DNA from: Chitinophaga sp. 180180018-3
GTDB taxonomy: Bacteria; Bacteroidota; Bacteroidia; Chitinophagales; Chitinophagaceae
Length of the DNA stretch: 64,000 bases
NCBI RefSeq assembly: GCF_037893185.1
Contig: NZ_CP140772.1
Coordinates: forward strand, 6,076,001 to 6,140,000
Reading direction: 5' to 3'
A program made the position numbers and the translations under genes. This document shows positions 1 through 64,000 of the stretch, in pieces (the stretch's first letter is position 1; every line of letters starts with the position of its first letter). The notes beneath the pieces were generated by a model that did no database searches, had not been told where the DNA came from, and saw nothing but the letters and a program-made list of their open reading frames with translations.

Positions 1-2
1 AC

Positions 3-764
3 GACCGGGGAGAAATGGTTTCCTATTCCGATTTCGTAAAACTCGAACGCGTATACGGTCCGGAACAACTCACACGCTACAACATGTACACAGCTGCCAT
101 GATCAATGGAGATGCCGCCGCTGGCTACAGCAGCAGCCAGGCCATTGCAGCCGTGCAGGAAATAGCTGCCAGAGAGCTTCCCAGAGGCTATAGTTACGAG
201 TGGAGCGGTATGACCCGCGAACAGATCCTCTCCGGGAACCAGGCCGTGTACATTTTCATCATCGTGCTGGTATTCGTATATCTGCTGCTCGCCGCTCAAT
301 ACGAGAGTTTCCTGCTTCCACTGCCGGTGCTGCTTTCACTGCCGGCGGGGATCTTCGGTGCATTCCTTTCACTGAAGCTGCTGGGACTGGAAAACAATAT
401 CTACGCACAGGTGGCACTGGTAATGCTGATAGGCCTGCTGGGTAAGAACGCGATTCTGATAGTGGAATTTGCTATCCTGAGAAATAAACACGGTGCATCC
501 GTTCCGGATGCAGCCAAAGAAGGAGCCGTATCCAGGTTACGTCCTATACTCATGACCTCCTTTGCATTCATCGCCGGCCTGATCCCACTATGTATTGCCA
601 CGGGTGCGGGCGCAATGGGTAACCGCTCTATCGGTACAGCCGCTGCGGGAGGAATGCTGATAGGTACCATTTTCGGCGTACTGATCATACCCGGATTATA
701 CGTGCTGTTCGCCTCCATGATCAGAAAAAAGACTACAGAACTAAAAGCTTACACTAATGAATAA
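3..764 (+). CDS. RND efflux transporter, C-terminal part (HAE1/AcrB family)
   Basis: The gene enters from outside the window; only the last 253 residues are present, read in the frame starting at base 3. They cover the second half of an inner-membrane proton-driven RND pump. Visible are the end of the periplasmic pore domain and then hydrophobic helices, including the stretch around AAQYESFLLPLPVLLSLP and the conserved helix GLLGKNAILIVEFA, followed by RLRPILMTSF, all typical of HAE1-type drug exporters. The charged tail ends in TNE. The stop overlaps the next gene by 8 bases, so the pump and its outer-membrane channel are translationally coupled. The substrate cannot be told from this fragment. 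Confidence 0.93.
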   Translation, partial: DRGEMVSYSDFVKLERVYGPEQLTRYNMYTAAMINGDAAAGYSSSQAIAAVQEIAARELPRGYSYEWSGMTREQILSGNQAVYIFIIVLVFVYLLLAAQYESFLLPLPVLLSLPAGIFGAFLSLKLLGLENNIYAQVALVMLIGLLGKNAILIVEFAILRNKHGASVPDAAKEGAVSRLRPILMTSFAFIAGLIPLCIATGAGAMGNRSIGTAAAGGMLIGTIFGVLIIPGLYVLFASMIRKKTTELKAYTNE

Positions 765-2193
765 ACGAATATACCAGTACCTTGTTTATGCCGGTATCGT
801 TACAGCCACGGCGGCCTGCAGCACTCAAAAAGCGCTGCAGCTGCCGGAGCGTGTGTCCGTTCCCGTTGTATCCGGCGAATCGGCCGACACCTTATCGCTG
901 GCCAGCTTCAAACAGGTATTTGCAGATCCGCATCTCCGCAACCTGATCGATACCGCGCTACAAAACAACTTCGACCTGCTGTCGGCAGCAAAAAGGGTTT
1001 CAGTGGCTCAGGCCAACCTGATGATGGCAAAAAACGCCTGGTTGCCCTCATTGAATCTGTCGCTTTCCGCCGGTGTAGATAAGTATGCCGACTATACCAT
1101 GAACGACGTTGGTAATTTCGATACTAACCTTTCGCCCAATATCGGCAAGGATCAGCGCATCCCGGATCCTACGCCGGAATATTTCGCCGGCTTACGGAGC
1201 AGTTGGGAAATTGATCTGTGGGGCAAACTGAAAAGCCAGCGTCAGGCCACCTACGCCCGTTTTCTGGCCAGTACACAGGGACGCCGGCTGTTGGCTACAC
1301 AGGTGGTAGCAGGCGTAACAGGACTATATTACGAATTGCTGGCAATGGATAACGAACTGGCTATTATACAACGCAACATTAAACTGCAGGAAGCAGCAGC
1401 AGCTACTGTTCACATACAAAAGGAAGGAGGCAGGGCCACTGAGCTGGCCGTCCAGCAATTCACAGCACAGCTGCTAAGTACACAGGCACTGGAATATGGC
1501 GTAAAACAGGAAATCGCATCACTGGAAAACCAGCTGAATGCGATCATGGGAAAACTTCCCCAACCGGTGCTGCGCAGCTCCGTAAAAGATTCACTGTCAT
1601 TGCCCGATGCCGTAAAGAAAGGCATCCCTGCCAGTCTGCTCCTGCAGCGGCCCGACGTTCAACGCGCAGAGCTGGAACTTACGGCCGCCAAAGCAGATGT
1701 TAAGGCTGCCCGGGCCGCCTTCCTGCCTTCGTTCACCATCACGCCCTATGCAGGCTTCAATGCCTTCAAAGCAGGCCTGCTGTTTCAATCGCCTGCTTCT
1801 ATTGCCTGGGGCGCAGCCGGTAACCTCGTGGCACCCATCTTCAATAAAAAACAATTGAAAGCGCAATACAACATTAGCACCGCCAATGCCTACAGCGCTT
1901 TCTATGATTATCAGCAGGCAATCGTAAATGGCTATCAGGAAGTAGCATCTGCTCTGAACAAAGTAGACAACCAGCAATCCACCTACACCCTGAAAAATAA
2001 GGAAGTACTGGTATTGCAGCAGGCCGTATCCACTGCCAACATCCTCTTTTCTACAGGCTATGCTAACTACCTGGAAGTGATTACCGCTCAAAAAAATGTA
2101 CTGGAAGCAGAACTGGCACTCGTCAATACCAGGCGGAATATTTACCAGGGAATGGTTTCGTTGTACAGAGCGCTCGGAGGAATTACGAATTGA
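757..2193 (+). CDS. Outer-membrane efflux lipoprotein, TolC/NodT family
   Basis: This 478-residue protein is the outer-membrane channel of the tripartite pump whose inner-membrane part lies just upstream. A lipoprotein signal is visible: a hydrophobic segment ending TATAACS, with Cys near residue 21. Two repeated OEP domains follow, with the usual features: RSSWEIDLWGKLKSQRQA in the first half, LLQRPDVQRAELELTAAKADVKAARAAFLPS at the start of the second, and YLEVITAQKNVLEAELALVN near the end. The length fits the NodT/OprM family. The ATG lies inside the end of the pump gene. A long palindrome follows directly after the stop. Confidence 0.93.
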   Translation: MNKRIYQYLVYAGIVTATAACSTQKALQLPERVSVPVVSGESADTLSLASFKQVFADPHLRNLIDTALQNNFDLLSAAKRVSVAQANLMMAKNAWLPSLNLSLSAGVDKYADYTMNDVGNFDTNLSPNIGKDQRIPDPTPEYFAGLRSSWEIDLWGKLKSQRQATYARFLASTQGRRLLATQVVAGVTGLYYELLAMDNELAIIQRNIKLQEAAAATVHIQKEGGRATELAVQQFTAQLLSTQALEYGVKQEIASLENQLNAIMGKLPQPVLRSSVKDSLSLPDAVKKGIPASLLLQRPDVQRAELELTAAKADVKAARAAFLPSFTITPYAGFNAFKAGLLFQSPASIAWGAAGNLVAPIFNKKQLKAQYNISTANAYSAFYDYQQAIVNGYQEVASALNKVDNQQSTYTLKNKEVLVLQQAVSTANILFSTGYANYLEVITAQKNVLEAELALVNTRRNIYQGMVSLYRALGGITN

Positions 2194-2284
2194 GAATATA
2201 GCATGAAGAATGAAGAGCGACGATCTTAGCGAGTAGTAAAATACTATATTACTCGCTAAGATCGTCGCTCTTCATGCTATATTC
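2194..2284. repeat. Dispersed palindromic element, copy 1
   Basis: A long inverted repeat begins right after the upstream TGA and ends at the 3' end of the convergent esterase gene. The inner arm is GCGACGATCTTAGCGAG, pairing with CTCGCTAAGATCGTCGC; the outer arm is GAATATAGCATGAAGA. The left arm carries a 7-base tandem duplication (ATGAAGA twice) that is absent on the right. The core differs from the family core at GACC to GATC, and the change is matched on both arms. Likely acts as a bidirectional terminator. Confidence 0.85.
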
Positions 2285-3079
2285 CTAATTCTTAATTTTA
2301 CCAAACAGCCACCCCATAAATCCCGGCTCTACAAACATATTATCCCAGCTATTATGTCCAACACCCGGATATTCCGTGTATTTTTCATCGGCGCCCAGGG
2401 TTTTAAGCCGGGCATCATAAGCGCGGGAAGCTTCAACAGGCACTACGGGATCAGCGCCACCGTGAAAGATCCAGATAGCTACTTTTTTAGCGAAGCGGTC
2501 GGCAGATGCAACATCTCCTGCACCGCAGATAGGGAAAGCGGCGGCGAAAAGCTCAGGGCGTTTGGTGATCATGTAAAATGTTCCCATACCTCCAAGCGAT
2601 AACCCGCCTATATAAACTTTTCGTTTATCTACTTTTCCACTTGCCAGCAGGCTGTCGAGCAGCTGATTCAGCAATGCAGTAGGCGGAGTGGAAGGTTCAT
2701 CCATAGGAAAATCGGCCCGGATGATCTTACCGGAGGTATCGCGCTGCAGCTTCATAGCAGCCCATGATTGCCCATCCGGGCATTGGGGAAATAATACAAA
2801 TGCCGGGTAATGCTCCCTGATGCTGTCTCTCAGGAACATATCGCCACCATGCAGCAGCTGGGCGTTGTTGTCGGTACCCCTTTCACCTGATCCGTGCAGG
2901 AAAATAATGAGTGGATATTTCTTATGCTTATTATAATTCAATGGCTTCAGCAACCGGTACCGGAGTACATTGCCATGGCGACTGAATGATCCGTAGCTGT
3001 ATTGGGAGAGATCCTGTGCAGTGGCAGCCAGGCCACTGATCAGCAGGCAGCAAAAAAGAAAGGCTTTCAGGTAATTCAT
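2285..3079 (-). CDS. Secreted alpha/beta-hydrolase, esterase/PHB-depolymerase-like
   Basis: A 264-residue exported hydrolase. An N-terminal signal peptide (LFCCLLISGLAATAQ) is followed by an alpha/beta-hydrolase fold: the oxyanion strand LIIFLHGSGERG, nucleophile elbow GLSLGGMG, Asp in HGGADPVVP, and His in GVGHNSWD. This resembles the Bacteroidota prolyl-oligopeptidase-like or phospholipase/carboxylesterase proteins often found beside carbohydrate esterases. Substrate unknown; a periplasmic ester hydrolase is the safest reading. It ends beside a palindromic element and converges with the efflux genes. Confidence 0.82.
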   Translation of the reverse strand: MNYLKAFLFCCLLISGLAATAQDLSQYSYGSFSRHGNVLRYRLLKPLNYNKHKKYPLIIFLHGSGERGTDNNAQLLHGGDMFLRDSIREHYPAFVLFPQCPDGQSWAAMKLQRDTSGKIIRADFPMDEPSTPPTALLNQLLDSLLASGKVDKRKVYIGGLSLGGMGTFYMITKRPELFAAAFPICGAGDVASADRFAKKVAIWIFHGGADPVVPVEASRAYDARLKTLGADEKYTEYPGVGHNSWDNMFVEPGFMGWLFGKIKN

Positions 3080-3114
3080 AACGGGGAATTTTACCCGAAT
3101 ATACTACCTGTGAA

Positions 3115-3954
3115 TCAGTATTTCAGCGTAAAATGCTGTTTCACCCTGAAATCTTTACGGAAAAATACCAGTCCGATGAAAAAGAGATCAATGGTCATGG
3201 TCACCTGCGGGTGTTCCTGAATGGTATGCCAGGCGGCCTCCATATCAGGGGTCCAGTGAATGTCGTCAAATATAAAAACAGAATATTCGTCTGCAAACTG
3301 CAGGCATTGCCTGAAGTACGCCAGCGTCGGATCTTTACGGTGATTTCCATCTATATACACCAAATCCGGCAACTGCATTTGTTTTAATACTTCCGGCAGC
3401 ACATCATCGAAGTTACCGGTCACCTGGGAAATATTACGGAGCTGCAGGGCTTCAAAGTTTTTGGCAGCACGGGCAGCAATATTCGGGCAGCCTTCTATGG
3501 TATAGACCTTTGCCTGGGGCACTGCCTTTGCCATATATGCTGTAGAAAGCCCCATAGAAGTCCCTAATTCAAGTATCCGCTTTGGTTGAAGGTATTGTAT
3601 CAGCCGGTAGAAGAACTGCCCGAATTTGGGCTGTTTTGCGGCATAACGGGTAATATCTCTTACTCTCCGCTCATTACCGGCCGATATCAGGGAGCCTGCT
3701 CCCAGGTCGGTTACCACCAACGTTTCATTACTATGCAACAGTTGTTTGCGCAATGCTTCTATGTCCCTGAAGGCCGGATATTGTTTCTTATCTCTCAACA
3801 CATCCTCTATCAATGAAAATACAAACGGAGAATGTACATCATGACGGTTATCAGATGTGAAATAATACTTCAGGTACTTTCCGGCTAAATTATATTGTTG
3901 CGCTAAACTCACTGACTGTTTTTTTAATAGATCCTTCCTTTCATCAATCCCCAC
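3115..3954 (-). CDS. Class I SAM-dependent O-methyltransferase-like protein
   Basis: A 279-residue cytosolic methyltransferase. The SAM-binding motif I is RILELGTSMGLSTAYMA, followed by the acidic strand end KVYTIEGCP and, further on, LPDLVYIDGNHRKDPTLAYF, the arrangement of the Methyltransf_24 group. The N-terminal segment YYFTSDNRHDVHSPFVFSLI is a typical beginning for this Bacteroidota family. The start overlaps the end of the upstream glycosyltransferase by 31 bases, so the two are probably one transcript. The pairing suggests modification of a surface glycan or lipid, but that is inference. Confidence 0.8.
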   Translation of the reverse strand: MGIDERKDLLKKQSVSLAQQYNLAGKYLKYYFTSDNRHDVHSPFVFSLIEDVLRDKKQYPAFRDIEALRKQLLHSNETLVVTDLGAGSLISAGNERRVRDITRYAAKQPKFGQFFYRLIQYLQPKRILELGTSMGLSTAYMAKAVPQAKVYTIEGCPNIAARAAKNFEALQLRNISQVTGNFDDVLPEVLKQMQLPDLVYIDGNHRKDPTLAYFRQCLQFADEYSVFIFDDIHWTPDMEAAWHTIQEHPQVTMTIDLFFIGLVFFRKDFRVKQHFTLKY

Positions 3955-4661
3955 ATATGCAGCCTGTGCTGCAAAGACACCCTCAGTACCCCCATTCCGT
4001 ATATAGCACTACGTTTGAAATTGATACTGGAAGCTTCATCAAAGTATTTGGTCGGACAGGTAACTTCTGCAATATCGTAGCCTTTCATGAAAATCTGCGA
4101 TACCATTTCGTTATCAAATACAAAATCATCACTATTAGCCATATAGTTGATATTCCGCAATACTTCTGCAGAGAAAACACGGTATCCTGTATGATATTCA
4201 CTCAGCTTCTGCCCTATCAGGATGTTCTGGCTTAATGTTAAGAAACGATTAAATATATACTTATAGGCCGGCATTCCTCCTTTCAATGCTCCCTTGCCCA
4301 ATATCCTTGATCCAAACACCACCGGATACACGTCGTTTGCAATGATACTGCACATAGCCAGGATCAGTTTGGGCGTGTACTGATAGTCGGGGTGCAACAT
4401 CACTACAATGTCGGCACCAAGCTCCAGCGCTTTATTATAACAGGATTTCTGATTCCCGCCATATCCTTTGTTATTATCATGACGAATCAGGTGCTTGATC
4501 CCCAGCTTGCGGCCCACCTCCAGGGTTTCATCTTTACTGGCATCATCCACCAATACTACGTCATCAACTATTTCAAAAGGGATCTCCTGGAAAGTTCTTT
4601 CCAGTGTAAGCGCTGCATTGTAGGCTGGCAGTACAACTACAATCTTTTTGTTATTAAGCAT
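3924..4661 (-). CDS. Family 2 glycosyltransferase (DPM1/DPG synthase-like)
   Basis: This 245-residue GT-A enzyme begins with KIVVVLPAYNAALTLERTF. It contains VVLVDDASKDET (nucleotide-sugar site), NKGYGGNQKSCYNKAL and VVMLHPDYQYTP, in which the DxD-type motif reads HPD, as in dolichyl-phosphate-mannose synthase-like GT2 proteins. No obvious transmembrane segment is present at the C terminus, so it is the soluble subtype. Probably transfers a sugar to a polyprenyl phosphate or another lipid acceptor. First gene of a two-gene unit with the methyltransferase; a good promoter precedes it. Confidence 0.85.
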   Translation of the reverse strand: MLNNKKIVVVLPAYNAALTLERTFQEIPFEIVDDVVLVDDASKDETLEVGRKLGIKHLIRHDNNKGYGGNQKSCYNKALELGADIVVMLHPDYQYTPKLILAMCSIIANDVYPVVFGSRILGKGALKGGMPAYKYIFNRFLTLSQNILIGQKLSEYHTGYRVFSAEVLRNINYMANSDDFVFDNEMVSQIFMKGYDIAEVTCPTKYFDEASSINFKRSAIYGMGVLRVSLQHRLHMWGLMKGRIY

Positions 4662-4684
4662 GAAATTTGGATCAAATTTGGCTG

Positions 4685-4714
4685 CAAAGGTAAGTCACCT
4701 GCTGATAATACAAA
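4685..4714 (-). promoter_or_regulatory. Bacteroidota-type promoter of the glycosyltransferase unit
   Basis: On the minus strand a TTTG (-33) at 4711-4714 is followed after 18 bases by TACCTTTG (-7) at 4685-4692. This matches the TTTG...TAnnTTTG consensus of primary sigma promoters in Bacteroidota. Confidence 0.6.
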
Positions 4715-4779
4715 ATATATCGCTGAAAAGCCTTATTTCGCCACCCATCATGATTTAATTTTAACTGTTATTAATTATT

Positions 4780-4787
4780 TATCTTTG
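4780..4787 (+). promoter_or_regulatory. -7 promoter box upstream of the coiled-coil protein gene
   Basis: TATCTTTG matches TAnnTTTG. It lies about 62 bases before the chosen ATG at 4849; an upstream in-frame ATG pair at 4792 would sit almost on the transcript start. No clear -33 TTTG is seen. Confidence 0.45.
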
Positions 4788-4848
4788 CCTGATGATGTTT
4801 TTGGCATCATATTTTCTTAATTTTTTGTTAACAAAAAGCAAAAACAAC

Positions 4849-6177
4849 ATGTTAAGACACCTACCAACGGAAATGAAGCATGATAAACTGTCGACTGTTA
4901 AGTCCGATGAGTCATTACCGTTAGTAAAACCGGCCCGGAAATATTTCACTGCAGGATGGGTAAAAGTAATACCAGCTCCGCTCGCCTTACTTCTCAGCTT
5001 CCACGCAGCCCAAGCCCAGGATCCGGAATTGAAAGGCACTACCGCCCCGGTGATCAAGACCCAGGACACCACTATCCGCAAACTGATTGAAGAAGTACAA
5101 CGTATTACTGATAATGATAAACAGAATTCCAATGCTATACAGGCACTCTTACAGGGAAAGGAAATCGACAATATCACCAAGTACGAATTAATCAAAAATA
5201 ATATCATTAACGCCAGTGAAACCTATTATTTACTCAATAAAAAAATCATAGATCTAAAATCACGTACTACTACCAACAACCTCGATGTATTTATCACCTC
5301 GCTGAACAACCCGGAAAGTAAGGCACTTGGATTTTCACTGAGCGATCGCATCGTGGAGCTGGTAGAAAAGATTATCCTGAAGAATAAAGGGGATAAAGGC
5401 GAGAAGAATTCTAAAATAGTAGAATCTACCAAGTCTATCATCAACAGCCCGATATTCCAGAGTTTCACCTCACTCACGCCTCCACTGGCTATTGCCAATT
5501 CAGTGATGAACTTCCTGCATAGCGTGAGCGTGAACAACAAACAGATCAATCAGAAATCCCTGCAGGAATTCGAGAAAGAGCTGAATAAGTACGTAGTATA
5601 TTACACCGCGCTCAACGATGCGAATCAGAAGTTCGAATATGGTTTGAACTTCAATAAAGATCAGTTAAGCCTGTTACAGGATAACCTGTTCGACCATCTG
5701 TCATTCACCGCCACTTCACTGAAATTTCCCGCTCCGCAAAAAGGAAACAAACCGCTGAGCCAGACGATGAACGACTATTTCTTCGATTTCAAAAAGGAGA
5801 AAGTAGTGGATTATTTTAATAAGCTGGAAGAAAAATACACTAAGGGAAAAAGAGTGGATTATGAATCCCTGCTGCGTGAAAACTCTTCCCTGAAAGAAGT
5901 GAATAACCAGCTGGAAGACCTGGTACTACAGACTAAGCGCTTCGAGAACCTTTACAACGAATACTTTACGCTGCTGGACTCTTACTACGCCAAAGTGAAT
6001 AACTCACTGAAGATCGCCCAGGACAATGGACTGGCCGATAAAAGTATCATCGATAACAAACAAGGCGAGTTCAGAAACCTGAAAACAGAAGCTGTAAACG
6101 AAATACAGGCATCTATTAATATCAGGGAGTTGTATACTAATACCGAAAAAATTAAGTACAGATACAGAATCTTCTAA
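4849..6177 (+). CDS. Exported coiled-coil protein of unknown function
   Basis: I do not recognise this 442-residue protein. After a long basic N-terminal region of about 40 residues comes a hydrophobic segment ending in FHAAQAQDPE, which looks like a signal-peptidase I site, so the rest is probably periplasmic. The mature part is Lys/Glu/Asn-rich and mostly helical, with many heptad-like stretches (for example DTTIRKLIEEVQRITDNDKQ and SLKEVNNQLEDLVLQTKRF). A small hydrophobic segment near FQSFTSLTPPLAIANSVMNF interrupts it. The start at 4849 is preferred over 4792, which lies just behind a promoter box; the ATG at 4873 is also possible. No neighbour suggests a role. A palindromic element follows the stop. 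Confidence 0.6.
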   Translation: MLRHLPTEMKHDKLSTVKSDESLPLVKPARKYFTAGWVKVIPAPLALLLSFHAAQAQDPELKGTTAPVIKTQDTTIRKLIEEVQRITDNDKQNSNAIQALLQGKEIDNITKYELIKNNIINASETYYLLNKKIIDLKSRTTTNNLDVFITSLNNPESKALGFSLSDRIVELVEKIILKNKGDKGEKNSKIVESTKSIINSPIFQSFTSLTPPLAIANSVMNFLHSVSVNNKQINQKSLQEFEKELNKYVVYYTALNDANQKFEYGLNFNKDQLSLLQDNLFDHLSFTATSLKFPAPQKGNKPLSQTMNDYFFDFKKEKVVDYFNKLEEKYTKGKRVDYESLLRENSSLKEVNNQLEDLVLQTKRFENLYNEYFTLLDSYYAKVNNSLKIAQDNGLADKSIIDNKQGEFRNLKTEAVNEIQASINIRELYTNTEKIKYRYRIF

Positions 6178-6192
6178 CGAAGTATTACGAAT

Positions 6193-6261
6193 ATTAAGGA
6201 ATAACAAGAAGACCTTAGCGACTAATTATCAATCGCTAAGGTCTTCTTGTTATTTCTTAAT
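6193..6261. repeat. Dispersed palindromic element, copy 2
   Basis: Arms AAGAAGACCTTAGCGA and TCGCTAAGGTCTTCTT, extended outward by ATTAAGGAATAAC and GTTATTTCTTAAT with one mismatch. It sits 15 bases behind the stop of the coiled-coil gene and upstream of oxyR, between genes on the same strand. Confidence 0.85.
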
Positions 6262-6323
6262 TCTTCTCTCCTGATTCGTAATTTCACTCATGATTAGAAT
6301 CAACTTTCTATAGATTTTATTGA

Positions 6324-6331
6324 TATCTTTG
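6324..6331 (+). promoter_or_regulatory. -7 promoter box of oxyR
   Basis: TATCTTTG lies 20 bases before the ATG at 6351 and matches TAnnTTTG. The -33 position has no clear TTTG, which could fit a regulated promoter. Confidence 0.5.
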
Positions 6332-6350
6332 CCTTTACAATCATAAGGTA

Positions 6351-7307
6351 ATGACGACAGTTCAATTGGAATACATTGTTGCGGTAGACACCTATAGAAG
6401 TTTTGTGGTGGCAGCGGAAAAATGTTTTGTGACACAGCCGACGTTGAGTATGCAGATACAGAAACTGGAAGATGAATTGGGTATTAAGCTGTTTGATCGC
6501 AGCAAACTGCCGGTGGTACCTACTGAAATCGGTGTTTCTGTGATAGCCCAGGCGAGGATCATTATCAAGGAAAATGCCCGGATCCGTGAAATAATTGCCG
6601 ACCAGAAAAAGGAAGTCCAGGGGAACCTGAAAGTAGGTATTATTCCTACCCTGGCGCCATACCTGCTACCGCGTATCCTGACGGGTTTCATGAAGAAATA
6701 CCCCCGGGTAAAGCTGGAGATATGGGAATATCCTACCGAGCAGATCATGCAACAACTGAAGCAGGAACTGCTGGACTGCGGACTGCTGGCTACTCCCCTT
6801 CACAATCCGCACCTGGAGGAAACGCCGCTCTTCTATGAAACATTTGTAGTATATACTTCCAAAACGCATCCGCTGTTCGAAAAAAAGATCGTCAGGTCAG
6901 AAGATCTCGACATCAAGGATGTATGGTTGCTCAACGAGGGCCATTGTATGCGTAACCAGGTATTAAATATCTGCAAAGATAAGTTCACCATGGGCGACAA
7001 TAAAAACCTCGAATACAATACCGGCAGTGTGGAAACATTGAAAAGAATGGTGGATCTGAACGAAGGATACACCATCCTGCCGGAGCTCTCCTTACAGGAT
7101 CTCTCTTCCCGTCAATTGAACATGGTCCGCTTTTTCAAAGCCCCGGAGCCGGTGCGTGAGATCAGCCTTGTAACACATCGTCACTTTATCAAACAGGCGC
7201 TGATAGAAGCGTTCAGGAAAGAAATCCTGATTCACATTCCCGATAAGATGAAAGCGCAGAAGAATCGGAAAGTAGTGGAAATTCTTACAGAGAAAATTAC
7301 GAATTAG
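6351..7307 (+). CDS. oxyR: Hydrogen peroxide-sensing LysR regulator OxyR
   Basis: A 318-residue LysR-type transcription factor. The N-terminal winged helix reads LEYIVAVDTYRSFVVAAEKC then FVTQPTLSMQIQKLEDELGIKLFDR. The effector domain contains EGHCMRNQVLNIC, with cysteines at residues 199 and 208. That is the same spacing and the same numbering as the redox pair of E. coli OxyR, where disulfide formation by peroxide switches on catalase and peroxidase genes. This makes OxyR the strong reading over other LysR proteins. No target gene such as katA, ahpC or dps lies next to it. A palindromic element begins at its stop codon. Confidence 0.87.
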   Translation: MTTVQLEYIVAVDTYRSFVVAAEKCFVTQPTLSMQIQKLEDELGIKLFDRSKLPVVPTEIGVSVIAQARIIIKENARIREIIADQKKEVQGNLKVGIIPTLAPYLLPRILTGFMKKYPRVKLEIWEYPTEQIMQQLKQELLDCGLLATPLHNPHLEETPLFYETFVVYTSKTHPLFEKKIVRSEDLDIKDVWLLNEGHCMRNQVLNICKDKFTMGDNKNLEYNTGSVETLKRMVDLNEGYTILPELSLQDLSSRQLNMVRFFKAPEPVREISLVTHRHFIKQALIEAFRKEILIHIPDKMKAQKNRKVVEILTEKITN

Positions 7308-7380
7308 AATGAAGAAATAACAGGAAGACCTTAGCGATTGATCATATCATCACTAAGGTCTTCCTGTTATTTTTTCATTC
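7307..7380. repeat. Dispersed palindromic element, copy 3
   Basis: GAATGAAGAAATAACAGG then AAGACCTTAGCGAT pairs with ATCACTAAGGTCTT and its outer arm ending CATTC; one mismatch in the core (GCG against CAC). It fills the gap between oxyR and the convergent M48 protease gene. Confidence 0.85.
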
Positions 7381-7387
7381 CTGTTTC

Positions 7388-8191
7388 TTAACTCCTCCCT
7401 GGAGTATAATACTTCATCGCTTCCGGCATCAGCTGCTGCAGCTTCTGCACACGGGTTGCATCGCTGGGGTGCGTGCTGAGGAATTCAGGAGGTTTCTGGC
7501 CATTGCTCATGTTAGCCATGCGCTGCCAGAAGGGAATGGCTTCCTGTGGGTTATAACCAGCCATTGCCATGAATATTACACCAAGGTGATCAGCTTCCAG
7601 TTCGTTAGCACGGGAAAAAGCCAGCATTCCAAGATTACCACCTACACCGAAAGCCTGGTTGAAGAGATTTACAGCAGTCGGGTTTTTGTTCAGCGCTACC
7701 GCGCCTGCTACTTCGATACCCTGCATCACAAGGCCCTTACTCATACGCTCGTTACCATGACGGGCAATAGCGTGCGCAATTTCGTGCCCCATCACACAAG
7801 CCAGGGCAGTTTCATTCTGCGTAACCGGCAACAAACCAGTGTATACTACTACTTTACCACCCGGCATACACCAGGCATTCACTTCTTTACTGTCTACCAG
7901 ATTGAACTCCCATTTATAGCTGGAAATCTCGGCGGCCATATTATTCTGGGTCATATAACGGGTAACAGCATTGGCAATGCGCTGCCCAACCCTTCTTACC
8001 ATTTCGGCATCCCGGCTGGTAGACTGCGCTACCACTTTGTTCTCGCTCAGAAAGCTCTGATATTGCTGCAATGCCATCGACTGCATTGTGCTTTCAGGAA
8101 GCAGGGTTAGCTGACTACGACCTGTAATGGGAACACGGGTACAGGCAGCCAGTGAAAGTCCTGCAGTAAAGAATAAGACATACTTTTTCAT
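7388..8191 (-). CDS. M48-family metalloprotease lipoprotein
   Basis: The ATG at 8191 is chosen because it gives a clean lipoprotein signal: MKKYVLFFTAGLSLAACT, with Cys at residue 17. The 267-residue protein has the zinc motif HEIAH at residues 136-140 and the third ligand in the NELEAD segment, followed by WQRMANMSNG and FLSTHPSDATRVQKL, as in the Oma1/BepA/YggG type of M48 peptidases. It probably faces the periplasm as a quality-control protease for envelope proteins. It is 99 bases from PlsY and may be co-transcribed with it, without a clear functional link. Confidence 0.9.
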   Translation of the reverse strand: MKKYVLFFTAGLSLAACTRVPITGRSQLTLLPESTMQSMALQQYQSFLSENKVVAQSTSRDAEMVRRVGQRIANAVTRYMTQNNMAAEISSYKWEFNLVDSKEVNAWCMPGGKVVVYTGLLPVTQNETALACVMGHEIAHAIARHGNERMSKGLVMQGIEVAGAVALNKNPTAVNLFNQAFGVGGNLGMLAFSRANELEADHLGVIFMAMAGYNPQEAIPFWQRMANMSNGQKPPEFLSTHPSDATRVQKLQQLMPEAMKYYTPGRS

Positions 8192-8290
8192 GGGAGCATT
8201 AATTTTAGTCTGCGTAAAACGCAAAAAGCAAAAAGCATGCACATTTAATGCCATTGCTTTCTGCTTTATACTTTTTGTTATAATTTATAA

Positions 8291-8935
8291 CTAGTTTTTG
8301 TCTTTTTTGTTCCGGAATAACGGTACTTTATTTTCCACTCCTTTCAATAAACGCGTGATATTTTTCTGATGGGTCAATACCACCATCAACGCTACAGCAA
8401 TGGCAAAGATGCGGTAAAATATCTCCGGCTCGTTAAAAATATATAGTATCAATATCGGAAACGCGATACTCGCAATGATAGAACTCAGTGAAACATACCT
8501 GGTCAGAAAAAGTATCATAAGAAATACACCCACACAACACAGCGCTACCAGCGGTTGAATAGCCAGCACCAGCCCGAACAGTGTAGCGATACCCTTACCG
8601 CCCTTGAAATTAGCCCAGATAGGGAAAATATGTCCTACCACAGCTGCCAATCCTAACCCGATCTGAAGATTTACAAGTTGAGTAAGATGCTCAGGATCAT
8701 GATAATAGGGAGCCAGGTAAGCTAACCGTACTGCTAAAACACCCTTCAGCATATCCACCACCATCACAAATGTTCCGGCTTTTGGTCCAAGTACCCTGAA
8801 AGTATTGGTAGCACCGGCATTGCCACTGCCATACTCCCGGATATCCATACCAAAAACACCTCTACTTACCCAGACAGCGGTAGGGACAGATCCTATCAGA
8901 TAAGCACAAATAAGCAATATAATTTCTATCATCAC
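8291..8935 (-). CDS. plsY: Acyl-phosphate glycerol-3-phosphate acyltransferase PlsY
   Basis: This 214-residue polytopic membrane protein carries the PlsY motifs: YLIGSVPTAVWVSR near the start, DIREYGSGNAGATNTFRVLG (glycerol-phosphate site), VGHIFPIWANFKGGKGIAT, and the later hydrophobic helices around LFLTRYVSLSSIIASI. It transfers an acyl group from acyl phosphate to sn-glycerol 3-phosphate, the first step of phospholipid synthesis in most bacteria. The charged tail FRNKKDKN is usual. Length matches the family. Confidence 0.94.
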   Translation of the reverse strand: MMIEIILLICAYLIGSVPTAVWVSRGVFGMDIREYGSGNAGATNTFRVLGPKAGTFVMVVDMLKGVLAVRLAYLAPYYHDPEHLTQLVNLQIGLGLAAVVGHIFPIWANFKGGKGIATLFGLVLAIQPLVALCCVGVFLMILFLTRYVSLSSIIASIAFPILILYIFNEPEIFYRIFAIAVALMVVLTHQKNITRLLKGVENKVPLFRNKKDKN

Positions 8936-9049
8936 TACAAGTTAGGAATGCTAAGATAACAAATTCTATGTTAAAATAGAGAGAATATTAGAAAAGATTG
9001 TAACACAAAAGTTGGATTATCAACACGTTTCATATATGATTTTAATCCA

Positions 9050-9874
9050 TTACGCTACAGGTGTTACAAACTCCAATGCCAGCCAGTTGTCTTTTTCCAC
9101 TCGTTTTTCTTTCACAAAGCCCTGAGAAACAGCCGCTTCTGTGATATTTTCCTCATCTGTTGGAAGTATGCCGCTTAATAAAAGCTTCCCGCCGGGTTGT
9201 ACCAGCTTCCGCATATCTCCCATAAACCGGAGCAGAATGTTGTAATTAATATTCGCCAGCAAGATATCGTATTTTCCGGTAATAGCATCAAGATTATCCG
9301 CCTGCCAGACTTTTACCTTATTCATTGCATTGGCAGCCACATTCTCCAGCGTGTTATTCACCGCCCATTCATCATTATCGATCGCTTCTACTTCGGCAGC
9401 TCCCATCATTTCCGCAAGGATGGCCAGGATACCGGTTCCGGTGCCAAAATCAAATACCCGTTTGCCTTCAATAGCGAGGTCTTTCATCAGCCTGATCATG
9501 GAAGAAGTGGTGGCATGATGCCCGGTACCAAACGCCATCTTGGGCGTGATCACAATCTCATACACAGGCGCCGGATCAAACGGAGCATGGAACGCCGCCC
9601 TGATTCCGCAGAAATCATCTACCCGCACCGGCTGAAAATTACTTTCCCACACCTCATTCCAGTTCACTGGTTGAATAGTTTCTTTCGTATAGGCAACACC
9701 GTAAGGCTGCAATGTTTCCTGCAGCACGGTTTCATCAAAATCTGTTTCGGGAATGTAAGCGATCAGTGCGTCTGTCTGCTCCTCGAAGCCTTCATAACCT
9801 AACTCCGACAAATGTGCAATCAACAACTCAGCCTGCCCTGCGTCAGCTTTTATAGTAATGGCAATGTGTGACAT
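9050..9874 (-). CDS. prmA: Ribosomal protein L11 methyltransferase PrmA
   Basis: A 274-residue SAM-dependent enzyme. The N-terminal substrate-recognition domain includes GYEGFEEQTDALIAYIPE. The catalytic domain has ITPKMAFGTGHHATTSSMI, VFDFGTGTGILAILAEMMGA (motif I), EAIDNDEWAV and ILANINYNILL, the PrmA hallmark. It trimethylates L11 in the cytosol. The start at 9874 (MSHIAIT) is chosen because the upstream ATG at 9883 lies inside the promoter box. The ATG comes only 6 bases after TATCTTTG, so the message may be leaderless. Confidence 0.93.
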   Translation of the reverse strand: MSHIAITIKADAGQAELLIAHLSELGYEGFEEQTDALIAYIPETDFDETVLQETLQPYGVAYTKETIQPVNWNEVWESNFQPVRVDDFCGIRAAFHAPFDPAPVYEIVITPKMAFGTGHHATTSSMIRLMKDLAIEGKRVFDFGTGTGILAILAEMMGAAEVEAIDNDEWAVNNTLENVAANAMNKVKVWQADNLDAITGKYDILLANINYNILLRFMGDMRKLVQPGGKLLLSGILPTDEENITEAAVSQGFVKEKRVEKDNWLALEFVTPVA

Positions 9875-9880
9875 AGGCGG

Positions 9881-9888
9881 CAAAGATA
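9881..9888 (-). promoter_or_regulatory. -7 promoter box of prmA
   Basis: Minus-strand TATCTTTG, six bases before the ATG at 9874. This spacing places the expected transcript start at or next to the start codon. Confidence 0.6.
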
Positions 9889-9944
9889 GGCAATTGATGG
9901 GTTAAACGTTATGGTAGTTTGACTCGTAATTATTTTAATATTAT

Positions 9945-9952
9945 TATATTTG
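9945..9952 (+). promoter_or_regulatory. -7 promoter box of the exported unknown at 9976
   Basis: TATATTTG matches TAnnTTTG and lies 23 bases before the ATG. A TTTG at 9918-9921 is a possible -33 element with a slightly long 23-base spacer. Confidence 0.5.
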
Positions 9953-9975
9953 ATTAAAATATTATATCATATCCT

Positions 9976-10551
9976 ATGAAAACACTACTTATGCTGGCAA
10001 CAGGCATACTGTTGTCTGTTACAGGCTGGTCGCAGGTTATCAAAACCAAACAGCCCCCGGATCCAGTTACCGATTCCATCATCTATCAGACCGAAAATGT
10101 AACCATGATATTCGACCGGCAGGTGCTGTATGAATATATGTTATCGAAAGATACGGCCCTGCGCAATAGTCAATATAACAACCGGGTATTTAACAGCGTA
10201 ACATTCGCAAGACTGAATGCCGTAGACATGGGTAACCATTTCCGTAAGGCTTTTTGTTATCTGGAAGATAGCACCAACAAAGACTTTGCCTATAGTACAG
10301 GCAGAATGAATATGTTATGGGCAGAAGATGGTGGTATCATGGCTCCCTATGTAGAAGAACTGCTGCCCGACCTGCTGGCGGCAGGTACTGTAAGAGTGAT
10401 CGACAGAAGCAGCAAAGCGCTGCAGCCATCTTACAAAATGATTGCAGAACCTATACAAGGCAATAATTACCGGGTGTTCCGTCTGAACAGTGGTAAGGAA
10501 ATTTTCAGGGAAAGTACTTTCCGGGTAGAACAACTTACAAAAAGGTACTAG
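9976..10551 (+). CDS. Exported protein of unknown function
   Basis: A 191-residue protein that I do not recognise. It starts with a signal peptide (MKTLLMLATGILLSVTGWSQ) and is otherwise soluble, with no repeats or known catalytic motif visible. Segments such as TENVTMIFDRQVLYEYMLSKD and VEELLPDLLAAGTVRVIDRS give a mixed alpha/beta character. It stands alone between the divergent prmA and the convergent pnp, with its own promoter and a palindromic element at its 3' end, so it is its own transcription unit. Confidence 0.75.
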   Translation: MKTLLMLATGILLSVTGWSQVIKTKQPPDPVTDSIIYQTENVTMIFDRQVLYEYMLSKDTALRNSQYNNRVFNSVTFARLNAVDMGNHFRKAFCYLEDSTNKDFAYSTGRMNMLWAEDGGIMAPYVEELLPDLLAAGTVRVIDRSSKALQPSYKMIAEPIQGNNYRVFRLNSGKEIFRESTFRVEQLTKRY

Positions 10552-10566
10552 CATTCAGCTATCAGC

Positions 10567-10612
10567 AAAAACAGCGAAGACTATACGATATCGTATAGTC
10601 TTCGCTGTTTTT
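10567..10612. repeat. Dispersed palindromic element, copy 4 (perfect, short)
   Basis: A perfect 46-base palindrome: AAAAACAGCGAAGACTATAC and its complement, centred on GATATC, with A and T runs at the ends. It keeps the family outer core GCGAAGAC but lacks the CTTAGCG half. The flanking A/T runs make it a good bidirectional intrinsic terminator for the convergent genes at 9976 and pnp. Confidence 0.8.
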
Positions 10613-10632
10613 ATTTTAACAGTAGTTGTTTC

Positions 10633-12972
10633 TTATTCGTCGAACATTGGCTCCTGTGGCTTTTCAGGACCGGCGTTCTGAGAAGAATTATCTCCACCGC
10701 TGCGTCTGTCGCCTCTGTCGCCACGATTGAAATCGCGCCTGTCGCCACCACCGCGTCTGTCGTCACGATGACCACCGCGTCTGTCGCCACGATCTCCGCG
10801 ATCACGGAAATCGCCTCTGTCGCCACGCTCTCCACGGTCTTCGCGTTCTACGTATCCTTCGGGTTTAGGCATCAGCACTTTGCGGCTAAGTTTGAACTTA
10901 CCGGTTTTAGGATCTGTACCGGTGAGTTTCACTTTTACTTTTTCACCTTCGCTGAGTACACCTTCCATTGTTTCCAGGCGTTTCCAGGAAACTTCAGAGA
11001 TGTGAAGCAGGCCTTGTTTACCAGGCATGAACTCTACGAAAGCACCATAAGGCATGATTGATTTTACTACGGAGTCGTACACCTCGCCTACTTCAGGCAC
11101 GGCAATAATTCCTTTAACCCAGGCAACAGCTCTGTCCAGACCATCTTTCTGTGCAGAGAAGATGCTCACTTCGCCGGTTTCGCCTACTTCTTCGATATTG
11201 ATAGTAGTACCGGTTTCGCGTTGGATTTCCTGTATCACCTTTCCACCGGGTCCAATCACTGCACCAATAAATTCGCGATCGATGATGATCTTCTCCATGC
11301 GTGGAGCATGTGGTTTAGGTTCAGGACGGGCAGCAGGTACGGCTTCGTACATGGCCTCAATGATATGCAGGCGGCCTTTGCGGGCTTGAGCCAGCGCAGA
11401 GCGCATTACATCCATACTCAGACCATCTACTTTAATATCCATCTGGATACCTACGATACCATCACGGGTACCTGTTACTTTAAAGTCCATATCACCGAGG
11501 TGATCCTCATCTCCCAGGATGTCAGTTAACACCGCCCATTTTCCATCAGCAGCACGGGAAATCAGGCCCATTGCCACACCGGAAACGTGCTTAGGAATAG
11601 GAACACCAGCATCCATCAGGGCGAGGGAGCCGGCGCAAACGGTAGCCATAGAGGAAGAACCGTTTGATTCGAGGATATCGGATACCACCCTTACCGTATA
11701 GGCGTAATCGCTACCCGGCATCATCTGCTTCAGGGAACGCATCGCCAGGTTACCGTGACCAACTTCACGACGGCCGGGGCCGCGCATCATTTTCACTTCA
11801 CCGGTAGAGAACGGAGGGAAGTTATAGTGAAGGATAAATTTAGAATAATTAGAAACAGCAGCACTCTCGATCAGCAGTTCATCTTCCGGAGTACCGAGTG
11901 TAACAGTGGTCAGTGACTGTGTTTCACCACGGGTGAACAGTGCAGATCCATGCGGGGAAGGCAGTATATCTGTTTCCATTGCCAGCGGACGTACCTGCTC
12001 GAGGCTACGACCATCGAGGCGAACAGATTCGTCGAGGATCATGTTGCGTATTACCTCTTTCTCCAGTGCATGGAAGTATTCTCCTACCAGTGGCTGGTCT
12101 TCTTCCGGCAATTCGCCCAGGTGCTCTTTCAGTTCTTCTGAAATCTTCGCAAAAGCTTCAGCACGATCGTGCTTGGCAGAGGCAGATTTAGCAACCTGGT
12201 AAATTTTATCTTTCGCGAAAGCAGCTACTTTCGCCTCTAATTCTTCGTTGTGGTGAGGTAAAGCAAATTCACGTTTGCCCTTCACACCTTTCAGATCACG
12301 CAGTTCTTCCTGTGCTTTTACCTGCACCTTGATAGCAGCATGTGCCGCTTCAATAGCCTGGATCAGGTCTTCTTCCTGGCACTCTTTACTTTCGCCTTCC
12401 ACCATCATGATGTTCTTGTCGGTAGCACCAATGATGAAATCCATATCGGCTTTGGCGAGGTCAGAGCGGTTAGGGTTAATCACATACTTGCCTTCGATGC
12501 GGGCAACACGAACCTCAGAAATAATTTCCTGGATAGGTACATCGGATACTGCCAGTGCAGCGGATGCTGCCAGGCAGGCTAAAGCATCAGGCATTACCTC
12601 CGGATCAGAAGAGATCAGGGTAACCAGCACCTGTACTTCGCATAAATAGTTATCGGGGAACAGCGGACGCAGCGCACGATCAATCAGGCGGGAGATCAGC
12701 ACTTCGTAGTCAGATAACCGGCCCTCGCGTTTGAAGAAGGAGCCTGGAATACGTCCGGCAGAAGCAAATTTTTCCTGGTAGTCAACTGTAAGGGGGAAGA
12801 AAGACTGGCCTGGTTTGGGTTCTTTATTTGCTACCACGGTGGCCAGCAAAATCGCATTCCCTAAACGCACCGTAACAGCACCATCGGCCTGGCGGGCCAA
12901 TTTGCCTGTTTCGATGGTCACCATCCGACCGTCTCCTATATCGAACTTCACTGAAATAGGTGTCAGATTCAT
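10633..12972 (-). CDS. pnp: Polyribonucleotide nucleotidyltransferase with RGD-rich tail
   Basis: This 779-residue PNPase phosphorolytically degrades RNA from the 3' end. The order is RNase PH domain 1 (starting ISVKFDIGDGRMVTIETGKLA), a helical linker, RNase PH domain 2 (RSLEQVRPLAMETDILPSPHGSALFTRGETQ), a KH domain (REFIGAVIGPGGKVIQEIQ) and an S1 domain (MPYGAFVEFMPGKQGLLHISEV). From about residue 705 it carries a low-complexity tail of RGD, RGG and DRR repeats ending in PMFDE, longer than the end of E. coli PNPase. rpsO lies upstream with a terminator between, the order also seen in proteobacteria. Confidence 0.97.
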   Translation of the reverse strand: MNLTPISVKFDIGDGRMVTIETGKLARQADGAVTVRLGNAILLATVVANKEPKPGQSFFPLTVDYQEKFASAGRIPGSFFKREGRLSDYEVLISRLIDRALRPLFPDNYLCEVQVLVTLISSDPEVMPDALACLAASAALAVSDVPIQEIISEVRVARIEGKYVINPNRSDLAKADMDFIIGATDKNIMMVEGESKECQEEDLIQAIEAAHAAIKVQVKAQEELRDLKGVKGKREFALPHHNEELEAKVAAFAKDKIYQVAKSASAKHDRAEAFAKISEELKEHLGELPEEDQPLVGEYFHALEKEVIRNMILDESVRLDGRSLEQVRPLAMETDILPSPHGSALFTRGETQSLTTVTLGTPEDELLIESAAVSNYSKFILHYNFPPFSTGEVKMMRGPGRREVGHGNLAMRSLKQMMPGSDYAYTVRVVSDILESNGSSSMATVCAGSLALMDAGVPIPKHVSGVAMGLISRAADGKWAVLTDILGDEDHLGDMDFKVTGTRDGIVGIQMDIKVDGLSMDVMRSALAQARKGRLHIIEAMYEAVPAARPEPKPHAPRMEKIIIDREFIGAVIGPGGKVIQEIQRETGTTINIEEVGETGEVSIFSAQKDGLDRAVAWVKGIIAVPEVGEVYDSVVKSIMPYGAFVEFMPGKQGLLHISEVSWKRLETMEGVLSEGEKVKVKLTGTDPKTGKFKLSRKVLMPKPEGYVEREDRGERGDRGDFRDRGDRGDRRGGHRDDRRGGGDRRDFNRGDRGDRRSGGDNSSQNAGPEKPQEPMFDE

Positions 12973-13043
12973 AATAAAGTGAGGATTAAAAAAATAAAGT
13001 TATTCTTTTTTAGTCTCTAAAGAACAACAAAAGGTATACATAC

Positions 13044-13079
13044 AAAAAAACTATTCCCAACCTTAAAAGTTGGGAATAG
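13044..13079 (-). terminator. Intrinsic terminator between rpsO and pnp
   Basis: On the minus strand the 11-base stem CTATTCCCAAC / GTTGGGAATAG with a 7-base loop is followed by seven T. It lies 20 bases past the rpsO stop and 72 before pnp, so pnp is either separately transcribed or reached by read-through. Confidence 0.88.
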
Positions 13080-13098
13080 CGCTATAATGAAGTCATGG

Positions 13099-13371
13099 TT
13101 ACTTTCTGATACCTAATTTCTCGATCAGGGCACGATAGCCGGAGAGATTAGTTTTAGATAAGTAAGAAAGCAGGCGCTTCCTCTGACCAACCATTTTCAT
13201 CAGACCACGGTGGGTAGAAAAATCTTTCTTGTTTTCTTTCAGGTGACTGGAAATGCTGTTGATACGCTCAGTCAGCAGTGCGATTTGTGCTTCCACAGAG
13301 CCGGTATTTTTTTCACTTCCGCCAAATTCTTTAAAAATATTGGCTTTCTTTTCAACAGTTAAGTAAGACAT
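13099..13371 (-). CDS. rpsO: Small ribosomal subunit protein S15
   Basis: The 90-residue S15 binds the central domain of 16S rRNA early in 30S assembly. The sequence has the family pattern: GGSEKNTGSVEAQIALLTERI, HLKENKKDFSTHRGLMKMVGQRKRLLSYL and a C-terminal LIEKLGIRK. The start MSYLTVEKKANIFKEFG at 13371 is chosen; upstream in-frame codons would make an odd 18-residue extension. Confidence 0.97.
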   Translation of the reverse strand: MSYLTVEKKANIFKEFGGSEKNTGSVEAQIALLTERINSISSHLKENKKDFSTHRGLMKMVGQRKRLLSYLSKTNLSGYRALIEKLGIRK

Positions 13372-13422
13372 CTTAAAAAATAATAAATAATGATAATGTT
13401 TGTTGTCGCTATTTTTCCGGTG

Positions 13423-13453
13423 CAAAGGTAACTTAAAAAAAAGGATTTACCAA
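13423..13453 (-). promoter_or_regulatory. Promoter of rpsO
   Basis: Minus-strand TTG at 13451-13453 and TACCTTTG at 13423-13430, spacer 20 bases. This leaves a 5' UTR of about 45 bases. Confidence 0.6.
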
Positions 13454-13517
13454 TTAACCGAAAATTAATAATAAATGAGAGACAATCACCATCTATATAC
13501 CTTTCTTCAGCAACTCT

Positions 13518-14213
13518 TTAAGAAGAAAAATTCACAGCGGCGTTATCTGTTACCCGTCCGTTTTCGGTACGAAGGACCCTGGACGGGAATTTCTGTAGTA
13601 CAATATAATCGTGGGTAGCCATTACTATAGCGGTACCTTCGCGGCAGATACGGAACAGGAGCTGCATGATGCCGTCTGACGTTTCAGGATCAAGGTTACC
13701 GGTTGGCTCATCTGCCAGAATTAATTTGGGAGAGTTGAGCATCGCCCGGGCAATATCCACACGCTGCTGCTCACCGCCTGATAATTCATATGGCATTTTA
13801 AAACCTTTGGTACCCAGCCCTACTTTCTCCAGCACATCTGTTATCTTACTCTCCATTTCCTTGGGGTCCTGCCAGCCGGTAGCACGAAGCGCGAATTTCA
13901 GGTTATCGTGCACATTGCGGTCGGTCAATAACTGGAAATCCTGGAACACTACCCCCAGATTCCGGCGAAGGTAAGGTACTTTTTTCCAATCCATCTTTTT
14001 TAAATCAAACCCCACAACCTGACCAGTACCATCTTTCAACGGCAGATCTCCGTATAAAGTCTTCAGCAAACTGGATTTACCGGTTCCGGTTCTGCCAATG
14101 AGGTACACAAATTCTCCTTTATTCACCGTGATATTCACATCAGATAATATCAGCGAACTCCCCTGGTATATACTGGCATTGGTTAATTGGATGATTGGTT
14201 GTTCAGACGTCAT
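13518..14213 (-). CDS. ftsE: ABC-type ATPase, FtsE-like
   Basis: A 231-residue single ABC ATPase: Walker A GRTGTGKSS, Q-loop VVFQDFQLL, signature LSGGEQQRVDIARAML, Walker B LILADEPTGNLDPETSDGIM and H-loop MATHDY. FtsE-like features are the short length and the phrases YLRRNLGVVFQDF and LTDRNVHDNLKFAL. In FtsEX it powers activation of cell-wall hydrolases at the division site. No ftsX is adjacent, so a LolD-type or other small ATPase cannot be fully excluded. Confidence 0.82.
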   Translation of the reverse strand: MTSEQPIIQLTNASIYQGSSLILSDVNITVNKGEFVYLIGRTGTGKSSLLKTLYGDLPLKDGTGQVVGFDLKKMDWKKVPYLRRNLGVVFQDFQLLTDRNVHDNLKFALRATGWQDPKEMESKITDVLEKVGLGTKGFKMPYELSGGEQQRVDIARAMLNSPKLILADEPTGNLDPETSDGIMQLLFRICREGTAIVMATHDYIVLQKFPSRVLRTENGRVTDNAAVNFSS

Positions 14214-14243
14214 TTCCTTGCTGTTTTTTATGAAATTACGAAG

Positions 14244-14274
14244 AACAATTACGAATTCGTAATTCGTAATTGTT
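14244..14274. repeat. AATTACGAATT inverted repeat, arm-type relative of the palindromic elements
   Basis: AACAATTACGAATT pairs with AATTCGTAATTGTT around a 3-base centre. It uses the same AATTACGAATT sequence that forms the outer arms of elements 8 and 12 but has no GAAGACCTTAGCG core. It lies in the divergent gap between ftsE and the blaI-like gene. Confidence 0.6.
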
Positions 14275-14286
14275 TTCCTATTCCGA

Positions 14287-14294
14287 CAAAAATA
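14287..14294 (-). promoter_or_regulatory. -7 promoter box of ftsE
   Basis: Minus-strand TATTTTTG about 73 bases upstream of the ATG at 14213. The AATTACGAATT inverted repeat would fall inside its 5' UTR. Confidence 0.4.
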
Positions 14295-14344
14295 ACCAAA
14301 TTAAGTACAATTCTGTGTCCCGTATAACTAAAAAAGCAGTTCGT

Positions 14345-14362
14345 AAACTAACAAATTAGTTT
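14345..14362. promoter_or_regulatory. Probable BlaI-type operator
   Basis: A perfect inverted repeat AAACTAA-CAAA-TTAGTTT lies 31 bases before the BlaI-like gene. BlaI/MecI repressors bind short A/T-rich dyads in front of their own genes, so autorepression is likely. The assignment rests on position and symmetry only. Confidence 0.55.
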
Positions 14363-14392
14363 TAACTTGTAACGGAAAACAGTAATCAGATT

Positions 14393-14764
14393 ATGAAGCA
14401 GCTCACCAAAGCAGAAGAGCAGATCATGCAGGCACTCTGGGAAACCGGACCTGCCTTCGTGAAAGAGATCATTGAAGTGATGCCGGAGCCCAAACCACAT
14501 TACAACACTGTTTCTACCCTGATCAAAATCCTGATGGAAAAAGGATTTGTAGATTATAAAGCATATGGCAAATCGCACCAGTATTTTGCCCTCGTCAGTA
14601 AAGACGCCTATAGCCATAAAACGGTGAACAATATCGTAAAAGGCTATTTTGGCGGGTCTTTCAGTAACATGGTGTCTTTCTTTGTAAAGGAAAAAGAACT
14701 CAGTATTACTGAGCTGGAGAAGCTGGTACAGAAAATCAAAGATTCCCAAAAACACAAGCCATGA
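14393..14764 (+). CDS. BlaI/MecI/CopY-family repressor
   Basis: A 123-residue winged-helix repressor. It begins LTKAEEQIMQALWETGPAFVKEI, with the recognition region PKPHYNTVSTLIKILMEKGFVDYKAYG, which matches the BlaI/MecI fold; the C-terminal dimerisation helix is FFVKEKELSITELEKLVQKI. In the Bla/Mec systems it is cleaved after signalling by an M56 membrane protease, and such a protease gene overlaps it by 4 bases downstream. The inducing signal here is unknown. No beta-lactamase gene is nearby. Confidence 0.92.
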   Translation: MKQLTKAEEQIMQALWETGPAFVKEIIEVMPEPKPHYNTVSTLIKILMEKGFVDYKAYGKSHQYFALVSKDAYSHKTVNNIVKGYFGGSFSNMVSFFVKEKELSITELEKLVQKIKDSQKHKP

Positions 14765-16437
14765 CCACACTGCTCTTATATCTGGCGAAAGTGACGATCT
14801 GTTCCGCGGTATTGTACGGGTACTATTTCATTGCGCTCCGCAATCACCGTTTTCATCAGTGGAACCGGTATTATCTGCTGCTTATCACCATTGTATCATT
14901 GCTTACTCCCCTGCTGCAGATACCTTTATCGTGGCATGCCAGGGAAAGCTCCAGAATGCTGGCTTATACCGGCCGGATCGTTAGCATACGGGAAGCCGTT
15001 ATCCCGCCTGCACCACAGGGCATCAGCTCCGGCACAACCATCAACCTGGTGTATGCCGGCATCATTGCGTTGCTGTTACTGCGTATACTTATAAACCTGG
15101 TGCGTATCCTCAACCTGGTTCGCCGCAGCAGCGTACAACATATTCCACCCTACCAGTTCGTACAGCATCCGGGTATACAGGCACCTTTTTCCTTTTTCAG
15201 CTATATTTTCTGGGATCAGCAAACTTCCCTGCAAAGCCGGGAGGGGCAACAGATTCTCCGGCACGAGCTGGTGCATCTGCAGGAAAAACACAGCATGGAC
15301 AAGCTTTTCATGGAACTGGTGACAGCAGTTTGCTGGATCAATCCTTTCTTTCTGCTGATCAGACGGGAGCTTTCGCTTGTACATGAATTCCTGGCGGATA
15401 AGAAAGCTGCCGGCGAAGAAGTGGCGGGCTACGCGCAAACCATCCTCCAGATGGCATTTCAAAGCAAACAATTCAGCATCACGAACGACTTTTTCCATCC
15501 GCCCATCAAACGGAGAATACTGATGCTGACCCGTCTTCATACACCACGGTTCAGCTACCTGCGCCGGTTACTGGTACTGCCGCTGGCAATTTTTATCTTT
15601 TGCTCACTTGCATTTGTGGCCGAAAAGCGCCCACCCGCCATTCGGGCGCTTACTGCCACTCTTGCCGATCATAGTATTATAACGGCGCCGCCTGCACGTA
15701 GTAAAGAGGTATTTACCTTTGTAGAACAACCACCTGTATTTAAGGGTGGAGAAACAGCGCTCGCAGCTTATCTTTCCAAACATATCCATTATCCGAAAGC
15801 TGCCCTGGAAAAGGGGATCAGCGGAATTGTATATGTACAGTTCCAGATCGATGAAAACGGATTACCGCGGGAGATAAAAACAGTAGGCAAAACGCCCGGC
15901 TATGGCCTCGATCAGGAAGCCGTCCGCGTTGTCAGGCAGATGCCTGCGTGGATACCCGGCCGGCATAACAATGAAAACGTTCCCGTACAGTTTAACCTGC
16001 CGGTTCGCTTTGTACTCAATGAAAGCAATACAACGCCGCCCTCTGAAACAATACATACTCCTGACGTTGCGGAAACGCCTGATGTTAATTTTACATCGCC
16101 AGAGGATCACAGGGAAATATTCACTTTCGTGGAAACCCCGCCCACGTTTAAAGGTGGTGAAGAAGCCCTGGCAAAGTATCTCTCAAAAAACATTCATTAT
16201 CCCAGGCTCGCTCAGGAAATGGGTGCCAGCGGTACCTTGTTTGTCCGTTTCCTGATAGAACAGGATGGCAGCATCAGTGACATCGCCACAGTAGGTACAA
16301 AAGTATTGGGATACGGACTGGAAGAAGAAGCTATGCGGGTCGTAAAAGCAATGCCCAAATGGAACCCGGGCCTGCAAAACGGACGGACCGTGACTGTGCA
16401 GTTTAACCTGCCGATACGGTTCACATTGCAGGAATAA
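14761..16437 (+). CDS. M56 (BlaR1-like) membrane metalloprotease with two TonB C-terminal domains
   Basis: This 558-residue protein has N-terminal transmembrane helices (from TLLLYLAKVTICSAVLYGYY), an M56 zinc site HELVH at residues 168-172 with EFLAD downstream, and another helix near LLVLPLAIFIFCSLAFVA. After that come two copies of a TonB_C-like domain, roughly residues 316-420 and 452-558. They start FVEQPPVFKGGETALAAYL and FVETPPTFKGGEEALAKYL and end FNLPVRF and FNLPIRF. The protease half is expected to sense a signal and inactivate the upstream repressor. The paired domains are probably periplasmic. The two copies are clearly similar, so a tandem duplication is likely. Confidence 0.9.
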   Translation: MTTLLLYLAKVTICSAVLYGYYFIALRNHRFHQWNRYYLLLITIVSLLTPLLQIPLSWHARESSRMLAYTGRIVSIREAVIPPAPQGISSGTTINLVYAGIIALLLLRILINLVRILNLVRRSSVQHIPPYQFVQHPGIQAPFSFFSYIFWDQQTSLQSREGQQILRHELVHLQEKHSMDKLFMELVTAVCWINPFFLLIRRELSLVHEFLADKKAAGEEVAGYAQTILQMAFQSKQFSITNDFFHPPIKRRILMLTRLHTPRFSYLRRLLVLPLAIFIFCSLAFVAEKRPPAIRALTATLADHSIITAPPARSKEVFTFVEQPPVFKGGETALAAYLSKHIHYPKAALEKGISGIVYVQFQIDENGLPREIKTVGKTPGYGLDQEAVRVVRQMPAWIPGRHNNENVPVQFNLPVRFVLNESNTTPPSETIHTPDVAETPDVNFTSPEDHREIFTFVETPPTFKGGEEALAKYLSKNIHYPRLAQEMGASGTLFVRFLIEQDGSISDIATVGTKVLGYGLEEEAMRVVKAMPKWNPGLQNGRTVTVQFNLPIRFTLQE

Positions 16438-16517
16438 GAATTAAGAAATAGCCCGAAGAATCTTAGCGTATAATGTTATTATCAATCGCTACGATTCTTC
16501 GGGCTATTTCTTAATTC
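16438..16517. repeat. Dispersed palindromic element, copy 5
   Basis: GAATTAAGAAATAGCCCGAA then GAATCTTAGCG pairs with CGCTACGATTC and the matching outer arm ending TTCTTAATTC. The family GACC is GAATC here, changed on both arms; one core mismatch (TTAG against TACG). It starts at the base after the TAA. Confidence 0.85.
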
Positions 16518-16544
16518 TATATTCTCAATTCTTAACACTCTCCA

Positions 16545-17723
16545 CTATTCGTACTCAAAAACACCTGCCGGCGCTTTCACAGTAACTTTCTTTTTCTCTG
16601 CAGCTTCTACACGTCCGATGATTTGAGCATCGATGTTATAGCTTTTGGAAATGTTGATGATATCGGCAGCGATGGCCTCGGGCACATACAATTCCATGCG
16701 GTGGCCCATGTTGAATACCTGGTACATTTCTTTCCAGGGGGTACCTGATTGTTCCTGGATCAGACTGAACAAAGGCGGTATGGGGAACAGGTTATCCTTG
16801 ATAACGTGCAGCTGCTCGATGAAGTGCAGGACTTTCGTTTGAGCGCCACCACTGCAATGCACCATGCCGTGGATCTGCGGCCGGAACTGTTCCAGCACTT
16901 TCCTGATCACTGGCGCATAGGTACGCGTGGGAGATAATACCAGCCTGCCGGCATCAATATCACCAAACCCAGGTACTGCTACTTTATCGGTCAACGCTTT
17001 CTTTCCACTGAATACCAGTTCAAAAGGAATGTTCGGGTCGAAACTCTCAGGATATTTGGTAGCGATGGTTTTATTGAACACATCATGACGGGCACTGGTC
17101 AGTCCGTTACTTCCCATGCCGCCATTATACTCACTTTCGTAGGAAGCCTGTCCGTAAGAGGCGAGTCCGACTACCACATCGCCGGCCTGAATACGGTCGT
17201 TGGAGATCACATCGGCGCGTTTCATTCGGCAGGTTACAGTAGAATCCACGATGATAGTGCGCACCAGGTCGCCCACGTCGGCGGTTTCGCCGCCGGTAGA
17301 CCAGATGCTGATGCCGTGGCTGCGCAGTTCTGCAAGGATATCTTCTGTACCGTTGATGATGGCGGCAATCACTTCCCCGGGCAACAGCTGTTTGTTGCGC
17401 CCGATGGTAGACGACAACAGGATATTGTCCGTAGCACCCACGCAAAGCAGGTCGTCCATGTTCATGATGATGGCATCCTGCGCAATTCCTTTCCAGACAC
17501 TGAGGTCGCCGGTTTCTTTCCAGTAAATGTAAGCCAGTGACGACTTGGTACCCGCTCCATCGGCGTGCATGATATTGCAATAAGCATCATCGCCACCCAG
17601 GATATCGGGCACTATTTTGCAAAATGCTTTAGGGAAAAGTCCCTTGTCAATATTTTTAATGGCATTATGCACATCTTCCTTGCCTGCTGAAACACCGCGT
17701 TTGGCGTAAATGTTATTATCCAC
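16545..17723 (-). CDS. purM: Phosphoribosylformylglycinamidine cyclo-ligase PurM (AIR synthase)
   Basis: A 392-residue PurM-type enzyme that closes the imidazole ring of AIR in purine synthesis using ATP. Recognisable parts are RGVSAGKEDVHNAIKNI, IMHADGAGTKSSLAYIYW (AIRS N-terminal domain), the metal/nucleotide segment DDLLCVGATDNILLSSTIGRN, GEVIAAIINGTEDILAEL, STGGETADVGDLVRT, and a C-terminal domain with VHCSGGAQTKVLHF and VFNMGHRMELYV. It is longer than E. coli PurM (345 residues) and fits the divergent form found in Bacteroidota. No other pur gene is adjacent. Confidence 0.88.
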   Translation of the reverse strand: MDNNIYAKRGVSAGKEDVHNAIKNIDKGLFPKAFCKIVPDILGGDDAYCNIMHADGAGTKSSLAYIYWKETGDLSVWKGIAQDAIIMNMDDLLCVGATDNILLSSTIGRNKQLLPGEVIAAIINGTEDILAELRSHGISIWSTGGETADVGDLVRTIIVDSTVTCRMKRADVISNDRIQAGDVVVGLASYGQASYESEYNGGMGSNGLTSARHDVFNKTIATKYPESFDPNIPFELVFSGKKALTDKVAVPGFGDIDAGRLVLSPTRTYAPVIRKVLEQFRPQIHGMVHCSGGAQTKVLHFIEQLHVIKDNLFPIPPLFSLIQEQSGTPWKEMYQVFNMGHRMELYVPEAIAADIINISKSYNIDAQIIGRVEAAEKKKVTVKAPAGVFEYE

Positions 17724-17781
17724 CGGAACTAAATATGTATGTAAATAAAAAATAAACTGATTAAAGACATTCTTCAGGCTG

Positions 17782-17789
17782 CAAAAGTA
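17782..17789 (-). promoter_or_regulatory. -7 promoter box of purM
   Basis: Minus-strand TACTTTTG, 58 bases before the ATG. It lies 10 bases from the ribF box on the other strand, so the two divergent promoters overlap. Confidence 0.5.
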
Positions 17790-17799
17790 ACAAATGTGT

Positions 17800-17807
17800 T
17801 AGATTTG
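17800..17807 (+). promoter_or_regulatory. -7 promoter box of ribF
   Basis: Plus-strand TAGATTTG, 29 bases before the ATG at 17837. The -33 region overlaps the purM promoter. Confidence 0.5.
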
Positions 17808-17836
17808 CACGGCGTTTTTGATAGTTATTGAATTAT

Positions 17837-18775
17837 ATGCAGGTTCACAGGGATTTAGACCACTTACCGGAGATCCGTAATGCTGTTATTACGATAGGCA
17901 CTTTTGATGGCGTTCATGCCGGTCATCGCTTCATTTTGCAACAGCTGAAAGAGGCTGCCGCCAGTTGTAACGGGGAAACCGTGATCATTACTTTCGACCC
18001 GCATCCGCGGGAAGTACTGGCTCCCAGACCCAATAACATCCGCTTACTGACCACGCTGTCAGAAAAGATAGTGCTATTGGAAAGAGCCGGTATCGATCAC
18101 CTGGTGGTGGTGCCTTTTACGAAGGCATTCTCAGAAATGAGCGCCCGCAGCTACCTGGAAGACTTCCTGATAGCGCGGTTCAAGCCGCATACGATTATTA
18201 TTGGCTACGACCACCGTTTTGGTCATAACCGCGAAGGTGGACTGGAACTGCTGGAAGCCGAGCAGCAGCAATATGGTTTCAAACTGATAGAGATCCCGCA
18301 ACAGGTAGTACACGAACTGACCGTCAGCTCCACCAAGATCCGCAAGAGCCTGCAGGAAGGAGATATCAGCCTGGCCAACGAATTACTGGGTTATACCTAT
18401 TTTCTCAGCGGTACGGTGGTGCATGGAGATAAAATGGGCCGGCAGCTGGGATATCCTACAGCCAATCTGCATCTGACTGATGAAAGAAAGCTGATACCAG
18501 CCGAAGGTATTTATGCTGTATGGGCGCAGCTGAGTGGCGCACCTGCCCCGGTTCCGGCGGTGATGAGCATCGGGTTCAGGCCTACCTTTAACGGAACGGA
18601 CCTGCGCCTGGAAGTGCATATTTTTGATTTCAACGAAGATATATATGGGCAGGTACTGACTGTTTTCTTCGTGGAATACATTCGTTCGAACCAGAAGTTC
18701 GACAATATAGATGCCCTGATCGTGCAGATGGACAAGGATTCGGTTCAGGCGCGGGCTACCCTGCAGTTGCAGTGA
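17837..18775 (+). CDS. ribF: Bifunctional riboflavin kinase/FAD synthetase
   Basis: A 312-residue RibF makes FMN from riboflavin and then FAD. The N-terminal nucleotidyltransferase domain has TIGTFDGVHAGHRFI, ITFDPHPREVL, IIGYDHRFGHNREGGLELL and the SSTKIRKSL motif. The C-terminal kinase domain has GTVVHGDKMGRQLGYPTANL, MSIGFRPTFNG and LEVHIFDFNEDIYGQ. The ATG at 17837 (MQVHRDL) is preferred to the in-frame TTG at 17828. Its TGA directly abuts the stop of the convergent gene, leaving no room for a terminator. Confidence 0.95.
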   Translation: MQVHRDLDHLPEIRNAVITIGTFDGVHAGHRFILQQLKEAAASCNGETVIITFDPHPREVLAPRPNNIRLLTTLSEKIVLLERAGIDHLVVVPFTKAFSEMSARSYLEDFLIARFKPHTIIIGYDHRFGHNREGGLELLEAEQQQYGFKLIEIPQQVVHELTVSSTKIRKSLQEGDISLANELLGYTYFLSGTVVHGDKMGRQLGYPTANLHLTDERKLIPAEGIYAVWAQLSGAPAPVPAVMSIGFRPTFNGTDLRLEVHIFDFNEDIYGQVLTVFFVEYIRSNQKFDNIDALIVQMDKDSVQARATLQLQ

Positions 18776-19057
18776 TCAGAATTTTTCTCCGAGGAATTCT
18801 ATGACCGCCTGCCGTTTCTTAGCACCCCTGCTCAGTCTGATGGCCCCGAAGACGCACAGTACAGTAAGTCCAACCAGTAATAATATTACCAGAATAGAGG
18901 CAATTGTATAGGTGGTAGCAAATTCTGCACCTTTATCGATACCCTCTAATAATTCCCCCGAAAAGAAGAGATACAGGTAAAAAACATCTACGATCGCCAG
19001 CAGCGACGCAATAATCCACAACAGTACTGACAGTGTTTTGCGGATATAATATTTCAT
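18776..19057 (-). CDS. Small two-helix membrane protein
   Basis: A 93-residue protein with two hydrophobic helices, approximately TLSVLLWIIASLLAIVDVFY and ASILVILLLVGLTVLCVFG, and a basic cytoplasmic tail (RLSRGAKKRQAVIEFLGEKF). I do not recognise a family. It lies 18 bases downstream of holA on the same strand and is probably the last gene of that transcript. Confidence 0.65.
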   Translation of the reverse strand: MKYYIRKTLSVLLWIIASLLAIVDVFYLYLFFSGELLEGIDKGAEFATTYTIASILVILLLVGLTVLCVFGAIRLSRGAKKRQAVIEFLGEKF

Positions 19058-19075
19058 AGGTCGTGTTTCCGGGAT

Positions 19076-20071
19076 TTAGTTGATGACCTTATACATGAGT
19101 TCCTTCATCAGTTCACCATCTTCCACTCCACTATCGTTAATGCCTATACTCCGCAGGTTATACTGATGCAGCAGCAGGATGGCTTTTTCAGTGCCTTCCG
19201 GTCCGTACTGCCGGGCAGCATTCAGGTAGTCTTTCACGAAAAACGGATGTACGCCCAGGGCCGCTGCTATTTCTTTTTCTCCGCCTTTTACGCTGAAGAC
19301 CAGGTTGACCTTTGCAAAAAAATTGTACAGCGCAGGCAGGGTCATTTGAATGGGCGCTGCTTTGGGATTAGCAGCGAAATAAGCAATGATCCGGAACACT
19401 TTTCCGGTATCCTTCTGGCCCAGGGCATTCTGCAGTTCAAATACGTTGTATTCCTTACTGATGCCCACATATTTCTCAATATCGCTTTCGTCAATTTTTT
19501 TCTGGGCAGGCAGGTTCACCAGCAGTTTATCGATCTCATTGGCGATACGCGAGAGGTCATTTCCGATATGATCTACCAGCAGAATAGCGGCTTTCTGGGT
19601 GATGGCCAGCCCCTGGCTGCTGACATATGACTCTACCCAGGCAGGTAGTTGGTTGTCGTATAATTTTTTGGTAGACAGCATCACGCCCCGTTCCTTTATC
19701 AGCTTCGCCATTTTACTGCGCCCGTCTATTTTGCCTTGTTTATGTGCTACAACAAATATGGTGGAGGTCAGGGGATTATCTATATAGGCTTCCAGTTTCA
19801 ACAGATCGCGCATGGCCTGTGCTTCCTTCAGCAAAACCACCTGCCGTTCTGCAAACATCGGATACCTGCGACAGGCATTAATCACTGCAGCCCAGTCAGT
19901 GTCCTTACCATATAGCACTGTCAGGTTAAAGCCTCTTTCGGATTCAGGCAGCAACTGATGTTCCGCATAGCTGGTTACCTGATCAATAAAAAAATCTTCC
20001 TCTCCTTCCAGCCAGTATAATGATTTAAATTTCTGCTGTTTCCAATCCCTGATAATATCCTGGTAATCCAT
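19076..20071 (-). CDS. holA: DNA polymerase III delta subunit
   Basis: This 331-residue protein reads as HolA, the clamp-loader subunit that opens the beta clamp. Evidence: the start LYWLEGEEDFFIDQVTSYAE, CRRYPMFAERQVVLLKEAQAM, TSTIFVVAHKQGKIDGRSKMAKL, GNDLSRIANEIDKLLVN and ISKEYNVFELQNALGQKD, which follow the HolA pattern of a Rossmann-like ATPase fold without a P-loop and a helical C-terminal domain. Length matches. It lies 8 bases behind the exonuclease gene and probably shares its transcript. Confidence 0.9.
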   Translation of the reverse strand: MDYQDIIRDWKQQKFKSLYWLEGEEDFFIDQVTSYAEHQLLPESERGFNLTVLYGKDTDWAAVINACRRYPMFAERQVVLLKEAQAMRDLLKLEAYIDNPLTSTIFVVAHKQGKIDGRSKMAKLIKERGVMLSTKKLYDNQLPAWVESYVSSQGLAITQKAAILLVDHIGNDLSRIANEIDKLLVNLPAQKKIDESDIEKYVGISKEYNVFELQNALGQKDTGKVFRIIAYFAANPKAAPIQMTLPALYNFFAKVNLVFSVKGGEKEIAAALGVHPFFVKDYLNAARQYGPEGTEKAILLLHQYNLRSIGINDSGVEDGELMKELMYKVIN

Positions 20072-20079
20072 TGAACTAG

Positions 20080-20808
20080 TTATTTAACAATCACAATGTC
20101 TGTCTCCGGATTTAACGAAGGCAGACGTTTGAATTTCAGCAGCAGTTGTGCTACAGCGAGTACATCCTTCTGGCAATAGGTAACGATGCGTTCCAGATCT
20201 CTCTCCTGCCAGTACACTTTAGCGACCATGCTGCCGTCGATATCGTCTTTGGGAGTTTCGATCCCCATTACAGCCGTGAGCAGTTTCAGGGAAATATAAT
20301 GTTTGAAATCGCCAAAGCGCCACAGTTGCAGGGTATCGAGCATAGGAACTTCCCAGGGTTTGAAGCCATGCAACTGTAAAGGCTGGGGCAAAGATAACTG
20401 ATGGATAACAGACCTCCTGCAAATAAATGGAATATCAAATTCTTTGATATTATGTCCGGCGAACTGGAAGCGGGGGTATTTCGCATAGAATTTATTTATC
20501 AATTCAAGGAAACCTGTTAGTACAATTGCTTCATCATCATTATAAAACGACTTCAGCCGGAGCTTATAGCGATTATCTTCCAGGTTGAAAAAACCCACGG
20601 AAATACAGATGATTTTCCCGAATTCAGCGTAAATGCCTGCCCTGTCGGCGTATGCTGCATCCTCTTCTCCCGAAACTGGCGCAGTTTTTGCAATTTTTTC
20701 CCGCCAGAGCTCCTGTATGTTTTCAGGTACCTGTTCCAGAGCGGGAGCAGCCGGAGTGGTTTCTATGTCCAGCAGTAGTAACTGATCTAATGCAATATTT
20801 GGAAGCAC
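20080..20808 (-). CDS. Predicted 3'-5' exonuclease (DEDDy, PolB exonuclease-like)
   Basis: A 242-residue RNase H-fold nuclease. The acidic motifs are visible: LLLDIETTP (Exo I), FAGHNIKEFDIPFICRR (Exo II) and the C-terminal YCQKDVLAVAQL (Exo III with Tyr and Asp). This matches the family of stand-alone proteins similar to the exonuclease domain of family B DNA polymerases. A role in DNA repair or replication fits the adjacent clamp-loader gene holA 8 bases downstream, but the exact substrate is unknown. Confidence 0.85.
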   Translation of the reverse strand: MLPNIALDQLLLLDIETTPAAPALEQVPENIQELWREKIAKTAPVSGEEDAAYADRAGIYAEFGKIICISVGFFNLEDNRYKLRLKSFYNDDEAIVLTGFLELINKFYAKYPRFQFAGHNIKEFDIPFICRRSVIHQLSLPQPLQLHGFKPWEVPMLDTLQLWRFGDFKHYISLKLLTAVMGIETPKDDIDGSMVAKVYWQERDLERIVTYCQKDVLAVAQLLLKFKRLPSLNPETDIVIVK

Positions 20809-20857
20809 GATTGAAAAACTGTTTTATAAGCGATTATAAAATAATATTATTAATAAT

Positions 20858-20865
20858 TACTTTTG
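20858..20865 (+). promoter_or_regulatory. -7 promoter box for the coiled-coil membrane protein
   Basis: TACTTTTG, 47 bases before the ATG at 20913, in an A/T-rich divergent gap. Confidence 0.45.
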
Positions 20866-20912
20866 AATAAAGAATTTTAACCATATAACTATTAAACATA
20901 AAACTCACAACT

Positions 20913-21875
20913 ATGACGGAGAACACTTTTAACTCACCTACTCCAGGCCCGTCCGGGTCGGAGAAACCGAAGAGCCGCAATGGTCTAATTTACGGTATTT
21001 TAATAGCAGCTCTTGCCGGTACCTGGATATATATGTTATATGACAAAAATAAATCCAGTGAGCAAATCGCACAGAAAAGCGTTCAAGTAGATTCCCTGTC
21101 CTCTTCCCGCGATGCCTTACAGCAGGAATATAACGCGGCTAATGCGCGACTGGATGATCTGATTTCTCAGAACACGCGGATGGATAGTCTTGTTAAAACA
21201 AAAGATAAGGAAATACAGGACATGAAGGCAAGGATCTCCAGCATCCTGAGCAACAAGAATGCTACTCAGGCCCAGTTGGCAGAGGCCCGTCGCCTCATTG
21301 AACAGTTGAAATCCAATATAGAAGGTTACCAGCAAACTATCGAACGTCTGCAGGGAGAAAAGATAGTCATCGCCGGTGAAAGAGATGTAGCGCGTAAAGA
21401 GCGTGATTCAGTATCTGTTGTAAAAGACAGTCTGAATAAGAAAGTGGACCTGGGTTCAGTGCTGCACGCTTCTAACATTCATCTGCAACCGATCCGTGTA
21501 AAACACAACGGTAAAGAAGTAGAAACCACTAAGGCAAAACGTGCCGACATGATGCGTGTTTCCTTCGACCTGGATGATAACCGCATTGCTCCTACCGGCA
21601 ATAAAGATATATATGTTGCGATCACTGCTCCTGATGGTTCGCCACTGGCAGTAGAAGCACTGGGTTCCGGACGGTTCACACTGGAAGATGGTACTGAAAA
21701 ACTGTACACTACCAAGAAAACTGTAGCATATGTTACAGGCCAGAAACAAAGCGTTTCCATGGATTGGAAACAGAATTCTGATTTCAAACCAGGCGACTAT
21801 GCTGTAGAGATCTACCATAACGGTTACAAGATCGGTCAGGGCAAAGTAACGCTGAGAAAAGGTGGTCTGTTTTAA
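20913..21875 (+). CDS. Membrane-anchored coiled-coil protein of unknown function
   Basis: A 320-residue protein with a short Pro/Ser-rich cytoplasmic start, one transmembrane helix (NGLIYGILIAALAGTWIYMLY), then about 130 residues of coiled coil (VDSLSSSRDALQQEYNAAN through LQGEKIVIAGERDVARKE). A C-terminal beta-rich domain contains MRVSFDLDDNRIAPTGNKDI and DYAVEIYHNGYKIGQGKVTL. The last domain resembles those of conserved Bacteroidota envelope proteins, but I cannot name it. The topology suggests the domain is held away from the inner membrane in the periplasm. It forms its own transcription unit with a terminator behind it. Confidence 0.75.
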   Translation: MTENTFNSPTPGPSGSEKPKSRNGLIYGILIAALAGTWIYMLYDKNKSSEQIAQKSVQVDSLSSSRDALQQEYNAANARLDDLISQNTRMDSLVKTKDKEIQDMKARISSILSNKNATQAQLAEARRLIEQLKSNIEGYQQTIERLQGEKIVIAGERDVARKERDSVSVVKDSLNKKVDLGSVLHASNIHLQPIRVKHNGKEVETTKAKRADMMRVSFDLDDNRIAPTGNKDIYVAITAPDGSPLAVEALGSGRFTLEDGTEKLYTTKKTVAYVTGQKQSVSMDWKQNSDFKPGDYAVEIYHNGYKIGQGKVTLRKGGLF

Positions 21876-21919
21876 ATAATTGAAACGAATTATCAGCGAA
21901 GCAGCTGAGCAAATAACCG

Positions 21920-21950
21920 GAGCGGAGGGTAATACTCTCCGCTCTTTTTA
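21920..21950 (+). terminator. Intrinsic terminator of the coiled-coil membrane protein gene
   Basis: Stem GAGCGGAG / CTCCGCTC with a 9-base loop followed by TTTTT, 45 bases past the stop. Confidence 0.85.
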
Positions 21951-22337
21951 TCTCCCTAAACCAAGGTCACACTGTTTATTCCGCTGTTTTGATATTTTTT
22001 TCACTTATCTAATTTGTTAATGATTAGTTATTGCCAAAAACATATATATAAAAATAAAATTAAATTAACGTTCTTTGCTTCCGCGTTACATCCTAACCGG
22101 AGGCCACTGTGGACCCAGACCAATGCTTGAGAAGAATGTAACAGGCAGGTAAAGCCCTGACTACCCCGTTTACAATTAAAGTGAATGATCGATTCCAGCT
22201 GCTTGTAGTGCCCTGAAGTTGAAATCATTGCCCTTAATTTTTGTGAACGGCAAATAAAGCGATTCTTTCTTCGCAACGCGATTAGCGCATCTTTTGTAGC
22301 AGACTAAGTAAGATAAGAAGCCCATTAAAACCGAAGC
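21951..22337. other. Non-coding stretch with a GC-richer structured block
   Basis: No convincing gene. An A/T-rich start is followed by a GC-richer block at about 22060-22180 in which GTTACAT (22085-22091) can pair with ATGTAAC (22136-22142) around an inner dyad GGCCACTGTGGACC. A weak minus-strand frame covers it but has neither a promoter nor a recognisable product. The element could be an RNA or the relic of a repeat. Confidence 0.35.
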
Positions 22338-22733
22338 ATGGCAGACATGAACAAAATAGTGTACGTTGTTGATGATGATGAAATATTTCATTTCATTATC
22401 AAAAAAATGTTAGGGCAGCAAAGCAATGACTTGACAGTAACTTCTTTTCTGTGTGCCGAAGAGGCACTGGAACAGCTTTCCAGCAGCCCTCAGCCTCCAT
22501 TGCCCTCCCTTATTATTCTGGACATGAATATGCAACGTATGAATGGCTGGGATTTCATCGAAGCATACAGGGGCCTGAAAACAACGCTTAAGAATACCAT
22601 CCCTATTATTATGTGCTCTTCTTCTGTGGATGTACGGGATATACAGAAAGTACAACACACGCCGGAACTGATGGGCTATATTACAAAGCCGCTGGATAAG
22701 AATAAACTGAAAGTGATAGAAGAATATTTGTAG
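22338..22733 (+). CDS. Stand-alone response regulator receiver protein
   Basis: A 131-residue CheY-like receiver without an output domain. The phosphorylation site is LIILDMNMQRMNGWDF. The acidic pocket is VYVVDDDEIFHFIIKKML, the conserved Ser/Thr region reads IIMCSSSVD, and the Lys is in GYITKPLDKNKL. The IFHFIIKKML phrase is typical of Bacteroidota single-domain regulators that relay phosphate between histidine kinases. No kinase gene is adjacent. A very long palindromic element starts at the base after the stop codon. Confidence 0.92.
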   Translation: MADMNKIVYVVDDDEIFHFIIKKMLGQQSNDLTVTSFLCAEEALEQLSSSPQPPLPSLIILDMNMQRMNGWDFIEAYRGLKTTLKNTIPIIMCSSSVDVRDIQKVQHTPELMGYITKPLDKNKLKVIEEYL

Positions 22734-22843
22734 AATTAAGAATATAGAAAGAAGAATTAAGAAATAAAGCGAAGACCTTAGCGTATAATAATAATCGCTA
22801 AGGTCTTCGCTTTATTTCTTAATTCTTCTTTCTATATTCTTAA

Positions 22844-22845
<2 letters not shown>
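22734..22845. repeat. Dispersed palindromic element, copy 6 (longest arms)
   Basis: The most complete copy: about 50-base arms, nearly perfect. The outer arm is AATTAAGAATATAGAAAG, then AAGAATTAAGAAATAAA, and the core is GCGAAGACCTTAGCG with CGCTAAGGTCTTCGC. The left end touches the response-regulator stop and the right end overlaps the stop codon of the convergent ABC-F gene. Confidence 0.9.
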
Positions 22846-24853
<2,008 letters not shown>

Positions 24854-25519
24854 ATGACAGCATACAACCAGATATTTGAGAATAACCGGCGTTGGGTGGC
24901 CTCTAAAATGGCCACGGATAAGGAGTTCTTTGAAAAGATGGCCACCTCTCAGTCACCGGATTACCTGTATATCGGGTGCAGCGACAGCCGCGTACCTACC
25001 AACGATATTATGGGCCTGGATGCCGGGGAAGTGTTTGTTCACCGCAACATTGCCAATCTGGTTCCGAATACGGATCTTAATGTCATGGGTGTGATCAACT
25101 ACGCCGTAGTACACCTGGAAGTCAAACATATCATTGTTTGCGGCCACTATAACTGTGGCGGTGTTAAATCGGCCATGCAGGCGAAAGATCTGGGCATACT
25201 GAATCCCTGGCTGCGGAATATCCGTGATGTATACCGTCTGCACATGGATGAGCTCAACGCTATTACTGATGAGCATGAACGCTACAACCGCCTCGTGGAG
25301 CTGAATACACAGGAACAGTGCATCAACGTAATCAAAACTGCCGCCGTGCAGAAGTCGTTCCTCGCCAAAGGCTATCCTACGGTACATGGCTGGGTATATG
25401 ATGTAAAAACCGGCGAACTGATAGACCTACAGATCGACTTTGAGGGCGTGCTCCATGAGATACAGAAAATCTATGATTTAACCGGCTCCGGCCTGATGCA
25501 AAAAGACACTGAACCATGA
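24854..25519 (+). CDS. Beta-class carbonic anhydrase
   Basis: A 221-residue zinc enzyme that interconverts CO2 and bicarbonate. The zinc ligands and catalytic dyad are visible: Cys42, Asp44 and Arg46 in IGCSDSRVP, and His98 and Cys101 in VCGHYNCGG. The region NIANLVPNTDLNVMGVINYAV is typical. Length and motifs match the Can/CynT family. It overlaps murI by 4 bases, so the two are co-translated; a supply of bicarbonate or pH control has no obvious link with D-glutamate synthesis. Confidence 0.95.
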   Translation: MTAYNQIFENNRRWVASKMATDKEFFEKMATSQSPDYLYIGCSDSRVPTNDIMGLDAGEVFVHRNIANLVPNTDLNVMGVINYAVVHLEVKHIIVCGHYNCGGVKSAMQAKDLGILNPWLRNIRDVYRLHMDELNAITDEHERYNRLVELNTQEQCINVIKTAAVQKSFLAKGYPTVHGWVYDVKTGELIDLQIDFEGVLHEIQKIYDLTGSGLMQKDTEP

Positions 25520-26337
25520 AGGGACCAATCGGGGTATTCGACTCCGGATACGGAGGCTTGACTGTGCTAAAGGAAATAGAAGCGGAATTGCCGCAATACG
25601 ACTATATCTACCTCGGCGATAATGCCCGTGCACCATACGGCAACCGTGGATTCGACACGATTCATGCTTACACACTGGAGTGTGTGCAAAAGCTGTTTGA
25701 TATGGGATGTCCGCTGGTGATTGTTGCCTGTAATACTGCTTCGGCTAAAGCATTGCGCACCATCCAGCAGAAAGACCTGCCGCGTATAGCTCCCAACAAC
25801 CGCGTGCTGGGTGTGATACGGCCCACTACTGAAATGGTAGGTACTATTACCCAAACCGGTGAAGTAGGCATACTGGCCACTAACGGCACGGTATCCTCAG
25901 CATCGTATCCGATAGAAATACGGAAGTTTTTCCCGAATGTAAAAACCTATCAGCTGGCCTGCCCTATGTGGGTTCCGCTGATAGAAAATAATGAACATGA
26001 AAGTGAAGGCGCTGATTATTTTGTAAAAGAGTATCTGGACAAAATATTGTCGCAATCATCGGAAATAGACACACTGGTACTGGGCTGCACCCATTATCCG
26101 CTGCTGATGAAAAAGATCCGGCAGTTTCTGCCCGGAGGCATTACGGTGCTGTCGCAGGGAAAGATCGTGGCCCACAGCCTGAAAGACTATCTCCTTCGTC
26201 ATCCGGAAATGGAAACAAGGCTCAGCAAAACACAACACCGCAGCTTTTATACGACGGACGATCCCAGTATTTTTGATAAGATGGCCGAGATCTTCTACGA
26301 GAAAAAAGTATCCTCTGCGAAAATGTATACGAGTTAA
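25516..26337 (+). CDS. murI: Glutamate racemase
   Basis: A 273-residue MurI makes D-glutamate for peptidoglycan. The two catalytic cysteines are Cys72 in VACNTASAKAL and Cys191 in LGCTHYPLL. The start IGVFDSGYGGLTVLKEIE and the YLGDNARAPYGNRG motif are diagnostic. The gene begins within the last codons of the carbonic anhydrase gene and ends inside the first bases of a strong bidirectional terminator. Confidence 0.96.
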   Translation: MKGPIGVFDSGYGGLTVLKEIEAELPQYDYIYLGDNARAPYGNRGFDTIHAYTLECVQKLFDMGCPLVIVACNTASAKALRTIQQKDLPRIAPNNRVLGVIRPTTEMVGTITQTGEVGILATNGTVSSASYPIEIRKFFPNVKTYQLACPMWVPLIENNEHESEGADYFVKEYLDKILSQSSEIDTLVLGCTHYPLLMKKIRQFLPGGITVLSQGKIVAHSLKDYLLRHPEMETRLSKTQHRSFYTTDDPSIFDKMAEIFYEKKVSSAKMYTS

Positions 26338-26369
26338 AAAAGCCGCGGTTACAAAACCGCGGCTTTTTT
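26336..26369. terminator. Bidirectional terminator between murI and the oligopeptidase gene
   Basis: AAAAAAGCCGCGGTT / AACCGCGGCTTTTTT with a 4-base loop. It overlaps the murI stop on one side and the stop codon of the convergent gene on the other. It is not a member of the GAAGACCTTAGCG element family. Confidence 0.93.
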
Positions 26370-28494
26370 ATTTTCCTTCCAGTTTCAGCAAAAATGCATA
26401 CTCCAGTGCTACTTCTTCCAGCGATTTGAATCGCCCGGAAGCCCCGCCATGTCCGGCTTCCATGTTGGTGTGCAACAGCAGCAGATGGTGATCTGTTTTC
26501 AGCTCCCGCAGCTTGGCCACCCATTTGGCCGGTTCCCAGTATTGCACCTGTGAGTCGTGTAAACCGGTAGTGACGAGCAGATTTGGATATGCTTTACTGG
26601 TTACGTTATCGTAAGGGGAATAGGATTTCATGTAATCGTACGCATCCTTGTTCTTGGGATTTCCCCACTCGTCAAATTCTCCAGTAGTCAGCGGAATGCT
26701 TTCATCCAGCATGGTAGTTACTACATCTACGAATGGCACGCGGGCAATTACGCCATGAAACAGTTCGGGGTGCATGTTCACTACAGCGCCCATCAGCAGG
26801 CCGCCGGCACTGCCTCCCATTGCATAGAGATGAGCCGTATCGGTATACTTCTGCCTGATCAGATATTCTGCACAGGCAATGAAATCGGTGAAAGTGTTTT
26901 TCTTTTTAAACATCTTTCCATCTTCATACCATTGGCGGCCCATTTCCTGCCCTCCGCGTATATGCGCAATGGCGTAAGCAAAACCGCGATCCAGCAGGCT
27001 AATCAGGTCCGAATCGAATGAAGATTCCATGCTGTTGCCATAGGAGCCATAGCCGTAAAGCAAGAGCGGACTTTTTCCGTTCTTTTCAAATGTTTTCTTA
27101 TAAACAACAGACACAGGCACCTTTGTACCATCGCTGGCCGTGGCAAACAACCATTCAGTAGCATAGTCCTTAGGATCATATCCACCTAATACCTCCTGCT
27201 GCCGTTTCAACTCACTCTTACCGGTTTCCATGTTGTAGTCGAACACGGAATTAGGGGTAATGAGAGAAGTATAATGATAGCGGAACTCCTTACTGTCGAG
27301 CTCAGGATTGTTGCCGGCGTATACGTTGTAAGTTCTCTCGGGAAGTGGAATCGACTTTTCAGTATGTGTTCTTTCGTTGATTACGCGGATATGTGTAAGC
27401 CCACCCTTTCTTTCTTCCAATACTGTAAAATCCCTGAACAGATCGAAGCCTTCCAGTAATACATCGTTCCGGTTGGGGATGATCTCCTTCCAGTTCTGGC
27501 GGGATGTTTTATCCACAGAAGTTTCCATCAGCCGGAAGTTAAGCGCATTCCAATTGGTGCGGATGTAGAATTTATTATCCCGGTGCCCGATATCATAGAG
27601 CATGTCTTTGGTGCGCGGCTGAAATACCCGGAAAGCATCGTTGGGCCGGGAAGCGTCCAGGATGCGGCATTCGGACGACAGGGTACTTTCGCTGCTGATA
27701 ACGATATACTTGCCCGACTTGGTTTTAGAAACGCTTACATCGAAAGTTTCGTCCGTTTCGTTGAATACTTCTTTATCGGCCGTATTCCCCAGTTCATGAC
27801 GCATGACACGATCGGCCCGGAGGGTCACCGTATCCTTATGCACGTAGAAAAGGGTTTTGTTATCGCTGGCCCAGGCGCCACCCGGATCGGTATCGGGAAT
27901 CTCATCGGGCAGCAGTTCGTTGGTATCCAGGTTTTTGATACGGATGGTATAACGGCGACGGCTAACCGTATCGATGGCATAAGCCAGCAGGTGGGCATCC
28001 GGGCTTACGCTTAATCCGCCTACATGGCAATAAGCGTGGCCCTGCGCGAGTTGATTCACATCCAGTATTACCTGTTCTGATGCTTCGAGACTACCCTTCT
28101 TGCGGCAGTACACGGGATATTCTTTTCCGTGCTCAAAGCGGGTATAATAGTAGTAACCATTTTTGAGATACGGCACTGTCACGTCTGTTTCCTTAATGCG
28201 GGATTTCATCTCGCTGAAGAGTTTTTCCCGTAGTTTTTTTTCGGGAGACATGACAGTGTCGAGGTATGCGTTTTCGGCGTTCAGCCAGGCGCGTACATCA
28301 GGATTCTCCCGGTCGTTCATCCAGTAATAATTATCGATTCGCTTATCACCGTGGATATTGAGTTCTTTTGCTATTTTCTTTGCCACTGGCGGCTGGATAG
28401 TCGTCTGCTCATTCATAGTATTCTTCTTTTCATTACAGGACAAAAGCAAAGTTCCCAAAAGCAACAATAAATTACCCTGGAAGTGTTTAAACAT
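26368..28494 (-). CDS. S9 family oligopeptidase B-like lipoprotein
   Basis: A 708-residue serine peptidase. A lipoprotein signal (LLLLGTLLLSCNEKK) precedes a beta-propeller (for instance HVGGLSVSPDAHLLAYAIDT) and a C-terminal alpha/beta-hydrolase domain with GGSAGGLLMGAVVNMHPELF (Ser), TTGLHDSQVQYWEPAKW (Asp) and EAGHGGASGRF (His). The pattern DNYYWMNDRENPDVRAWLNAEN at the start fits protease II, which cuts peptides after basic residues. Unlike cytosolic E. coli PtrB, this one appears to be exported. Confidence 0.9.
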   Translation of the reverse strand: MFKHFQGNLLLLLGTLLLSCNEKKNTMNEQTTIQPPVAKKIAKELNIHGDKRIDNYYWMNDRENPDVRAWLNAENAYLDTVMSPEKKLREKLFSEMKSRIKETDVTVPYLKNGYYYYTRFEHGKEYPVYCRKKGSLEASEQVILDVNQLAQGHAYCHVGGLSVSPDAHLLAYAIDTVSRRRYTIRIKNLDTNELLPDEIPDTDPGGAWASDNKTLFYVHKDTVTLRADRVMRHELGNTADKEVFNETDETFDVSVSKTKSGKYIVISSESTLSSECRILDASRPNDAFRVFQPRTKDMLYDIGHRDNKFYIRTNWNALNFRLMETSVDKTSRQNWKEIIPNRNDVLLEGFDLFRDFTVLEERKGGLTHIRVINERTHTEKSIPLPERTYNVYAGNNPELDSKEFRYHYTSLITPNSVFDYNMETGKSELKRQQEVLGGYDPKDYATEWLFATASDGTKVPVSVVYKKTFEKNGKSPLLLYGYGSYGNSMESSFDSDLISLLDRGFAYAIAHIRGGQEMGRQWYEDGKMFKKKNTFTDFIACAEYLIRQKYTDTAHLYAMGGSAGGLLMGAVVNMHPELFHGVIARVPFVDVVTTMLDESIPLTTGEFDEWGNPKNKDAYDYMKSYSPYDNVTSKAYPNLLVTTGLHDSQVQYWEPAKWVAKLRELKTDHHLLLLHTNMEAGHGGASGRFKSLEEVALEYAFLLKLEGK

Positions 28495-28542
28495 AGGAGA
28501 TAGATTTAAATAGTACTGTAAACGTAAAAACAGTGTTACAAA

Positions 28543-29928
28543 TTACACTATTTTCATGTTCACAGGATCCCATTTAATGACATTCCTGCTGAAATAGCTT
28601 TTGTTGGTCACCAGTGCGGGTCCGGCAGCTCTGAGACCAAACACTGCGTCTTCCACCACCGGTTTACCGGAGCGCATAGATTCGAAAAAGTTGGTGAAGT
28701 GATCTAACCGGTCGTCGTATCCATGTGGAGCTGCGTAGCTGTCGCCCGATTCGATGGGCTTACGGGCGCTTTCCGGATATTTCGCATCGTATTGTTTTAC
28801 GAATAGTTTTTTCTCTGCGTCTGTGAAAGTGTTATAAGTATCCCATCCGCCATAGCCGGGGGCTTCGGGAAGTTTTTGTTTCTTTATTTTAAAGTCGTTC
28901 CATCCCATTTCCATCACACCTTCGGTACCGATAAGGCGGGTATATTCGCCACCGCCGCTGCCATCGGCAAAGTTTACGCGGAGCGTCATCTGGAAGGCGG
29001 GATGTTCTTTGGTTTCAGGGTAGTTAAAAATGGCCACCATTACGTCGGGCACATCCCGGCCATCTTTCCATTGCACCAGGTTGCCGCTGGCGTAAACAGA
29101 TTCGGGCCCGAGGGAGCCGGTAATAAAATGCAGACCGGAAATGAGATGTACAAACAGATCGCCGGGCACGCCTGTACCGTAGGCCTGGTAGTTGCGCCAG
29201 CGGAAGAAGCGAATAGGATCGAAAGGTACTTTGGCGGTATCCTTCAGGAAAGTATCAAAATCCATGGTAGCCGGCGATGCATCGGTTGGAATAGAATATT
29301 GCCAGGCGCCCAATGCGCTGTGGCGGTCGATCCGGGCATCTACGAGGTTGAGTTTTCCGATATCTCCGGCGAGGTAACGTTTACGGGCTTCTGCCATGGC
29401 GATGCTGCTCACGCGCTGACTACCTACCTGAAATACCGCTTTGGTGCGTTTCTGGGCAGCTATTACTTTGTGTCCTTCTTCGATCTGCTGTACCATTGGC
29501 TTCTCGCAATAAACTGCTTTACCGGCTTCCATAGCGGCAATGGCAATTGTATCGTGCCAATGATCGGGCGTAGCAATAATAACGGCATCTATATCCTTTC
29601 TTTTCAGTATTTCGCGATAATCGCGGGTGGTAGCCACCTGGGCGCCAAATACTTCCTTAACGCGGGTCAGATGACCGTCGTACAGGTCGGCCGCCGCCAC
29701 CAGCTCCACGCCTGGCACCTGAAGCGCTGTATGCACATCACCAAAGCCCATGATCCCCATTCCTATACCGGCAATACGGATCTTATCATTGGGAGATATT
29801 CTTTTCTGCGGCTGAAGCAGATGTATATTTTCTGGTTCTTTACCGAGGGCTGCCAGATGGCCGATGCCCAACAGGGCTGCAGTACTGCTGATGTGTTTGA
29901 TAAACTTTCTGCGAGATTGATCAGACAT
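28543..29928 (-). CDS. Gfo/Idh/MocA-family oxidoreductase with Tat signal
   Basis: A 461-residue NAD(P)-dependent sugar or polyol oxidoreductase. The start at 29928 gives MSDQSRRKFIKHISSTAALLG, a twin-arginine signal, so the folded cofactor-bound enzyme is probably exported. The Rossmann motif is IRIAGIGMGIMGFGDVH, the conserved lysine is in VYCEKPMVQQIEEGHK, and the second domain includes GTGVPGDLFVHLISGLHFIT. These exported members are common in Bacteroidota that degrade glycans; the substrate is not deducible. A palindromic element separates it from the sdh genes. Confidence 0.9.
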   Translation of the reverse strand: MSDQSRRKFIKHISSTAALLGIGHLAALGKEPENIHLLQPQKRISPNDKIRIAGIGMGIMGFGDVHTALQVPGVELVAAADLYDGHLTRVKEVFGAQVATTRDYREILKRKDIDAVIIATPDHWHDTIAIAAMEAGKAVYCEKPMVQQIEEGHKVIAAQKRTKAVFQVGSQRVSSIAMAEARKRYLAGDIGKLNLVDARIDRHSALGAWQYSIPTDASPATMDFDTFLKDTAKVPFDPIRFFRWRNYQAYGTGVPGDLFVHLISGLHFITGSLGPESVYASGNLVQWKDGRDVPDVMVAIFNYPETKEHPAFQMTLRVNFADGSGGGEYTRLIGTEGVMEMGWNDFKIKKQKLPEAPGYGGWDTYNTFTDAEKKLFVKQYDAKYPESARKPIESGDSYAAPHGYDDRLDHFTNFFESMRSGKPVVEDAVFGLRAAGPALVTNKSYFSRNVIKWDPVNMKIV

Positions 29929-29974
29929 ATAATGTGGGTTTATAAAGGGAACCACATAATAATAAAAAAAATCA

Positions 29975-30092
29975 TGAATTACGAATTATGAATTACGAAA
30001 TAACCCGAAGACCTTAGCTGATAATTAAATAATTTAATTACTCACTAAGGTCTTCGGGTTATTTCGTAATTCGTAATTTTTAATTCGTAATT
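29975..30092. repeat. Dispersed palindromic element, copy 8
   Basis: Outer arms GAATTACGAATTATGAATTA and the matching right side with a few mismatches. Core CCCGAAGACCTTAGCTGA pairs with TCACTAAGGTCTTCGGG, one mismatch. It lies 4 bases behind the sdhB stop. The number 7 is left unused in this series. Confidence 0.88.
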
Positions 30093-30096
30093 CTTT

Positions 30097-30861
30097 CTAC
30101 TTCTCTGATCCAAATCCTGCTCCGATGAACTCTCTGTTCAGTCGGGCGATATTGGTCAATGAAATTTCTTTAGGACATTCTGCTTCGCAGGCGCCGGTGT
30201 TGGTACAGCTACCGAATCCTTCCTTGTCCATCTGAGCAATCATATTGAGAACGCGGGTTTGGCTTTCAGGTTGTCCCTGAGGCAGGAGCGCCAGCTGAGA
30301 AACCTTCGCGGATACGAACAACATAGCCGAAGAGTTCTTACAGGCGGCAACGCAGGCTCCGCAACCGATACAGGCGGCAGCAGCAAATGCCAGATCTGCC
30401 TTGTGTTTGTCGACCGGCAGGTTGTTGGCATCCTGGGCATTACCTGTGTTTACGGAAATATAACCACCTGCTTCAATGATACGGTCAAATGCAGATCTGT
30501 CTACTGTCAGGTCTTTCAGCACCGGGAAAGCACCAGCTCTCCAGGGTTCAACGGTGATGGTATCACCGTCTTTGAAAGCGCGCATGTGCAGCTGACAGGT
30601 AGTAGTACCAGCCCAGGGGCCGTGAGCGCGGCCGTTAATATGCATAGAGCACATACCGCAGATACCTTCGCGGCAGTCGTGGTCGAAAGCGATGGGTTCT
30701 TTTCCTTCTTTGATCAGGTCCTCGTTCACTACATCAAACATCTCCAGGAACGACATTTCAGAAGAAATGTTCTTAGCCTGGTAAGTTTCGAATCTGCCCT
30801 GATCGTTTTTGTTTTTCTGCCTCCACACTTTTAATGTGAGGTTCATGTTATAATGTTCCAT
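30097..30861 (-). CDS. sdhB: Succinate dehydrogenase/fumarate reductase iron-sulfur subunit
   Basis: A 254-residue electron-transfer subunit of complex II. The 2Fe-2S cysteines are in [15 protein letters not shown] and TTTCQLHM. The 4Fe-4S and 3Fe-4S sets are [13 protein letters not shown] and [15 protein letters not shown]. It carries electrons between the FAD of SdhA and the haem/quinone site of SdhC. Start 30861 ([10 protein letters not shown]) is chosen; MNLTLKVW at 30846 is equally possible. The gene follows sdhA by about 60 bases. Confidence 0.94.
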
Positions 30862-30924
30862 ATACCTTGGACAATTATTTGATTTATAATCCTGGCCGGC
30901 TGTTATGCAGCGAGCCAATAACCA

Positions 30925-32898
30925 TTATTTATAGCTACGCTGAGTAGGTTTACATTCGTCGAATACCAGGTCTTCCTTGTGCAGTTCGAACTGGCTTTCA
31001 CCTTTGTATTCCCATGCTGCCACGTAAGAGAAGTTTGCATCGTCGCGTTGTGCTTCCCCATCCGGAGTTTGTGATTCTTCGCGGAAGTGGCCACCACAGG
31101 ATTCGCGGCGGTGCAGCGCATCCACGCACATCAGTTCTCCCAGTTCCAGGAAGTCGGCCACGCGACCGGCTTTCTCCAGTTCAGGGTTGAACTCATTGGC
31201 TTCACCAGGGATACGTACATCTTTCCAGAATTCGGCCCTCAGCGCCTTGATTTCCTCAATCGCTTCTTTCAGACCTTTTTCGTTACGGGCCATACCGCAT
31301 TTATCCCACATGATCTTACCGAGTTTCTTGTGGAAGGAGTCAACGGATCTGCTACCCTTGATGTTCATCAGTTTATTGATGTTATCTCTTACCTTCTGTT
31401 CAGCTTCCACAAAAGCAGGATGATCTGTAGGCAGTGCTTTGTTGCGGATCTCATCGGCGAGGTAGTTACCAATGGTATATGGAATCACGAAGTAACCATC
31501 GGCGAGGCCCTGCATCAGTGCAGAAGCACCGAGGCGGTTAGCGCCGTGATCAGAGAAGTTCGCTTCCCCGAGGGAATAGAGGCCTGGTACGGTTGTACCC
31601 AGCTCATAATCGACCCAGAGGCCACCCATGGTGTAGTGCACCGCAGGGTAGATGCGCATCGGCGTTTCGTAAGGGTTTTCGCCGGTGATTTTAGCGTACA
31701 TGTCGAACAGGTTACCATATTTCTCCGCTACTACTTCTTTACCCAGTTTGATCACTTCTTCGGAAGAAACGTTGTTCAGCTGGCGTTTACCCACTTCGAT
31801 TTTACCATAACGCTCAATAGCGGCGGCAAAGTCGAGGTATACGGCCTGTTTGGAGGTACCAACGCCGTAGCCGGCATCGCATCTTTCTTTTGCTGCACGG
31901 GAAGCCACGTCGCGGGGTACGAGGTTACCAAATGCAGGGTATCTTCTTTCCAGGTAATAATCCCTTTCATCTTCAGGGATGTCGCTGGCTTTGCGGGTAT
32001 CGTTTTGTTTCTTAGGCACCCAGATACGGCCGTCGTTACGCAGCGATTCAGACATCAGTGTCAGTTTCGACTGGTGATCGCCGGATACGGGGATACAGGT
32101 AGGGTGTATCTGTGTAAAGCAGGGATTGGCAAAGTAAGCACCCTGTTTGGTGGCTTTCCAGGCTGCTGTTACGTTAGAACCCATTGCGTTGGTGGAGAGG
32201 AAGAAAACGTTGCCATAACCACCGCTGCAGATCAGTACAGCATGGCCAAAGTGGCGTTCCAGTTCACCTGACACCAGGTTCCTGGCAATGATACCACGGG
32301 CTTTACCATCTATCTTCACAATATCCAGCATTTCATGACGGCTGTACATCTTTACATTTCCCAGGGCTACCTGGCGCTCCAGGGCCGAATAGGCACCCAA
32401 CAGCAACTGCTGACCAGTCTGACCGGCAGCATAGAAAGTACGTTGTACCTGCGTACCACCGAAAGAACGGTTGCTTAACAGTCCGCCATATTCACGTGCA
32501 AAAGGCACACCCTGTGCCACGCACTGATCAATAATATTACCACTCACTTCTGCCAGGCGGTGAACATTGGCCTCACGGGCGCGATAGTCACCTCCTTTAA
32601 CAGTATCGTAGAACAGACGGAAAACAGAGTCGCCATCGTTCTGATAATTCTTTGCAGCGTTAATACCACCCTGTGCAGCAATACTGTGTGCGCGACGGGG
32701 GCTATCCTGAAAGCAGAATGCTTTTACTTTATATCCTAACTCACCTAATGAAGCCGCTGCTGAAGCGCCGGCTAAACCTGTACCAATAACGATCACTTCC
32801 AGATTACGCTTATTGGCAGGATTCACCAGTTTACAATGTCCTTTATAGTCTTCCCATTTGGAATTTAAAGGTCCGGCAGGAATTTTTGCGTTCAACAT
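30925..32898 (-). CDS. sdhA: Succinate dehydrogenase/fumarate reductase flavoprotein subunit
   Basis: A 657-residue FAD subunit that oxidises succinate or reduces fumarate. The dinucleotide site is [24 protein letters not shown]. The covalent-FAD histidine lies in [17 protein letters not shown]. Other motifs are [54 protein letters not shown] (read in two parts) and the C-terminal [15 protein letters not shown]. Length and motifs match the Bacteroidota complex II type, paired with a single SdhC. Middle gene of sdhCAB. Confidence 0.95.
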
Positions 32899-32918
32899 AT
32901 ATCCTTGACTTTACAGAA

Positions 32919-33602
32919 TTATTTGAAATAGATTACAACGGGAATAATGGCAAAACCAACAGGGATAGCAATTCCAAACAGCCACACGCCGAGGAAGTTG
33001 ATCAGGCCGTTGTATTTCTTGTGGTTTAAACCGAAGGTCTGACAAGCACTTTTAAAACCGTGAACGAGGTGGAAAGATAAACCGATCATTCCGATTACAT
33101 AAAGTACAACCAACCAACCTTGTTTAAAAGTTTCCTGTGTCACCAGGTAAAGATCTTTCAGTGGTTCTTCCATTCCGGGGTAGGTGTGGAGCGGCATTTC
33201 GCCGTAGTGGAATTTTGCCCAGAAGTTAACCAGGTGGATAACGATGAAGATAAAGAGTATGCTTCCCATGATAGCCATCTGCCGGCTGAACCAGGAGGAA
33301 GTCTGGTTACCCGGACTTACCGCATACTTAACAGGGCGGGCTGCTCTGTTCCTGAATGTGAGCTGTAACGCAATGAAGGCGTGTAGCAGAATCACAATTT
33401 TCAGCCCCCAGGCAATAAACTGAATCAGGCTGTTATGCCCCATGAACGCAGCATATGCGTTAAAAGCCTTGCCTTCATCATTGTACAACAGCTGAACATT
33501 TCCCGCGAGGTGAACTATCACGAAACTGCAGAGAAACAAGCCGGTAGCGCCTACCAATAACTTCTTACCGATAGAGGTATTAAAGAACTGTGACCACTTC
33601 AT
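32919..33602 (-). CDS. sdhC: Succinate dehydrogenase cytochrome b subunit (b558 type)
   Basis: A 227-residue membrane anchor with about five transmembrane helices. His residues suitable for two haems occur, for example in LCSFVIVHLAGNVQLL, LKIVILLHAFIALQL, IFIVIHLVNFWAKFHYG and IGLSFHLVHGFKSACQTFG. This single-subunit type binds menaquinone and replaces separate SdhC and SdhD. First gene of the operon sdhCAB, with a well-formed promoter upstream. Confidence 0.94.
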   Translation of the reverse strand: MKWSQFFNTSIGKKLLVGATGLFLCSFVIVHLAGNVQLLYNDEGKAFNAYAAFMGHNSLIQFIAWGLKIVILLHAFIALQLTFRNRAARPVKYAVSPGNQTSSWFSRQMAIMGSILFIFIVIHLVNFWAKFHYGEMPLHTYPGMEEPLKDLYLVTQETFKQGWLVVLYVIGMIGLSFHLVHGFKSACQTFGLNHKKYNGLINFLGVWLFGIAIPVGFAIIPVVIYFK

Positions 33603-33652
33603 AAGTAAAAATCTAAGCTTCCTTGTATAAAAAAGATGTTTGAAATGTCGGG

Positions 33653-33683
33653 CAAATTTAAAGCAGGAAAAATAAAAACCAAA
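33653..33683 (-). promoter_or_regulatory. Promoter of sdhCAB
   Basis: Minus-strand TTTG at 33680-33683, 19-base spacer, TAAATTTG at 33653-33660; about 50 bases before the sdhC ATG. One of the best matches to the Bacteroidota promoter consensus in the window. Confidence 0.7.
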
Positions 33684-33791
33684 TGATATTTATCAGGTTT
33701 TAGCATGAATAATTATTGATTATCAATTATTAATGATTGAAAATCAAATATTCACGCATAATATCTTTCATTTTGTAATGAAAATTAAACT

Positions 33792-34355
33792 TTATTCCAG
33801 GCGTTTCAGCATGATGTTATCCACCATGTTAAACAGGTGTAAAGGCTGGTAGGTTCTCCATTTATCATCGTCCAGCAGGTGGACGTAGTGGTGCAGGCGG
33901 GCCCGCTCAAACTCTTCACGGGTGGCCTTTGGCATGTTAAGGCTAACGATCCATCCACCATCATCGCGGATATCTTCCCACCATTCTTCATAATAACAAT
34001 CATCTGAAGAATGGAAATTCAGCACATTTTCAGTGATCAGTATAAATTTTGTAATTCCCTGTGCAATCAGCGTATCGATGATATTCCGCTTGAGCGTCAT
34101 GATATCATTATCTATTGCATCATTCCATTCTCCCAGTAATTCTATGACAACAAAATTGAACTGGTAGTCGGTGTACAGGATCTTCATGTACAGGTTCCGT
34201 GAGCCAAATTCATCCCATTGCGGGTGTATATAATAGTTATATACCGCATTGGAATATTCAAACTCACTATACTCTCTTCCATAGAAGGGAGAGTACTCAT
34301 CTTCTTCGGCGGTGTAAAGATGCCGCCAGTTATAATAGGGCTCTATGTTGTGCAT
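33792..34355 (-). CDS. Conserved-looking cytosolic protein of unknown function
   Basis: A 187-residue protein without signal peptide or membrane helix, rich in Asp, Glu, Tyr and Trp. Central segments such as NFVVIELLGEWNDAIDNDIMTL, LIAQGITKFILITENVLNFHSSDD and WEDIRDDGGWIVSLNMPKATREEF suggest an alpha/beta fold, perhaps a STAS-like or TIM-like unit, but I cannot name a family. It lies 29 bases downstream of murQ on the same strand, so it may be part of that cell-wall recycling transcript. Confidence 0.7.
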   Translation of the reverse strand: MHNIEPYYNWRHLYTAEEDEYSPFYGREYSEFEYSNAVYNYYIHPQWDEFGSRNLYMKILYTDYQFNFVVIELLGEWNDAIDNDIMTLKRNIIDTLIAQGITKFILITENVLNFHSSDDCYYEEWWEDIRDDGGWIVSLNMPKATREEFERARLHHYVHLLDDDKWRTYQPLHLFNMVDNIMLKRLE

Positions 34356-34384
34356 AACCGGCCTGTGGGTTAAAGTCTTTTAAA

Positions 34385-35203
34385 TTATTGTTGCTTAAAT
34401 TCTTCTACTGCTTTCTTAACGCTACCGGCTTTCAGCAGCAGTGTATGTGCCTGTTCATAATCCGTAAGCGAAAGCTGTTCCATGAGCATCTTCACGCCAC
34501 GATCTACCAGCTTTTCGTTACTGAGCTGCATATTTACCATTTTATTGTCTTCTACCCTTCCCAGCTGTATCATCACCGCTGTAGAGATCATGTTCAGCAC
34601 CAGCTTCTGTGCCGTACCACTTTTCATACGGGTGCTGCCGGTCACAAATTCAGGACCTACCACTACTTCTACCGGGAAATCGGCAGCAGCAGATACGGGA
34701 GCACCCGGATTGCAGCTGATACTTCCTGTAACAATCCCATTACGGCGGCATGTTTCGAGGGCCGCAATCACGTATGGAGTAGTACCGCTGGCGGCAATTC
34801 CTACTACCACATCGCCAGAGGTAATGTTATAAGCCTGCAGGTCTTCCCAGCCCTGGGTACGGCTATCTTCTGCAAACTCCACTGCTTTACGGATAGCGTT
34901 GTCGCCTCCCGCAATGAGCCCCACTACCAGGCCCTGTGGCACTCCGAAAGTGGGTGGGCATTCAGAAGCATCCACTACTCCGAGACGGCCACTGGTACCA
35001 GCTCCGATATAGAACAGGCGGCCACCTGCCAGCATTTTATCTGCAATGGCAGCTACCAGTTTTTCAATCTGCGGGATAGCCTTTTCCACAGCCAACGGAA
35101 CGGTCTGATCTTCCTTGTTGATATTTACCAGCAGCTCCTGCACGCTCATCTTCTCTAAATGGCGGTAATGAGAAGCCTGTTCCGTTACTTTTATAAATGA
35201 CAT
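34385..35203 (-). CDS. murQ: N-acetylmuramic acid 6-phosphate etherase
   Basis: A 272-residue SIS-domain lyase that splits the lactyl ether of MurNAc 6-phosphate to give GlcNAc 6-phosphate, a peptidoglycan-recycling step. Motifs: GGRLFYIGAGTSGRLGVVDASECPPTFG, GLIAGGDNAIRKAVEFAEDS, DVVVGIAASGTTPYV and STRMKSGTAQKLVLNMIST. The ATG at 35203 is chosen over the TTG two codons upstream. The kinase gene lies 27 bases upstream, which supplies the phosphorylated substrate. Confidence 0.95.
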   Translation of the reverse strand: MSFIKVTEQASHYRHLEKMSVQELLVNINKEDQTVPLAVEKAIPQIEKLVAAIADKMLAGGRLFYIGAGTSGRLGVVDASECPPTFGVPQGLVVGLIAGGDNAIRKAVEFAEDSRTQGWEDLQAYNITSGDVVVGIAASGTTPYVIAALETCRRNGIVTGSISCNPGAPVSAAADFPVEVVVGPEFVTGSTRMKSGTAQKLVLNMISTAVMIQLGRVEDNKMVNMQLSNEKLVDRGVKMLMEQLSLTDYEQAHTLLLKAGSVKKAVEEFKQQ

Positions 35204-35230
35204 AGACAATTTTATAATTGTTGATAATAA

Positions 35231-36076
35231 TTAGCGATGATATTCCAGGAGTCCTTCCATAGGGGTACGAAGTACCTTGCCCAGCGGCAGCTCGTACAGC
35301 TCACATAGTTCACTGAGGATGTCGCGGAAGTTCCAGGCAATTCCACCGGTGAAATGCAGGGCGGTAGTCCAGCTTTCCCGGTACTTATAAATATGATTAA
35401 AGAAGAAATCATTGAGGCCGTCTTCCAGGATATTTTCAATCATGAAATGCCCCCTGTTTTCGGAGATGAACTCAGTAAAGCTGGCCAGGTAACGATTAGC
35501 CAGTGGCTTCCTGTACACGTTTTCCAGGATCTCATCTTTAGTGGTCTTGTATTTATATTCGAAACGGGCGTACAGGTCGTCGTCGAAGCTTTTATACAGA
35601 TAGTATTGTAATACCTTGCGGCCGAGATAAGCACCGCTGCCTTCATCTCCCAGAATAAATCCCAGCCCGGGATTGTTCTTTACAATTTCCTTTCCATCGT
35701 AATACCCGGAATTGGAGCCTGTTCCCAGGATGCTTACCACGCCTTCACTATGGCCGCAGAGCGAACGGGCGGCCCCCATCAGGTCGTGCTGCACTTCGGT
35801 TATCGCATCCGGCCAAACTGCCTTAATAGCATCCGATACCAGTTGTATATTCTTTGCCTGTGCCAGGCCTGTTCCGTAAAAATGTACTGCCGCTATATGG
35901 CCCGCCGGGAGCTGTGGCCCCAGTTCATTGGTCAGGATTGCCCTGATCTGGTCGCTGGTCTGAAAATACGGGCTGACACCCTGTGTTTTCAATATCACTG
36001 GCGTTCCTGTGCCCAACACCCCCCATTCTGTTTTTGTAGATCCGCTGTCTGCTACCAGCTTTAGTCCTACGCTCAT
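35231..36076 (-). CDS. BadF/BadG-type N-acetylhexosamine kinase
   Basis: A 281-residue ASKHA-fold kinase: phosphate-1 motif LVADSGSTKTEWGVL, phosphate-2 VVSILGTGSNSGYYDG, then GLGFILGDEGSGAYLGRKVL and TALHFTGGIAWNF. In Bacteroidota such kinases act on GlcNAc, MurNAc or both (compare MurK). Its place directly before murQ favours cytosolic phosphorylation of MurNAc or GlcNAc released from the wall. Confidence 0.88.
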   Translation of the reverse strand: MSVGLKLVADSGSTKTEWGVLGTGTPVILKTQGVSPYFQTSDQIRAILTNELGPQLPAGHIAAVHFYGTGLAQAKNIQLVSDAIKAVWPDAITEVQHDLMGAARSLCGHSEGVVSILGTGSNSGYYDGKEIVKNNPGLGFILGDEGSGAYLGRKVLQYYLYKSFDDDLYARFEYKYKTTKDEILENVYRKPLANRYLASFTEFISENRGHFMIENILEDGLNDFFFNHIYKYRESWTTALHFTGGIAWNFRDILSELCELYELPLGKVLRTPMEGLLEYHR

Positions 36077-36267
36077 ATCCGGTTAGTTATGAAATTAAAG
36101 AATCCTCAAGGTTTGCACCTGATTTATGCTATTTTTGTCACAATTTAAACAAAAGGGGGTCATAAAAACAAATAGCCACTTTAAGTTTAAATGACGATGT
36201 TCCATGCGGCTTCAACTGCATGAATGTAAAGATTGGTCATATAATTTAGCCGGATAATAATCAGATT

Positions 36268-37872
36268 ATGCCTAACAGGAAGTTGAATGTTTTTTTACCT
36301 CTTCTATTTGCGGTTGTACTGGCCCTGGGAATGTTCCTGGGACATAAAATGCCCGGGTCGGGCACAGGAGGCGCCACCGTATTTTTCGCCAAACCTCCGC
36401 GGGGGCCGCTGCAGGAGATAATGGACCTGATCAAAGCGAAATATGTAGATACCCTTAATACCGACAGTTTACAACAGACAGCCATTGACGGGCTGCTTTC
36501 CCAACTGGATCCACATTCCATTTATATTCCGCCAGCTGAGCTGCAGCGGGTGAATGAAGACATGGAAGGAAATTTTGAAGGAATTGGGGTGGAGTTCAAT
36601 ATTACGGCCGACACTGTGAATGTTGTCAGTGTGCTGAGCGGAGGACCTTCAGAATCGGCCGGGGTTCAGACCGGTGATAAAATCCTGCGGGTGAACGACA
36701 GCCTGGTTGCAGGCAACAATATTACGCCCGACAAGATCCGTAAATTACTGCGTGGGCCGGCAGGTTCCGTTGTCAATACGATCATACTCCGGCAACAGAA
36801 AACCATCACCGTCCCCATCAAAAGGGGAGTTATTCCTTTGTACAGTATAGATGCCAGTTATATCGCAGCACCGGGCATCGGTTATATCAAGATCAGCAAG
36901 TTCTCCGCCACTACCTACGATGAGTTCATGAAGGCCATGCGTTCGCTGGAACAACAGGGAATGAAGAAACTGATCATCGATCTGCGCCAGAACCCGGGAG
37001 GCTACCTGGATGCAGCTACCCGTATAGCAGACGAGCTGCTGGAAGACAATAAACTAATCGTATACACGAAGGGTAAAGATTTCCCCCGTACCGATTATAA
37101 GACCAAACGTCCAGGGTTGTTTGAAAGAGGTGCGCTCACTATCCTGACAGACGAAGGTTCCGCATCGGCAAGCGAAATACTGTCGGGCGCCATACAGGAT
37201 TGGGACCGCGGCACTATCATCGGCCGCCGAACCTTTGGTAAGGGCCTGGTACAGGAACAATACGATCTCGACAATGGTGGCGCATTGCGACTGACAGTGG
37301 CGCGTTATTACATTCCTTCAGGCAGGAGCATTCAGAAGCCATATGGTAAAGGACATGCAGATTATGATGATGACATTGTGGAACGTTACCATCATGGAGA
37401 AATGGTCAATAAAGACAGTATAAAGCTCACCGATACTGTGCCTTATAAAACAGCCTCCGGACGGCGCGTATATGGCGGCGGCGGTATCACACCCGACATC
37501 TTCATGCCATTTGATACTACCCGCTTCTCCTCTACCATGACGGCCCTCTACACACATAATACGTTCAGCAATTTTGCTTACCAGTATTATACCTCTCACA
37601 GGGATGCATTTGCCAGCTATAAAAATGCGGAGCAGTTCATTAAAGGCTTCCAGCTCAACCCTGAGCTGATCAATGATTTCAGGGTTTACGCGAAAAAAGA
37701 CAGTGTACCGGGCATAGACCGTGTTAGTACGAAAGATGAAATGGAGATCCGGAACCGGCTGAAAGCTATGCTGGCACGCCAGCTGTACAGAACGGAAGGT
37801 TTTTATGAGTCTATCAATGCAGATGATCCAATGGTGAAGAAAGCCATTGAGGTGTTGGAAGCGGAGAAGTAA
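36268..37872 (+). CDS. S41 C-terminal processing peptidase (CtpA type)
   Basis: A 534-residue exported serine protease. One N-terminal membrane anchor (LPLLFAVVLALGMFLGHKM) precedes an N-terminal helical domain with DGLLSQLDPHSIYIPP, a PDZ domain (VVSVLSGGPSESAGVQTGDKI) and the S41 domain. The latter includes GIGYIKISKFSATTYDEF, KKLIIDLRQNPGGYLDAA and LTDEGSASASEILSGAIQDW with the catalytic Ser, and GRRTFGKGLVQEQY with the Lys. It trims C termini of periplasmic proteins. A second S41 enzyme of a different subfamily is encoded convergently next door. Confidence 0.93.
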   Translation: MPNRKLNVFLPLLFAVVLALGMFLGHKMPGSGTGGATVFFAKPPRGPLQEIMDLIKAKYVDTLNTDSLQQTAIDGLLSQLDPHSIYIPPAELQRVNEDMEGNFEGIGVEFNITADTVNVVSVLSGGPSESAGVQTGDKILRVNDSLVAGNNITPDKIRKLLRGPAGSVVNTIILRQQKTITVPIKRGVIPLYSIDASYIAAPGIGYIKISKFSATTYDEFMKAMRSLEQQGMKKLIIDLRQNPGGYLDAATRIADELLEDNKLIVYTKGKDFPRTDYKTKRPGLFERGALTILTDEGSASASEILSGAIQDWDRGTIIGRRTFGKGLVQEQYDLDNGGALRLTVARYYIPSGRSIQKPYGKGHADYDDDIVERYHHGEMVNKDSIKLTDTVPYKTASGRRVYGGGGITPDIFMPFDTTRFSSTMTALYTHNTFSNFAYQYYTSHRDAFASYKNAEQFIKGFQLNPELINDFRVYAKKDSVPGIDRVSTKDEMEIRNRLKAMLARQLYRTEGFYESINADDPMVKKAIEVLEAEK

Positions 37873-37970
37873 GAATTAAGAATATAGAATTAAGAAATAG
37901 AGCGAAGGCCTAAGCGAATAACATTTTATCGCTTAGGCCTTCGCTCTATTTCTTAATTCTGTATTCTTAA
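37873..37970. repeat. Dispersed palindromic element, copy 9
   Basis: Outer arm GAATTAAGAATATAG, then AATTAAGAAATAGA; core GCGAAGGCCTAAGCGA with TCGCTTAGGCCTTCGC. The family ACCTT is GCCTA here with matched changes on the other arm, so pairing is preserved. It starts right behind the upstream TAA. Confidence 0.9.
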
Positions 37971-37974
37971 CTAA

Positions 37975-40104
37975 TCAGCGGTTATTCTTCGGCTGCATCT
38001 TCGGTAATGCCTGGGCAATCAGGTCATTCATAACATTCACGGCTTCATCGAGGTAGATATCTTTGGTTCTTACCTTGATCCAGTCTTTATTCCGGGCGAT
38101 CTTAGCCGAATCGGCACCGAGTTTTTCCATGTCGGATTTGATGTTGATGATGCTCAGCTCTTTCACTTTATCATTTACTGCATCGTATTTTTTCAGCGCA
38201 GCAGTATTGGTTTTCTGTTCTGATTTATAAGTCTGCAGATTGAGTGAGTAAGTTTCCTGTTTTTCCATTTTTTTCAGGGTGCTGAGGTTCTCATTGAGCA
38301 GTTTGAAAGCCTGGCTGTTAGCCATTCTTTTTTCGCTGTTCTTTTTGAGAGGTTCCACATTTACCGGATTGTACCAGGATGTGAAGGCAGCGCGGGGAAT
38401 TTCGTCCCAAACCAGTGCATCAGAGTCTTTGCGTTCTGCGATTTCGTAATACGGATCCGGCAATACGATATCGGAAGCCACCCCTTTCAGCTGGGTAGAG
38501 CCGCCATTAGCGCGATAAAATTTCTGCTGGGTAAGTTTCAGTGCACCGAGGCTACCGCCATCTTTCATTGGATAAAAATCATCCAGGTTGAAGAGGCGCT
38601 GTACGGTTCCTTTACCAAAAGTTTGTGTGCTACCGATGATCACTGCGCGTTTGTAATCCTGCATAGCAGCCGCCATGATCTCGGAAGCAGAAGCGCTGTA
38701 TTCATTCACCATGATCGCCAGCGGGCCTTCGTACTGCACATTTTTATCACGATCACGCAATACTACCGCATCACCGCCTCTGGAGCGCACCTGTACCACA
38801 GGACCTTCGGGAATGAACAGGCCGGCCATCTGTACTACATCCTGCAGGGAACCACCACCGTTAAAGCGAAGATCGAGGATAATACCTTCTACTTTCTCTG
38901 CTTTCAGTTTGGCTACTTCTTTGGCCACATCATCCGCACTGCGTGCGCCGTTGCGGTCATTGAAATCGGCATAAAATTCAGGCAGGTAGATGTAGCCGAT
39001 CTTATGCTGGCCATTAATGATGGCTGATTTTGCAAACGTTTCTTCTGTAACGATTTCATCGCGAACGATGGTAATATCTTTCACGGTACCATCTACACTC
39101 TTCACTGTCAGCTTCACCGGAGTACCTTTTTTACCACGGATCAGTTTCACTGCGTCTTCCACAGGATAACCGGTAATATCAACAGACTCCGTAGCCCCCT
39201 GGGCTACTTTCTGTATCACATCGTTCACCTTTAACTGGCCCTGTTTCCAGCTCGGGCTTCCGGTAACAATGCTCACCACTTTGATCTTGTCGCCCTCTTC
39301 TTTCAGCTGGGCGCCGATACCAAAGAACTTACCCGCCATCTGTTCTTCAAACGCCCTTTTTTCATCAGGCGGGAAGTAATCAGTATGCGGATCCATTGTG
39401 GTAGTGATAGCATTCACATAAAGATTGAAACGATCGTTATCGTTCTGCCTTGTTTTGAGGCGTTCGAAATAACGGTCGTACAGCTGTTTAACTTTTAAAC
39501 GGGCTTCCGCTTCCAGTTCTGTATCTGTTTTGATCTTAATGGTATCGTTCTTTTTTTCCTTGTCTTTATCCCTCAGCTCCATCAGGTCGGTCAGTTTTTC
39601 CAGGGTGCGGTATTTCAGCACCTTGCGCCATGCTTCCTTACGGGCATTTTCATCTGCGGGATAGTCGACCTTATCCGGATCCAGTGTCACCTTTTCATCT
39701 GTCGTGAAATCGAAAGGTTTGGAGAGGATTTCCGGGTAGATGACAGCGGCTTCAGCGACTCTTTGCTTGATCAGGGCATTGACGCTGCGGAAACAATCGA
39801 TGGGAGCCCCTTTCAGCTCATCGTCAATATGCAGCGATAAAGGTTGCAACTTTTCCACATCCGTTTTCAGGAAAAATTTCTTTTCCGTATCCAGGCTACG
39901 CAGGTATTTATTAAAAACTTCAATAGAAAATTTGTCGTCTATCGGCTTCGGCTGGTAATGTCCTTCTTTCAGCATCTGCCCCACCAGGTTCATGATCACT
40001 TCATAACGTCCGGGAGGATCTTCGTTATGCCCCAGCTTATTAAAAGCCAACACACCTGCGGAAATGCTAAGCAGCACTACCGGTATAATCACTTTCAGTC
40101 TCAT
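37975..40104 (-). CDS. prc: Tail-specific protease (Prc/Tsp, S41)
   Basis: A 709-residue periplasmic protease of the Prc type. After a signal segment (VIIPVVLLSISAGVLAF) comes a long helical N-terminal domain. A PDZ domain (VVSIVTGSPSWKQGQLKVNDVI) follows, then the S41 domain (GYIYLPEFYADFNDRNGARSA, EGIILDLRFNGGGSLQD, MVNEYSASASEIMAAAMQDY, GSTQTFGKGTVQRL), and finally a C-terminal DUF3340-like part rich in Lys. In E. coli, Prc degrades ssrA-tagged and misfolded periplasmic proteins and processes wall hydrolases. It lies downstream of the PQQ-type dehydrogenase gene. Confidence 0.94.
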   Translation of the reverse strand: MRLKVIIPVVLLSISAGVLAFNKLGHNEDPPGRYEVIMNLVGQMLKEGHYQPKPIDDKFSIEVFNKYLRSLDTEKKFFLKTDVEKLQPLSLHIDDELKGAPIDCFRSVNALIKQRVAEAAVIYPEILSKPFDFTTDEKVTLDPDKVDYPADENARKEAWRKVLKYRTLEKLTDLMELRDKDKEKKNDTIKIKTDTELEAEARLKVKQLYDRYFERLKTRQNDNDRFNLYVNAITTTMDPHTDYFPPDEKRAFEEQMAGKFFGIGAQLKEEGDKIKVVSIVTGSPSWKQGQLKVNDVIQKVAQGATESVDITGYPVEDAVKLIRGKKGTPVKLTVKSVDGTVKDITIVRDEIVTEETFAKSAIINGQHKIGYIYLPEFYADFNDRNGARSADDVAKEVAKLKAEKVEGIILDLRFNGGGSLQDVVQMAGLFIPEGPVVQVRSRGGDAVVLRDRDKNVQYEGPLAIMVNEYSASASEIMAAAMQDYKRAVIIGSTQTFGKGTVQRLFNLDDFYPMKDGGSLGALKLTQQKFYRANGGSTQLKGVASDIVLPDPYYEIAERKDSDALVWDEIPRAAFTSWYNPVNVEPLKKNSEKRMANSQAFKLLNENLSTLKKMEKQETYSLNLQTYKSEQKTNTAALKKYDAVNDKVKELSIINIKSDMEKLGADSAKIARNKDWIKVRTKDIYLDEAVNVMNDLIAQALPKMQPKNNR

Positions 40105-40269
40105 ATGTATCTCAATTGAACTTAAATGTTGTCAAACCAAATATAAAATAAAATCATCCGTCGGCTACGGAATTTATTTCCTTTTAACAAAAAATTGGGC
40201 CAAACGGGCACGGAGTCATATATACGGCTGAAAAACCGCTGCCAGGCGGGATTATAACGTTCCCCCGGG

Positions 40270-41484
40270 CTACTCCTTTACCAGTTTGTATATGGCCCCT
40301 TTAAAACCATTGCTGCCGGAACTGCTGGTTAGCATGTACAGCTCTCCGTTCTCATCCTCGCCCCAGCTGAGTATCTGTATCCCCTCCTTCGGGCGGCCCA
40401 GCAGCTCCAGATCAGCGCGCTCCCACTTCCGGCCGCTGACGGTCAGCACAAAGGCTTTACCATTGTAGTCCCCGAACACATAAGCGCCCTGCAGCGCCGG
40501 GATGGCTTTTCCCCGGTACACATAGCCACCGGTGACGCTGATCCCCACATCGTGGCTATATTCGTCGATTGGTGCAATGAGCGTTGAACGGTCGGCACCC
40601 GGCGGTACATTATATTCATGGTTTCCCTCCATGATCCGCCAGCCATAGTTACCACCCCGCGTAATGATATCTACTTCCTCATACCTGTTCTGTCCTACAT
40701 CGCCTGCAAACAACATCCGGCTTTGACGGTCGAATGAGAAGCGCCAGGGGTTCCGCAGGCCATAGGCCCATATTTCAGGCCGTGCACCCGGCCGGTTAAC
40801 GAACGGATTATCGGGTGGTATCGTATAGGGTGTACCATTAACATTTATTCTTAATATCTTGCCCAGCAAGGTACCCAGGTTCTGGCCATTGCCGGCGGCC
40901 CCGTGCTTGTCGCCCCCACCGCCACCATCTCCGAGGCCTACATAAAGATATCCGTCCGGTCCGAACTGCAGCTGACCACCGTTATGATTCGATTCCGGCT
41001 CGTCGATCTCCATCACTACCCTGCCGGAGGCTTGATCTGCCACATCCGGATTAGATGCCGAGGCGGTAAATTCCAGTATTCTGCTGGTATGGTCGAAACC
41101 AGGTTTGGCTTTTTTTGCGCTATAGTACACATAAAACTTTCGGTTACGTATAAACTCCGGATGGAAGGCCATGCCAAGCAGTCCCCTTTCGTCGTAACCG
41201 GGATTGATATTCACCAGGTCTGCGCTGACATCCAGGAAAGGCGTTGGGAGCAGCCTGTTTTGCTTAACGATCCATACTTTTCCTTCTTTCTGACAAAAAA
41301 ATAGTCTCTCGGAACCATCCCCGGGAACAGCCATATTTACAGGCGATATAAACCCGTCGGTCACCAGTTGCAGCTTCACCCTGCGTTGAGGCGGCTCATT
41401 ATTTTCATTAGGCCTGCTGTGGGCGCAGGCAGTATGGATCAGTATTGCCGGCAGAAACAGGCAGCTGAACAGAAATGGTTTCAT
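40270..41484 (-). CDS. PQQ-dependent sugar dehydrogenase-like lipoprotein (YliI/soluble GDH family)
   Basis: A 404-residue exported beta-propeller. A lipoprotein-like signal (LPAILIHTACAHS) is followed by family motifs: GLLGMAFHPEFIRNRKFYVYYS, ESNHNGGQLQFGPDGYLYVGLGDGGGGGDKHG, IWAYGLRNPWRFSFDRQS, GDVGQNRYEEVDII and GGNYGWRIMEGNHEY. These match the aldose sugar dehydrogenase/GDH-B fold that uses PQQ and calcium to oxidise sugars in the periplasm. Without a known electron acceptor nearby, substrate and activity are open. Confidence 0.9.
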   Translation of the reverse strand: MKPFLFSCLFLPAILIHTACAHSRPNENNEPPQRRVKLQLVTDGFISPVNMAVPGDGSERLFFCQKEGKVWIVKQNRLLPTPFLDVSADLVNINPGYDERGLLGMAFHPEFIRNRKFYVYYSAKKAKPGFDHTSRILEFTASASNPDVADQASGRVVMEIDEPESNHNGGQLQFGPDGYLYVGLGDGGGGGDKHGAAGNGQNLGTLLGKILRINVNGTPYTIPPDNPFVNRPGARPEIWAYGLRNPWRFSFDRQSRMLFAGDVGQNRYEEVDIITRGGNYGWRIMEGNHEYNVPPGADRSTLIAPIDEYSHDVGISVTGGYVYRGKAIPALQGAYVFGDYNGKAFVLTVSGRKWERADLELLGRPKEGIQILSWGEDENGELYMLTSSSGSNGFKGAIYKLVKE

Positions 41485-41557
41485 AGCTCGCTGGAATTAA
41501 TACAGAATAAATATAGTGCTTTCCCGTTTTTTGTACATTTACCCAAAATTCATCAGA

Positions 41558-42811
41558 TTGGACACTTCGGCTTCAAAACCTGACCCATACGCCTCGTTAC
41601 GCTTTCCAGAATTCAATTATTACCTTGTTATCCGCTTTGCGCTGGTGTTTGCACTGGCAATGCAGTTTGCTATTATTGAATGGAAAGTATATGAAATCTC
41701 CAAAGATCCTTTTTCGCTGGGATTGATTGGTTTATCGGAAGTAATACCTGCAGTGACCCTGGCACCTTTTGCCGGTCACCTGGTCGACAAGCTGGAGAAG
41801 CGCGGGATCCTGCTCAAATGTGTCATATCGTATATTATTATCGGTTTGGGGTTGTTTCTGTTAACATGGGACCAGGCAGTAGCCGGGCTTCCCAGGCAAT
41901 GGGTGTTGAACCTGATCTACATGCTGGTTTTCTTCGGAGGCACTGTTCGGGCCTTTACCAGCCCCTCTACGTTCACATTGCTATCCCTGCTCGTACCCCG
42001 TGAGTTATACGCTAACGCTTCTACCTGGAGCAGTTCAGCCTGGCAGATAGGCGGCGTACTGGGGCCGGCGCTTGGTGGCCTGTTCATACACTGGTTCGGC
42101 GTACACTGGTCGATGCTGTTGGTGGTGATAGTTTTCCTGGCACCGTTATACAGCCTGATAAAAATTAAGCCCAAGCCTATTTACTATAAGCCCAAAGGGG
42201 AAAGCTTTTTCGACGGACTGACCCAGGGGATGCGCTTCGTCTGGAAAACCAGGGTGGTACTCAATGCGATGGCGCTGGATATGTTTGCGGTATTGTTCGG
42301 AGGAGCAGTGGCCATGTTGCCGGCTTATGCAAAAGATGTGCTGCATGTAGGTTCTCTGGGATATGGATTACTTCGCTCTGCTCCTGCCATCGGCGCCCTC
42401 GTTACCATGTTCATACTGGCGCACAGGCCGTTGGCCAATAAACCAGGGCTCAAGCTGCTGGCGGCTGTATTTGGGTTTGGCCTGACCATCATCTTCTTCG
42501 GTATCTCCAAAAACTTCTATCTTTCCATGCTCCTGTTGTTATTCAGCGGATCACTGGACGGCGTAAGCGTGATTATCAGACAAACCATCCTGCAACTGAA
42601 AACGCCCGACGATATGCGTGGGCGGGTAGCTTCTGTAAGCTCCATGTTCGTAGGATCATCCAACGAACTCGGCGCCTTTGAAAGCGGCTTTATGGCAAGG
42701 GCTATCGGACTTGTACCTTCCGTTGTATTTGGTGGCTTTGTAACGCTGGGCGTGGTGGTTACTACCTACATCATTTCCCCCGCCATGCGGAACCTGAATT
42801 TAAAAGAGTAG
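41558..42811 (+). CDS. Major facilitator superfamily transporter (enterobactin exporter-like group)
   Basis: A 417-residue 12-helix carrier of the MFS_3 type. It starts near DPYASLRFPEFNYYLVIRF and has the inter-helix motif FAGHLVDKLEKRGILLK. No ATG occurs in frame before residue 35 of this reading, so a TTG at 41558 or a GTG at 41516 must be used; TTG is preferred because the DPYASLRFPEF region is the usual beginning. Export of a small molecule is likely, substrate unknown. Its stop is 3 bases from the stop of the convergent Cys-cluster gene. Confidence 0.85.
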   Translation: MDTSASKPDPYASLRFPEFNYYLVIRFALVFALAMQFAIIEWKVYEISKDPFSLGLIGLSEVIPAVTLAPFAGHLVDKLEKRGILLKCVISYIIIGLGLFLLTWDQAVAGLPRQWVLNLIYMLVFFGGTVRAFTSPSTFTLLSLLVPRELYANASTWSSSAWQIGGVLGPALGGLFIHWFGVHWSMLLVVIVFLAPLYSLIKIKPKPIYYKPKGESFFDGLTQGMRFVWKTRVVLNAMALDMFAVLFGGAVAMLPAYAKDVLHVGSLGYGLLRSAPAIGALVTMFILAHRPLANKPGLKLLAAVFGFGLTIIFFGISKNFYLSMLLLLFSGSLDGVSVIIRQTILQLKTPDDMRGRVASVSSMFVGSSNELGAFESGFMARAIGLVPSVVFGGFVTLGVVVTTYIISPAMRNLNLKE

Positions 42812-42814
42812 CCA

Positions 42815-43309
42815 CTACAGGCTGAATTTCTCTTTCAATCGTTCCAATACATAATAAACGGCCGGGCAAACCGTACTATTTTCGTACGTGATCTTAGGAC
42901 GTTTAAAAAAATCATAGCTGTCGGTGTAAGGATAGTTTTCACAATCACCCGGGCGGGCGTCATAGATGCTGCAATAGTTATCAGCACTCAGGAACGGGCA
43001 TGGAGAAAACTTCACCACATAGTCTTCATCGCTATCGATCCGGAGATATTTCTCAATAAACTCCCCTTCCTTCATTCCGAGATACTTGGATATACGCCTG
43101 ATATCAGGAGCTTTGAAGCGTGGGCTGATTGTTTTACAGCAGTTGCCGCATTGAAGGCAATCAATTTTACTGAATGCTTCTTCATGCAGGTCCGGCAACA
43201 GTTTTTCGACACCTTTCCCGCGACGGGTTTGTAGCTTATCGAGATACTGTTTATTTACTTTCTGTTTCTCCCGGGCCTTTTGTTCCCAGTCTTCTAAAAT
43301 CTTGCTCAT
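42815..43309 (-). CDS. YkgJ-family cysteine cluster protein
   Basis: A 164-residue protein with the metal-binding cluster CLQCGNCCKTISPRF and a second set CPFLSADNYCSIYDARPGDCENYP, the pattern of the YkgJ/UPF0153 family that probably binds zinc or an Fe-S cluster. Function is not established. The start at 43309 is chosen because upstream ATGs lie on or before the promoter box at 43315-43322. The ATG is then five bases downstream of that box, so the transcript may be leaderless. Confidence 0.85.
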   Translation of the reverse strand: MSKILEDWEQKAREKQKVNKQYLDKLQTRRGKGVEKLLPDLHEEAFSKIDCLQCGNCCKTISPRFKAPDIRRISKYLGMKEGEFIEKYLRIDSDEDYVVKFSPCPFLSADNYCSIYDARPGDCENYPYTDSYDFFKRPKITYENSTVCPAVYYVLERLKEKFSL

Positions 43310-43314
43310 TGCAG

Positions 43315-43343
43315 CAAAGATAGGTAAATAGTGAATGGACAAA
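43315..43343 (-). promoter_or_regulatory. Promoter of the YkgJ-family gene
   Basis: Minus-strand TTTG at 43340-43343, 17-base spacer and TATCTTTG at 43315-43322, immediately before the ATG at 43309. Confidence 0.55.
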
Positions 43344-43410
43344 ATTATGACACATGAGCTTTAAAATAAAGTAGTATTTATCACCGTATTACCCCGGCAG
43401 GGGCCCCTTG

Positions 43411-43442
43411 TTTGGCTGTTGCTAAAAATCTGCATAGCTTTG
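43411..43442 (+). promoter_or_regulatory. Promoter of gcvP
   Basis: TTTG at 43411-43414, a 20-base spacer, and TAGCTTTG at 43435-43442; 31 bases before the ATG. No glycine riboswitch-like structure is apparent in the short leader. Confidence 0.7.
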
Positions 43443-43473
43443 CGCATTCTATTTCAAATTACCTGCTTATATC

Positions 43474-46341
43474 ATGAATCTTTTTGATGTTCAACAGAAT
43501 GAATTCGTGCACCGTCACATTGGGCCGAATGAAGGAGAGACCAAACAGATGCTGGAAACTGTAGGTGTTTCCGACCTGGATCAGCTGATCAGTAAAACAG
43601 TTCCGGGCGCTATCCGTATGCAACAGCCGCTGGCTGTTCCTGCAGCGATGAGTGAGAGCGATTATCTCCGCCACCTGAAGGAAGTTTCACTGAAAAACAA
43701 AGTATACAGGAACTACATTGGTCAGGGTTATTTCGACACTATTACGCCCAGCGTAATACTGCGTAATGTTTTTGAGAACCCGGGATGGTATACGCAGTAT
43801 ACGCCGTATCAGGCGGAGATCTCCCAGGGCCGTCTGGAAAGTTTGTTGAATTTCCAGACAATGGTAGCAGATCTCACTGCGCTGCCCATTGCGAATGCTT
43901 CCCTGCTGGATGAAGCAACAGCGGCAGCTGAAGCGATGACCATGTTCTTCAATGCCCTCAACAAGGATCATGATCATATTACAAGGGGTAAATTCTTTGT
44001 AGACAACAATACTTATCCGCAAACACTGGATGTAATATACACCCGTGCCACACCGCTGCACATCGAAGTAGTAACCGGTGATTACCGTACAGCCACCTTC
44101 GATGAGTCGTATTTCGGTGCGTTGGTACAATACCCGGATGATCTGGGCGCTGCTGCCGACTACCGTGCTTTCATTGATAAAGTGCATGCTGTTGGTGCTT
44201 TTGCAGGTGTAGCAACTGACCTGTTGGCGCTAACACTGTTGACGCCTCCGGGTGAAATTGGTGCTGATGCTGCCTTTGGTTCTGCCCAGCGTTTTGGTGT
44301 TCCGCTTGGCTTTGGTGGACCGCACGCAGCCTTCTTCGCTGTAAAAGATGATTTCAAACGTGCCATCCCTGGCCGTATCATCGGTGTGAGCGTCGATGCA
44401 CAAGGTCACCGTGCGCTGCGTATGGCGCTGCAAACCCGCGAGCAGCACATCAAACGTGAGAAAGCTACTTCCAATATCTGTACAGCACAAGCCCTGCTGG
44501 CGAATATGGCTGCTATGTATGCCGTATATCACGGACCACAGGGGCTGAAAAACATTGCTACCCGCATCGCATTGCTCACCAACACCCTGGCGGAGAAACT
44601 GAAAGCCAAAGGCCTGAAACTTGCGGCTAACCATTTCTTCGACACCATCGTGGTAACTGGTGTTGATAAAGATGTGAAAGATGCAGCAGAAGCGGCTGGC
44701 ATCAACTTCCGTTACTATGCAAATGGAAACGTAGGTATTTCCCTCGATGAAACAGCTACTATCGCTGATATAAACAATATCCTGCACATCTTCGGAGCCG
44801 GCACTACTGATGCCGTTGCCATTTCAGCAGGTATTACCGGCATTCCCGCCGATCTGCAGCGTACTTCCCCTTACATGCTGCACCCGGTGTTCAACAGCTA
44901 TCATAGCGAATCACTGATGATGCGTTATCTGAAGCTGTTGGAAAATAAAGATCTTTCCCTGAATACTTCCATGATCTCTCTCGGCTCCTGCACCATGAAA
45001 CTGAATGCGGCAACCGAAATGATCCCCCTGAGCTGGGCGCACTGGAGCAAAATGCATCCTTTCGCACCCAAGAATCAGGCAGGAGGTTATTTACAGATGA
45101 CTACCGAACTAAGCGAATACCTCAGCAAGATTACCGGCTTCGATGCGTGCAGCCTGCAGCCTAACAGTGGCGCCCAGGGCGAATATGCAGGTCTGCTGGT
45201 GATCCGCGAATACCATAAGAGCAGAAATGAAGGCCACCGCAATGTAATGCTGATCCCTATCAGCGCACACGGTACCAACCCTGCTTCCGCAGTAATGGCC
45301 GGATTTAAAGTAGTAGTGGTGAAAGCCCTCGAGAATGGATATATTGATGTAGAAGACCTCAAGGCCAAAGCTGCTACATACAGCAATGACCTGGCAGGTA
45401 TCATGATCACCTATCCTTCCACCTATGGTGTTTATGAAGAAAGCGTAAAAGACATTTGCGCTATTATCCACGAACACGGCGGACAGGTATATATGGATGG
45501 CGCCAATATGAACGCCCAGGTAGGCTTAACTGCTCCCGGCCTGATCGGCGCAGACGTATGCCACCTGAACCTCCACAAAACCTTTGCAATACCTCACGGC
45601 GGTGGCGGACCCGGCATGGGCCCTATCTGCGTAGCAAAACACCTCGCTCCATTCCTGCCAGGCCATGTTACACTGAATGATGGTAAACATGCTAACGCTG
45701 TATCAGCAGCACCATTCGGATCGGCCAGCATACTCCTGATATCATACGCCTATATCCGTATGCTTGGATTCAAAGGCCTGAAACAGGCATCTGAATTTGC
45801 AATCCTGAATGCCAACTACATGAAAGCAAGACTGGCACAAGCTTTCGACATCCTTTACACCGGTGTAAACGGCACCTGTGCTCACGAGTTCATCGTAGAT
45901 CTGCGTCCGTTTAAAGCAACTGCCGGTATTGAAGCGGAAGATGTGGCCAAACGTCTGATGGACTATGGTTTCCACGCTCCCACCATGAGCTTCCCTGTTC
46001 CGGGTACTATCATGATTGAACCTACAGAAAGCGAGGATAAGGGAGAACTGGATCGCTTCTGCGATGCCCTGCTGGCAATCCGCGAAGAGATCCGTGCTAT
46101 AGAGGAAGGCAAAGCTGATAAACAGAACAACGTATTGAAAAATGCACCGCATACACAGCTCCTCATCACTGCCGACGAATGGACCCGTCCATACACCCGT
46201 CAGCAGGCAGCATTCCCGCTGGAATATGTGAAGCTGAATAAATTCTGGCCTTCTGTAAGCCGTATCAACAATACATTCGGCGACAGAAACCTGATTTGCA
46301 CCTGCGAGCCGGTGAGTTCGTACGAAGAAGCGGCGGTATAA
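43474..46341 (+). CDS. gcvP: Glycine dehydrogenase (decarboxylating), P-protein
   Basis: A 955-residue PLP enzyme of the glycine cleavage system. It decarboxylates glycine and passes the methylamine to the lipoyl H-protein. It is the long, fused form with both halves: [17 protein letters not shown] and [21 protein letters not shown] in the first, [17 protein letters not shown] and [20 protein letters not shown] in the second, with the PLP lysine at residue 702. gcvH and gcvT are not in the window, so the system is dispersed. Confidence 0.97.
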
Positions 46342-46344
46342 TAA

Positions 46345-46434
46345 AAAGCCTTTAGTCTTTAGAAAAAAATGCAGCGAAGATCACATGATGTTGGTCTTCG
46401 CTGCATTTTTTCTAAAGACTATCAGCTAAAGGCT
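46345..46434. repeat. Dispersed palindromic element, copy 10 (divergent arms)
   Basis: Inner dyad TGCAGCGAAGA / TCTTCGCTGCA with A and T runs, and outer arms AGCCTTTAGTCTTTAGA and TCTAAAGACTATCAGC plus TAAAGGCT. It keeps GCGAAGA but not CTTAGCG, and has the CTTTAG arm type instead of AATTAAG. The right side runs into the last codons and stop of the convergent phosphodiesterase gene. Confidence 0.75.
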
Positions 46435-47679
46435 CTTTAATGTTCCTCCAAGTACATCAACATTTCCGTCGATGGGCTGAGTTATGTCCAGGCCAAGTAT
46501 CCGGGCTACTAACGGATATACATGTACGTTTTCAAAGGTTGGAATACGAAGGTGTTGTTTGAAATCAGGGCCCCAGGCCATGAAAATGGCGTTCATCTCT
46601 GTCAGGTTGTTATCGTATCCGTGGTGTCCCGGATTTCTTCGTTTTCCCATGCTGAAAATATAATTAGGCTCTGCCAGCAGGTAGATGTCGCCAATACGGT
46701 TATAAATATCTTCCTGCCCATAATGCCATCTTTCCGGCATATCCTTTTTCATCATAGCAGTATAATGTTGCTGATGCTGTTTCAGATAATCATAAGCGGT
46801 TTTGATATCCTGTTCATTGTTCCCGTATAACATTACACGTTCGCTACCAGTCAGTATTTTTAGTGGCTTCAGCTCCGGTACATCCGGCAGGGTGAGTACG
46901 TTTTCCGTATCTGCCTTCAGCATACCATGATCAGACACTATGATGAAATCTACCGGCAACCGGAGTTTATTCACAGCTGCCACCATTTTACCTATACTCT
47001 CATCTACCAACTGAACAGCTTTACGCACACTATCCGACTCCGGACCATAGGCATGCCCCATATGATCTACTTCCGGGAAATAAAAAGTGATCAGGTGCGG
47101 GCGCTGCTCTGCAGGAAGGCTGAGCCAGTTGACCACCTGCTGAATACGCTGATCTATACCTGTTTTTTCCTGATACCTGAAATAATAAGTGGGTCTGATA
47201 TTCTGTATGGCGCTCTCAGAGCCTACCCAGAAATAGCTGGCGCTTAGCATCTGTTGTTTTTCTGCCAATACCCACAATGGAATACCATTGTACCAGGAAC
47301 CATCCTCCACCGTTTCACGGTTGCCTACCTTGTAAATGGAATCCAGCTTACGGTCGTAGAAATGGTTATCCACAATTCCGTGACGGGCAGGATACATGCC
47401 GGTAACAATGGAATAGTGATTGGGAAAGGTCAGGGATGGAAACGAAGGCTGCATTGCGGTGGCCCGCACTCCTTCTCCGGAAAGGCGAAGCAGATTTACA
47501 GCGTTATATTTCTCTGCATAATCGTACCTGAAACCATCGATCGAAATCATGATCAGGTAAGGCTTCGACTGCTGGGAAGCACTGTTCTTTCGTCCTTCTA
47601 CGGTTAACTGGGTGGTATCCTGTGCATAACTACTGCCTGCAAATAACCATACCGCTACTAATAAAAAAATCCTTTTCAC
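46426..47679 (-). CDS. Exported nucleotide pyrophosphatase/phosphodiesterase (ENPP family)
   Basis: A 417-residue secreted enzyme of the alkaline phosphatase superfamily. After the signal peptide (LLVAVWLFAGSSYAQ) come the metal-binding start PYLIMISIDGFRYDY, the nucleophile Thr in QPSFPSLTFPNHYSIVTGMYP, HGIVDNHFYD, PEVDHMGHAYGPES and VDFIIVSDHGML, all in the order of type I phosphodiesterases. It likely hydrolyses nucleotides or other phosphodiesters in the periplasm. It stands alone. Confidence 0.92.
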   Translation of the reverse strand: MKRIFLLVAVWLFAGSSYAQDTTQLTVEGRKNSASQQSKPYLIMISIDGFRYDYAEKYNAVNLLRLSGEGVRATAMQPSFPSLTFPNHYSIVTGMYPARHGIVDNHFYDRKLDSIYKVGNRETVEDGSWYNGIPLWVLAEKQQMLSASYFWVGSESAIQNIRPTYYFRYQEKTGIDQRIQQVVNWLSLPAEQRPHLITFYFPEVDHMGHAYGPESDSVRKAVQLVDESIGKMVAAVNKLRLPVDFIIVSDHGMLKADTENVLTLPDVPELKPLKILTGSERVMLYGNNEQDIKTAYDYLKQHQQHYTAMMKKDMPERWHYGQEDIYNRIGDIYLLAEPNYIFSMGKRRNPGHHGYDNNLTEMNAIFMAWGPDFKQHLRIPTFENVHVYPLVARILGLDITQPIDGNVDVLGGTLKSL

Positions 47680-47847
47680 GTTTCTTATTTTAGTTGTAAC
47701 CGGGGTTGTATCACAAACAAGGAAGGCTGCAAATTAGAAAACTATTTCCAACTCACTTCAGCAATTAAACGACTTAAACACATACAACATTAAACTAATT
47801 AAATATTTTAATATATATTAGCCATTTGAAAAACTGATAAGACAACC

Positions 47848-48360
47848 ATGTCTGATTACACCTTTATCAGAACAAACGAATATCACATGCTACAGGACGC
47901 CCTGAAAGCACACCGGCGGCAGCTGATCAGGTCAGGGCTGACAGGGCTGGGATTATTGCTGGCAGCCGGTCTGGTACCACAGGCGTATCTTTACAGTGTT
48001 GAAGTACTGGATGATATCGATGAGTTGTTGTTGTCTTTCAAAAATCCATGGTACTGGTTGTGGTTGTTAGGACTTGTTGCGGTACTTATCTTCCTGTATC
48101 TAAAGGCAACGGATATACGCTATTGGGCTATAAAAAAGGATCTGGCAGCCTTGCAGAAGGGCACCTTACAGGCTCCGATGGAAGCTTTATACCTGGAGAA
48201 AAATAATACACAGACCCACATTATGTTGTTACTGGAAGATAATAAAAGGCGGCTGTTTTACTGGATGCAGGGAGCACTGCAGGATTTTGAAGCCGGACAA
48301 CTGGTGGAAGTCACCTATGCACGTTATTCCCGTGTGATCATCAGTATCAGTAAAATATAA
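47848..48360 (+). CDS. Two-helix membrane protein of unknown function
   Basis: A 170-residue protein with two transmembrane helices (GLTGLGLLLAAGLVPQAYL and WYWLWLLGLVAVLIFLYLKA), then a cytoplasmic beta-rich tail of about 80 residues (NTQTHIMLLLEDNKRRLFYWM and FEAGQLVEVTYARYSRVIISI). I do not recognise it. The tail looks like a small barrel, as in some Bacteroidota membrane proteins that have a PH-like or OB-like end, but this is speculative. Confidence 0.7.
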   Translation: MSDYTFIRTNEYHMLQDALKAHRRQLIRSGLTGLGLLLAAGLVPQAYLYSVEVLDDIDELLLSFKNPWYWLWLLGLVAVLIFLYLKATDIRYWAIKKDLAALQKGTLQAPMEALYLEKNNTQTHIMLLLEDNKRRLFYWMQGALQDFEAGQLVEVTYARYSRVIISISKI

Positions 48361-48523
48361 TAACATCATTCCCAACTTACTAAGATCAAAAGATTTACAG
48401 GAATAAAATAAATTGTATATATCTTGCCGCCCGAATACAGAAAGCATTCTGTACTGTTATTAACTGTTACAAATATTGACCAAATAAAACCTCAACACTG
48501 AATCTTTAATTTAAAACAACCTT

Positions 48524-49351
48524 ATGTTACCTATCAAGAAAAGCTGGCTGATGCCTGCGGGTATTGCATGCTTTGTTTTTGCTGCCTGTGGTTCTGACAA
48601 AAGCACTGACCCAACACCTTCAAATGATGCCTACATTGTAAAAAGTATTGCAGTAGACGGCCAGATGGCCGACAGTTTTGTTTATGTGAATAACCAGATC
48701 ACAGAAACCTGGGCCTTCGTTGACAACGGAGAGAAGATAAAAACATTGTACACTTATGACAACAACGGCCGGGTAGTGTTGGGAAAATCCACCTCTACCA
48801 AGTCGGGTTCCACTATAGATTCGCTCGTATGGCAAAGTGATAAAGCTATCCTGTACAAACAAGGTTTCGACAATTCAGGTGTCAATACCCGTAAAGATAC
48901 GCTTACACTGAAAGTTAATGGTTCAGGTATGATGGCCAGGATAGGTTATGAGGATACCGTAAGACGCAACGATAGTAAATATTTGTACTACCTGGAATTC
49001 ACTTACACAGGCAATAATGTCACCGGCTTCCATCAGCACGATTTTTATACAGGTTTAGGTCCTACCATAGAAAATGACGCAAAAGCTACGTTGGAATATG
49101 GGCAGTTAATCAATCCGCTGGCGCCATACCTCATCAAAAATCCGCTGCTGGCATATGAAATGATGGATGCATACGGTCCGTGGCTGATGAGCGCCAACAA
49201 CGCTGTTAAAATAACGGATACACCTGCCGGAGAACTTTCTGCTACCATAACAAGCACACCTCTCGCTGGCAGCAATGTGATACAATTATCGAAAGCCGCT
49301 ACCGCAAAGGACGTTTCTATATATTACTTTTCACTGGCTAAGAAACCCTGA
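48524..49351 (+). CDS. Surface or periplasmic lipoprotein of unknown function
   Basis: A 275-residue lipoprotein: signal WLMPAGIACFVFAACGSDK with a Cys followed by GSDKSTD, a sequence that fits the Bacteroidota surface-export rule only partly. The rest is beta-rich, with many Thr and Asn (IKTLYTYDNNGRVVLGKST, YLEFTYTGNNVTGFHQHDFY) like YD-repeat-type DUF4595 lipoproteins, which is a tentative comparison. No partner gene is seen. Confidence 0.78.
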   Translation: MLPIKKSWLMPAGIACFVFAACGSDKSTDPTPSNDAYIVKSIAVDGQMADSFVYVNNQITETWAFVDNGEKIKTLYTYDNNGRVVLGKSTSTKSGSTIDSLVWQSDKAILYKQGFDNSGVNTRKDTLTLKVNGSGMMARIGYEDTVRRNDSKYLYYLEFTYTGNNVTGFHQHDFYTGLGPTIENDAKATLEYGQLINPLAPYLIKNPLLAYEMMDAYGPWLMSANNAVKITDTPAGELSATITSTPLAGSNVIQLSKAATAKDVSIYYFSLAKKP

Positions 49352-49377
49352 TAAGCATTAAGAACAGGGAATATAGC

Positions 49378-49447
49378 ATTAAGAAATAAAGCGAAGACCT
49401 TAGCGATGGATAGCACCTTTGCTGAGGTTTTTGCTTTATTTCTTAAT
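49378..49447. repeat. Dispersed palindromic element, copy 11 (decayed right arm)
   Basis: Left arm ATTAAGAAATAAA plus the consensus core GCGAAGACCTTAGCGA. The right side reads TTTGCTGAGGTTTTTGC instead of CGCTAAGGTCTTCGC, with several transitions, although the outer arm TTTATTTCTTAAT is intact. Here the pairing is clearly weakened on one side, unlike in most other copies. Confidence 0.8.
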
Positions 49448-49488
49448 TCTGCCGATAAATGCTGATTTTTGCAGGTAAATCATCTGCT

Positions 49489-49839
49489 ATGACCCTCGCT
49501 CAATTTCAGGAATATTGTATTGCGCTGCCCGGAGTTACCGAAGAATTTCCTTTTGGAGACGAAATCCTCGTTTATAAAGTACGTGGTAAAGTGTTTGCCC
49601 TTGGCGGGATCACTGAATTCAGTAGCATCAACCTGAAATCAGATCCGGATGAAGCCATTGAGCTCCGTGAACGCTATGAGGGCGTTACACCCGGCTATCA
49701 TATGAATAAAAAACACTGGAATACAGTGGATCTGCATGCCGGTATTTCCAACAGGTTAATCATGGAATGGATCCGGAAATCCTACGATCTTGTAGTGGCT
49801 AGTCTTCCTAAAAAAGAAAGAGAAAAGCTTGGCAAGTAA
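49489..49839 (+). CDS. MmcQ/YjbR-family protein
   Basis: A 116-residue protein of the MmcQ/YjbR fold, a small domain with a CyaY-like topology of unsure DNA-binding role. Typical sequence: YCIALPGVTEEFPFGDEILVYKVRGKVFAL, then LKSDPDEAIELRERYEGVTPGYHMNKKHWNTV and IRKSYDLVVASLP. The start at 49489 (MTLAQFQEY) is preferred over the ATG at 49459, which lies in the promoter-like TGATTTTTG area. Function unknown. Confidence 0.85.
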   Translation: MTLAQFQEYCIALPGVTEEFPFGDEILVYKVRGKVFALGGITEFSSINLKSDPDEAIELRERYEGVTPGYHMNKKHWNTVDLHAGISNRLIMEWIRKSYDLVVASLPKKEREKLGK

Positions 49840-49914
49840 TCGCGTTCATTATTTCGATAACACCTGTTTCAATTTTTCACTACTTTAGTTGCTATCAAAT
49901 CAAAAAAACTGTTT

Positions 49915-51810
49915 ATGAGAAAATGGCTGCTGCTGGCCTGCACCGTGGCATTTTTATTCCCCGCTGCATGTAAAGCAATTAACCAGGATTCGCTCTGGAT
50001 GTATCAAAACTACACCAAGAAAGAAGTGTATATCACGATGCGCGACGGTGTCCGGCTGTTCACTTCTATCTATCTTCCTAAAGATCAGTCGGAGAAACAT
50101 CCGATATTGATGACCCGTACTCCTTATTCTGCTTCTCCCTATGGTACAGAGGCGTTTCGTCCGCTGTACAAAAATCACTACAAGGAATACCTGAAAGAAG
50201 GTTATATCATGGTAATCCAGGACGTTCGCGGTACCTGGATGAGTGAAGGTAAGTTTGTAAACGTAAGGCCTTTCAACCCGAACAAGAAAGGAAAAAATGA
50301 TATTGATGAAGCCAGCGATACTTACGATACTATCGACTGGCTGGTAAAAAACCTGCCTGGCAACAATGGTAATGTAGGCATCTTTGGTATTTCCTATCCC
50401 GGCTTTTACTCCACTATGGGAGCACTCAGCAGCCATCCGGCGCTGAAAGCAGTGAGCCCGCAGGCTCCGGTGACCGACTGGTTCATCGGCGATGATTTCC
50501 ATCACAATGGCGCTTTCTTTATTTCAGATGCCTTCTCTTTCTACACCGGGTTCGATCATCCGCATCCCGGACCCACTACGCAAGGCCCTAAAGGATTCGA
50601 TTATTATACACACGATATTTATAAATTCTACCTGGAAACCGGCGCTCTACCCAACTTCGCCAAACTAATCGGCGATAGCGTGGCTTTCTGGAAAGAAATG
50701 TATGAGCATCCTACTTACGACAACTGGTGGCAGGCACGCAATGTGCGCAACTTCCTCACGAATGTGAAACCCGCTATGCTGGAAGTAGGCGGCGTGTTTG
50801 ATGCAGAAGACTGCTTCGGTGCATGGAATACGTATAAAGCAATTGAGGAGAAAAGCCCCTCCACTAATAACCGTATCGTAATGGGCCCCTGGTACCACGG
50901 TCAGTGGTCATCTAACGATGGTACTCACCTGGGTAATGTGCGTTTTGGCAGCAATACGGCGGAATATTATTCCAAAAACATCGAAATTCCTTTCTTCAAT
51001 TATTACCTGAAAGGTAAAGGGCAGTCCCCTGATATTGCGGAAGCCACTATCTTTTTTACCGGAGAAAATAAATGGAAACAATTCCCGAAATGGCCTCCGG
51101 CAGGCATGTCGGAAAAGCCGGTATACCTGCAGGAAAACGGTAAGCTCTCTTTCAGCAAACCCACTGTTTCCAACAGTTTCAGCGAATATGTAAGCGATCC
51201 TTCCAAACCAGTACCGTACACCGAAGATGTACACTTTAACCGCACGATCAACTACATGACCGATGATCAGCGTTTCGCCTCCCGCAGACCAGACGTTGCC
51301 GTATTCGAAAGTGAAGTACTTGACAAAGACGTCACACTGGCCGGCCCCGTAATTGCAGAACTGGTAGCCAGCACCAGTACCACCGATGCCGACTTCGTTG
51401 TAAAGGTGATAGATGTTTTTCCGGATGACTTCAAATACGAAGAGGATGCCAGCAGCGAGCATCGCCGGATACCTACCTCCACTTATCCCATGGGCGGTTA
51501 CCAGATGCTGGTACGTGGAGAAATCATGAGAGGCAAATTCCGCAACAGCTTCGAAAAACCAGTAGCTTTTGTTCCGAACCAGCCCTCAAAAGTGAAATTT
51601 ACCATGCCTGATGTGGCCCATACCTTCCAGAAGGGGCATAAGATGATGATACAGATCCAGAGCAGCTGGTTCCCGCTGGCAGATCGTAATCCCCAGCAAT
51701 TCATGGACATCTATAAAGCCACTGACAAAGATTTTAAGAAGGCAACAATAAAGATTTATCATGATGCAGCGCATCCGTCTAATGTGTTGCTACCTGTTGT
51801 TGAGAATTAA
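49915..51810 (+). CDS. Secreted CocE/NonD-family hydrolase (X-Pro dipeptidyl-peptidase S15)
   Basis: A 631-residue exported serine hydrolase. A lipoprotein-like signal ends in LFPAACKA. The alpha/beta-hydrolase domain has MRDGVRLFTSIYLPKD, VIQDVRGTWMSEG (oxyanion region), the nucleophile elbow FGISYPGFYSTMGALSSHP, and GPWYHGQWSS with the His. The C-terminal jelly-roll X-Pro peptidase domain includes YMTDDQRFASRRPDVAVFESE and AGPVIAELVAST. Members act as glutaryl-7-ACA acylases, cocaine esterases or dipeptidases; the substrate here is unknown. Confidence 0.9.
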   Translation: MRKWLLLACTVAFLFPAACKAINQDSLWMYQNYTKKEVYITMRDGVRLFTSIYLPKDQSEKHPILMTRTPYSASPYGTEAFRPLYKNHYKEYLKEGYIMVIQDVRGTWMSEGKFVNVRPFNPNKKGKNDIDEASDTYDTIDWLVKNLPGNNGNVGIFGISYPGFYSTMGALSSHPALKAVSPQAPVTDWFIGDDFHHNGAFFISDAFSFYTGFDHPHPGPTTQGPKGFDYYTHDIYKFYLETGALPNFAKLIGDSVAFWKEMYEHPTYDNWWQARNVRNFLTNVKPAMLEVGGVFDAEDCFGAWNTYKAIEEKSPSTNNRIVMGPWYHGQWSSNDGTHLGNVRFGSNTAEYYSKNIEIPFFNYYLKGKGQSPDIAEATIFFTGENKWKQFPKWPPAGMSEKPVYLQENGKLSFSKPTVSNSFSEYVSDPSKPVPYTEDVHFNRTINYMTDDQRFASRRPDVAVFESEVLDKDVTLAGPVIAELVASTSTTDADFVVKVIDVFPDDFKYEEDASSEHRRIPTSTYPMGGYQMLVRGEIMRGKFRNSFEKPVAFVPNQPSKVKFTMPDVAHTFQKGHKMMIQIQSSWFPLADRNPQQFMDIYKATDKDFKKATIKIYHDAAHPSNVLLPVVEN

Positions 51811-51979
51811 GCATTGAGAATATAACATTAACCAGCTATACATCTTCATAGCACGCAAATTAACGCTAAGTGAGGAACAAGTATTATGTCAGATTGTTCA
51901 CCCTGGTTGGAAAAGCCCTGTCCTCGGAAATACTTAATTGATTAACTTGCAACCTACATTAAAAACCCTGACTTCATTT

Positions 51980-52696
51980 ATGTACAAGAAATACCTGTTT
52001 ATAGGAGCGCTGGGATGCCTGTGTACACAAGGCTTCAGCCAAACCAAACCTACACCTAAGAAACCAGTAGCCAAAGCCGCCGTGAAGGCGCCGGTATTAA
52101 AAACCCGGATCGACTCGGTAAGCTATGGTATAGGGGTTAGCATTGCAGAAAATCTGAAGGCACAGGGACTGGAAAATGTTAACACAGCCGTACTGGCGAA
52201 GGCGATACAGGAAACGCTGAAAAATCAGCCACAAATACTATCAAAAGAACAAATTGATATGAGCATAAGCAATTACCTGCAACAGCTGAAAGCAGAGAAA
52301 ACAGCAAAGAACCGTGAAGCAGGACTGAAGTTCCTGGCTGAAAACAAAACCAAGCCGGGCGTAGTAACCCTGCCTGATGGCTTACAATACCAGATCCTGA
52401 AAGAAGGTAATGGTCCTAAGCCTACCGCCAATGATAAAGTGAAAACACATTACCACGGCACACTGATCGATGGTACTGTATTCGATAGTTCTGTGGATAG
52501 AGGACAGCCTATTTCTTTCCCGGTAAGCGGTGTAATCAAAGGATGGACAGAAGCCCTGCAACTCATGCCGGTAGGCTCTAAATGGCGCCTGTTCATTCCG
52601 TCGGAGCTGGCTTACGGCGACCGTGGCGCAGGCCCGAAGATTGGTCCGGGTGCAGCATTGATATTTGATGTTGAGCTGCTGGCAATAGAGCAATAA
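51980..52696 (+). CDS. FKBP-type peptidyl-prolyl cis-trans isomerase, exported
   Basis: A 238-residue FkpA/Mip-like foldase. The start at 51980 gives the signal MYKKYLFIGALGCLCTQGFSQ; the longer frame would begin with TTG. A Lys/Pro-rich linker leads into a helical dimerisation domain (RIDSVSYGIGVSIAENLKAQG) and then the FKBP domain, LPDGLQYQILKEGNGPKPTAND, HYHGTLIDGTVFDSS, GVIKGWTEALQLMPVGSKW and IPSELAYGDRGAGPKIGPGAAL (read in two halves). It assists proline-limited folding in the periplasm. Confidence 0.94.
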   Translation: MYKKYLFIGALGCLCTQGFSQTKPTPKKPVAKAAVKAPVLKTRIDSVSYGIGVSIAENLKAQGLENVNTAVLAKAIQETLKNQPQILSKEQIDMSISNYLQQLKAEKTAKNREAGLKFLAENKTKPGVVTLPDGLQYQILKEGNGPKPTANDKVKTHYHGTLIDGTVFDSSVDRGQPISFPVSGVIKGWTEALQLMPVGSKWRLFIPSELAYGDRGAGPKIGPGAALIFDVELLAIEQ

Positions 52697-52697
52697 A

Positions 52698-52793
52698 GAA
52701 TTACGAATTACGAAATAGAGCGAAGACCTTAGCAATTGATAATTATTCGCTAAGGTCTTCGCTCTATTTCGTAATTCGTAATTCCTAATTCTT
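52698..52793. repeat. Dispersed palindromic element, copy 12
   Basis: Outer arm AAGAATTACGAATTACGAAA, inner arm TAGAGCGAAGACCTTAGC, and the matching right side with GCTAAGGTCTTCGCTCTA and TTTCGTAATTCGTAATTC. Nearly perfect pairing except at the loop edge (CAAT against TTCG). It fills the gap between the FKBP gene and the end of the aromatic operon. Confidence 0.9.
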
Positions 52794-52795
52794 TA

Positions 52796-53794
52796 CTACT
52801 GCTTAAACACCCGCGGTCTGCGTTGTTCCAGCAGCACAAAATCGGCCAGTACCATAGCTGTTACGGCTTCCAGTACTACCGGTACGCGGAGCGCAATACA
52901 GAGGTCGTGGCGACCTTTCACACTGAAGGTCTCCACTTCTCCGGTTTTGATATTGAGTGTTTGTTGTTCTTTAGGCGTACTGGACGTAGGTTTCACAGCA
53001 ATACGGAATACCAGCGGGTTGCCGTTGGTGATACCGCCAACTACGCCACCTGCGTTATTGGTAGCCGTTTTCCCGGTTTTATCGATAATGGGATCATTAT
53101 GTTCCAGGCCTTTCATTTTAGCGGCAGCAAAGCCGGCGCCAAATTCAATACCTTTTACCGCCGGGATCGCGAATACGGCATGTGCCAGCGATGATTCCAG
53201 TGAATCGAAGAAAGGTTCACCCAAACCAATAGGCAATCCGTCTACCACGCATTCCACGATACCTCCCACAGAATCTTTTGCAGCAATAGCTGCTTCCAGT
53301 CCTGCTTCCGGATCGGGGTTACCGCCTACTTCCTTAATGACGGCATTCACCTGGATGCTTTCTCCCAATATCTTTTTGGCGATCACCCCGGCAGCTACCA
53401 GGTTCAGGGTAAGCCTGCCGCTGAAATGCCCGCCGCCACGATAATCTTCAAAGCCGCCGAATTTTTCGGTAGCTACGAAATCAGCATGTCCCGGACGGGG
53501 AAATTCACGCAGCTTTTCATAATCGGTACTGCGTGTATTATTATTCTCGAAAAGAATCGTCAACGGAGCTCCGGTGGTGTAATCATTGAAAACACCTGAT
53601 TTGATAAAAGGAAGGTCTTCTTCCTTGCGGGGAGTGGTGCCCCTGGCACCGCCCTTGCGGCGCTCCAGATCGGCCAGGAAATCTTCCTGCTTCAAAGGAA
53701 TACCAGCCGGTACCCCGTCTATATTCACGCCAACACTGGCGCCATGCGATTCTCCAAAAACATTTACCCTGAATAATCTGCCAAAACTGTTCAC
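52796..53794 (-). CDS. aroC: Chorismate synthase
   Basis: A 332-residue FMN-dependent enzyme that removes phosphate from EPSP to give chorismate. Motifs: FRVNVFGESHGASVGVNIDGVPAG, RRKGGARGTTPRKEEDLPFIKSGVF (read in two parts), FPRPGHADFVATEKFGGFEDYRGGGHFSGR in pieces, GKTATNNAGGVVGGITNGNPLVFR and GRHDLCIALRVPVVLEAVTAMVLADF. The start is taken as GTG at 53794 (reading MNSFGRLFRVNVFGE) because that matches the family beginning; no ATG fits. Last gene of the seven-gene operon. Confidence 0.95.
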   Translation of the reverse strand: MNSFGRLFRVNVFGESHGASVGVNIDGVPAGIPLKQEDFLADLERRKGGARGTTPRKEEDLPFIKSGVFNDYTTGAPLTILFENNNTRSTDYEKLREFPRPGHADFVATEKFGGFEDYRGGGHFSGRLTLNLVAAGVIAKKILGESIQVNAVIKEVGGNPDPEAGLEAAIAAKDSVGGIVECVVDGLPIGLGEPFFDSLESSLAHAVFAIPAVKGIEFGAGFAAAKMKGLEHNDPIIDKTGKTATNNAGGVVGGITNGNPLVFRIAVKPTSSTPKEQQTLNIKTGEVETFSVKGRHDLCIALRVPVVLEAVTAMVLADFVLLEQRRPRVFKQ

Positions 53795-53845
53795 ACACTG
53801 ATGATTTAAAATGATAAAAAGCTGATGCCGGTAAGACGTCAACGG

Positions 53846-55108
53846 CTATACGTTAACGGCTACATGAGCGCCCAGCAATTCCAGGTGGTCATAAAACTCC
53901 GGATAGGATTTATTGATAGCTTCTGCATTATCAATCACTACAGGGCCATCGGCCGTTAATGCAGCAACAGCGCAGGCCATCGCAATACGGTGATCGTTAT
54001 GAGAATGCACCTGTGCGCCTTTGATACCGGTACCTCCATGCACGAGCATCAGATCGCCTTCGAGATCGATGCTGATACCCATTTTTCCGAATTCCTGTTG
54101 CAGGGTCAGCCCACGGTCGCTCTCCTTATGCGCCAGGCGGCTCACTCCTTTTATTTTCGTAGTACCGTTACAGTTAGCAGCCAGCGCTACCAGCGGAGGA
54201 AACAGATCAGGGCAATCAGTAGCATCAAATTCAAAAGCTTTCAGGTCACCTTTTACGATATTCACGGTGAACACGCCCGACATCATCTGGGTACCTGCTT
54301 TCTCCAGGGCTTCCAGGATGGCTTTATCCGACTGTGCAGAAGAAGTATTCAGATGCTGTACTTCCGCTTTACCAGCTACTGCAGCTGCTACCAGCAAAAA
54401 TGCGGCGCCACTCCAGTCGCCTTCCACCGTGTAATCGCATGACTTGTAAGCCTGTTGCGGTCCGAAGTGAAATGTTTCGAAATTCTTTTCTTCCACCCGT
54501 ACTCCGAAGTGCGCCATCAGCTGAAGGGTCAGCGCAATGTAAGGTTTGCTTTTCAGGTCTTTTACGGTGATAGTCACATTTTCAGCAGCAGCCCCATAAG
54601 CCATGAGCAGCCCGGTGAGAAACTGGGAGCTCAGCGATCCGTCGATGGTAATATCTTTAGGCTGCAGCGGTCCCTGTATATGCAGGGGAAGCTTGCCGCC
54701 GTTGGTAGTACATTTTACATCCAGTTGTGGCAGTACCTGTTCAAAAAAATCCATCGGGCGGGTAGTTAAGCTGCCGTGCCCTTCAATCGTAATAGGCAGT
54801 GACGATAATGCTGCGATGGGCGTGAACATACGAATGCCCAGGCCTGATTCACCGCAGTTGATCTCATCGTAGAAAGGGTGCACACCATTGCTGGTAATCT
54901 CAAAGAAATCGTGTTCCCTTTTGATCTTTGCGCCGAGGTTTTCAGCTACTTCCAGAGCGGCCAGGCAGTCGTTGCTAAGGCCCGGATTACGGATAATCGT
55001 TTTTCCCTTAGCCAGCAAAGCCGCTGCCACAGCGCGTTGCATGGCGCTTTTGGAAGGATTGGCCGTAACAGAGCCTTTAATGGTAGCTGGTGATACAGTA
55101 ACTTGCAT
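53846..55108 (-). CDS. aroA: 3-phosphoshikimate 1-carboxyvinyltransferase (EPSP synthase)
   Basis: A 420-residue enzyme joining shikimate 3-phosphate and PEP. It starts MQVTVSPATIKGSVTANPSKS. Family motifs present are SKSAMQRAVAAALLAKG, NCGESGLGIRMFTPIAAL, LPLHIQGPLQPKDITIDGSLS, SLSSQFLTGLLMAYGAA, and SHNDHRIAMACAVAAL near the C terminus. Fits class I/II AroA length. It lies 51 bases upstream of aroC and 35 bases downstream of aroB. Confidence 0.95.
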   Translation of the reverse strand: MQVTVSPATIKGSVTANPSKSAMQRAVAAALLAKGKTIIRNPGLSNDCLAALEVAENLGAKIKREHDFFEITSNGVHPFYDEINCGESGLGIRMFTPIAALSSLPITIEGHGSLTTRPMDFFEQVLPQLDVKCTTNGGKLPLHIQGPLQPKDITIDGSLSSQFLTGLLMAYGAAAENVTITVKDLKSKPYIALTLQLMAHFGVRVEEKNFETFHFGPQQAYKSCDYTVEGDWSGAAFLLVAAAVAGKAEVQHLNTSSAQSDKAILEALEKAGTQMMSGVFTVNIVKGDLKAFEFDATDCPDLFPPLVALAANCNGTTKIKGVSRLAHKESDRGLTLQQEFGKMGISIDLEGDLMLVHGGTGIKGAQVHSHNDHRIAMACAVAALTADGPVVIDNAEAINKSYPEFYDHLELLGAHVAVNV

Positions 55109-55143
55109 ATATATTTCGTCTGCCTTTAGTTAATTAAAAAGAT

Positions 55144-56172
55144 TTATAATTCCTGCAGTAACAGCTTCAGCTCTGCAATTGGAATAGGCATAGTGGTGGC
55201 CTTTCCTATCTCTTCCAGCAATACAAAATGAATGACATCCTTCTCTCTTTTTTTATCCAGTTTGAAGATATCAAACACCGCATCTTTATCGGATGTAAAA
55301 GCTACGGGAAGCTGATAGTCGGTAAGCAGGCGAATCAGCCGGATGGTGCTGCTGTTCGGCAGGTCCATCAGTTTTTCGGAAAAGCGGGTTGCTGCCACCA
55401 TTCCTATAGCCACTGCTTTACCATGTGCAATATGTTCCAGTTTTTCCACTGCATGCCCCAGCGTATGGCCAAAGTTGAGCCAGCGACGGGGGCCGTTTTC
55501 CAGCTCATCTTCCAGTACTACTTGGGTTTTGGCTGCAACAGATTTCTCCACCAGATATTCCAGCACGGCTACATCGCGTGCCAACGCCCTTTCCTTATGT
55601 TCTTCCAGATAATCAAATAATTCCGCATCCATGATGCAGGCATATTTAATGATCTCTGCAAATCCGTTATGCCATTCTTCTGCCGGCATTGTCAGGGGCA
55701 GGGAATAATCGAAAAGAATGAACTGCGGCTGACGGATAATTCCCAGCAGGTTTTTCTGCCTGCCATGACTGATCCCATTTTTGCCACCAATAGAAGCATC
55801 TACCTGAGCCAGCAATGTAGTAGGTACAAAGCCAAAAGGAATACCGCGCATGTATATACTGGCGGCGAACCCGGCTACGTCGGTCATCATACCGCCCCCG
55901 ATACCTACAAGGGTAGTTTTACGATCTGCTTCAAAACCAATGAGCCCGTCGATGATCTTTTCCACCGTTGCCATATTCTTCACCTCTTCTCCGGCTGGCA
56001 CCACAATTTTTTTCCATTCGTGCAGGTGATGACCATGAAAGCGTTCCACATTTTCATCTATCACCAGTACAGCCCGGTGGCGGTCGACATGGTTACCCAA
56101 TTGCTGCAGACTTTCACCGAGAAAATACGTGGTTTCCGTTTGTTGAAACCTGTGGACTTGTTTTACGGACAT
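55144..56172 (-). CDS. aroB: 3-dehydroquinate synthase
   Basis: A 342-residue NAD- and metal-dependent enzyme that closes the carbocyclic ring in the second shikimate step. Motifs: VPAGEEVKNMATVEKIIDGL, TTLVGIGGGMMTDVAGFAASIYMRG (nucleotide site), FVPTTLLAQVDASIGGKNGI, EIIKYACIMDAELFDYLEE and RRWLNFGHTLGHAVEKLEHIAHGKAVAIGM (the HxxxH zinc region, in pieces). Preceded by a 99-base gap that has its own hairpin. Confidence 0.95.
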   Translation of the reverse strand: MSVKQVHRFQQTETTYFLGESLQQLGNHVDRHRAVLVIDENVERFHGHHLHEWKKIVVPAGEEVKNMATVEKIIDGLIGFEADRKTTLVGIGGGMMTDVAGFAASIYMRGIPFGFVPTTLLAQVDASIGGKNGISHGRQKNLLGIIRQPQFILFDYSLPLTMPAEEWHNGFAEIIKYACIMDAELFDYLEEHKERALARDVAVLEYLVEKSVAAKTQVVLEDELENGPRRWLNFGHTLGHAVEKLEHIAHGKAVAIGMVAATRFSEKLMDLPNSSTIRLIRLLTDYQLPVAFTSDKDAVFDIFKLDKKREKDVIHFVLLEEIGKATTMPIPIAELKLLLQEL

Positions 56173-56192
56173 GAAGAAAGGGTTTATCCTTT

Positions 56193-56240
56193 AGCTTTTA
56201 GCCTTTAGCACCTGCATACAGTTACTAACGGCTAAAAGCT
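56193..56240. repeat. Inverted repeat inside the aromatic operon (aroF-aroB gap)
   Basis: AGCTTTTAGCC pairs with GGCTAAAAGCT, 11 of 11 bases, around a 26-base loop. It lies in the widest gap inside the operon. The sequence resembles the CTTTAG outer arm of palindromic element 10. Could act in partial termination or RNA processing; no T run follows on the minus strand. Confidence 0.55.
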
Positions 56241-56271
56241 GATGATTATTGATTATAATATTTGTAGCTGA

Positions 56272-57372
56272 TTACTGTTCGTTCATCACTCTGTTCTGGC
56301 GGTTGATGGATTCCAGGTGTACCGCGTCAAAATATTTCAGGATGAATTCTTTGGTCAGGCCCAGTTTTTCACCTTTTGCAATCGCGCGGTCGAGGATCTC
56401 ATTCCAGCGGTTAGTTTGCAGAATGGTGATATTGTTTTCTTTTTTGAACACACCGATCTTCTCAGCAATTTTCATACGATTGCCGAGCAGCAGCATGATC
56501 TCATCATCCACCTGGTTGATCTGAGCGCGGAGTTTTTCGAGTGCAGAGTTGAAATCTTTCTTATCAGTATGTTCTCTTCTCCACTGGATACCATCGAGCA
56601 GTTCAGCGAATTTCTCCGGTGTAATCTGTTGTTTGGCATCGCTCCATGCGTTGTCCGGATCTACGTGAGTTTCTACCATCAGACCATCGTAATCGAGGTC
56701 GATCGCTTCCTGGGAAACCTCCTGCAGAATATCGCGGCGACCGGAGATATGGCTGGGATCGCAGATCATCGGCAGTTCCGGCATACGGCGTTTCAGTTCA
56801 ATCGCGAGGTGCCACATAGGCGCATTGCGGTATTGCGTATTACCATAGCTAGAGAAACCGCGGTGAATAAGTCCGAGTTTGTTAACACCGGCTTTCTGGA
56901 TCCTTTCAACAGCACCAAGCCACAGTTCCAGATCGGGATTGATAGGGTTCTTGATCAATACAGTAGTATCCACCCCTCTGAGTGCATCCGCTACTTCCTG
57001 TACGGAGAAAGGATTCACGGTAGTACGGGCTCCTACCCAAAGAATATCCACACCAAAATGTAATGCATCTTCCACTTGTTTGGCAGTAGCTACTTCCACT
57101 GCTAAAGGCAGGCCGGTGAGTTCGCGGGCTTTCTGCAGCCATGCCAGCCCCTTAGTACCGATACCTTCGAAGGAACCGGGGCGGGTACGTGGTTTCCAGA
57201 TACCGGCGCGTAATACATCTACTTTACCGGTTTTCTGCAGGGCGAGTGCGGTGGCCAGTACCTGCTCTTCAGTTTCTGCGCTGCAGGGACCGGAAATGAT
57301 CAACGGCTTTTTGTCGGAAGACGGATCGGAGAATTTGGTTTTGGATAATATTTGTTCCATTGTCTGTACCAT
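56272..57372 (-). CDS. Bifunctional DAHP synthase/chorismate mutase
   Basis: A 366-residue fusion. Residues 1 to about 265 form a class I-beta type 3-deoxy-7-phosphoheptulonate synthase: KPLIISGPCSAETEEQVLATA, VLRAGIWKPRTRPGSFEGIG, ILWVGARTTVNPFSVQEVADAL, VLIKNPINPDLELWLGAVE, PMICDPSHISGRRD and YDGLMVETHVDPDNAWSDA. After a linker comes an AroQ-type chorismate mutase of about 90 residues (ALEKLRAQINQVDDEIMLLLGNRMKIAEKIGVFKKENN, in pieces). The mutase probably also serves as the prephenate-dependent feedback sensor, as known for such fusions. Confidence 0.93.
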   Translation of the reverse strand: MVQTMEQILSKTKFSDPSSDKKPLIISGPCSAETEEQVLATALALQKTGKVDVLRAGIWKPRTRPGSFEGIGTKGLAWLQKARELTGLPLAVEVATAKQVEDALHFGVDILWVGARTTVNPFSVQEVADALRGVDTTVLIKNPINPDLELWLGAVERIQKAGVNKLGLIHRGFSSYGNTQYRNAPMWHLAIELKRRMPELPMICDPSHISGRRDILQEVSQEAIDLDYDGLMVETHVDPDNAWSDAKQQITPEKFAELLDGIQWRREHTDKKDFNSALEKLRAQINQVDDEIMLLLGNRMKIAEKIGVFKKENNITILQTNRWNEILDRAIAKGEKLGLTKEFILKYFDAVHLESINRQNRVMNEQ

Positions 57373-57405
57373 AGTATTGAAAGTTAAGGAGATTATCAGA
57401 ATTAA

Positions 57406-58248
57406 TTATTTCAGTATTTTTTTGATCTTATTTGACTTTTGAATCAGTTTGTAAAATGTGTCGTAGTCTTCCGTTTCCAGCAGTGATTTCATCTGCTGTA
57501 ACTGACTGATATGTTCGTCGAGCACATCCAGTACATTGTTGCGGTTATGCTTGAAGATGGGCACCCACATATCCGGAGAGCTCTTTGCCAGTCGTACGGT
57601 GGATTCAAAACCACCACTGGCCAGTTCGAAGATGCGGCCGGATTCTTTTTCTTTCTTGAGCACCGTTAGTGCCAGTGCAAAAGACGTGATGTGAGAGATA
57701 TGAGAAACATAGGCGGTATGCAGGTCATGTTCCTCACCGTTCATATATACGGTGCGCATCTGCAGCTGGTCTACCATGTTTTCTACTACTTCCAGGGCGT
57801 CATCATCGCTGTTTTTCACATCACAAAGCACCATGGTTTTATTGGCGAAGAGGTTGCGTACAGCGGCATCGGGACCGGAATACTCGGTGCCGGCCATCGG
57901 ATGGGCAGCCACAAAGCGACCTCTGTTGGGATGACCGGCAACGAGTTGCAGTATTTTTTCTTTGGTGGAGCCTACATCCATAATCACCTGACCGGGGCGG
58001 ACTTTATCCATGATTCCGGGCAGTGCTTTCAGCAAAGCATCAACAGGGATGGCCAGGATGACCAGATCAGCGCGAAGCATGGCATCATCGAGAGAAGCTG
58101 CTTCATCAATGATATTTAGTTCCAGGGCACGTTGCAGGTGTTCCTGATTCTGGTCGACCCCTATGATCCGCGATGCTACGCCTTTTTCTTTCAGCGTAAT
58201 AGCCAGCGAACCGCCTATTAATCCTGTTCCTAATATTGTAACAATCAT
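57406..58248 (-). CDS. tyrA: Prephenate dehydrogenase
   Basis: A 280-residue NAD(P)-dependent TyrA that converts prephenate to 4-hydroxyphenylpyruvate for tyrosine. The Rossmann motif GTGLIGGSLAI starts at residue 7; other family segments are VIMDVGSTKEKIL, FVAAHPMAGTEYSGPDAA and AYVSHISHITSFALAL, followed by a helical dimer domain. No ACT or mutase domain is fused. It overlaps the aminotransferase gene by 4 bases. Confidence 0.94.
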   Translation of the reverse strand: MIVTILGTGLIGGSLAITLKEKGVASRIIGVDQNQEHLQRALELNIIDEAASLDDAMLRADLVILAIPVDALLKALPGIMDKVRPGQVIMDVGSTKEKILQLVAGHPNRGRFVAAHPMAGTEYSGPDAAVRNLFANKTMVLCDVKNSDDDALEVVENMVDQLQMRTVYMNGEEHDLHTAYVSHISHITSFALALTVLKKEKESGRIFELASGGFESTVRLAKSSPDMWVPIFKHNRNNVLDVLDEHISQLQQMKSLLETEDYDTFYKLIQKSNKIKKILK

Positions 58249-59408
58249 TTTACGTTGGTTTTGATACGATCTATCGCTTCCTGGAAAACTTTTTCATCCT
58301 GGCAAAGGCTTACCCTGATATAGCCGTTACCGTTACTGCCGAAGATACCGCCGGGAGTAATGAATACCCGGGCCTTCTGCAGGATTTCATCTGTGAGCGT
58401 ATAACCATTTTCAGCGGTGGCGGGGATCTTCGCCCAAACGAACATGCCCACCTGGTTTTTATCATATGTGCAGTGCAGCAGGTCCAGTAACTGAAATACT
58501 TTTTCCCTGCGGGCACGGTAAATTTTATTCAGATCGTTGTACCATTCTTTGCCCAGGCCCAGTGCTTTTACTGCGGCCATTTGCATAGGCTGGAACATGC
58601 CTGAGTCCATGTTGCTTTTGAAACGCAGCACTTCGCCGATCCAGCTGGCTTTACCCACCAGCATCCCGATACGCCAGCCAGCCATGTTAGACGACTTACT
58701 GAGTGAGTTCAGCTCCAGCACCACGTCTTTTGCTCCTTCGAACTGCAACAGGCTTTCCGGTTGTTCATTCAGGATGAAGCTATACGGGTTATCGTGGCAG
58801 ATCAGTATATTATGTGCTTTGGCGAAAGCGATCAGCTTCACAACAAACTCCCTGTTCAACTTAGCGCCGGTAGGCATATGCGGGTAGTTTACCCACATCA
58901 GCTTTACTTTGCTGAGATCTTTCTTGCTGAGAGCCTCCAGGTCTGGCAGCCAGCTGTTTTCTTCCTTCAGGTCGTAATCCACAACAGTGGCGCCGCTCAG
59001 GTTTACAGCGGAGCGATAGGTGGGATATCCCGGATTCGGGATTAACGCTTCATCCCCCTCCTGCAGGTAGGTCATGCAGATGTGCATAATCCCTTCCTTG
59101 GAGCCAATCAGCGGCAGCACCTCGGTATCCGGGTTAAGGGTTACCTGGTAGTAGCGCTGGTACCAATCGGCCATTGCTTTGCGCAGTGCCGGGATACCCT
59201 TATATCCCTGGTAAGCGTGGGTATTAGGCAGGGAAGCATTTTCCTTCAGTGCGTCCACTACATCCGGATGCGGAGGCAAGTCGGGGCTACCGATGCCCAG
59301 ATTAATCACCCTGGTACCGGTTTGGTTCATTTCATCGATTTCCCGGAGCTTTTTGGAGAAATAGTATTCTTCCGTGCCTTGCAATCTTTTAGCGACCTGT
59401 ATCTGCAT
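58245..59408 (-). CDS. Class I/II PLP aminotransferase (probable aromatic/aspartate aminotransferase)
   Basis: A 387-residue fold-type I aminotransferase. The PLP lysine is Lys238 in NSLSKSSNMAGWRIG. Others: VINLGIGSPDLPPHPDVV, NTHAYQGYKGIPALRKAMADW, PLIGSKEGIMHICMTYL, ALIPNPGYPTYRSAV and the C-terminal NGYIRVSL. Its position between pheA and tyrA points to transamination of phenylpyruvate and 4-hydroxyphenylpyruvate. LL-diaminopimelate aminotransferase-like sequences are similar, so substrate range is inferred from context. Confidence 0.9.
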   Translation of the reverse strand: MQIQVAKRLQGTEEYYFSKKLREIDEMNQTGTRVINLGIGSPDLPPHPDVVDALKENASLPNTHAYQGYKGIPALRKAMADWYQRYYQVTLNPDTEVLPLIGSKEGIMHICMTYLQEGDEALIPNPGYPTYRSAVNLSGATVVDYDLKEENSWLPDLEALSKKDLSKVKLMWVNYPHMPTGAKLNREFVVKLIAFAKAHNILICHDNPYSFILNEQPESLLQFEGAKDVVLELNSLSKSSNMAGWRIGMLVGKASWIGEVLRFKSNMDSGMFQPMQMAAVKALGLGKEWYNDLNKIYRARREKVFQLLDLLHCTYDKNQVGMFVWAKIPATAENGYTLTDEILQKARVFITPGGIFGSNGNGYIRVSLCQDEKVFQEAIDRIKTNVK

Positions 59409-59416
59409 AAAACTGA

Positions 59417-60241
59417 TTAATGTGTTTTTCCTTTTTTATAAATACCCAGCACTTTCAGGTGTTCTGTCAGCGGTTCAATTTTCGCGAGCGCTTTTTCAAA
59501 GTGCGCGGTGTTGTCAAATTCCATATCAGCGTGGAAGTAATAATTCCATTCTTTCGCTGGGATGGGAAAAGACTGTAGTTTAGAGAGATTTATACCGGCA
59601 TCGGCGATTTTAGTCAGCACTTTAGCCAGGCAACCTCTGTCATGGCTGGTTTGAAAATAAACCGAAGCTTTGTTAGCATCTTCGGGAGCAGCCACGGGCG
59701 TGCGCGAAACAGCCAGGAAGCGGGTATAATTATTTTTTACGGTATGGATATTAGGAGCGATGATATCGAGCTCAAATATTTCAGCAGCGAGCTTACCGGC
59801 GATAGCAGCTGTACTTTTCAGCTTTTTTTGTCTCACATGTTTAGCGCTGAGGGCGGTATCTTCCGTTTCTACCAGCTTGATATGCGGGTATTTCTCGAGG
59901 AAATCCATGCATTGGAGCAGTGCCATCGGATGGGAATGTACTTCGCGGATATCTTCGAGTGTTTGCCCTGGTAATACCATCAGGTGTTGATTGATCTGGA
60001 GGTAGAGCTCTCCGGTGATATGCAGGCCGGAATTTTTGATAAGGGTGTAGTTAGGTAAGATGCTGCCGGCGATGGAGTTCTCTATGGCCATAATACCTGC
60101 GTCCACATCGGGTTGTTGTTTCACCTTTTTAACCAGCTCTGCGAAGGATGCGCAGCATTCTACTTCGGTTTGTTTACCGAAATATCCCTGTGCGGCTACC
60201 TGGTGGAAAGATCCTTCAAACCCCTGAATGGCGATTTTCAT
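59417..60241 (-). CDS. pheA: Prephenate dehydratase
   Basis: A 274-residue monofunctional PheA that makes phenylpyruvate. The dehydratase domain starts KIAIQGFEGSFHQVAAQGYF, contains GIMAIENSIAGSILPNYTLI, HPMALLQCMDFLEKYP and the NNYTRFLAVSR motif near residue 172. The C-terminal ACT domain includes GCLAKVLTKIADAGINLSKLQSFPIPAKEW (in pieces), where phenylalanine normally binds for feedback inhibition. The mutase domain of E. coli PheA is missing here and is instead fused to DAHP synthase. First structural gene of the operon, behind two attenuators. Confidence 0.95.
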   Translation of the reverse strand: MKIAIQGFEGSFHQVAAQGYFGKQTEVECCASFAELVKKVKQQPDVDAGIMAIENSIAGSILPNYTLIKNSGLHITGELYLQINQHLMVLPGQTLEDIREVHSHPMALLQCMDFLEKYPHIKLVETEDTALSAKHVRQKKLKSTAAIAGKLAAEIFELDIIAPNIHTVKNNYTRFLAVSRTPVAAPEDANKASVYFQTSHDRGCLAKVLTKIADAGINLSKLQSFPIPAKEWNYYFHADMEFDNTAHFEKALAKIEPLTEHLKVLGIYKKGKTH

Positions 60242-60292
60242 GTGTATCTGATTGATTTTATTTATTTATAGTTGCTGTAGCAACTAGCTGTT

Positions 60293-60329
60293 AAAAACAG
60301 AAAGGGCCCCGTCTGCGGGACCCTTTGCG
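60293..60329 (-). terminator. Attenuator terminator 2
   Basis: Minus-strand stem AAAGGGTCCCG / CGGGGCCCTTT (one T-G pair), loop CAGA, followed by CTGTTTTT. It lies 23 bases past the stop codon of leader ORF 2. Its 5' arm can instead pair with the last codons of leader ORF 2. Confidence 0.9.
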
Positions 60330-60352
60330 TAGTACTTTTATTTGTAAGTATA

Positions 60353-60439
60353 TTATTGCAAACGAGTCCCCTGCTTCTTCGCATAAAAGAAGTAAGAGAA
60401 GTAATAAAAGAAATAATTATTTGACACTGGTTGTAACAT
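60353..60439 (-). CDS. Leader peptide 2 (Phe/Tyr-rich, 28 residues)
   Basis: The ORF begins MLQPVSNN, then runs YFFYYFSYFFY (ten of eleven residues are Phe or Tyr: five of each), then AKKQGTRLQ and TAA. Such clustering is not expected by chance and matches leader peptides that sense charged tRNA-Phe and tRNA-Tyr. After a stall in the cluster, bases 60371-60358 (GGGGACTCGTTTGC) stay free to pair with 60328-60317 (GCAAAGGGTCCC) and so prevent terminator 2. If translation reaches the stop, the ribosome covers them and the terminator forms. Too short for standard gene finders. Confidence 0.88.
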   Translation of the reverse strand: MLQPVSNNYFFYYFSYFFYAKKQGTRLQ

Positions 60440-60463
60440 ATACTTAGTTAAGATATTGATATT

Positions 60464-60495
60464 AAAAAGGCCTTCCGGTTTCGGAAGGCCTTTTT
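60464..60495 (-). terminator. Attenuator terminator 1
   Basis: A 14-base stem AAAAAGGCCTTCCG / CGGAAGGCCTTTTT with a 4-base loop, ending in T residues on the minus strand, 33 bases past the stop of leader ORF 1. It is symmetrical and so could also stop plus-strand transcripts, but no plus-strand gene precedes it. Confidence 0.92.
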
Positions 60496-60527
60496 GTAGT
60501 CTCTTTTATTTTTTACAAACGACCTCC

Positions 60528-60587
60528 CTATTCCTGGTACCAGAAATAATAAAAGCTAAAAAAGCCAAAGGTGGTTTGCTTAATCAT
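60528..60587 (-). CDS. Leader peptide 1 (Phe/Tyr/Trp-rich, 19 residues)
   Basis: Reads MIKQTTFGFFSFYYFWYQE then TAG. Between residues 7 and 17 it has five Phe, three Tyr and one Trp, so it can respond to all three aromatic amino acids. A possible antiterminator is GGTCGTTTGTA (60524-60514), just behind the stop, which can pair with TACAAAAAGGCC at the base of terminator 1 through TTTGTA/TACAAA and GGTC/GGCC with a small internal loop. Its start context is the same as that of leader 2. Confidence 0.87.
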   Translation of the reverse strand: MIKQTTFGFFSFYYFWYQE

Positions 60588-60616
60588 GTACTTAGTTATT
60601 GTTTTTGACGATAGAA

Positions 60617-60646
60617 CAAAAATACGGCACGATTTTAAATATCCAA
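60617..60646 (-). promoter_or_regulatory. Promoter of the aromatic operon
   Basis: Minus-strand TTGG at 60646-60643, an 18-base spacer and TATTTTTG at 60624-60617. The transcript should begin about 20 bases before leader ORF 1. Confidence 0.6.
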
Positions 60647-60737
60647 GTGGGTTGCCGAAAAAATATTTTTTTTTCAACAACAACTATAGTTTCTTAAAAT
60701 AATTTCAAAAAACAGGCGTAATTATACCGGACGGGGC
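60647..60737. other. A/T-rich gap between the lipoprotein terminator and the aromatic promoter
   Basis: Contains long A and T runs, nothing recognisable. It may act as an upstream element for the promoter. Confidence 0.3.
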
Positions 60738-60768
60738 AAAAAAAAACCGTTCCGGGTTACCGGAACGG
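60738..60768 (-). terminator. Intrinsic terminator of the Ala-rich lipoprotein gene
   Basis: Minus-strand CCGTTCCGG / CCGGAACGG, 4-base loop, nine T. It isolates the aromatic operon from the gene upstream. Confidence 0.93.
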
Positions 60769-60791
60769 CTATTTTATAAAAGCTCTTAAAA

Positions 60792-61040
60792 TTATTTGTG
60801 AGCAGCAACTGAGTCGATTTTCTTAGCAGCTGAATCAACAGCGCCTTTAGCAGCAGCAGCAACAGAGTCAACTGCAGTAGTAGCAGCGCTAGTAGCAGCT
60901 TTAGCAGCTGAATCGATAGCAGCGCCAGCAGCAGTTGCAGTAGAATCACCAGCGTTTTCAGTTTTAGCGCCACCGCCGCAAGCTACAGCGAAAATACCGA
61001 AAGACAGTGCTAAGAAACCAATTTTGATTACGTTCTTCAT
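60792..61040 (-). CDS. Small Ala/Ser/Asp-rich lipoprotein
   Basis: An 82-residue low-complexity protein. The signal MKNVIKIGFLALSFGIFAVACGGG gives a lipobox Cys at residue 21. The mature part is a chain of imperfect repeats of the type DSAAKAA, DSVAAAAKGA, DSAAKKIDSVAA, built almost only from Ala, Ser, Thr, Asp, Val and Lys, predicted to be a single long amphipathic helix. Such short lipoproteins may fill the envelope like Lpp, though this is only an analogy. Divergent from the sigma factor gene, with shared GGTNACC dyads between them, so it is a possible target. Confidence 0.75.
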   Translation of the reverse strand: MKNVIKIGFLALSFGIFAVACGGGAKTENAGDSTATAAGAAIDSAAKAATSAATTAVDSVAAAAKGAVDSAAKKIDSVAAHK

Positions 61041-61092
61041 GATACAATTAGTTTAAGTTGTTTTTTGAATGATTTAACCTTTATACCGGGGT

Positions 61093-61149
61093 CACCAAAA
61101 AGGTAACCCAAACTTTTAAAAAATTTTTTTTTCGGTACTTTGGGTTACC
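61093..61149. promoter_or_regulatory. GGTNACC inverted repeats between lipoprotein and sigma-factor genes
   Basis: GGTAACCCAAA (61102-61112) pairs exactly with TTTGGGTTACC (61139-61149). A third half-site GGTCACC lies just upstream (about 61090-61096). The copies are separated by A/T runs. In a divergent gap this may be an operator or the recognition site of the neighbouring sigma factor. Confidence 0.5.
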
Positions 61150-61173
61150 AAATGCCTTATAACCGTATTAAGA

Positions 61174-61749
61174 GTGAAGCAAAATCAAGACATAACAAGA
61201 GATAGGGAATTACTGCTGGGACTGGCAAAGGGAGACGATAAATCATTGGAAATCATCTATTCAGAGAATTTTCCGGTGGTATTGAGGATGATCCTGCAGC
61301 ACAACGGGTCTGAAGATGACGCCAAAGACATTTTCCAGGAGGCTATTATAGTCTTATATGAAAAGGTACAGAAAGATGATTTTACTTTAAGCAGCCGGCT
61401 GAAAACTTTTCTTTATTCTGTTTGCCGCCATTTATGGCTGAAAAAAGTACAGCGTACCTACGGACTATATGCCTTAACACCTGAACTGGAAGAAGTTGTT
61501 CCTGCATCTGAGGAGTTAGCCGAGCATGAGGCGCGGGACCAGGAGTTCAGGGTGATGGAAGGAGCGATGAAGAACATTGGTCAACCCTGCCAGACAATAC
61601 TGGAAGATTATTACCTGCATAAGAAATCCATGCAGGAAATAGCTGAAAAGTTTGGCTACACCAATGCAGAGAATGCCAAGAACCAGAAGTACAAGTGTCT
61701 GATGCGTTTGAAGAAGTTATTTTTTGATCAGTACAAATCACCACTTTAA
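61174..61749 (+). CDS. Sigma-70 family (ECF-like) RNA polymerase sigma factor
   Basis: A 191-residue sigma factor with only regions 2 and 4. Region 2: MILQHNGSEDDAKDIFQEAIIVLYEKVQ and LKTFLYSVCRHLWLKKVQR. Region 4: ILEDYYLHKKSMQEIAEKFGYTNAENAKNQKYKCLMRLKKLF in pieces, with the helix-turn-helix near SMQEIAEKFGY. The start is GTG at 61174. It is followed after 14 bases by a gene whose N-terminal part looks like an anti-sigma factor, so the two form a regulatory pair. Confidence 0.9.
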   Translation: MKQNQDITRDRELLLGLAKGDDKSLEIIYSENFPVVLRMILQHNGSEDDAKDIFQEAIIVLYEKVQKDDFTLSSRLKTFLYSVCRHLWLKKVQRTYGLYALTPELEEVVPASEELAEHEARDQEFRVMEGAMKNIGQPCQTILEDYYLHKKSMQEIAEKFGYTNAENAKNQKYKCLMRLKKLFFDQYKSPL

Positions 61750-61763
61750 GCAGAGAGCCAGCC

Positions 61764-62858
61764 ATGAAAGAAGATATGATGTTAATACGTGATATTGAGC
61801 GTTACCTGGAAGGAGAAATGAACGAACAGGAGAAAACTGCTTTCGATGATTTACGCCGTAATAATCCATTGATAAACAAGCAAGTAGAAGAGCATCAGGC
61901 TTTTCTCCAACACCTGGATAACTTTGGAAACCGGAAGGCACTTCAGGCAAAGCTGGATCATATTCACCAGCAACTGGATATGCCGGTGCTGCGTAAACAG
62001 GCAGTGGAAGAAAATATGGCCGCGAAAAGGCTTACTATCCGTCGCCGTACCATCACCAACCTGGCAGCTGCGGCCTGCATCGCTTTAGTGACTTCCCTGT
62101 CAACTATTGCGATCATACAAAATGTAGCGAGGAATAAATCCACTGCACAGTATGAAGACGTAAGACGGGTGCTGAACAACATTCAGCGTTCCCAGAATGC
62201 GCTCATCAATGATATCAACAGCAAGAAGAAAGCTCCGACCAATCCGGGCACTTATGGAGGAACAGGCTTCGCAGTATCCGGCAACGGTTATATTGTGACC
62301 AACTATCATGTAGTAGCCGGTGCGGATTCTGTCTATGTACAAAATAATAAAGGAGAAGCCTTCAAAGCTGTCAGCATATTTGAAGATATTTCCAGCGACC
62401 TGGCGGTATTAAAGGTGGCTGATTCTACCTTTAAAGGCCAGCCGCTTCCCTACGCACTTAAACCACAGAGTGTGAAGCTGGGTGAAGAAGTTTTCACAAT
62501 GGGATATCCCCGCGATGAAATCGTTTACGGCAAAGGATATATCAGTGCCAAAACCGGCTTCAATGGTGATACTACCGCCTACCAGGTATCTATACCTGTA
62601 AATCCGGGCAACAGCGGTGCCCCGCTGCTAGATAGTAAAGGGGATATTGTGGGTATAGTAACCGGCAAGCAGACTACTTCAGATGGTATTGCCTTTGCGG
62701 TGAAATCTGCCCACCTCAGACATCTGCTGGATGAAATGCCGAAAGATAAACAGATCAAAAAAGAACCAGCCCATAAAAGCCATCTCGATGGTCTGAATCG
62801 GGTTGACCAGATCAAGAAACTGGAAGAGTTTGTGTATATGGTGAAAGTGTATAACTGA
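61764..62858 (+). CDS. Membrane protein joining an anti-sigma-like region to a trypsin-like (S1C) protease
   Basis: A 364-residue protein in three parts. Residues 1-97 are a cytosolic helical region (DIERYLEGEMNEQEKTAFDDL) with the ASD-like beginning seen in Bacteroidota anti-sigma factors. A transmembrane helix covers about 98-119 (TNLAAAACIALVTSLSTIAI). The periplasmic part (about 165-325) is a trypsin-like domain with His182 in VTNYHVVAG, Asp212 in SSDLAVLKV and Ser284 in NPGNSGAPLLD, as in HtrA/DegS, but without a PDZ domain. The likely role is to hold the upstream sigma factor and release it in response to envelope stress; how is inference. Confidence 0.85.
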   Translation: MKEDMMLIRDIERYLEGEMNEQEKTAFDDLRRNNPLINKQVEEHQAFLQHLDNFGNRKALQAKLDHIHQQLDMPVLRKQAVEENMAAKRLTIRRRTITNLAAAACIALVTSLSTIAIIQNVARNKSTAQYEDVRRVLNNIQRSQNALINDINSKKKAPTNPGTYGGTGFAVSGNGYIVTNYHVVAGADSVYVQNNKGEAFKAVSIFEDISSDLAVLKVADSTFKGQPLPYALKPQSVKLGEEVFTMGYPRDEIVYGKGYISAKTGFNGDTTAYQVSIPVNPGNSGAPLLDSKGDIVGIVTGKQTTSDGIAFAVKSAHLRHLLDEMPKDKQIKKEPAHKSHLDGLNRVDQIKKLEEFVYMVKVYN

Positions 62859-62904
62859 TGAGTGTTTGCAGATAGTTGATATAAGTAAAAAAGTTTGTAA
62901 AAAG

Positions 62905-62934
62905 AAAAGGATGGAACTAATGTTCCATCCTTTT
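62905..62934. terminator. Bidirectional terminator
   Basis: AAAAGGATGGAAC / GTTCCATCCTTTT with a 4-base loop and T-rich flanks, between the convergent genes ending at 62858 and 62954. Confidence 0.9.
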
Positions 62935-62953
62935 CTTTTTAATATAATATGTG

Positions 62954-63676
62954 CTAGTGGCCGTTTTGCTTCCACGCCTTGTATTTGTCGGTGATCCAGT
63001 AGATCAGATCGTTGTTGGCGAGGGAACGCATGGTATTGTAATCCGGGTAATTATCGCGCATAAAGAGTTGGAGTGCATCGCCTTTGAGGCCGGTTACTCT
63101 GCTTACCAGCAGCGGCGTAAAACGGGAATCAATGAACTTCTCCTGCTCCATCTTTACATAATTTTCCTTGAACTGGCGTTTCTGACGCTCTTTTTTTGAA
63201 AAACGGGTGATGGGACTGAATACGATGCCAGCGCCCTGAGGAGTATTGCCTCCGGCGAGCGGCTTATTCGGCAAATCAAGCAGATAACCGTATTGATTGC
63301 GGCGTTCGATAGAATCGATCTGGTAGGGCGAATACTGAGAAGTGATCTCCACTCCTTTCAGGAACTTGCCGGCCGCTTCCAGTATTATGTTAGTAGTTTG
63401 GGTACCGGTAGTCTGGGTAACGGTGATAGTATCTGATCTATATCCTACGAAAGAAAATATGATATGATCTCCCCGGGAGGCGGATATCCTGTAGAAACCG
63501 CCCTGATCCGACAGCGATTTTTTCCCGTTAGTGGTATTATTGATGGTGGCATAGGGAAGCACCAGGTTGTTACTATCGGAGATCATACCGGTAACTATTA
63601 CCTGTGCCTGTGCCAGGGAACCAAATGCCATACTGAAAATACAGCCCAGTGCTATAAAACGTATAAGAGCCTTCAT
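62954..63676 (-). CDS. Exported carboxypeptidase regulatory-like domain protein
   Basis: A 240-residue protein with a signal peptide (LGCIFSMAFGSLAQAQ) and an N-terminal CarboxypepD_reg-like beta domain: VTGMISDSNNLVLPYATINNT, GKKSLSDQGGFYRISASRGD and FSFVGYRSDTITV. This fold starts many Bacteroidota TonB-dependent receptors, but here no receptor follows. The C-terminal half (SIERRNQYGYLLDLPNKPLAGG, KKERQKRQFKENYVKMEQEKFIDSRF) is basic and helical and matches the stand-alone family. Function unknown. Confidence 0.85.
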   Translation of the reverse strand: MKALIRFIALGCIFSMAFGSLAQAQVIVTGMISDSNNLVLPYATINNTTNGKKSLSDQGGFYRISASRGDHIIFSFVGYRSDTITVTQTTGTQTTNIILEAAGKFLKGVEITSQYSPYQIDSIERRNQYGYLLDLPNKPLAGGNTPQGAGIVFSPITRFSKKERQKRQFKENYVKMEQEKFIDSRFTPLLVSRVTGLKGDALQLFMRDNYPDYNTMRSLANNDLIYWITDKYKAWKQNGH

Positions 63677-63798
63677 ATAATGAATGGTAGTTTAAACTGC
63701 TGATTCCTTTCCTTGTTTTTTCAAACAGATTAGTATAAACATTGTTTATACTGCAAGTAAGGTACAAATTAAAGGAAATGCTACCGTATTAACGCAAA

Positions 63799-63825
63799 AA
63801 TCCTTCCGCATGGTGCGAAAGGATT
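63799..63825 (-). terminator. Intrinsic terminator of the aldose 1-epimerase gene
   Basis: Minus-strand AATCCTTTCGCA / TGCGGAAGGATT with one mismatch, followed by TTTTT, 23 bases past the stop. Confidence 0.8.
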
Positions 63826-63847
63826 GCTGTTTAATAACCCGATACGG

Positions 63848-64000
63848 CTACAAAGTAATTTTATAGCGGGTACTGAATGTTTTACTTTCTCCGGCAGCCA
63901 GTTTTACCAGTCCCAGGCCATTGTTGAAGGCATCGGGAGCCCCGCTGAGGTTTTCCACAGCGATGCTGGTGCGATGAGGCGGAATATAGATCTGAAGAAT
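63848..64000 (-). CDS. Aldose 1-epimerase, C-terminal fragment
   Basis: Only the last 50 residues are inside the window. They read IYIPPHRTSIAVENLSGAPDAF then NNGLGLVKLAAGESKTF and end RYKITL. The combination of the SIAVENLSGAPDAFNNG segment and the later GES phrase is that of galactose mutarotase (GalM) proteins, which interconvert alpha and beta anomers. The gene starts outside the window and ends before a terminator. Confidence 0.85.
   Translation of the reverse strand: MLQIYIPPHRTSIAVENLSGAPDAFNNGLGLVKLAAGESKTFSTRYKITL

Follow-up and report, generated by a model that had tools for sequence, protein, structure and literature searches.

The sequence analyzed is a window of 64,000 nucleotides from Chitinophaga sp. 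180180018-3, whose genome is a single contig of 8.13 Mb. A cluster of seven genes from pheA to aroC lies on the minus strand of this window, and the gene identities were confirmed by Pfam matches (Table 1). On the same strand, the order of the elements leading into the cluster is promoter-like site, leader ORF 1, terminator T1, leader ORF 2, terminator T2 and pheA. An earlier note on this DNA had described two minus-strand leader ORFs with aromatic peptides, each followed by a terminator, ahead of a pheA to aroC operon, and this description was borne out by the sequence together with the Pfam assignments. Beyond what the note lists, each unit has an antiterminator strand, and one promoter-like site precedes unit 1.

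Table 1. Features of the pheA leader, the operon and the adjoining upstream sequence (window positions)
Feature	Position	Strand	Description and basis
Small ORF, 82 aa	60792..61040	-	Ala-rich, small-lipoprotein-like; upstream of leader; followed by its own terminator
Terminator after small ORF	60770-60745	-	Precedes promoter-like site
Promoter-like site	60617..60646	-	TTG (60646-60644), 19 nt, TATTTTTG (60624-60617); read from sequence
Leader ORF 1	60528..60587	-	MIKQTTFGFFSFYYFWYQE; Phe/Tyr/Trp codons (FGFFSFYYFWY), stop TAG; sequence, 60/60 loci
Unit 1 region 2 (antiterminator strand)	60521..60528	-	GGGAGGTC; starts at last base of ORF 1 stop codon
Terminator T1 (regions 3 and 4)	60464..60495	-	GC-rich hairpin, -22.2 kcal/mol, T-rich tail
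Leader ORF 2	60353..60439	-	MLQPVSNNYFFYYFSYFFYAKKQGTRLQ; Phe/Tyr codons (YFFYYFSYFFY), no Trp; sequence, 60/60 loci
Unit 2 region 2 (antiterminator strand)	60358..60370	-	GGGACTCGTTTGC; within 3' end of ORF 2
Terminator T2 (regions 3 and 4)	60301..60326	-	GC-rich hairpin, -18.5 kcal/mol, T-rich tail to 60293
pheA, prephenate dehydratase	59417..60241	-	First gene of cluster; PF00800
Class I/II aminotransferase	58245..59408	-	PF00155
tyrA, prephenate dehydrogenase	57406..58248	-	PF02153 + PF20463
DAHP synthase fused to chorismate mutase	56272..57372	-	PF00793 + PF01817
aroB, 3-dehydroquinate synthase	55144..56172	-	PF01761 + PF24621
aroA, EPSP synthase	53846..55108	-	PF00275
aroC, chorismate synthase	52796..53785	-	PF01264; inner ATG used, longer TTG start also listed

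Each unit was found to contain a short leader ORF with codons for amino acids that the operon produces, a predicted intrinsic terminator between this ORF and the structural genes and, by computation, a mutually exclusive antiterminator that is free or covered depending on ribosome position. Region 2 of unit 1 can pair with GGCCTTCC (60490-60483) in the 5' arm of T1, and region 2 of unit 2 can pair with GCAAAGGGTCCC (60328-60317) at the 5' arm of T2. In the window, T2 has an imperfect tail (CTGTTTTT), and TAACTAAGTAYATG is present at both leader starts.

The DAHP synthase of the operon was the only one found in a profile search of the genome; the other PF00793 match was a KDO-8-phosphate synthase, and no match to PF01474 was obtained in the same search. 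Trp synthesis, too, therefore seems to draw its chorismate by way of the pheA operon. The Ala-rich ORF upstream of the leader had no Pfam match. Between T2 and the start of pheA lies a perfect palindrome, TAGTTGCTRYAGCAACTA (60269..60286), which may act as an operator or form a hairpin in the 5' UTR. A relaxed form of it was observed in 39 of the 60 distinct genus loci described below. This palindrome is the sole exact copy in the genome, and when two mismatches were allowed a reversed control pattern matched equally often.

Conservation, pairing and ribosome geometry

The search of relatives covered 59 genomes, of which 44 had PheA and 36 of these (the window's own included) were of the same genus as the window. 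The family search covered 294 genomes, 204 with PheA, and named genomes contributed 73 loci. Same-genus loci numbered 39, of which 38 were usable after L028 was left out (111 nt upstream); L039 (120 nt), L184 (16 nt) and L185 (91 nt) were likewise omitted for short upstream sequence. To the 38 were added 45 named loci, whose PheA is 76-95% identical to that of the window and 43 of which are titled Chitinophaga. The resulting 83 loci were cut to 60 with distinct last 420 nt because many named loci duplicate records already in the set. L145 and L160 were kept in the genus set despite their other titles since their PheA is 80% and 76% identical, respectively, while L189, titled Chitinophaga pinensis, was placed outside it for sharing just 58% PheA identity with the window. 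The latter is a metagenome-assembled record with one leader unit, and its label or binning is doubtful.

Both leaders were present in all 60 distinct loci of the Chitinophaga clade, as were the T1 and T2 hairpins (60/60 each). The division of codons pointed out in the earlier note, with Phe, Tyr and Trp in the first leader and Phe and Tyr in the second, was found to be kept, since a Trp codon occurs in leader 1 of 59/60 loci and in leader 2 of 0/60. The sole genus locus lacking Trp in leader 1, L016, has Cys instead (YYFCFQK). Synonymous change exceeded amino acid change in both leaders. In leader 1, pN/pS was 0.22 over the final 10 codons of 29 distinct sequences, and in leader 2 it was 0.21-0.52 across length classes. 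From these low values, the retention of the aromatic codons and the tolerance of synonymous change, the reading frames were deduced to be under purifying selection.

The unit detector was defined as an aromatic-dense ATG ORF plus a terminator. It returned no units when 186 upstream regions were dinucleotide-shuffled (930 shuffles) and none on the 186 reverse strands, and a chance origin of the leader units was rejected on this basis. Runs of six Phe/Tyr codons gave 33 matches in the genome and, among the 30 of these that were inspected, leader 2 alone has a terminator within 110 nt after its stop; leader 1 has no unbroken run of six such codons. A simpler detector showed one unit in L128, L137, L143 and L159, where both units were seen by eye and by later parsing, and a third, overlapping ORF in L124 was an artefact of this detector. 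The same detector missed L162, L165 and L166, in each of which an aromatic ORF and a hairpin were seen by eye.

Pairing between regions 2 and 3 was compared within and between loci. The mean for the pairing of a locus's own strands was -15.2 kcal/mol in unit 1, versus -13.2 kcal/mol when strands were swapped between loci (51 distinct pairs), and -19.4 versus -17.4 kcal/mol in unit 2 (49 distinct pairs). In neither unit did any of 20,000 permutations, which ignore the relatedness of the loci, match the own pairing. Own pairing also surpassed cross-unit pairing in 60/60 loci for both units, with means of -15.2 versus -8.2 kcal/mol for unit 1 and -19.7 versus -8.8 kcal/mol for unit 2. The strands coevolve inside each unit and hardly cross-pair between units. 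Double changes that keep the pairing were observed in unit 2 of L021, where GGGCCTC faces GGGGCCC and a Thr codon becomes Pro, and in unit 1 of L033 and L047, where CCGGGGTTC faces GGGCCTCGG.

The start of region 2 follows the first base of the last aromatic codon by a median of 10 nt in unit 1 and 14 nt in unit 2. For masked folding, a codon was placed in the A site, 12 nt were masked from its first base and the RNA was folded up to region 3; the footprint is assumed, kinetics are ignored, and a 2:3 helix means at least five paired bases of region 3. Ribosome placement at the last aromatic codon gave the 2:3 helix in 60/60 loci in both units, and placement at the stop codon left it in only 5/60 (unit 1) and 6/60 (unit 2). 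Within this model, the ribosome geometry is that of the classical attenuation switch, and it occurs twice. In unit 2 (60/60) and in 55/68 single-unit relatives, region 2 begins ahead of the stop codon, but in unit 1 it begins at the stop codon. Because its region 2 is positioned as in most single-unit relatives, unit 2 may be the ancestral type, which hints that it is older than unit 1.

Distribution beyond the genus

The detector was run on loci from the searches of relatives, family, order and class with at least 250 nt of upstream sequence. The 70 loci from other genera of the family were a sample from the 204 genomes with PheA, made up of the best-scoring and about one per further genus among the matches listed; 40 loci came from the order search (143/248 genomes with PheA) and 31 from the class search (73/246). 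Two units were found in 38/38 loci of the window's genus. Among the other genera of the family, 68/70 loci had one unit, two (L093 and L106) had none and 0/70 had two. The comparison across Chitinophagaceae that the earlier note had proposed thus shows the pair to be kept within the genus and not to be general in the family. Named loci from outside the genus likewise gave two units in 0/26 (28 in total, two too short).

In the same order, family f18 had two units in 13/31 loci, one in 17/31 and none in 1/31, and f19 had one unit in 5/5. Loci of f12 had one unit (2/4) or none (2/4), those of f3 had none (4/4), and the single loci of f2, f14 and f17 had no unit. Outside the order, 20/31 loci had one unit, 9/31 had none and 2/31 had two. 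These two, L281 and L282, carry two aromatic leader units each and both belong to f65, from which only these two loci were taken. G664, also of f65 and of another order than the window, has a PheA 63% identical to the window's. Since two units occur in separate lineages, the double arrangement presumably either has more than one origin or is old, with frequent losses.

The Trp codon is distributed differently outside the genus. Among the f18 doubles, both leaders contain Trp in, for example, L225, L226, L241 and L243, and neither does in, for example, L223, L227 and L231; the two units of L231 have similar leaders and terminators. Among the single-unit loci in the rest of the family, Trp was present in 10/68 leaders. 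Where ORF and antiterminator strand overlap, the peptide ends of these single leaders (L048-L071, L074-L119) diverge widely (RPGMLLL, SSRVVFAKA and AGVFC, among others), as if the RNA pairing had been kept rather than the peptide.

Proposed mechanism and alternatives

We consider it highly probable that two ribosome-mediated transcription attenuators, each complete, lie in series on one leader transcript and must both be passed before pheA. Both ORFs are presumed to be translated and both hairpins to terminate transcription in the cell. If a ribosome were delayed at Phe or Tyr codons, and in leader 1 also at the Trp codon, regions 2 and 3 would be able to pair, and the terminator made of regions 3 and 4 would then fail to form; a ribosome at the stop codon would cover region 2 and the terminator would form. 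RNA polymerase would get to pheA only after passing both terminators and, if both units work, the output would be approximately the product of the two read-through probabilities. The response would be expected to differ by amino acid: shortage of Phe or Tyr would open both gates, while shortage of Trp alone would open only the first and lead to at most partial induction.

The two gates in series put forward in the earlier note are made more plausible by the conservation of both units, the coevolving antiterminators, the predicted ribosome geometry and the placement of promoter motifs. The motif TAnnTTTG, which we take to be a Bacteroidota promoter element, was found 25-40 nt ahead of leader 1 in 60/60 distinct loci, and between the two ORFs in 1/60 (L152). 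Because the motif precedes unit 1 and is nearly absent between the units, action in series appears to be the better reading. The attenuators could instead act in parallel on two transcripts if the second unit had its own promoter, as the motif in L152 would allow and as other promoter types might provide. This is judged very improbable, as the remaining 59 loci, including the window, lack the motif between the units and a sigma-70-type scan of the window gave no site between them on the minus strand.

Still less probable is that one unit is a left-over duplicate with no function. Duplication would be a simple origin for the arrangement, and the resemblance between the two units of L231 would fit with it, but a useless copy is at odds with the presence of both units in every distinct genus locus, their low pN/pS, their coevolving pairs and their switch geometry. 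Moreover, in whole-unit local alignments of unit 1 with unit 2 the median observed score was reached by 1.8% of shuffles, and past the last aromatic codon it was reached by 18%, so that, the aromatic codons aside, the units resemble each other no more than shuffles do, and an origin by tandem duplication is not claimed. We likewise give very little credence to the hairpins being controlled by a protein, a tRNA or a small molecule rather than by a translating ribosome, with the ORFs incidental. The palindrome between T2 and pheA is unexplained and leader translation is predicted from sequence, both of which leave room for such control; against it, the frames are under purifying selection with their aromatic codons kept and synonymous change allowed, the spacing between the last aromatic codon and region 2 is steady, and the 13 Rfam matches up to E = 1 in 59900..61100 included no T-box or riboswitch.

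What the doubling serves is a separate matter; the earlier note supposed that two gates would give sharper control and a built-in priority. The main rival to a ranked-input logic is a range-extending role, in which the pair of gates multiplies both repression and induction, and leader 1's Trp codon is not a separate ranked input. We regard this as a real possibility, though somewhat doubtful. It is consistent with the f18 doubles, where the Trp split is missing, and with the single leaders of other genera, in which Trp is not rare; the near-perfect split within the genus speaks against it, as does the finding that the only DAHP synthase detected sits in the operon, which is therefore a reason to sense Trp. 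The same finding makes it odd that, under strict series logic, the signal of a Trp shortage alone would be blocked at T2. The ranked-input proposal is that some Bacteroidota built two-stage ribosome-sensing attenuators before the pheA operon, perhaps more than once, and that in Chitinophaga the stages, with no cross-pairing and with split sensing, give a graded and ranked answer, with full induction on shortage of Phe or Tyr and partial induction on shortage of Trp. Taken as a whole, we hold this proposal to be evenly balanced between right and wrong.

Relation to known leader systems

Leader-peptide attenuation is a textbook one-gate device, and enterobacterial pheA and trp have a single leader-peptide attenuator each. 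Like each of the units described here, these consist of a leader ORF rich in product codons, an antiterminator and a terminator, but there is one such unit and not two. Tandem riboswitches and T-boxes (PMC12452182), B. clausii metE among the examples, resemble this leader in having two sensors in series. They sense by RNA structure, with no translated leader ORF.

The earlier note knew of no double attenuator of this kind. For amino acid biosynthetic operons, no tandem leader-peptide attenuator was found in open-access titles and abstract starts, which is weak evidence of absence as most subscription papers and supplements lie outside that scope. Tandem leader ORFs as such do have a precedent in the mgtCBR leader of Salmonella, where two short ORFs form attenuators in series on one leader transcript, as is proposed for the Chitinophaga pheA leader, and respond to ATP and proline, and the two signals together exceed the effect of one alone (PMC3641672). 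The mgtCBR operon is one of virulence and Mg2+ transport, whereas the Chitinophaga ORFs hold codons for the products of their own operon. Furthermore, the codon sets of the Chitinophaga leaders overlap and differ by Trp only, unlike the separate ATP and proline signals of mgtCBR. A second terminator in tandem was also reported for the rimP-leader in several Gammaproteobacteria (Naville and Gautheret 2010, PMC2965389). That leader is similar in that two terminators follow one another and the first of them has a potential antiterminator, but it is described in the text available with no leader peptide or amino acid codons (PMC2965389).

Before reporting theirs in bacilli, Naville and Gautheret stated that to their knowledge no leader-peptide system had been shown outside Proteobacteria and Actinobacteria, ermC aside (PMC2965389). 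Within the phylum of the window, clues of leader-peptide attenuation were reported for Flavobacterium amino acid operons (PMC9723704), and Bacteroid-trp (RF01692) is a listed candidate RNA (PMC2864571); the accessible portions of these accounts mention no tandem arrangement. In the Rfam scan of the window, the Phe_leader family RF01859 matched unit 1 with 42 bits (E 2.5e-5) and unit 2 with 23.5 bits, and the best score among seven loci scanned in relatives was 41.1 bits. The window scores are below the curated gathering cut-off of 55 bits, and the units were not assigned to this family.

Stacked gates, kept across a genus and present in other lineages, would show that leader-peptide attenuation can be stacked. 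They would make it testable whether stacking widens the range, sharpens the response or ranks the inputs, and the one-gate relatives in other genera of the family offer a natural comparison. The Chitinophaga pheA leader would thus be a clean system for such tests, and the lack of cross-pairing between its units is a feature that designs of stacked RNA switches can borrow.

Three other operons of the same genome (his, trp and ilv only) were inspected for leaders, and each had a single one. The his operon (L274) has one His leader ORF, MIRNTHIHHHHHILPQR, and the trp operon (L072) has one Trp leader ORF, MNNIIINIHWWWHGINS, behind which a hairpin was seen by eye that the scan had missed. The ilv region (L312) has one Val/Ile leader ORF with a VVIIVVVII run. 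From these single leaders, leader-peptide attenuation looks like a general habit of this genome.
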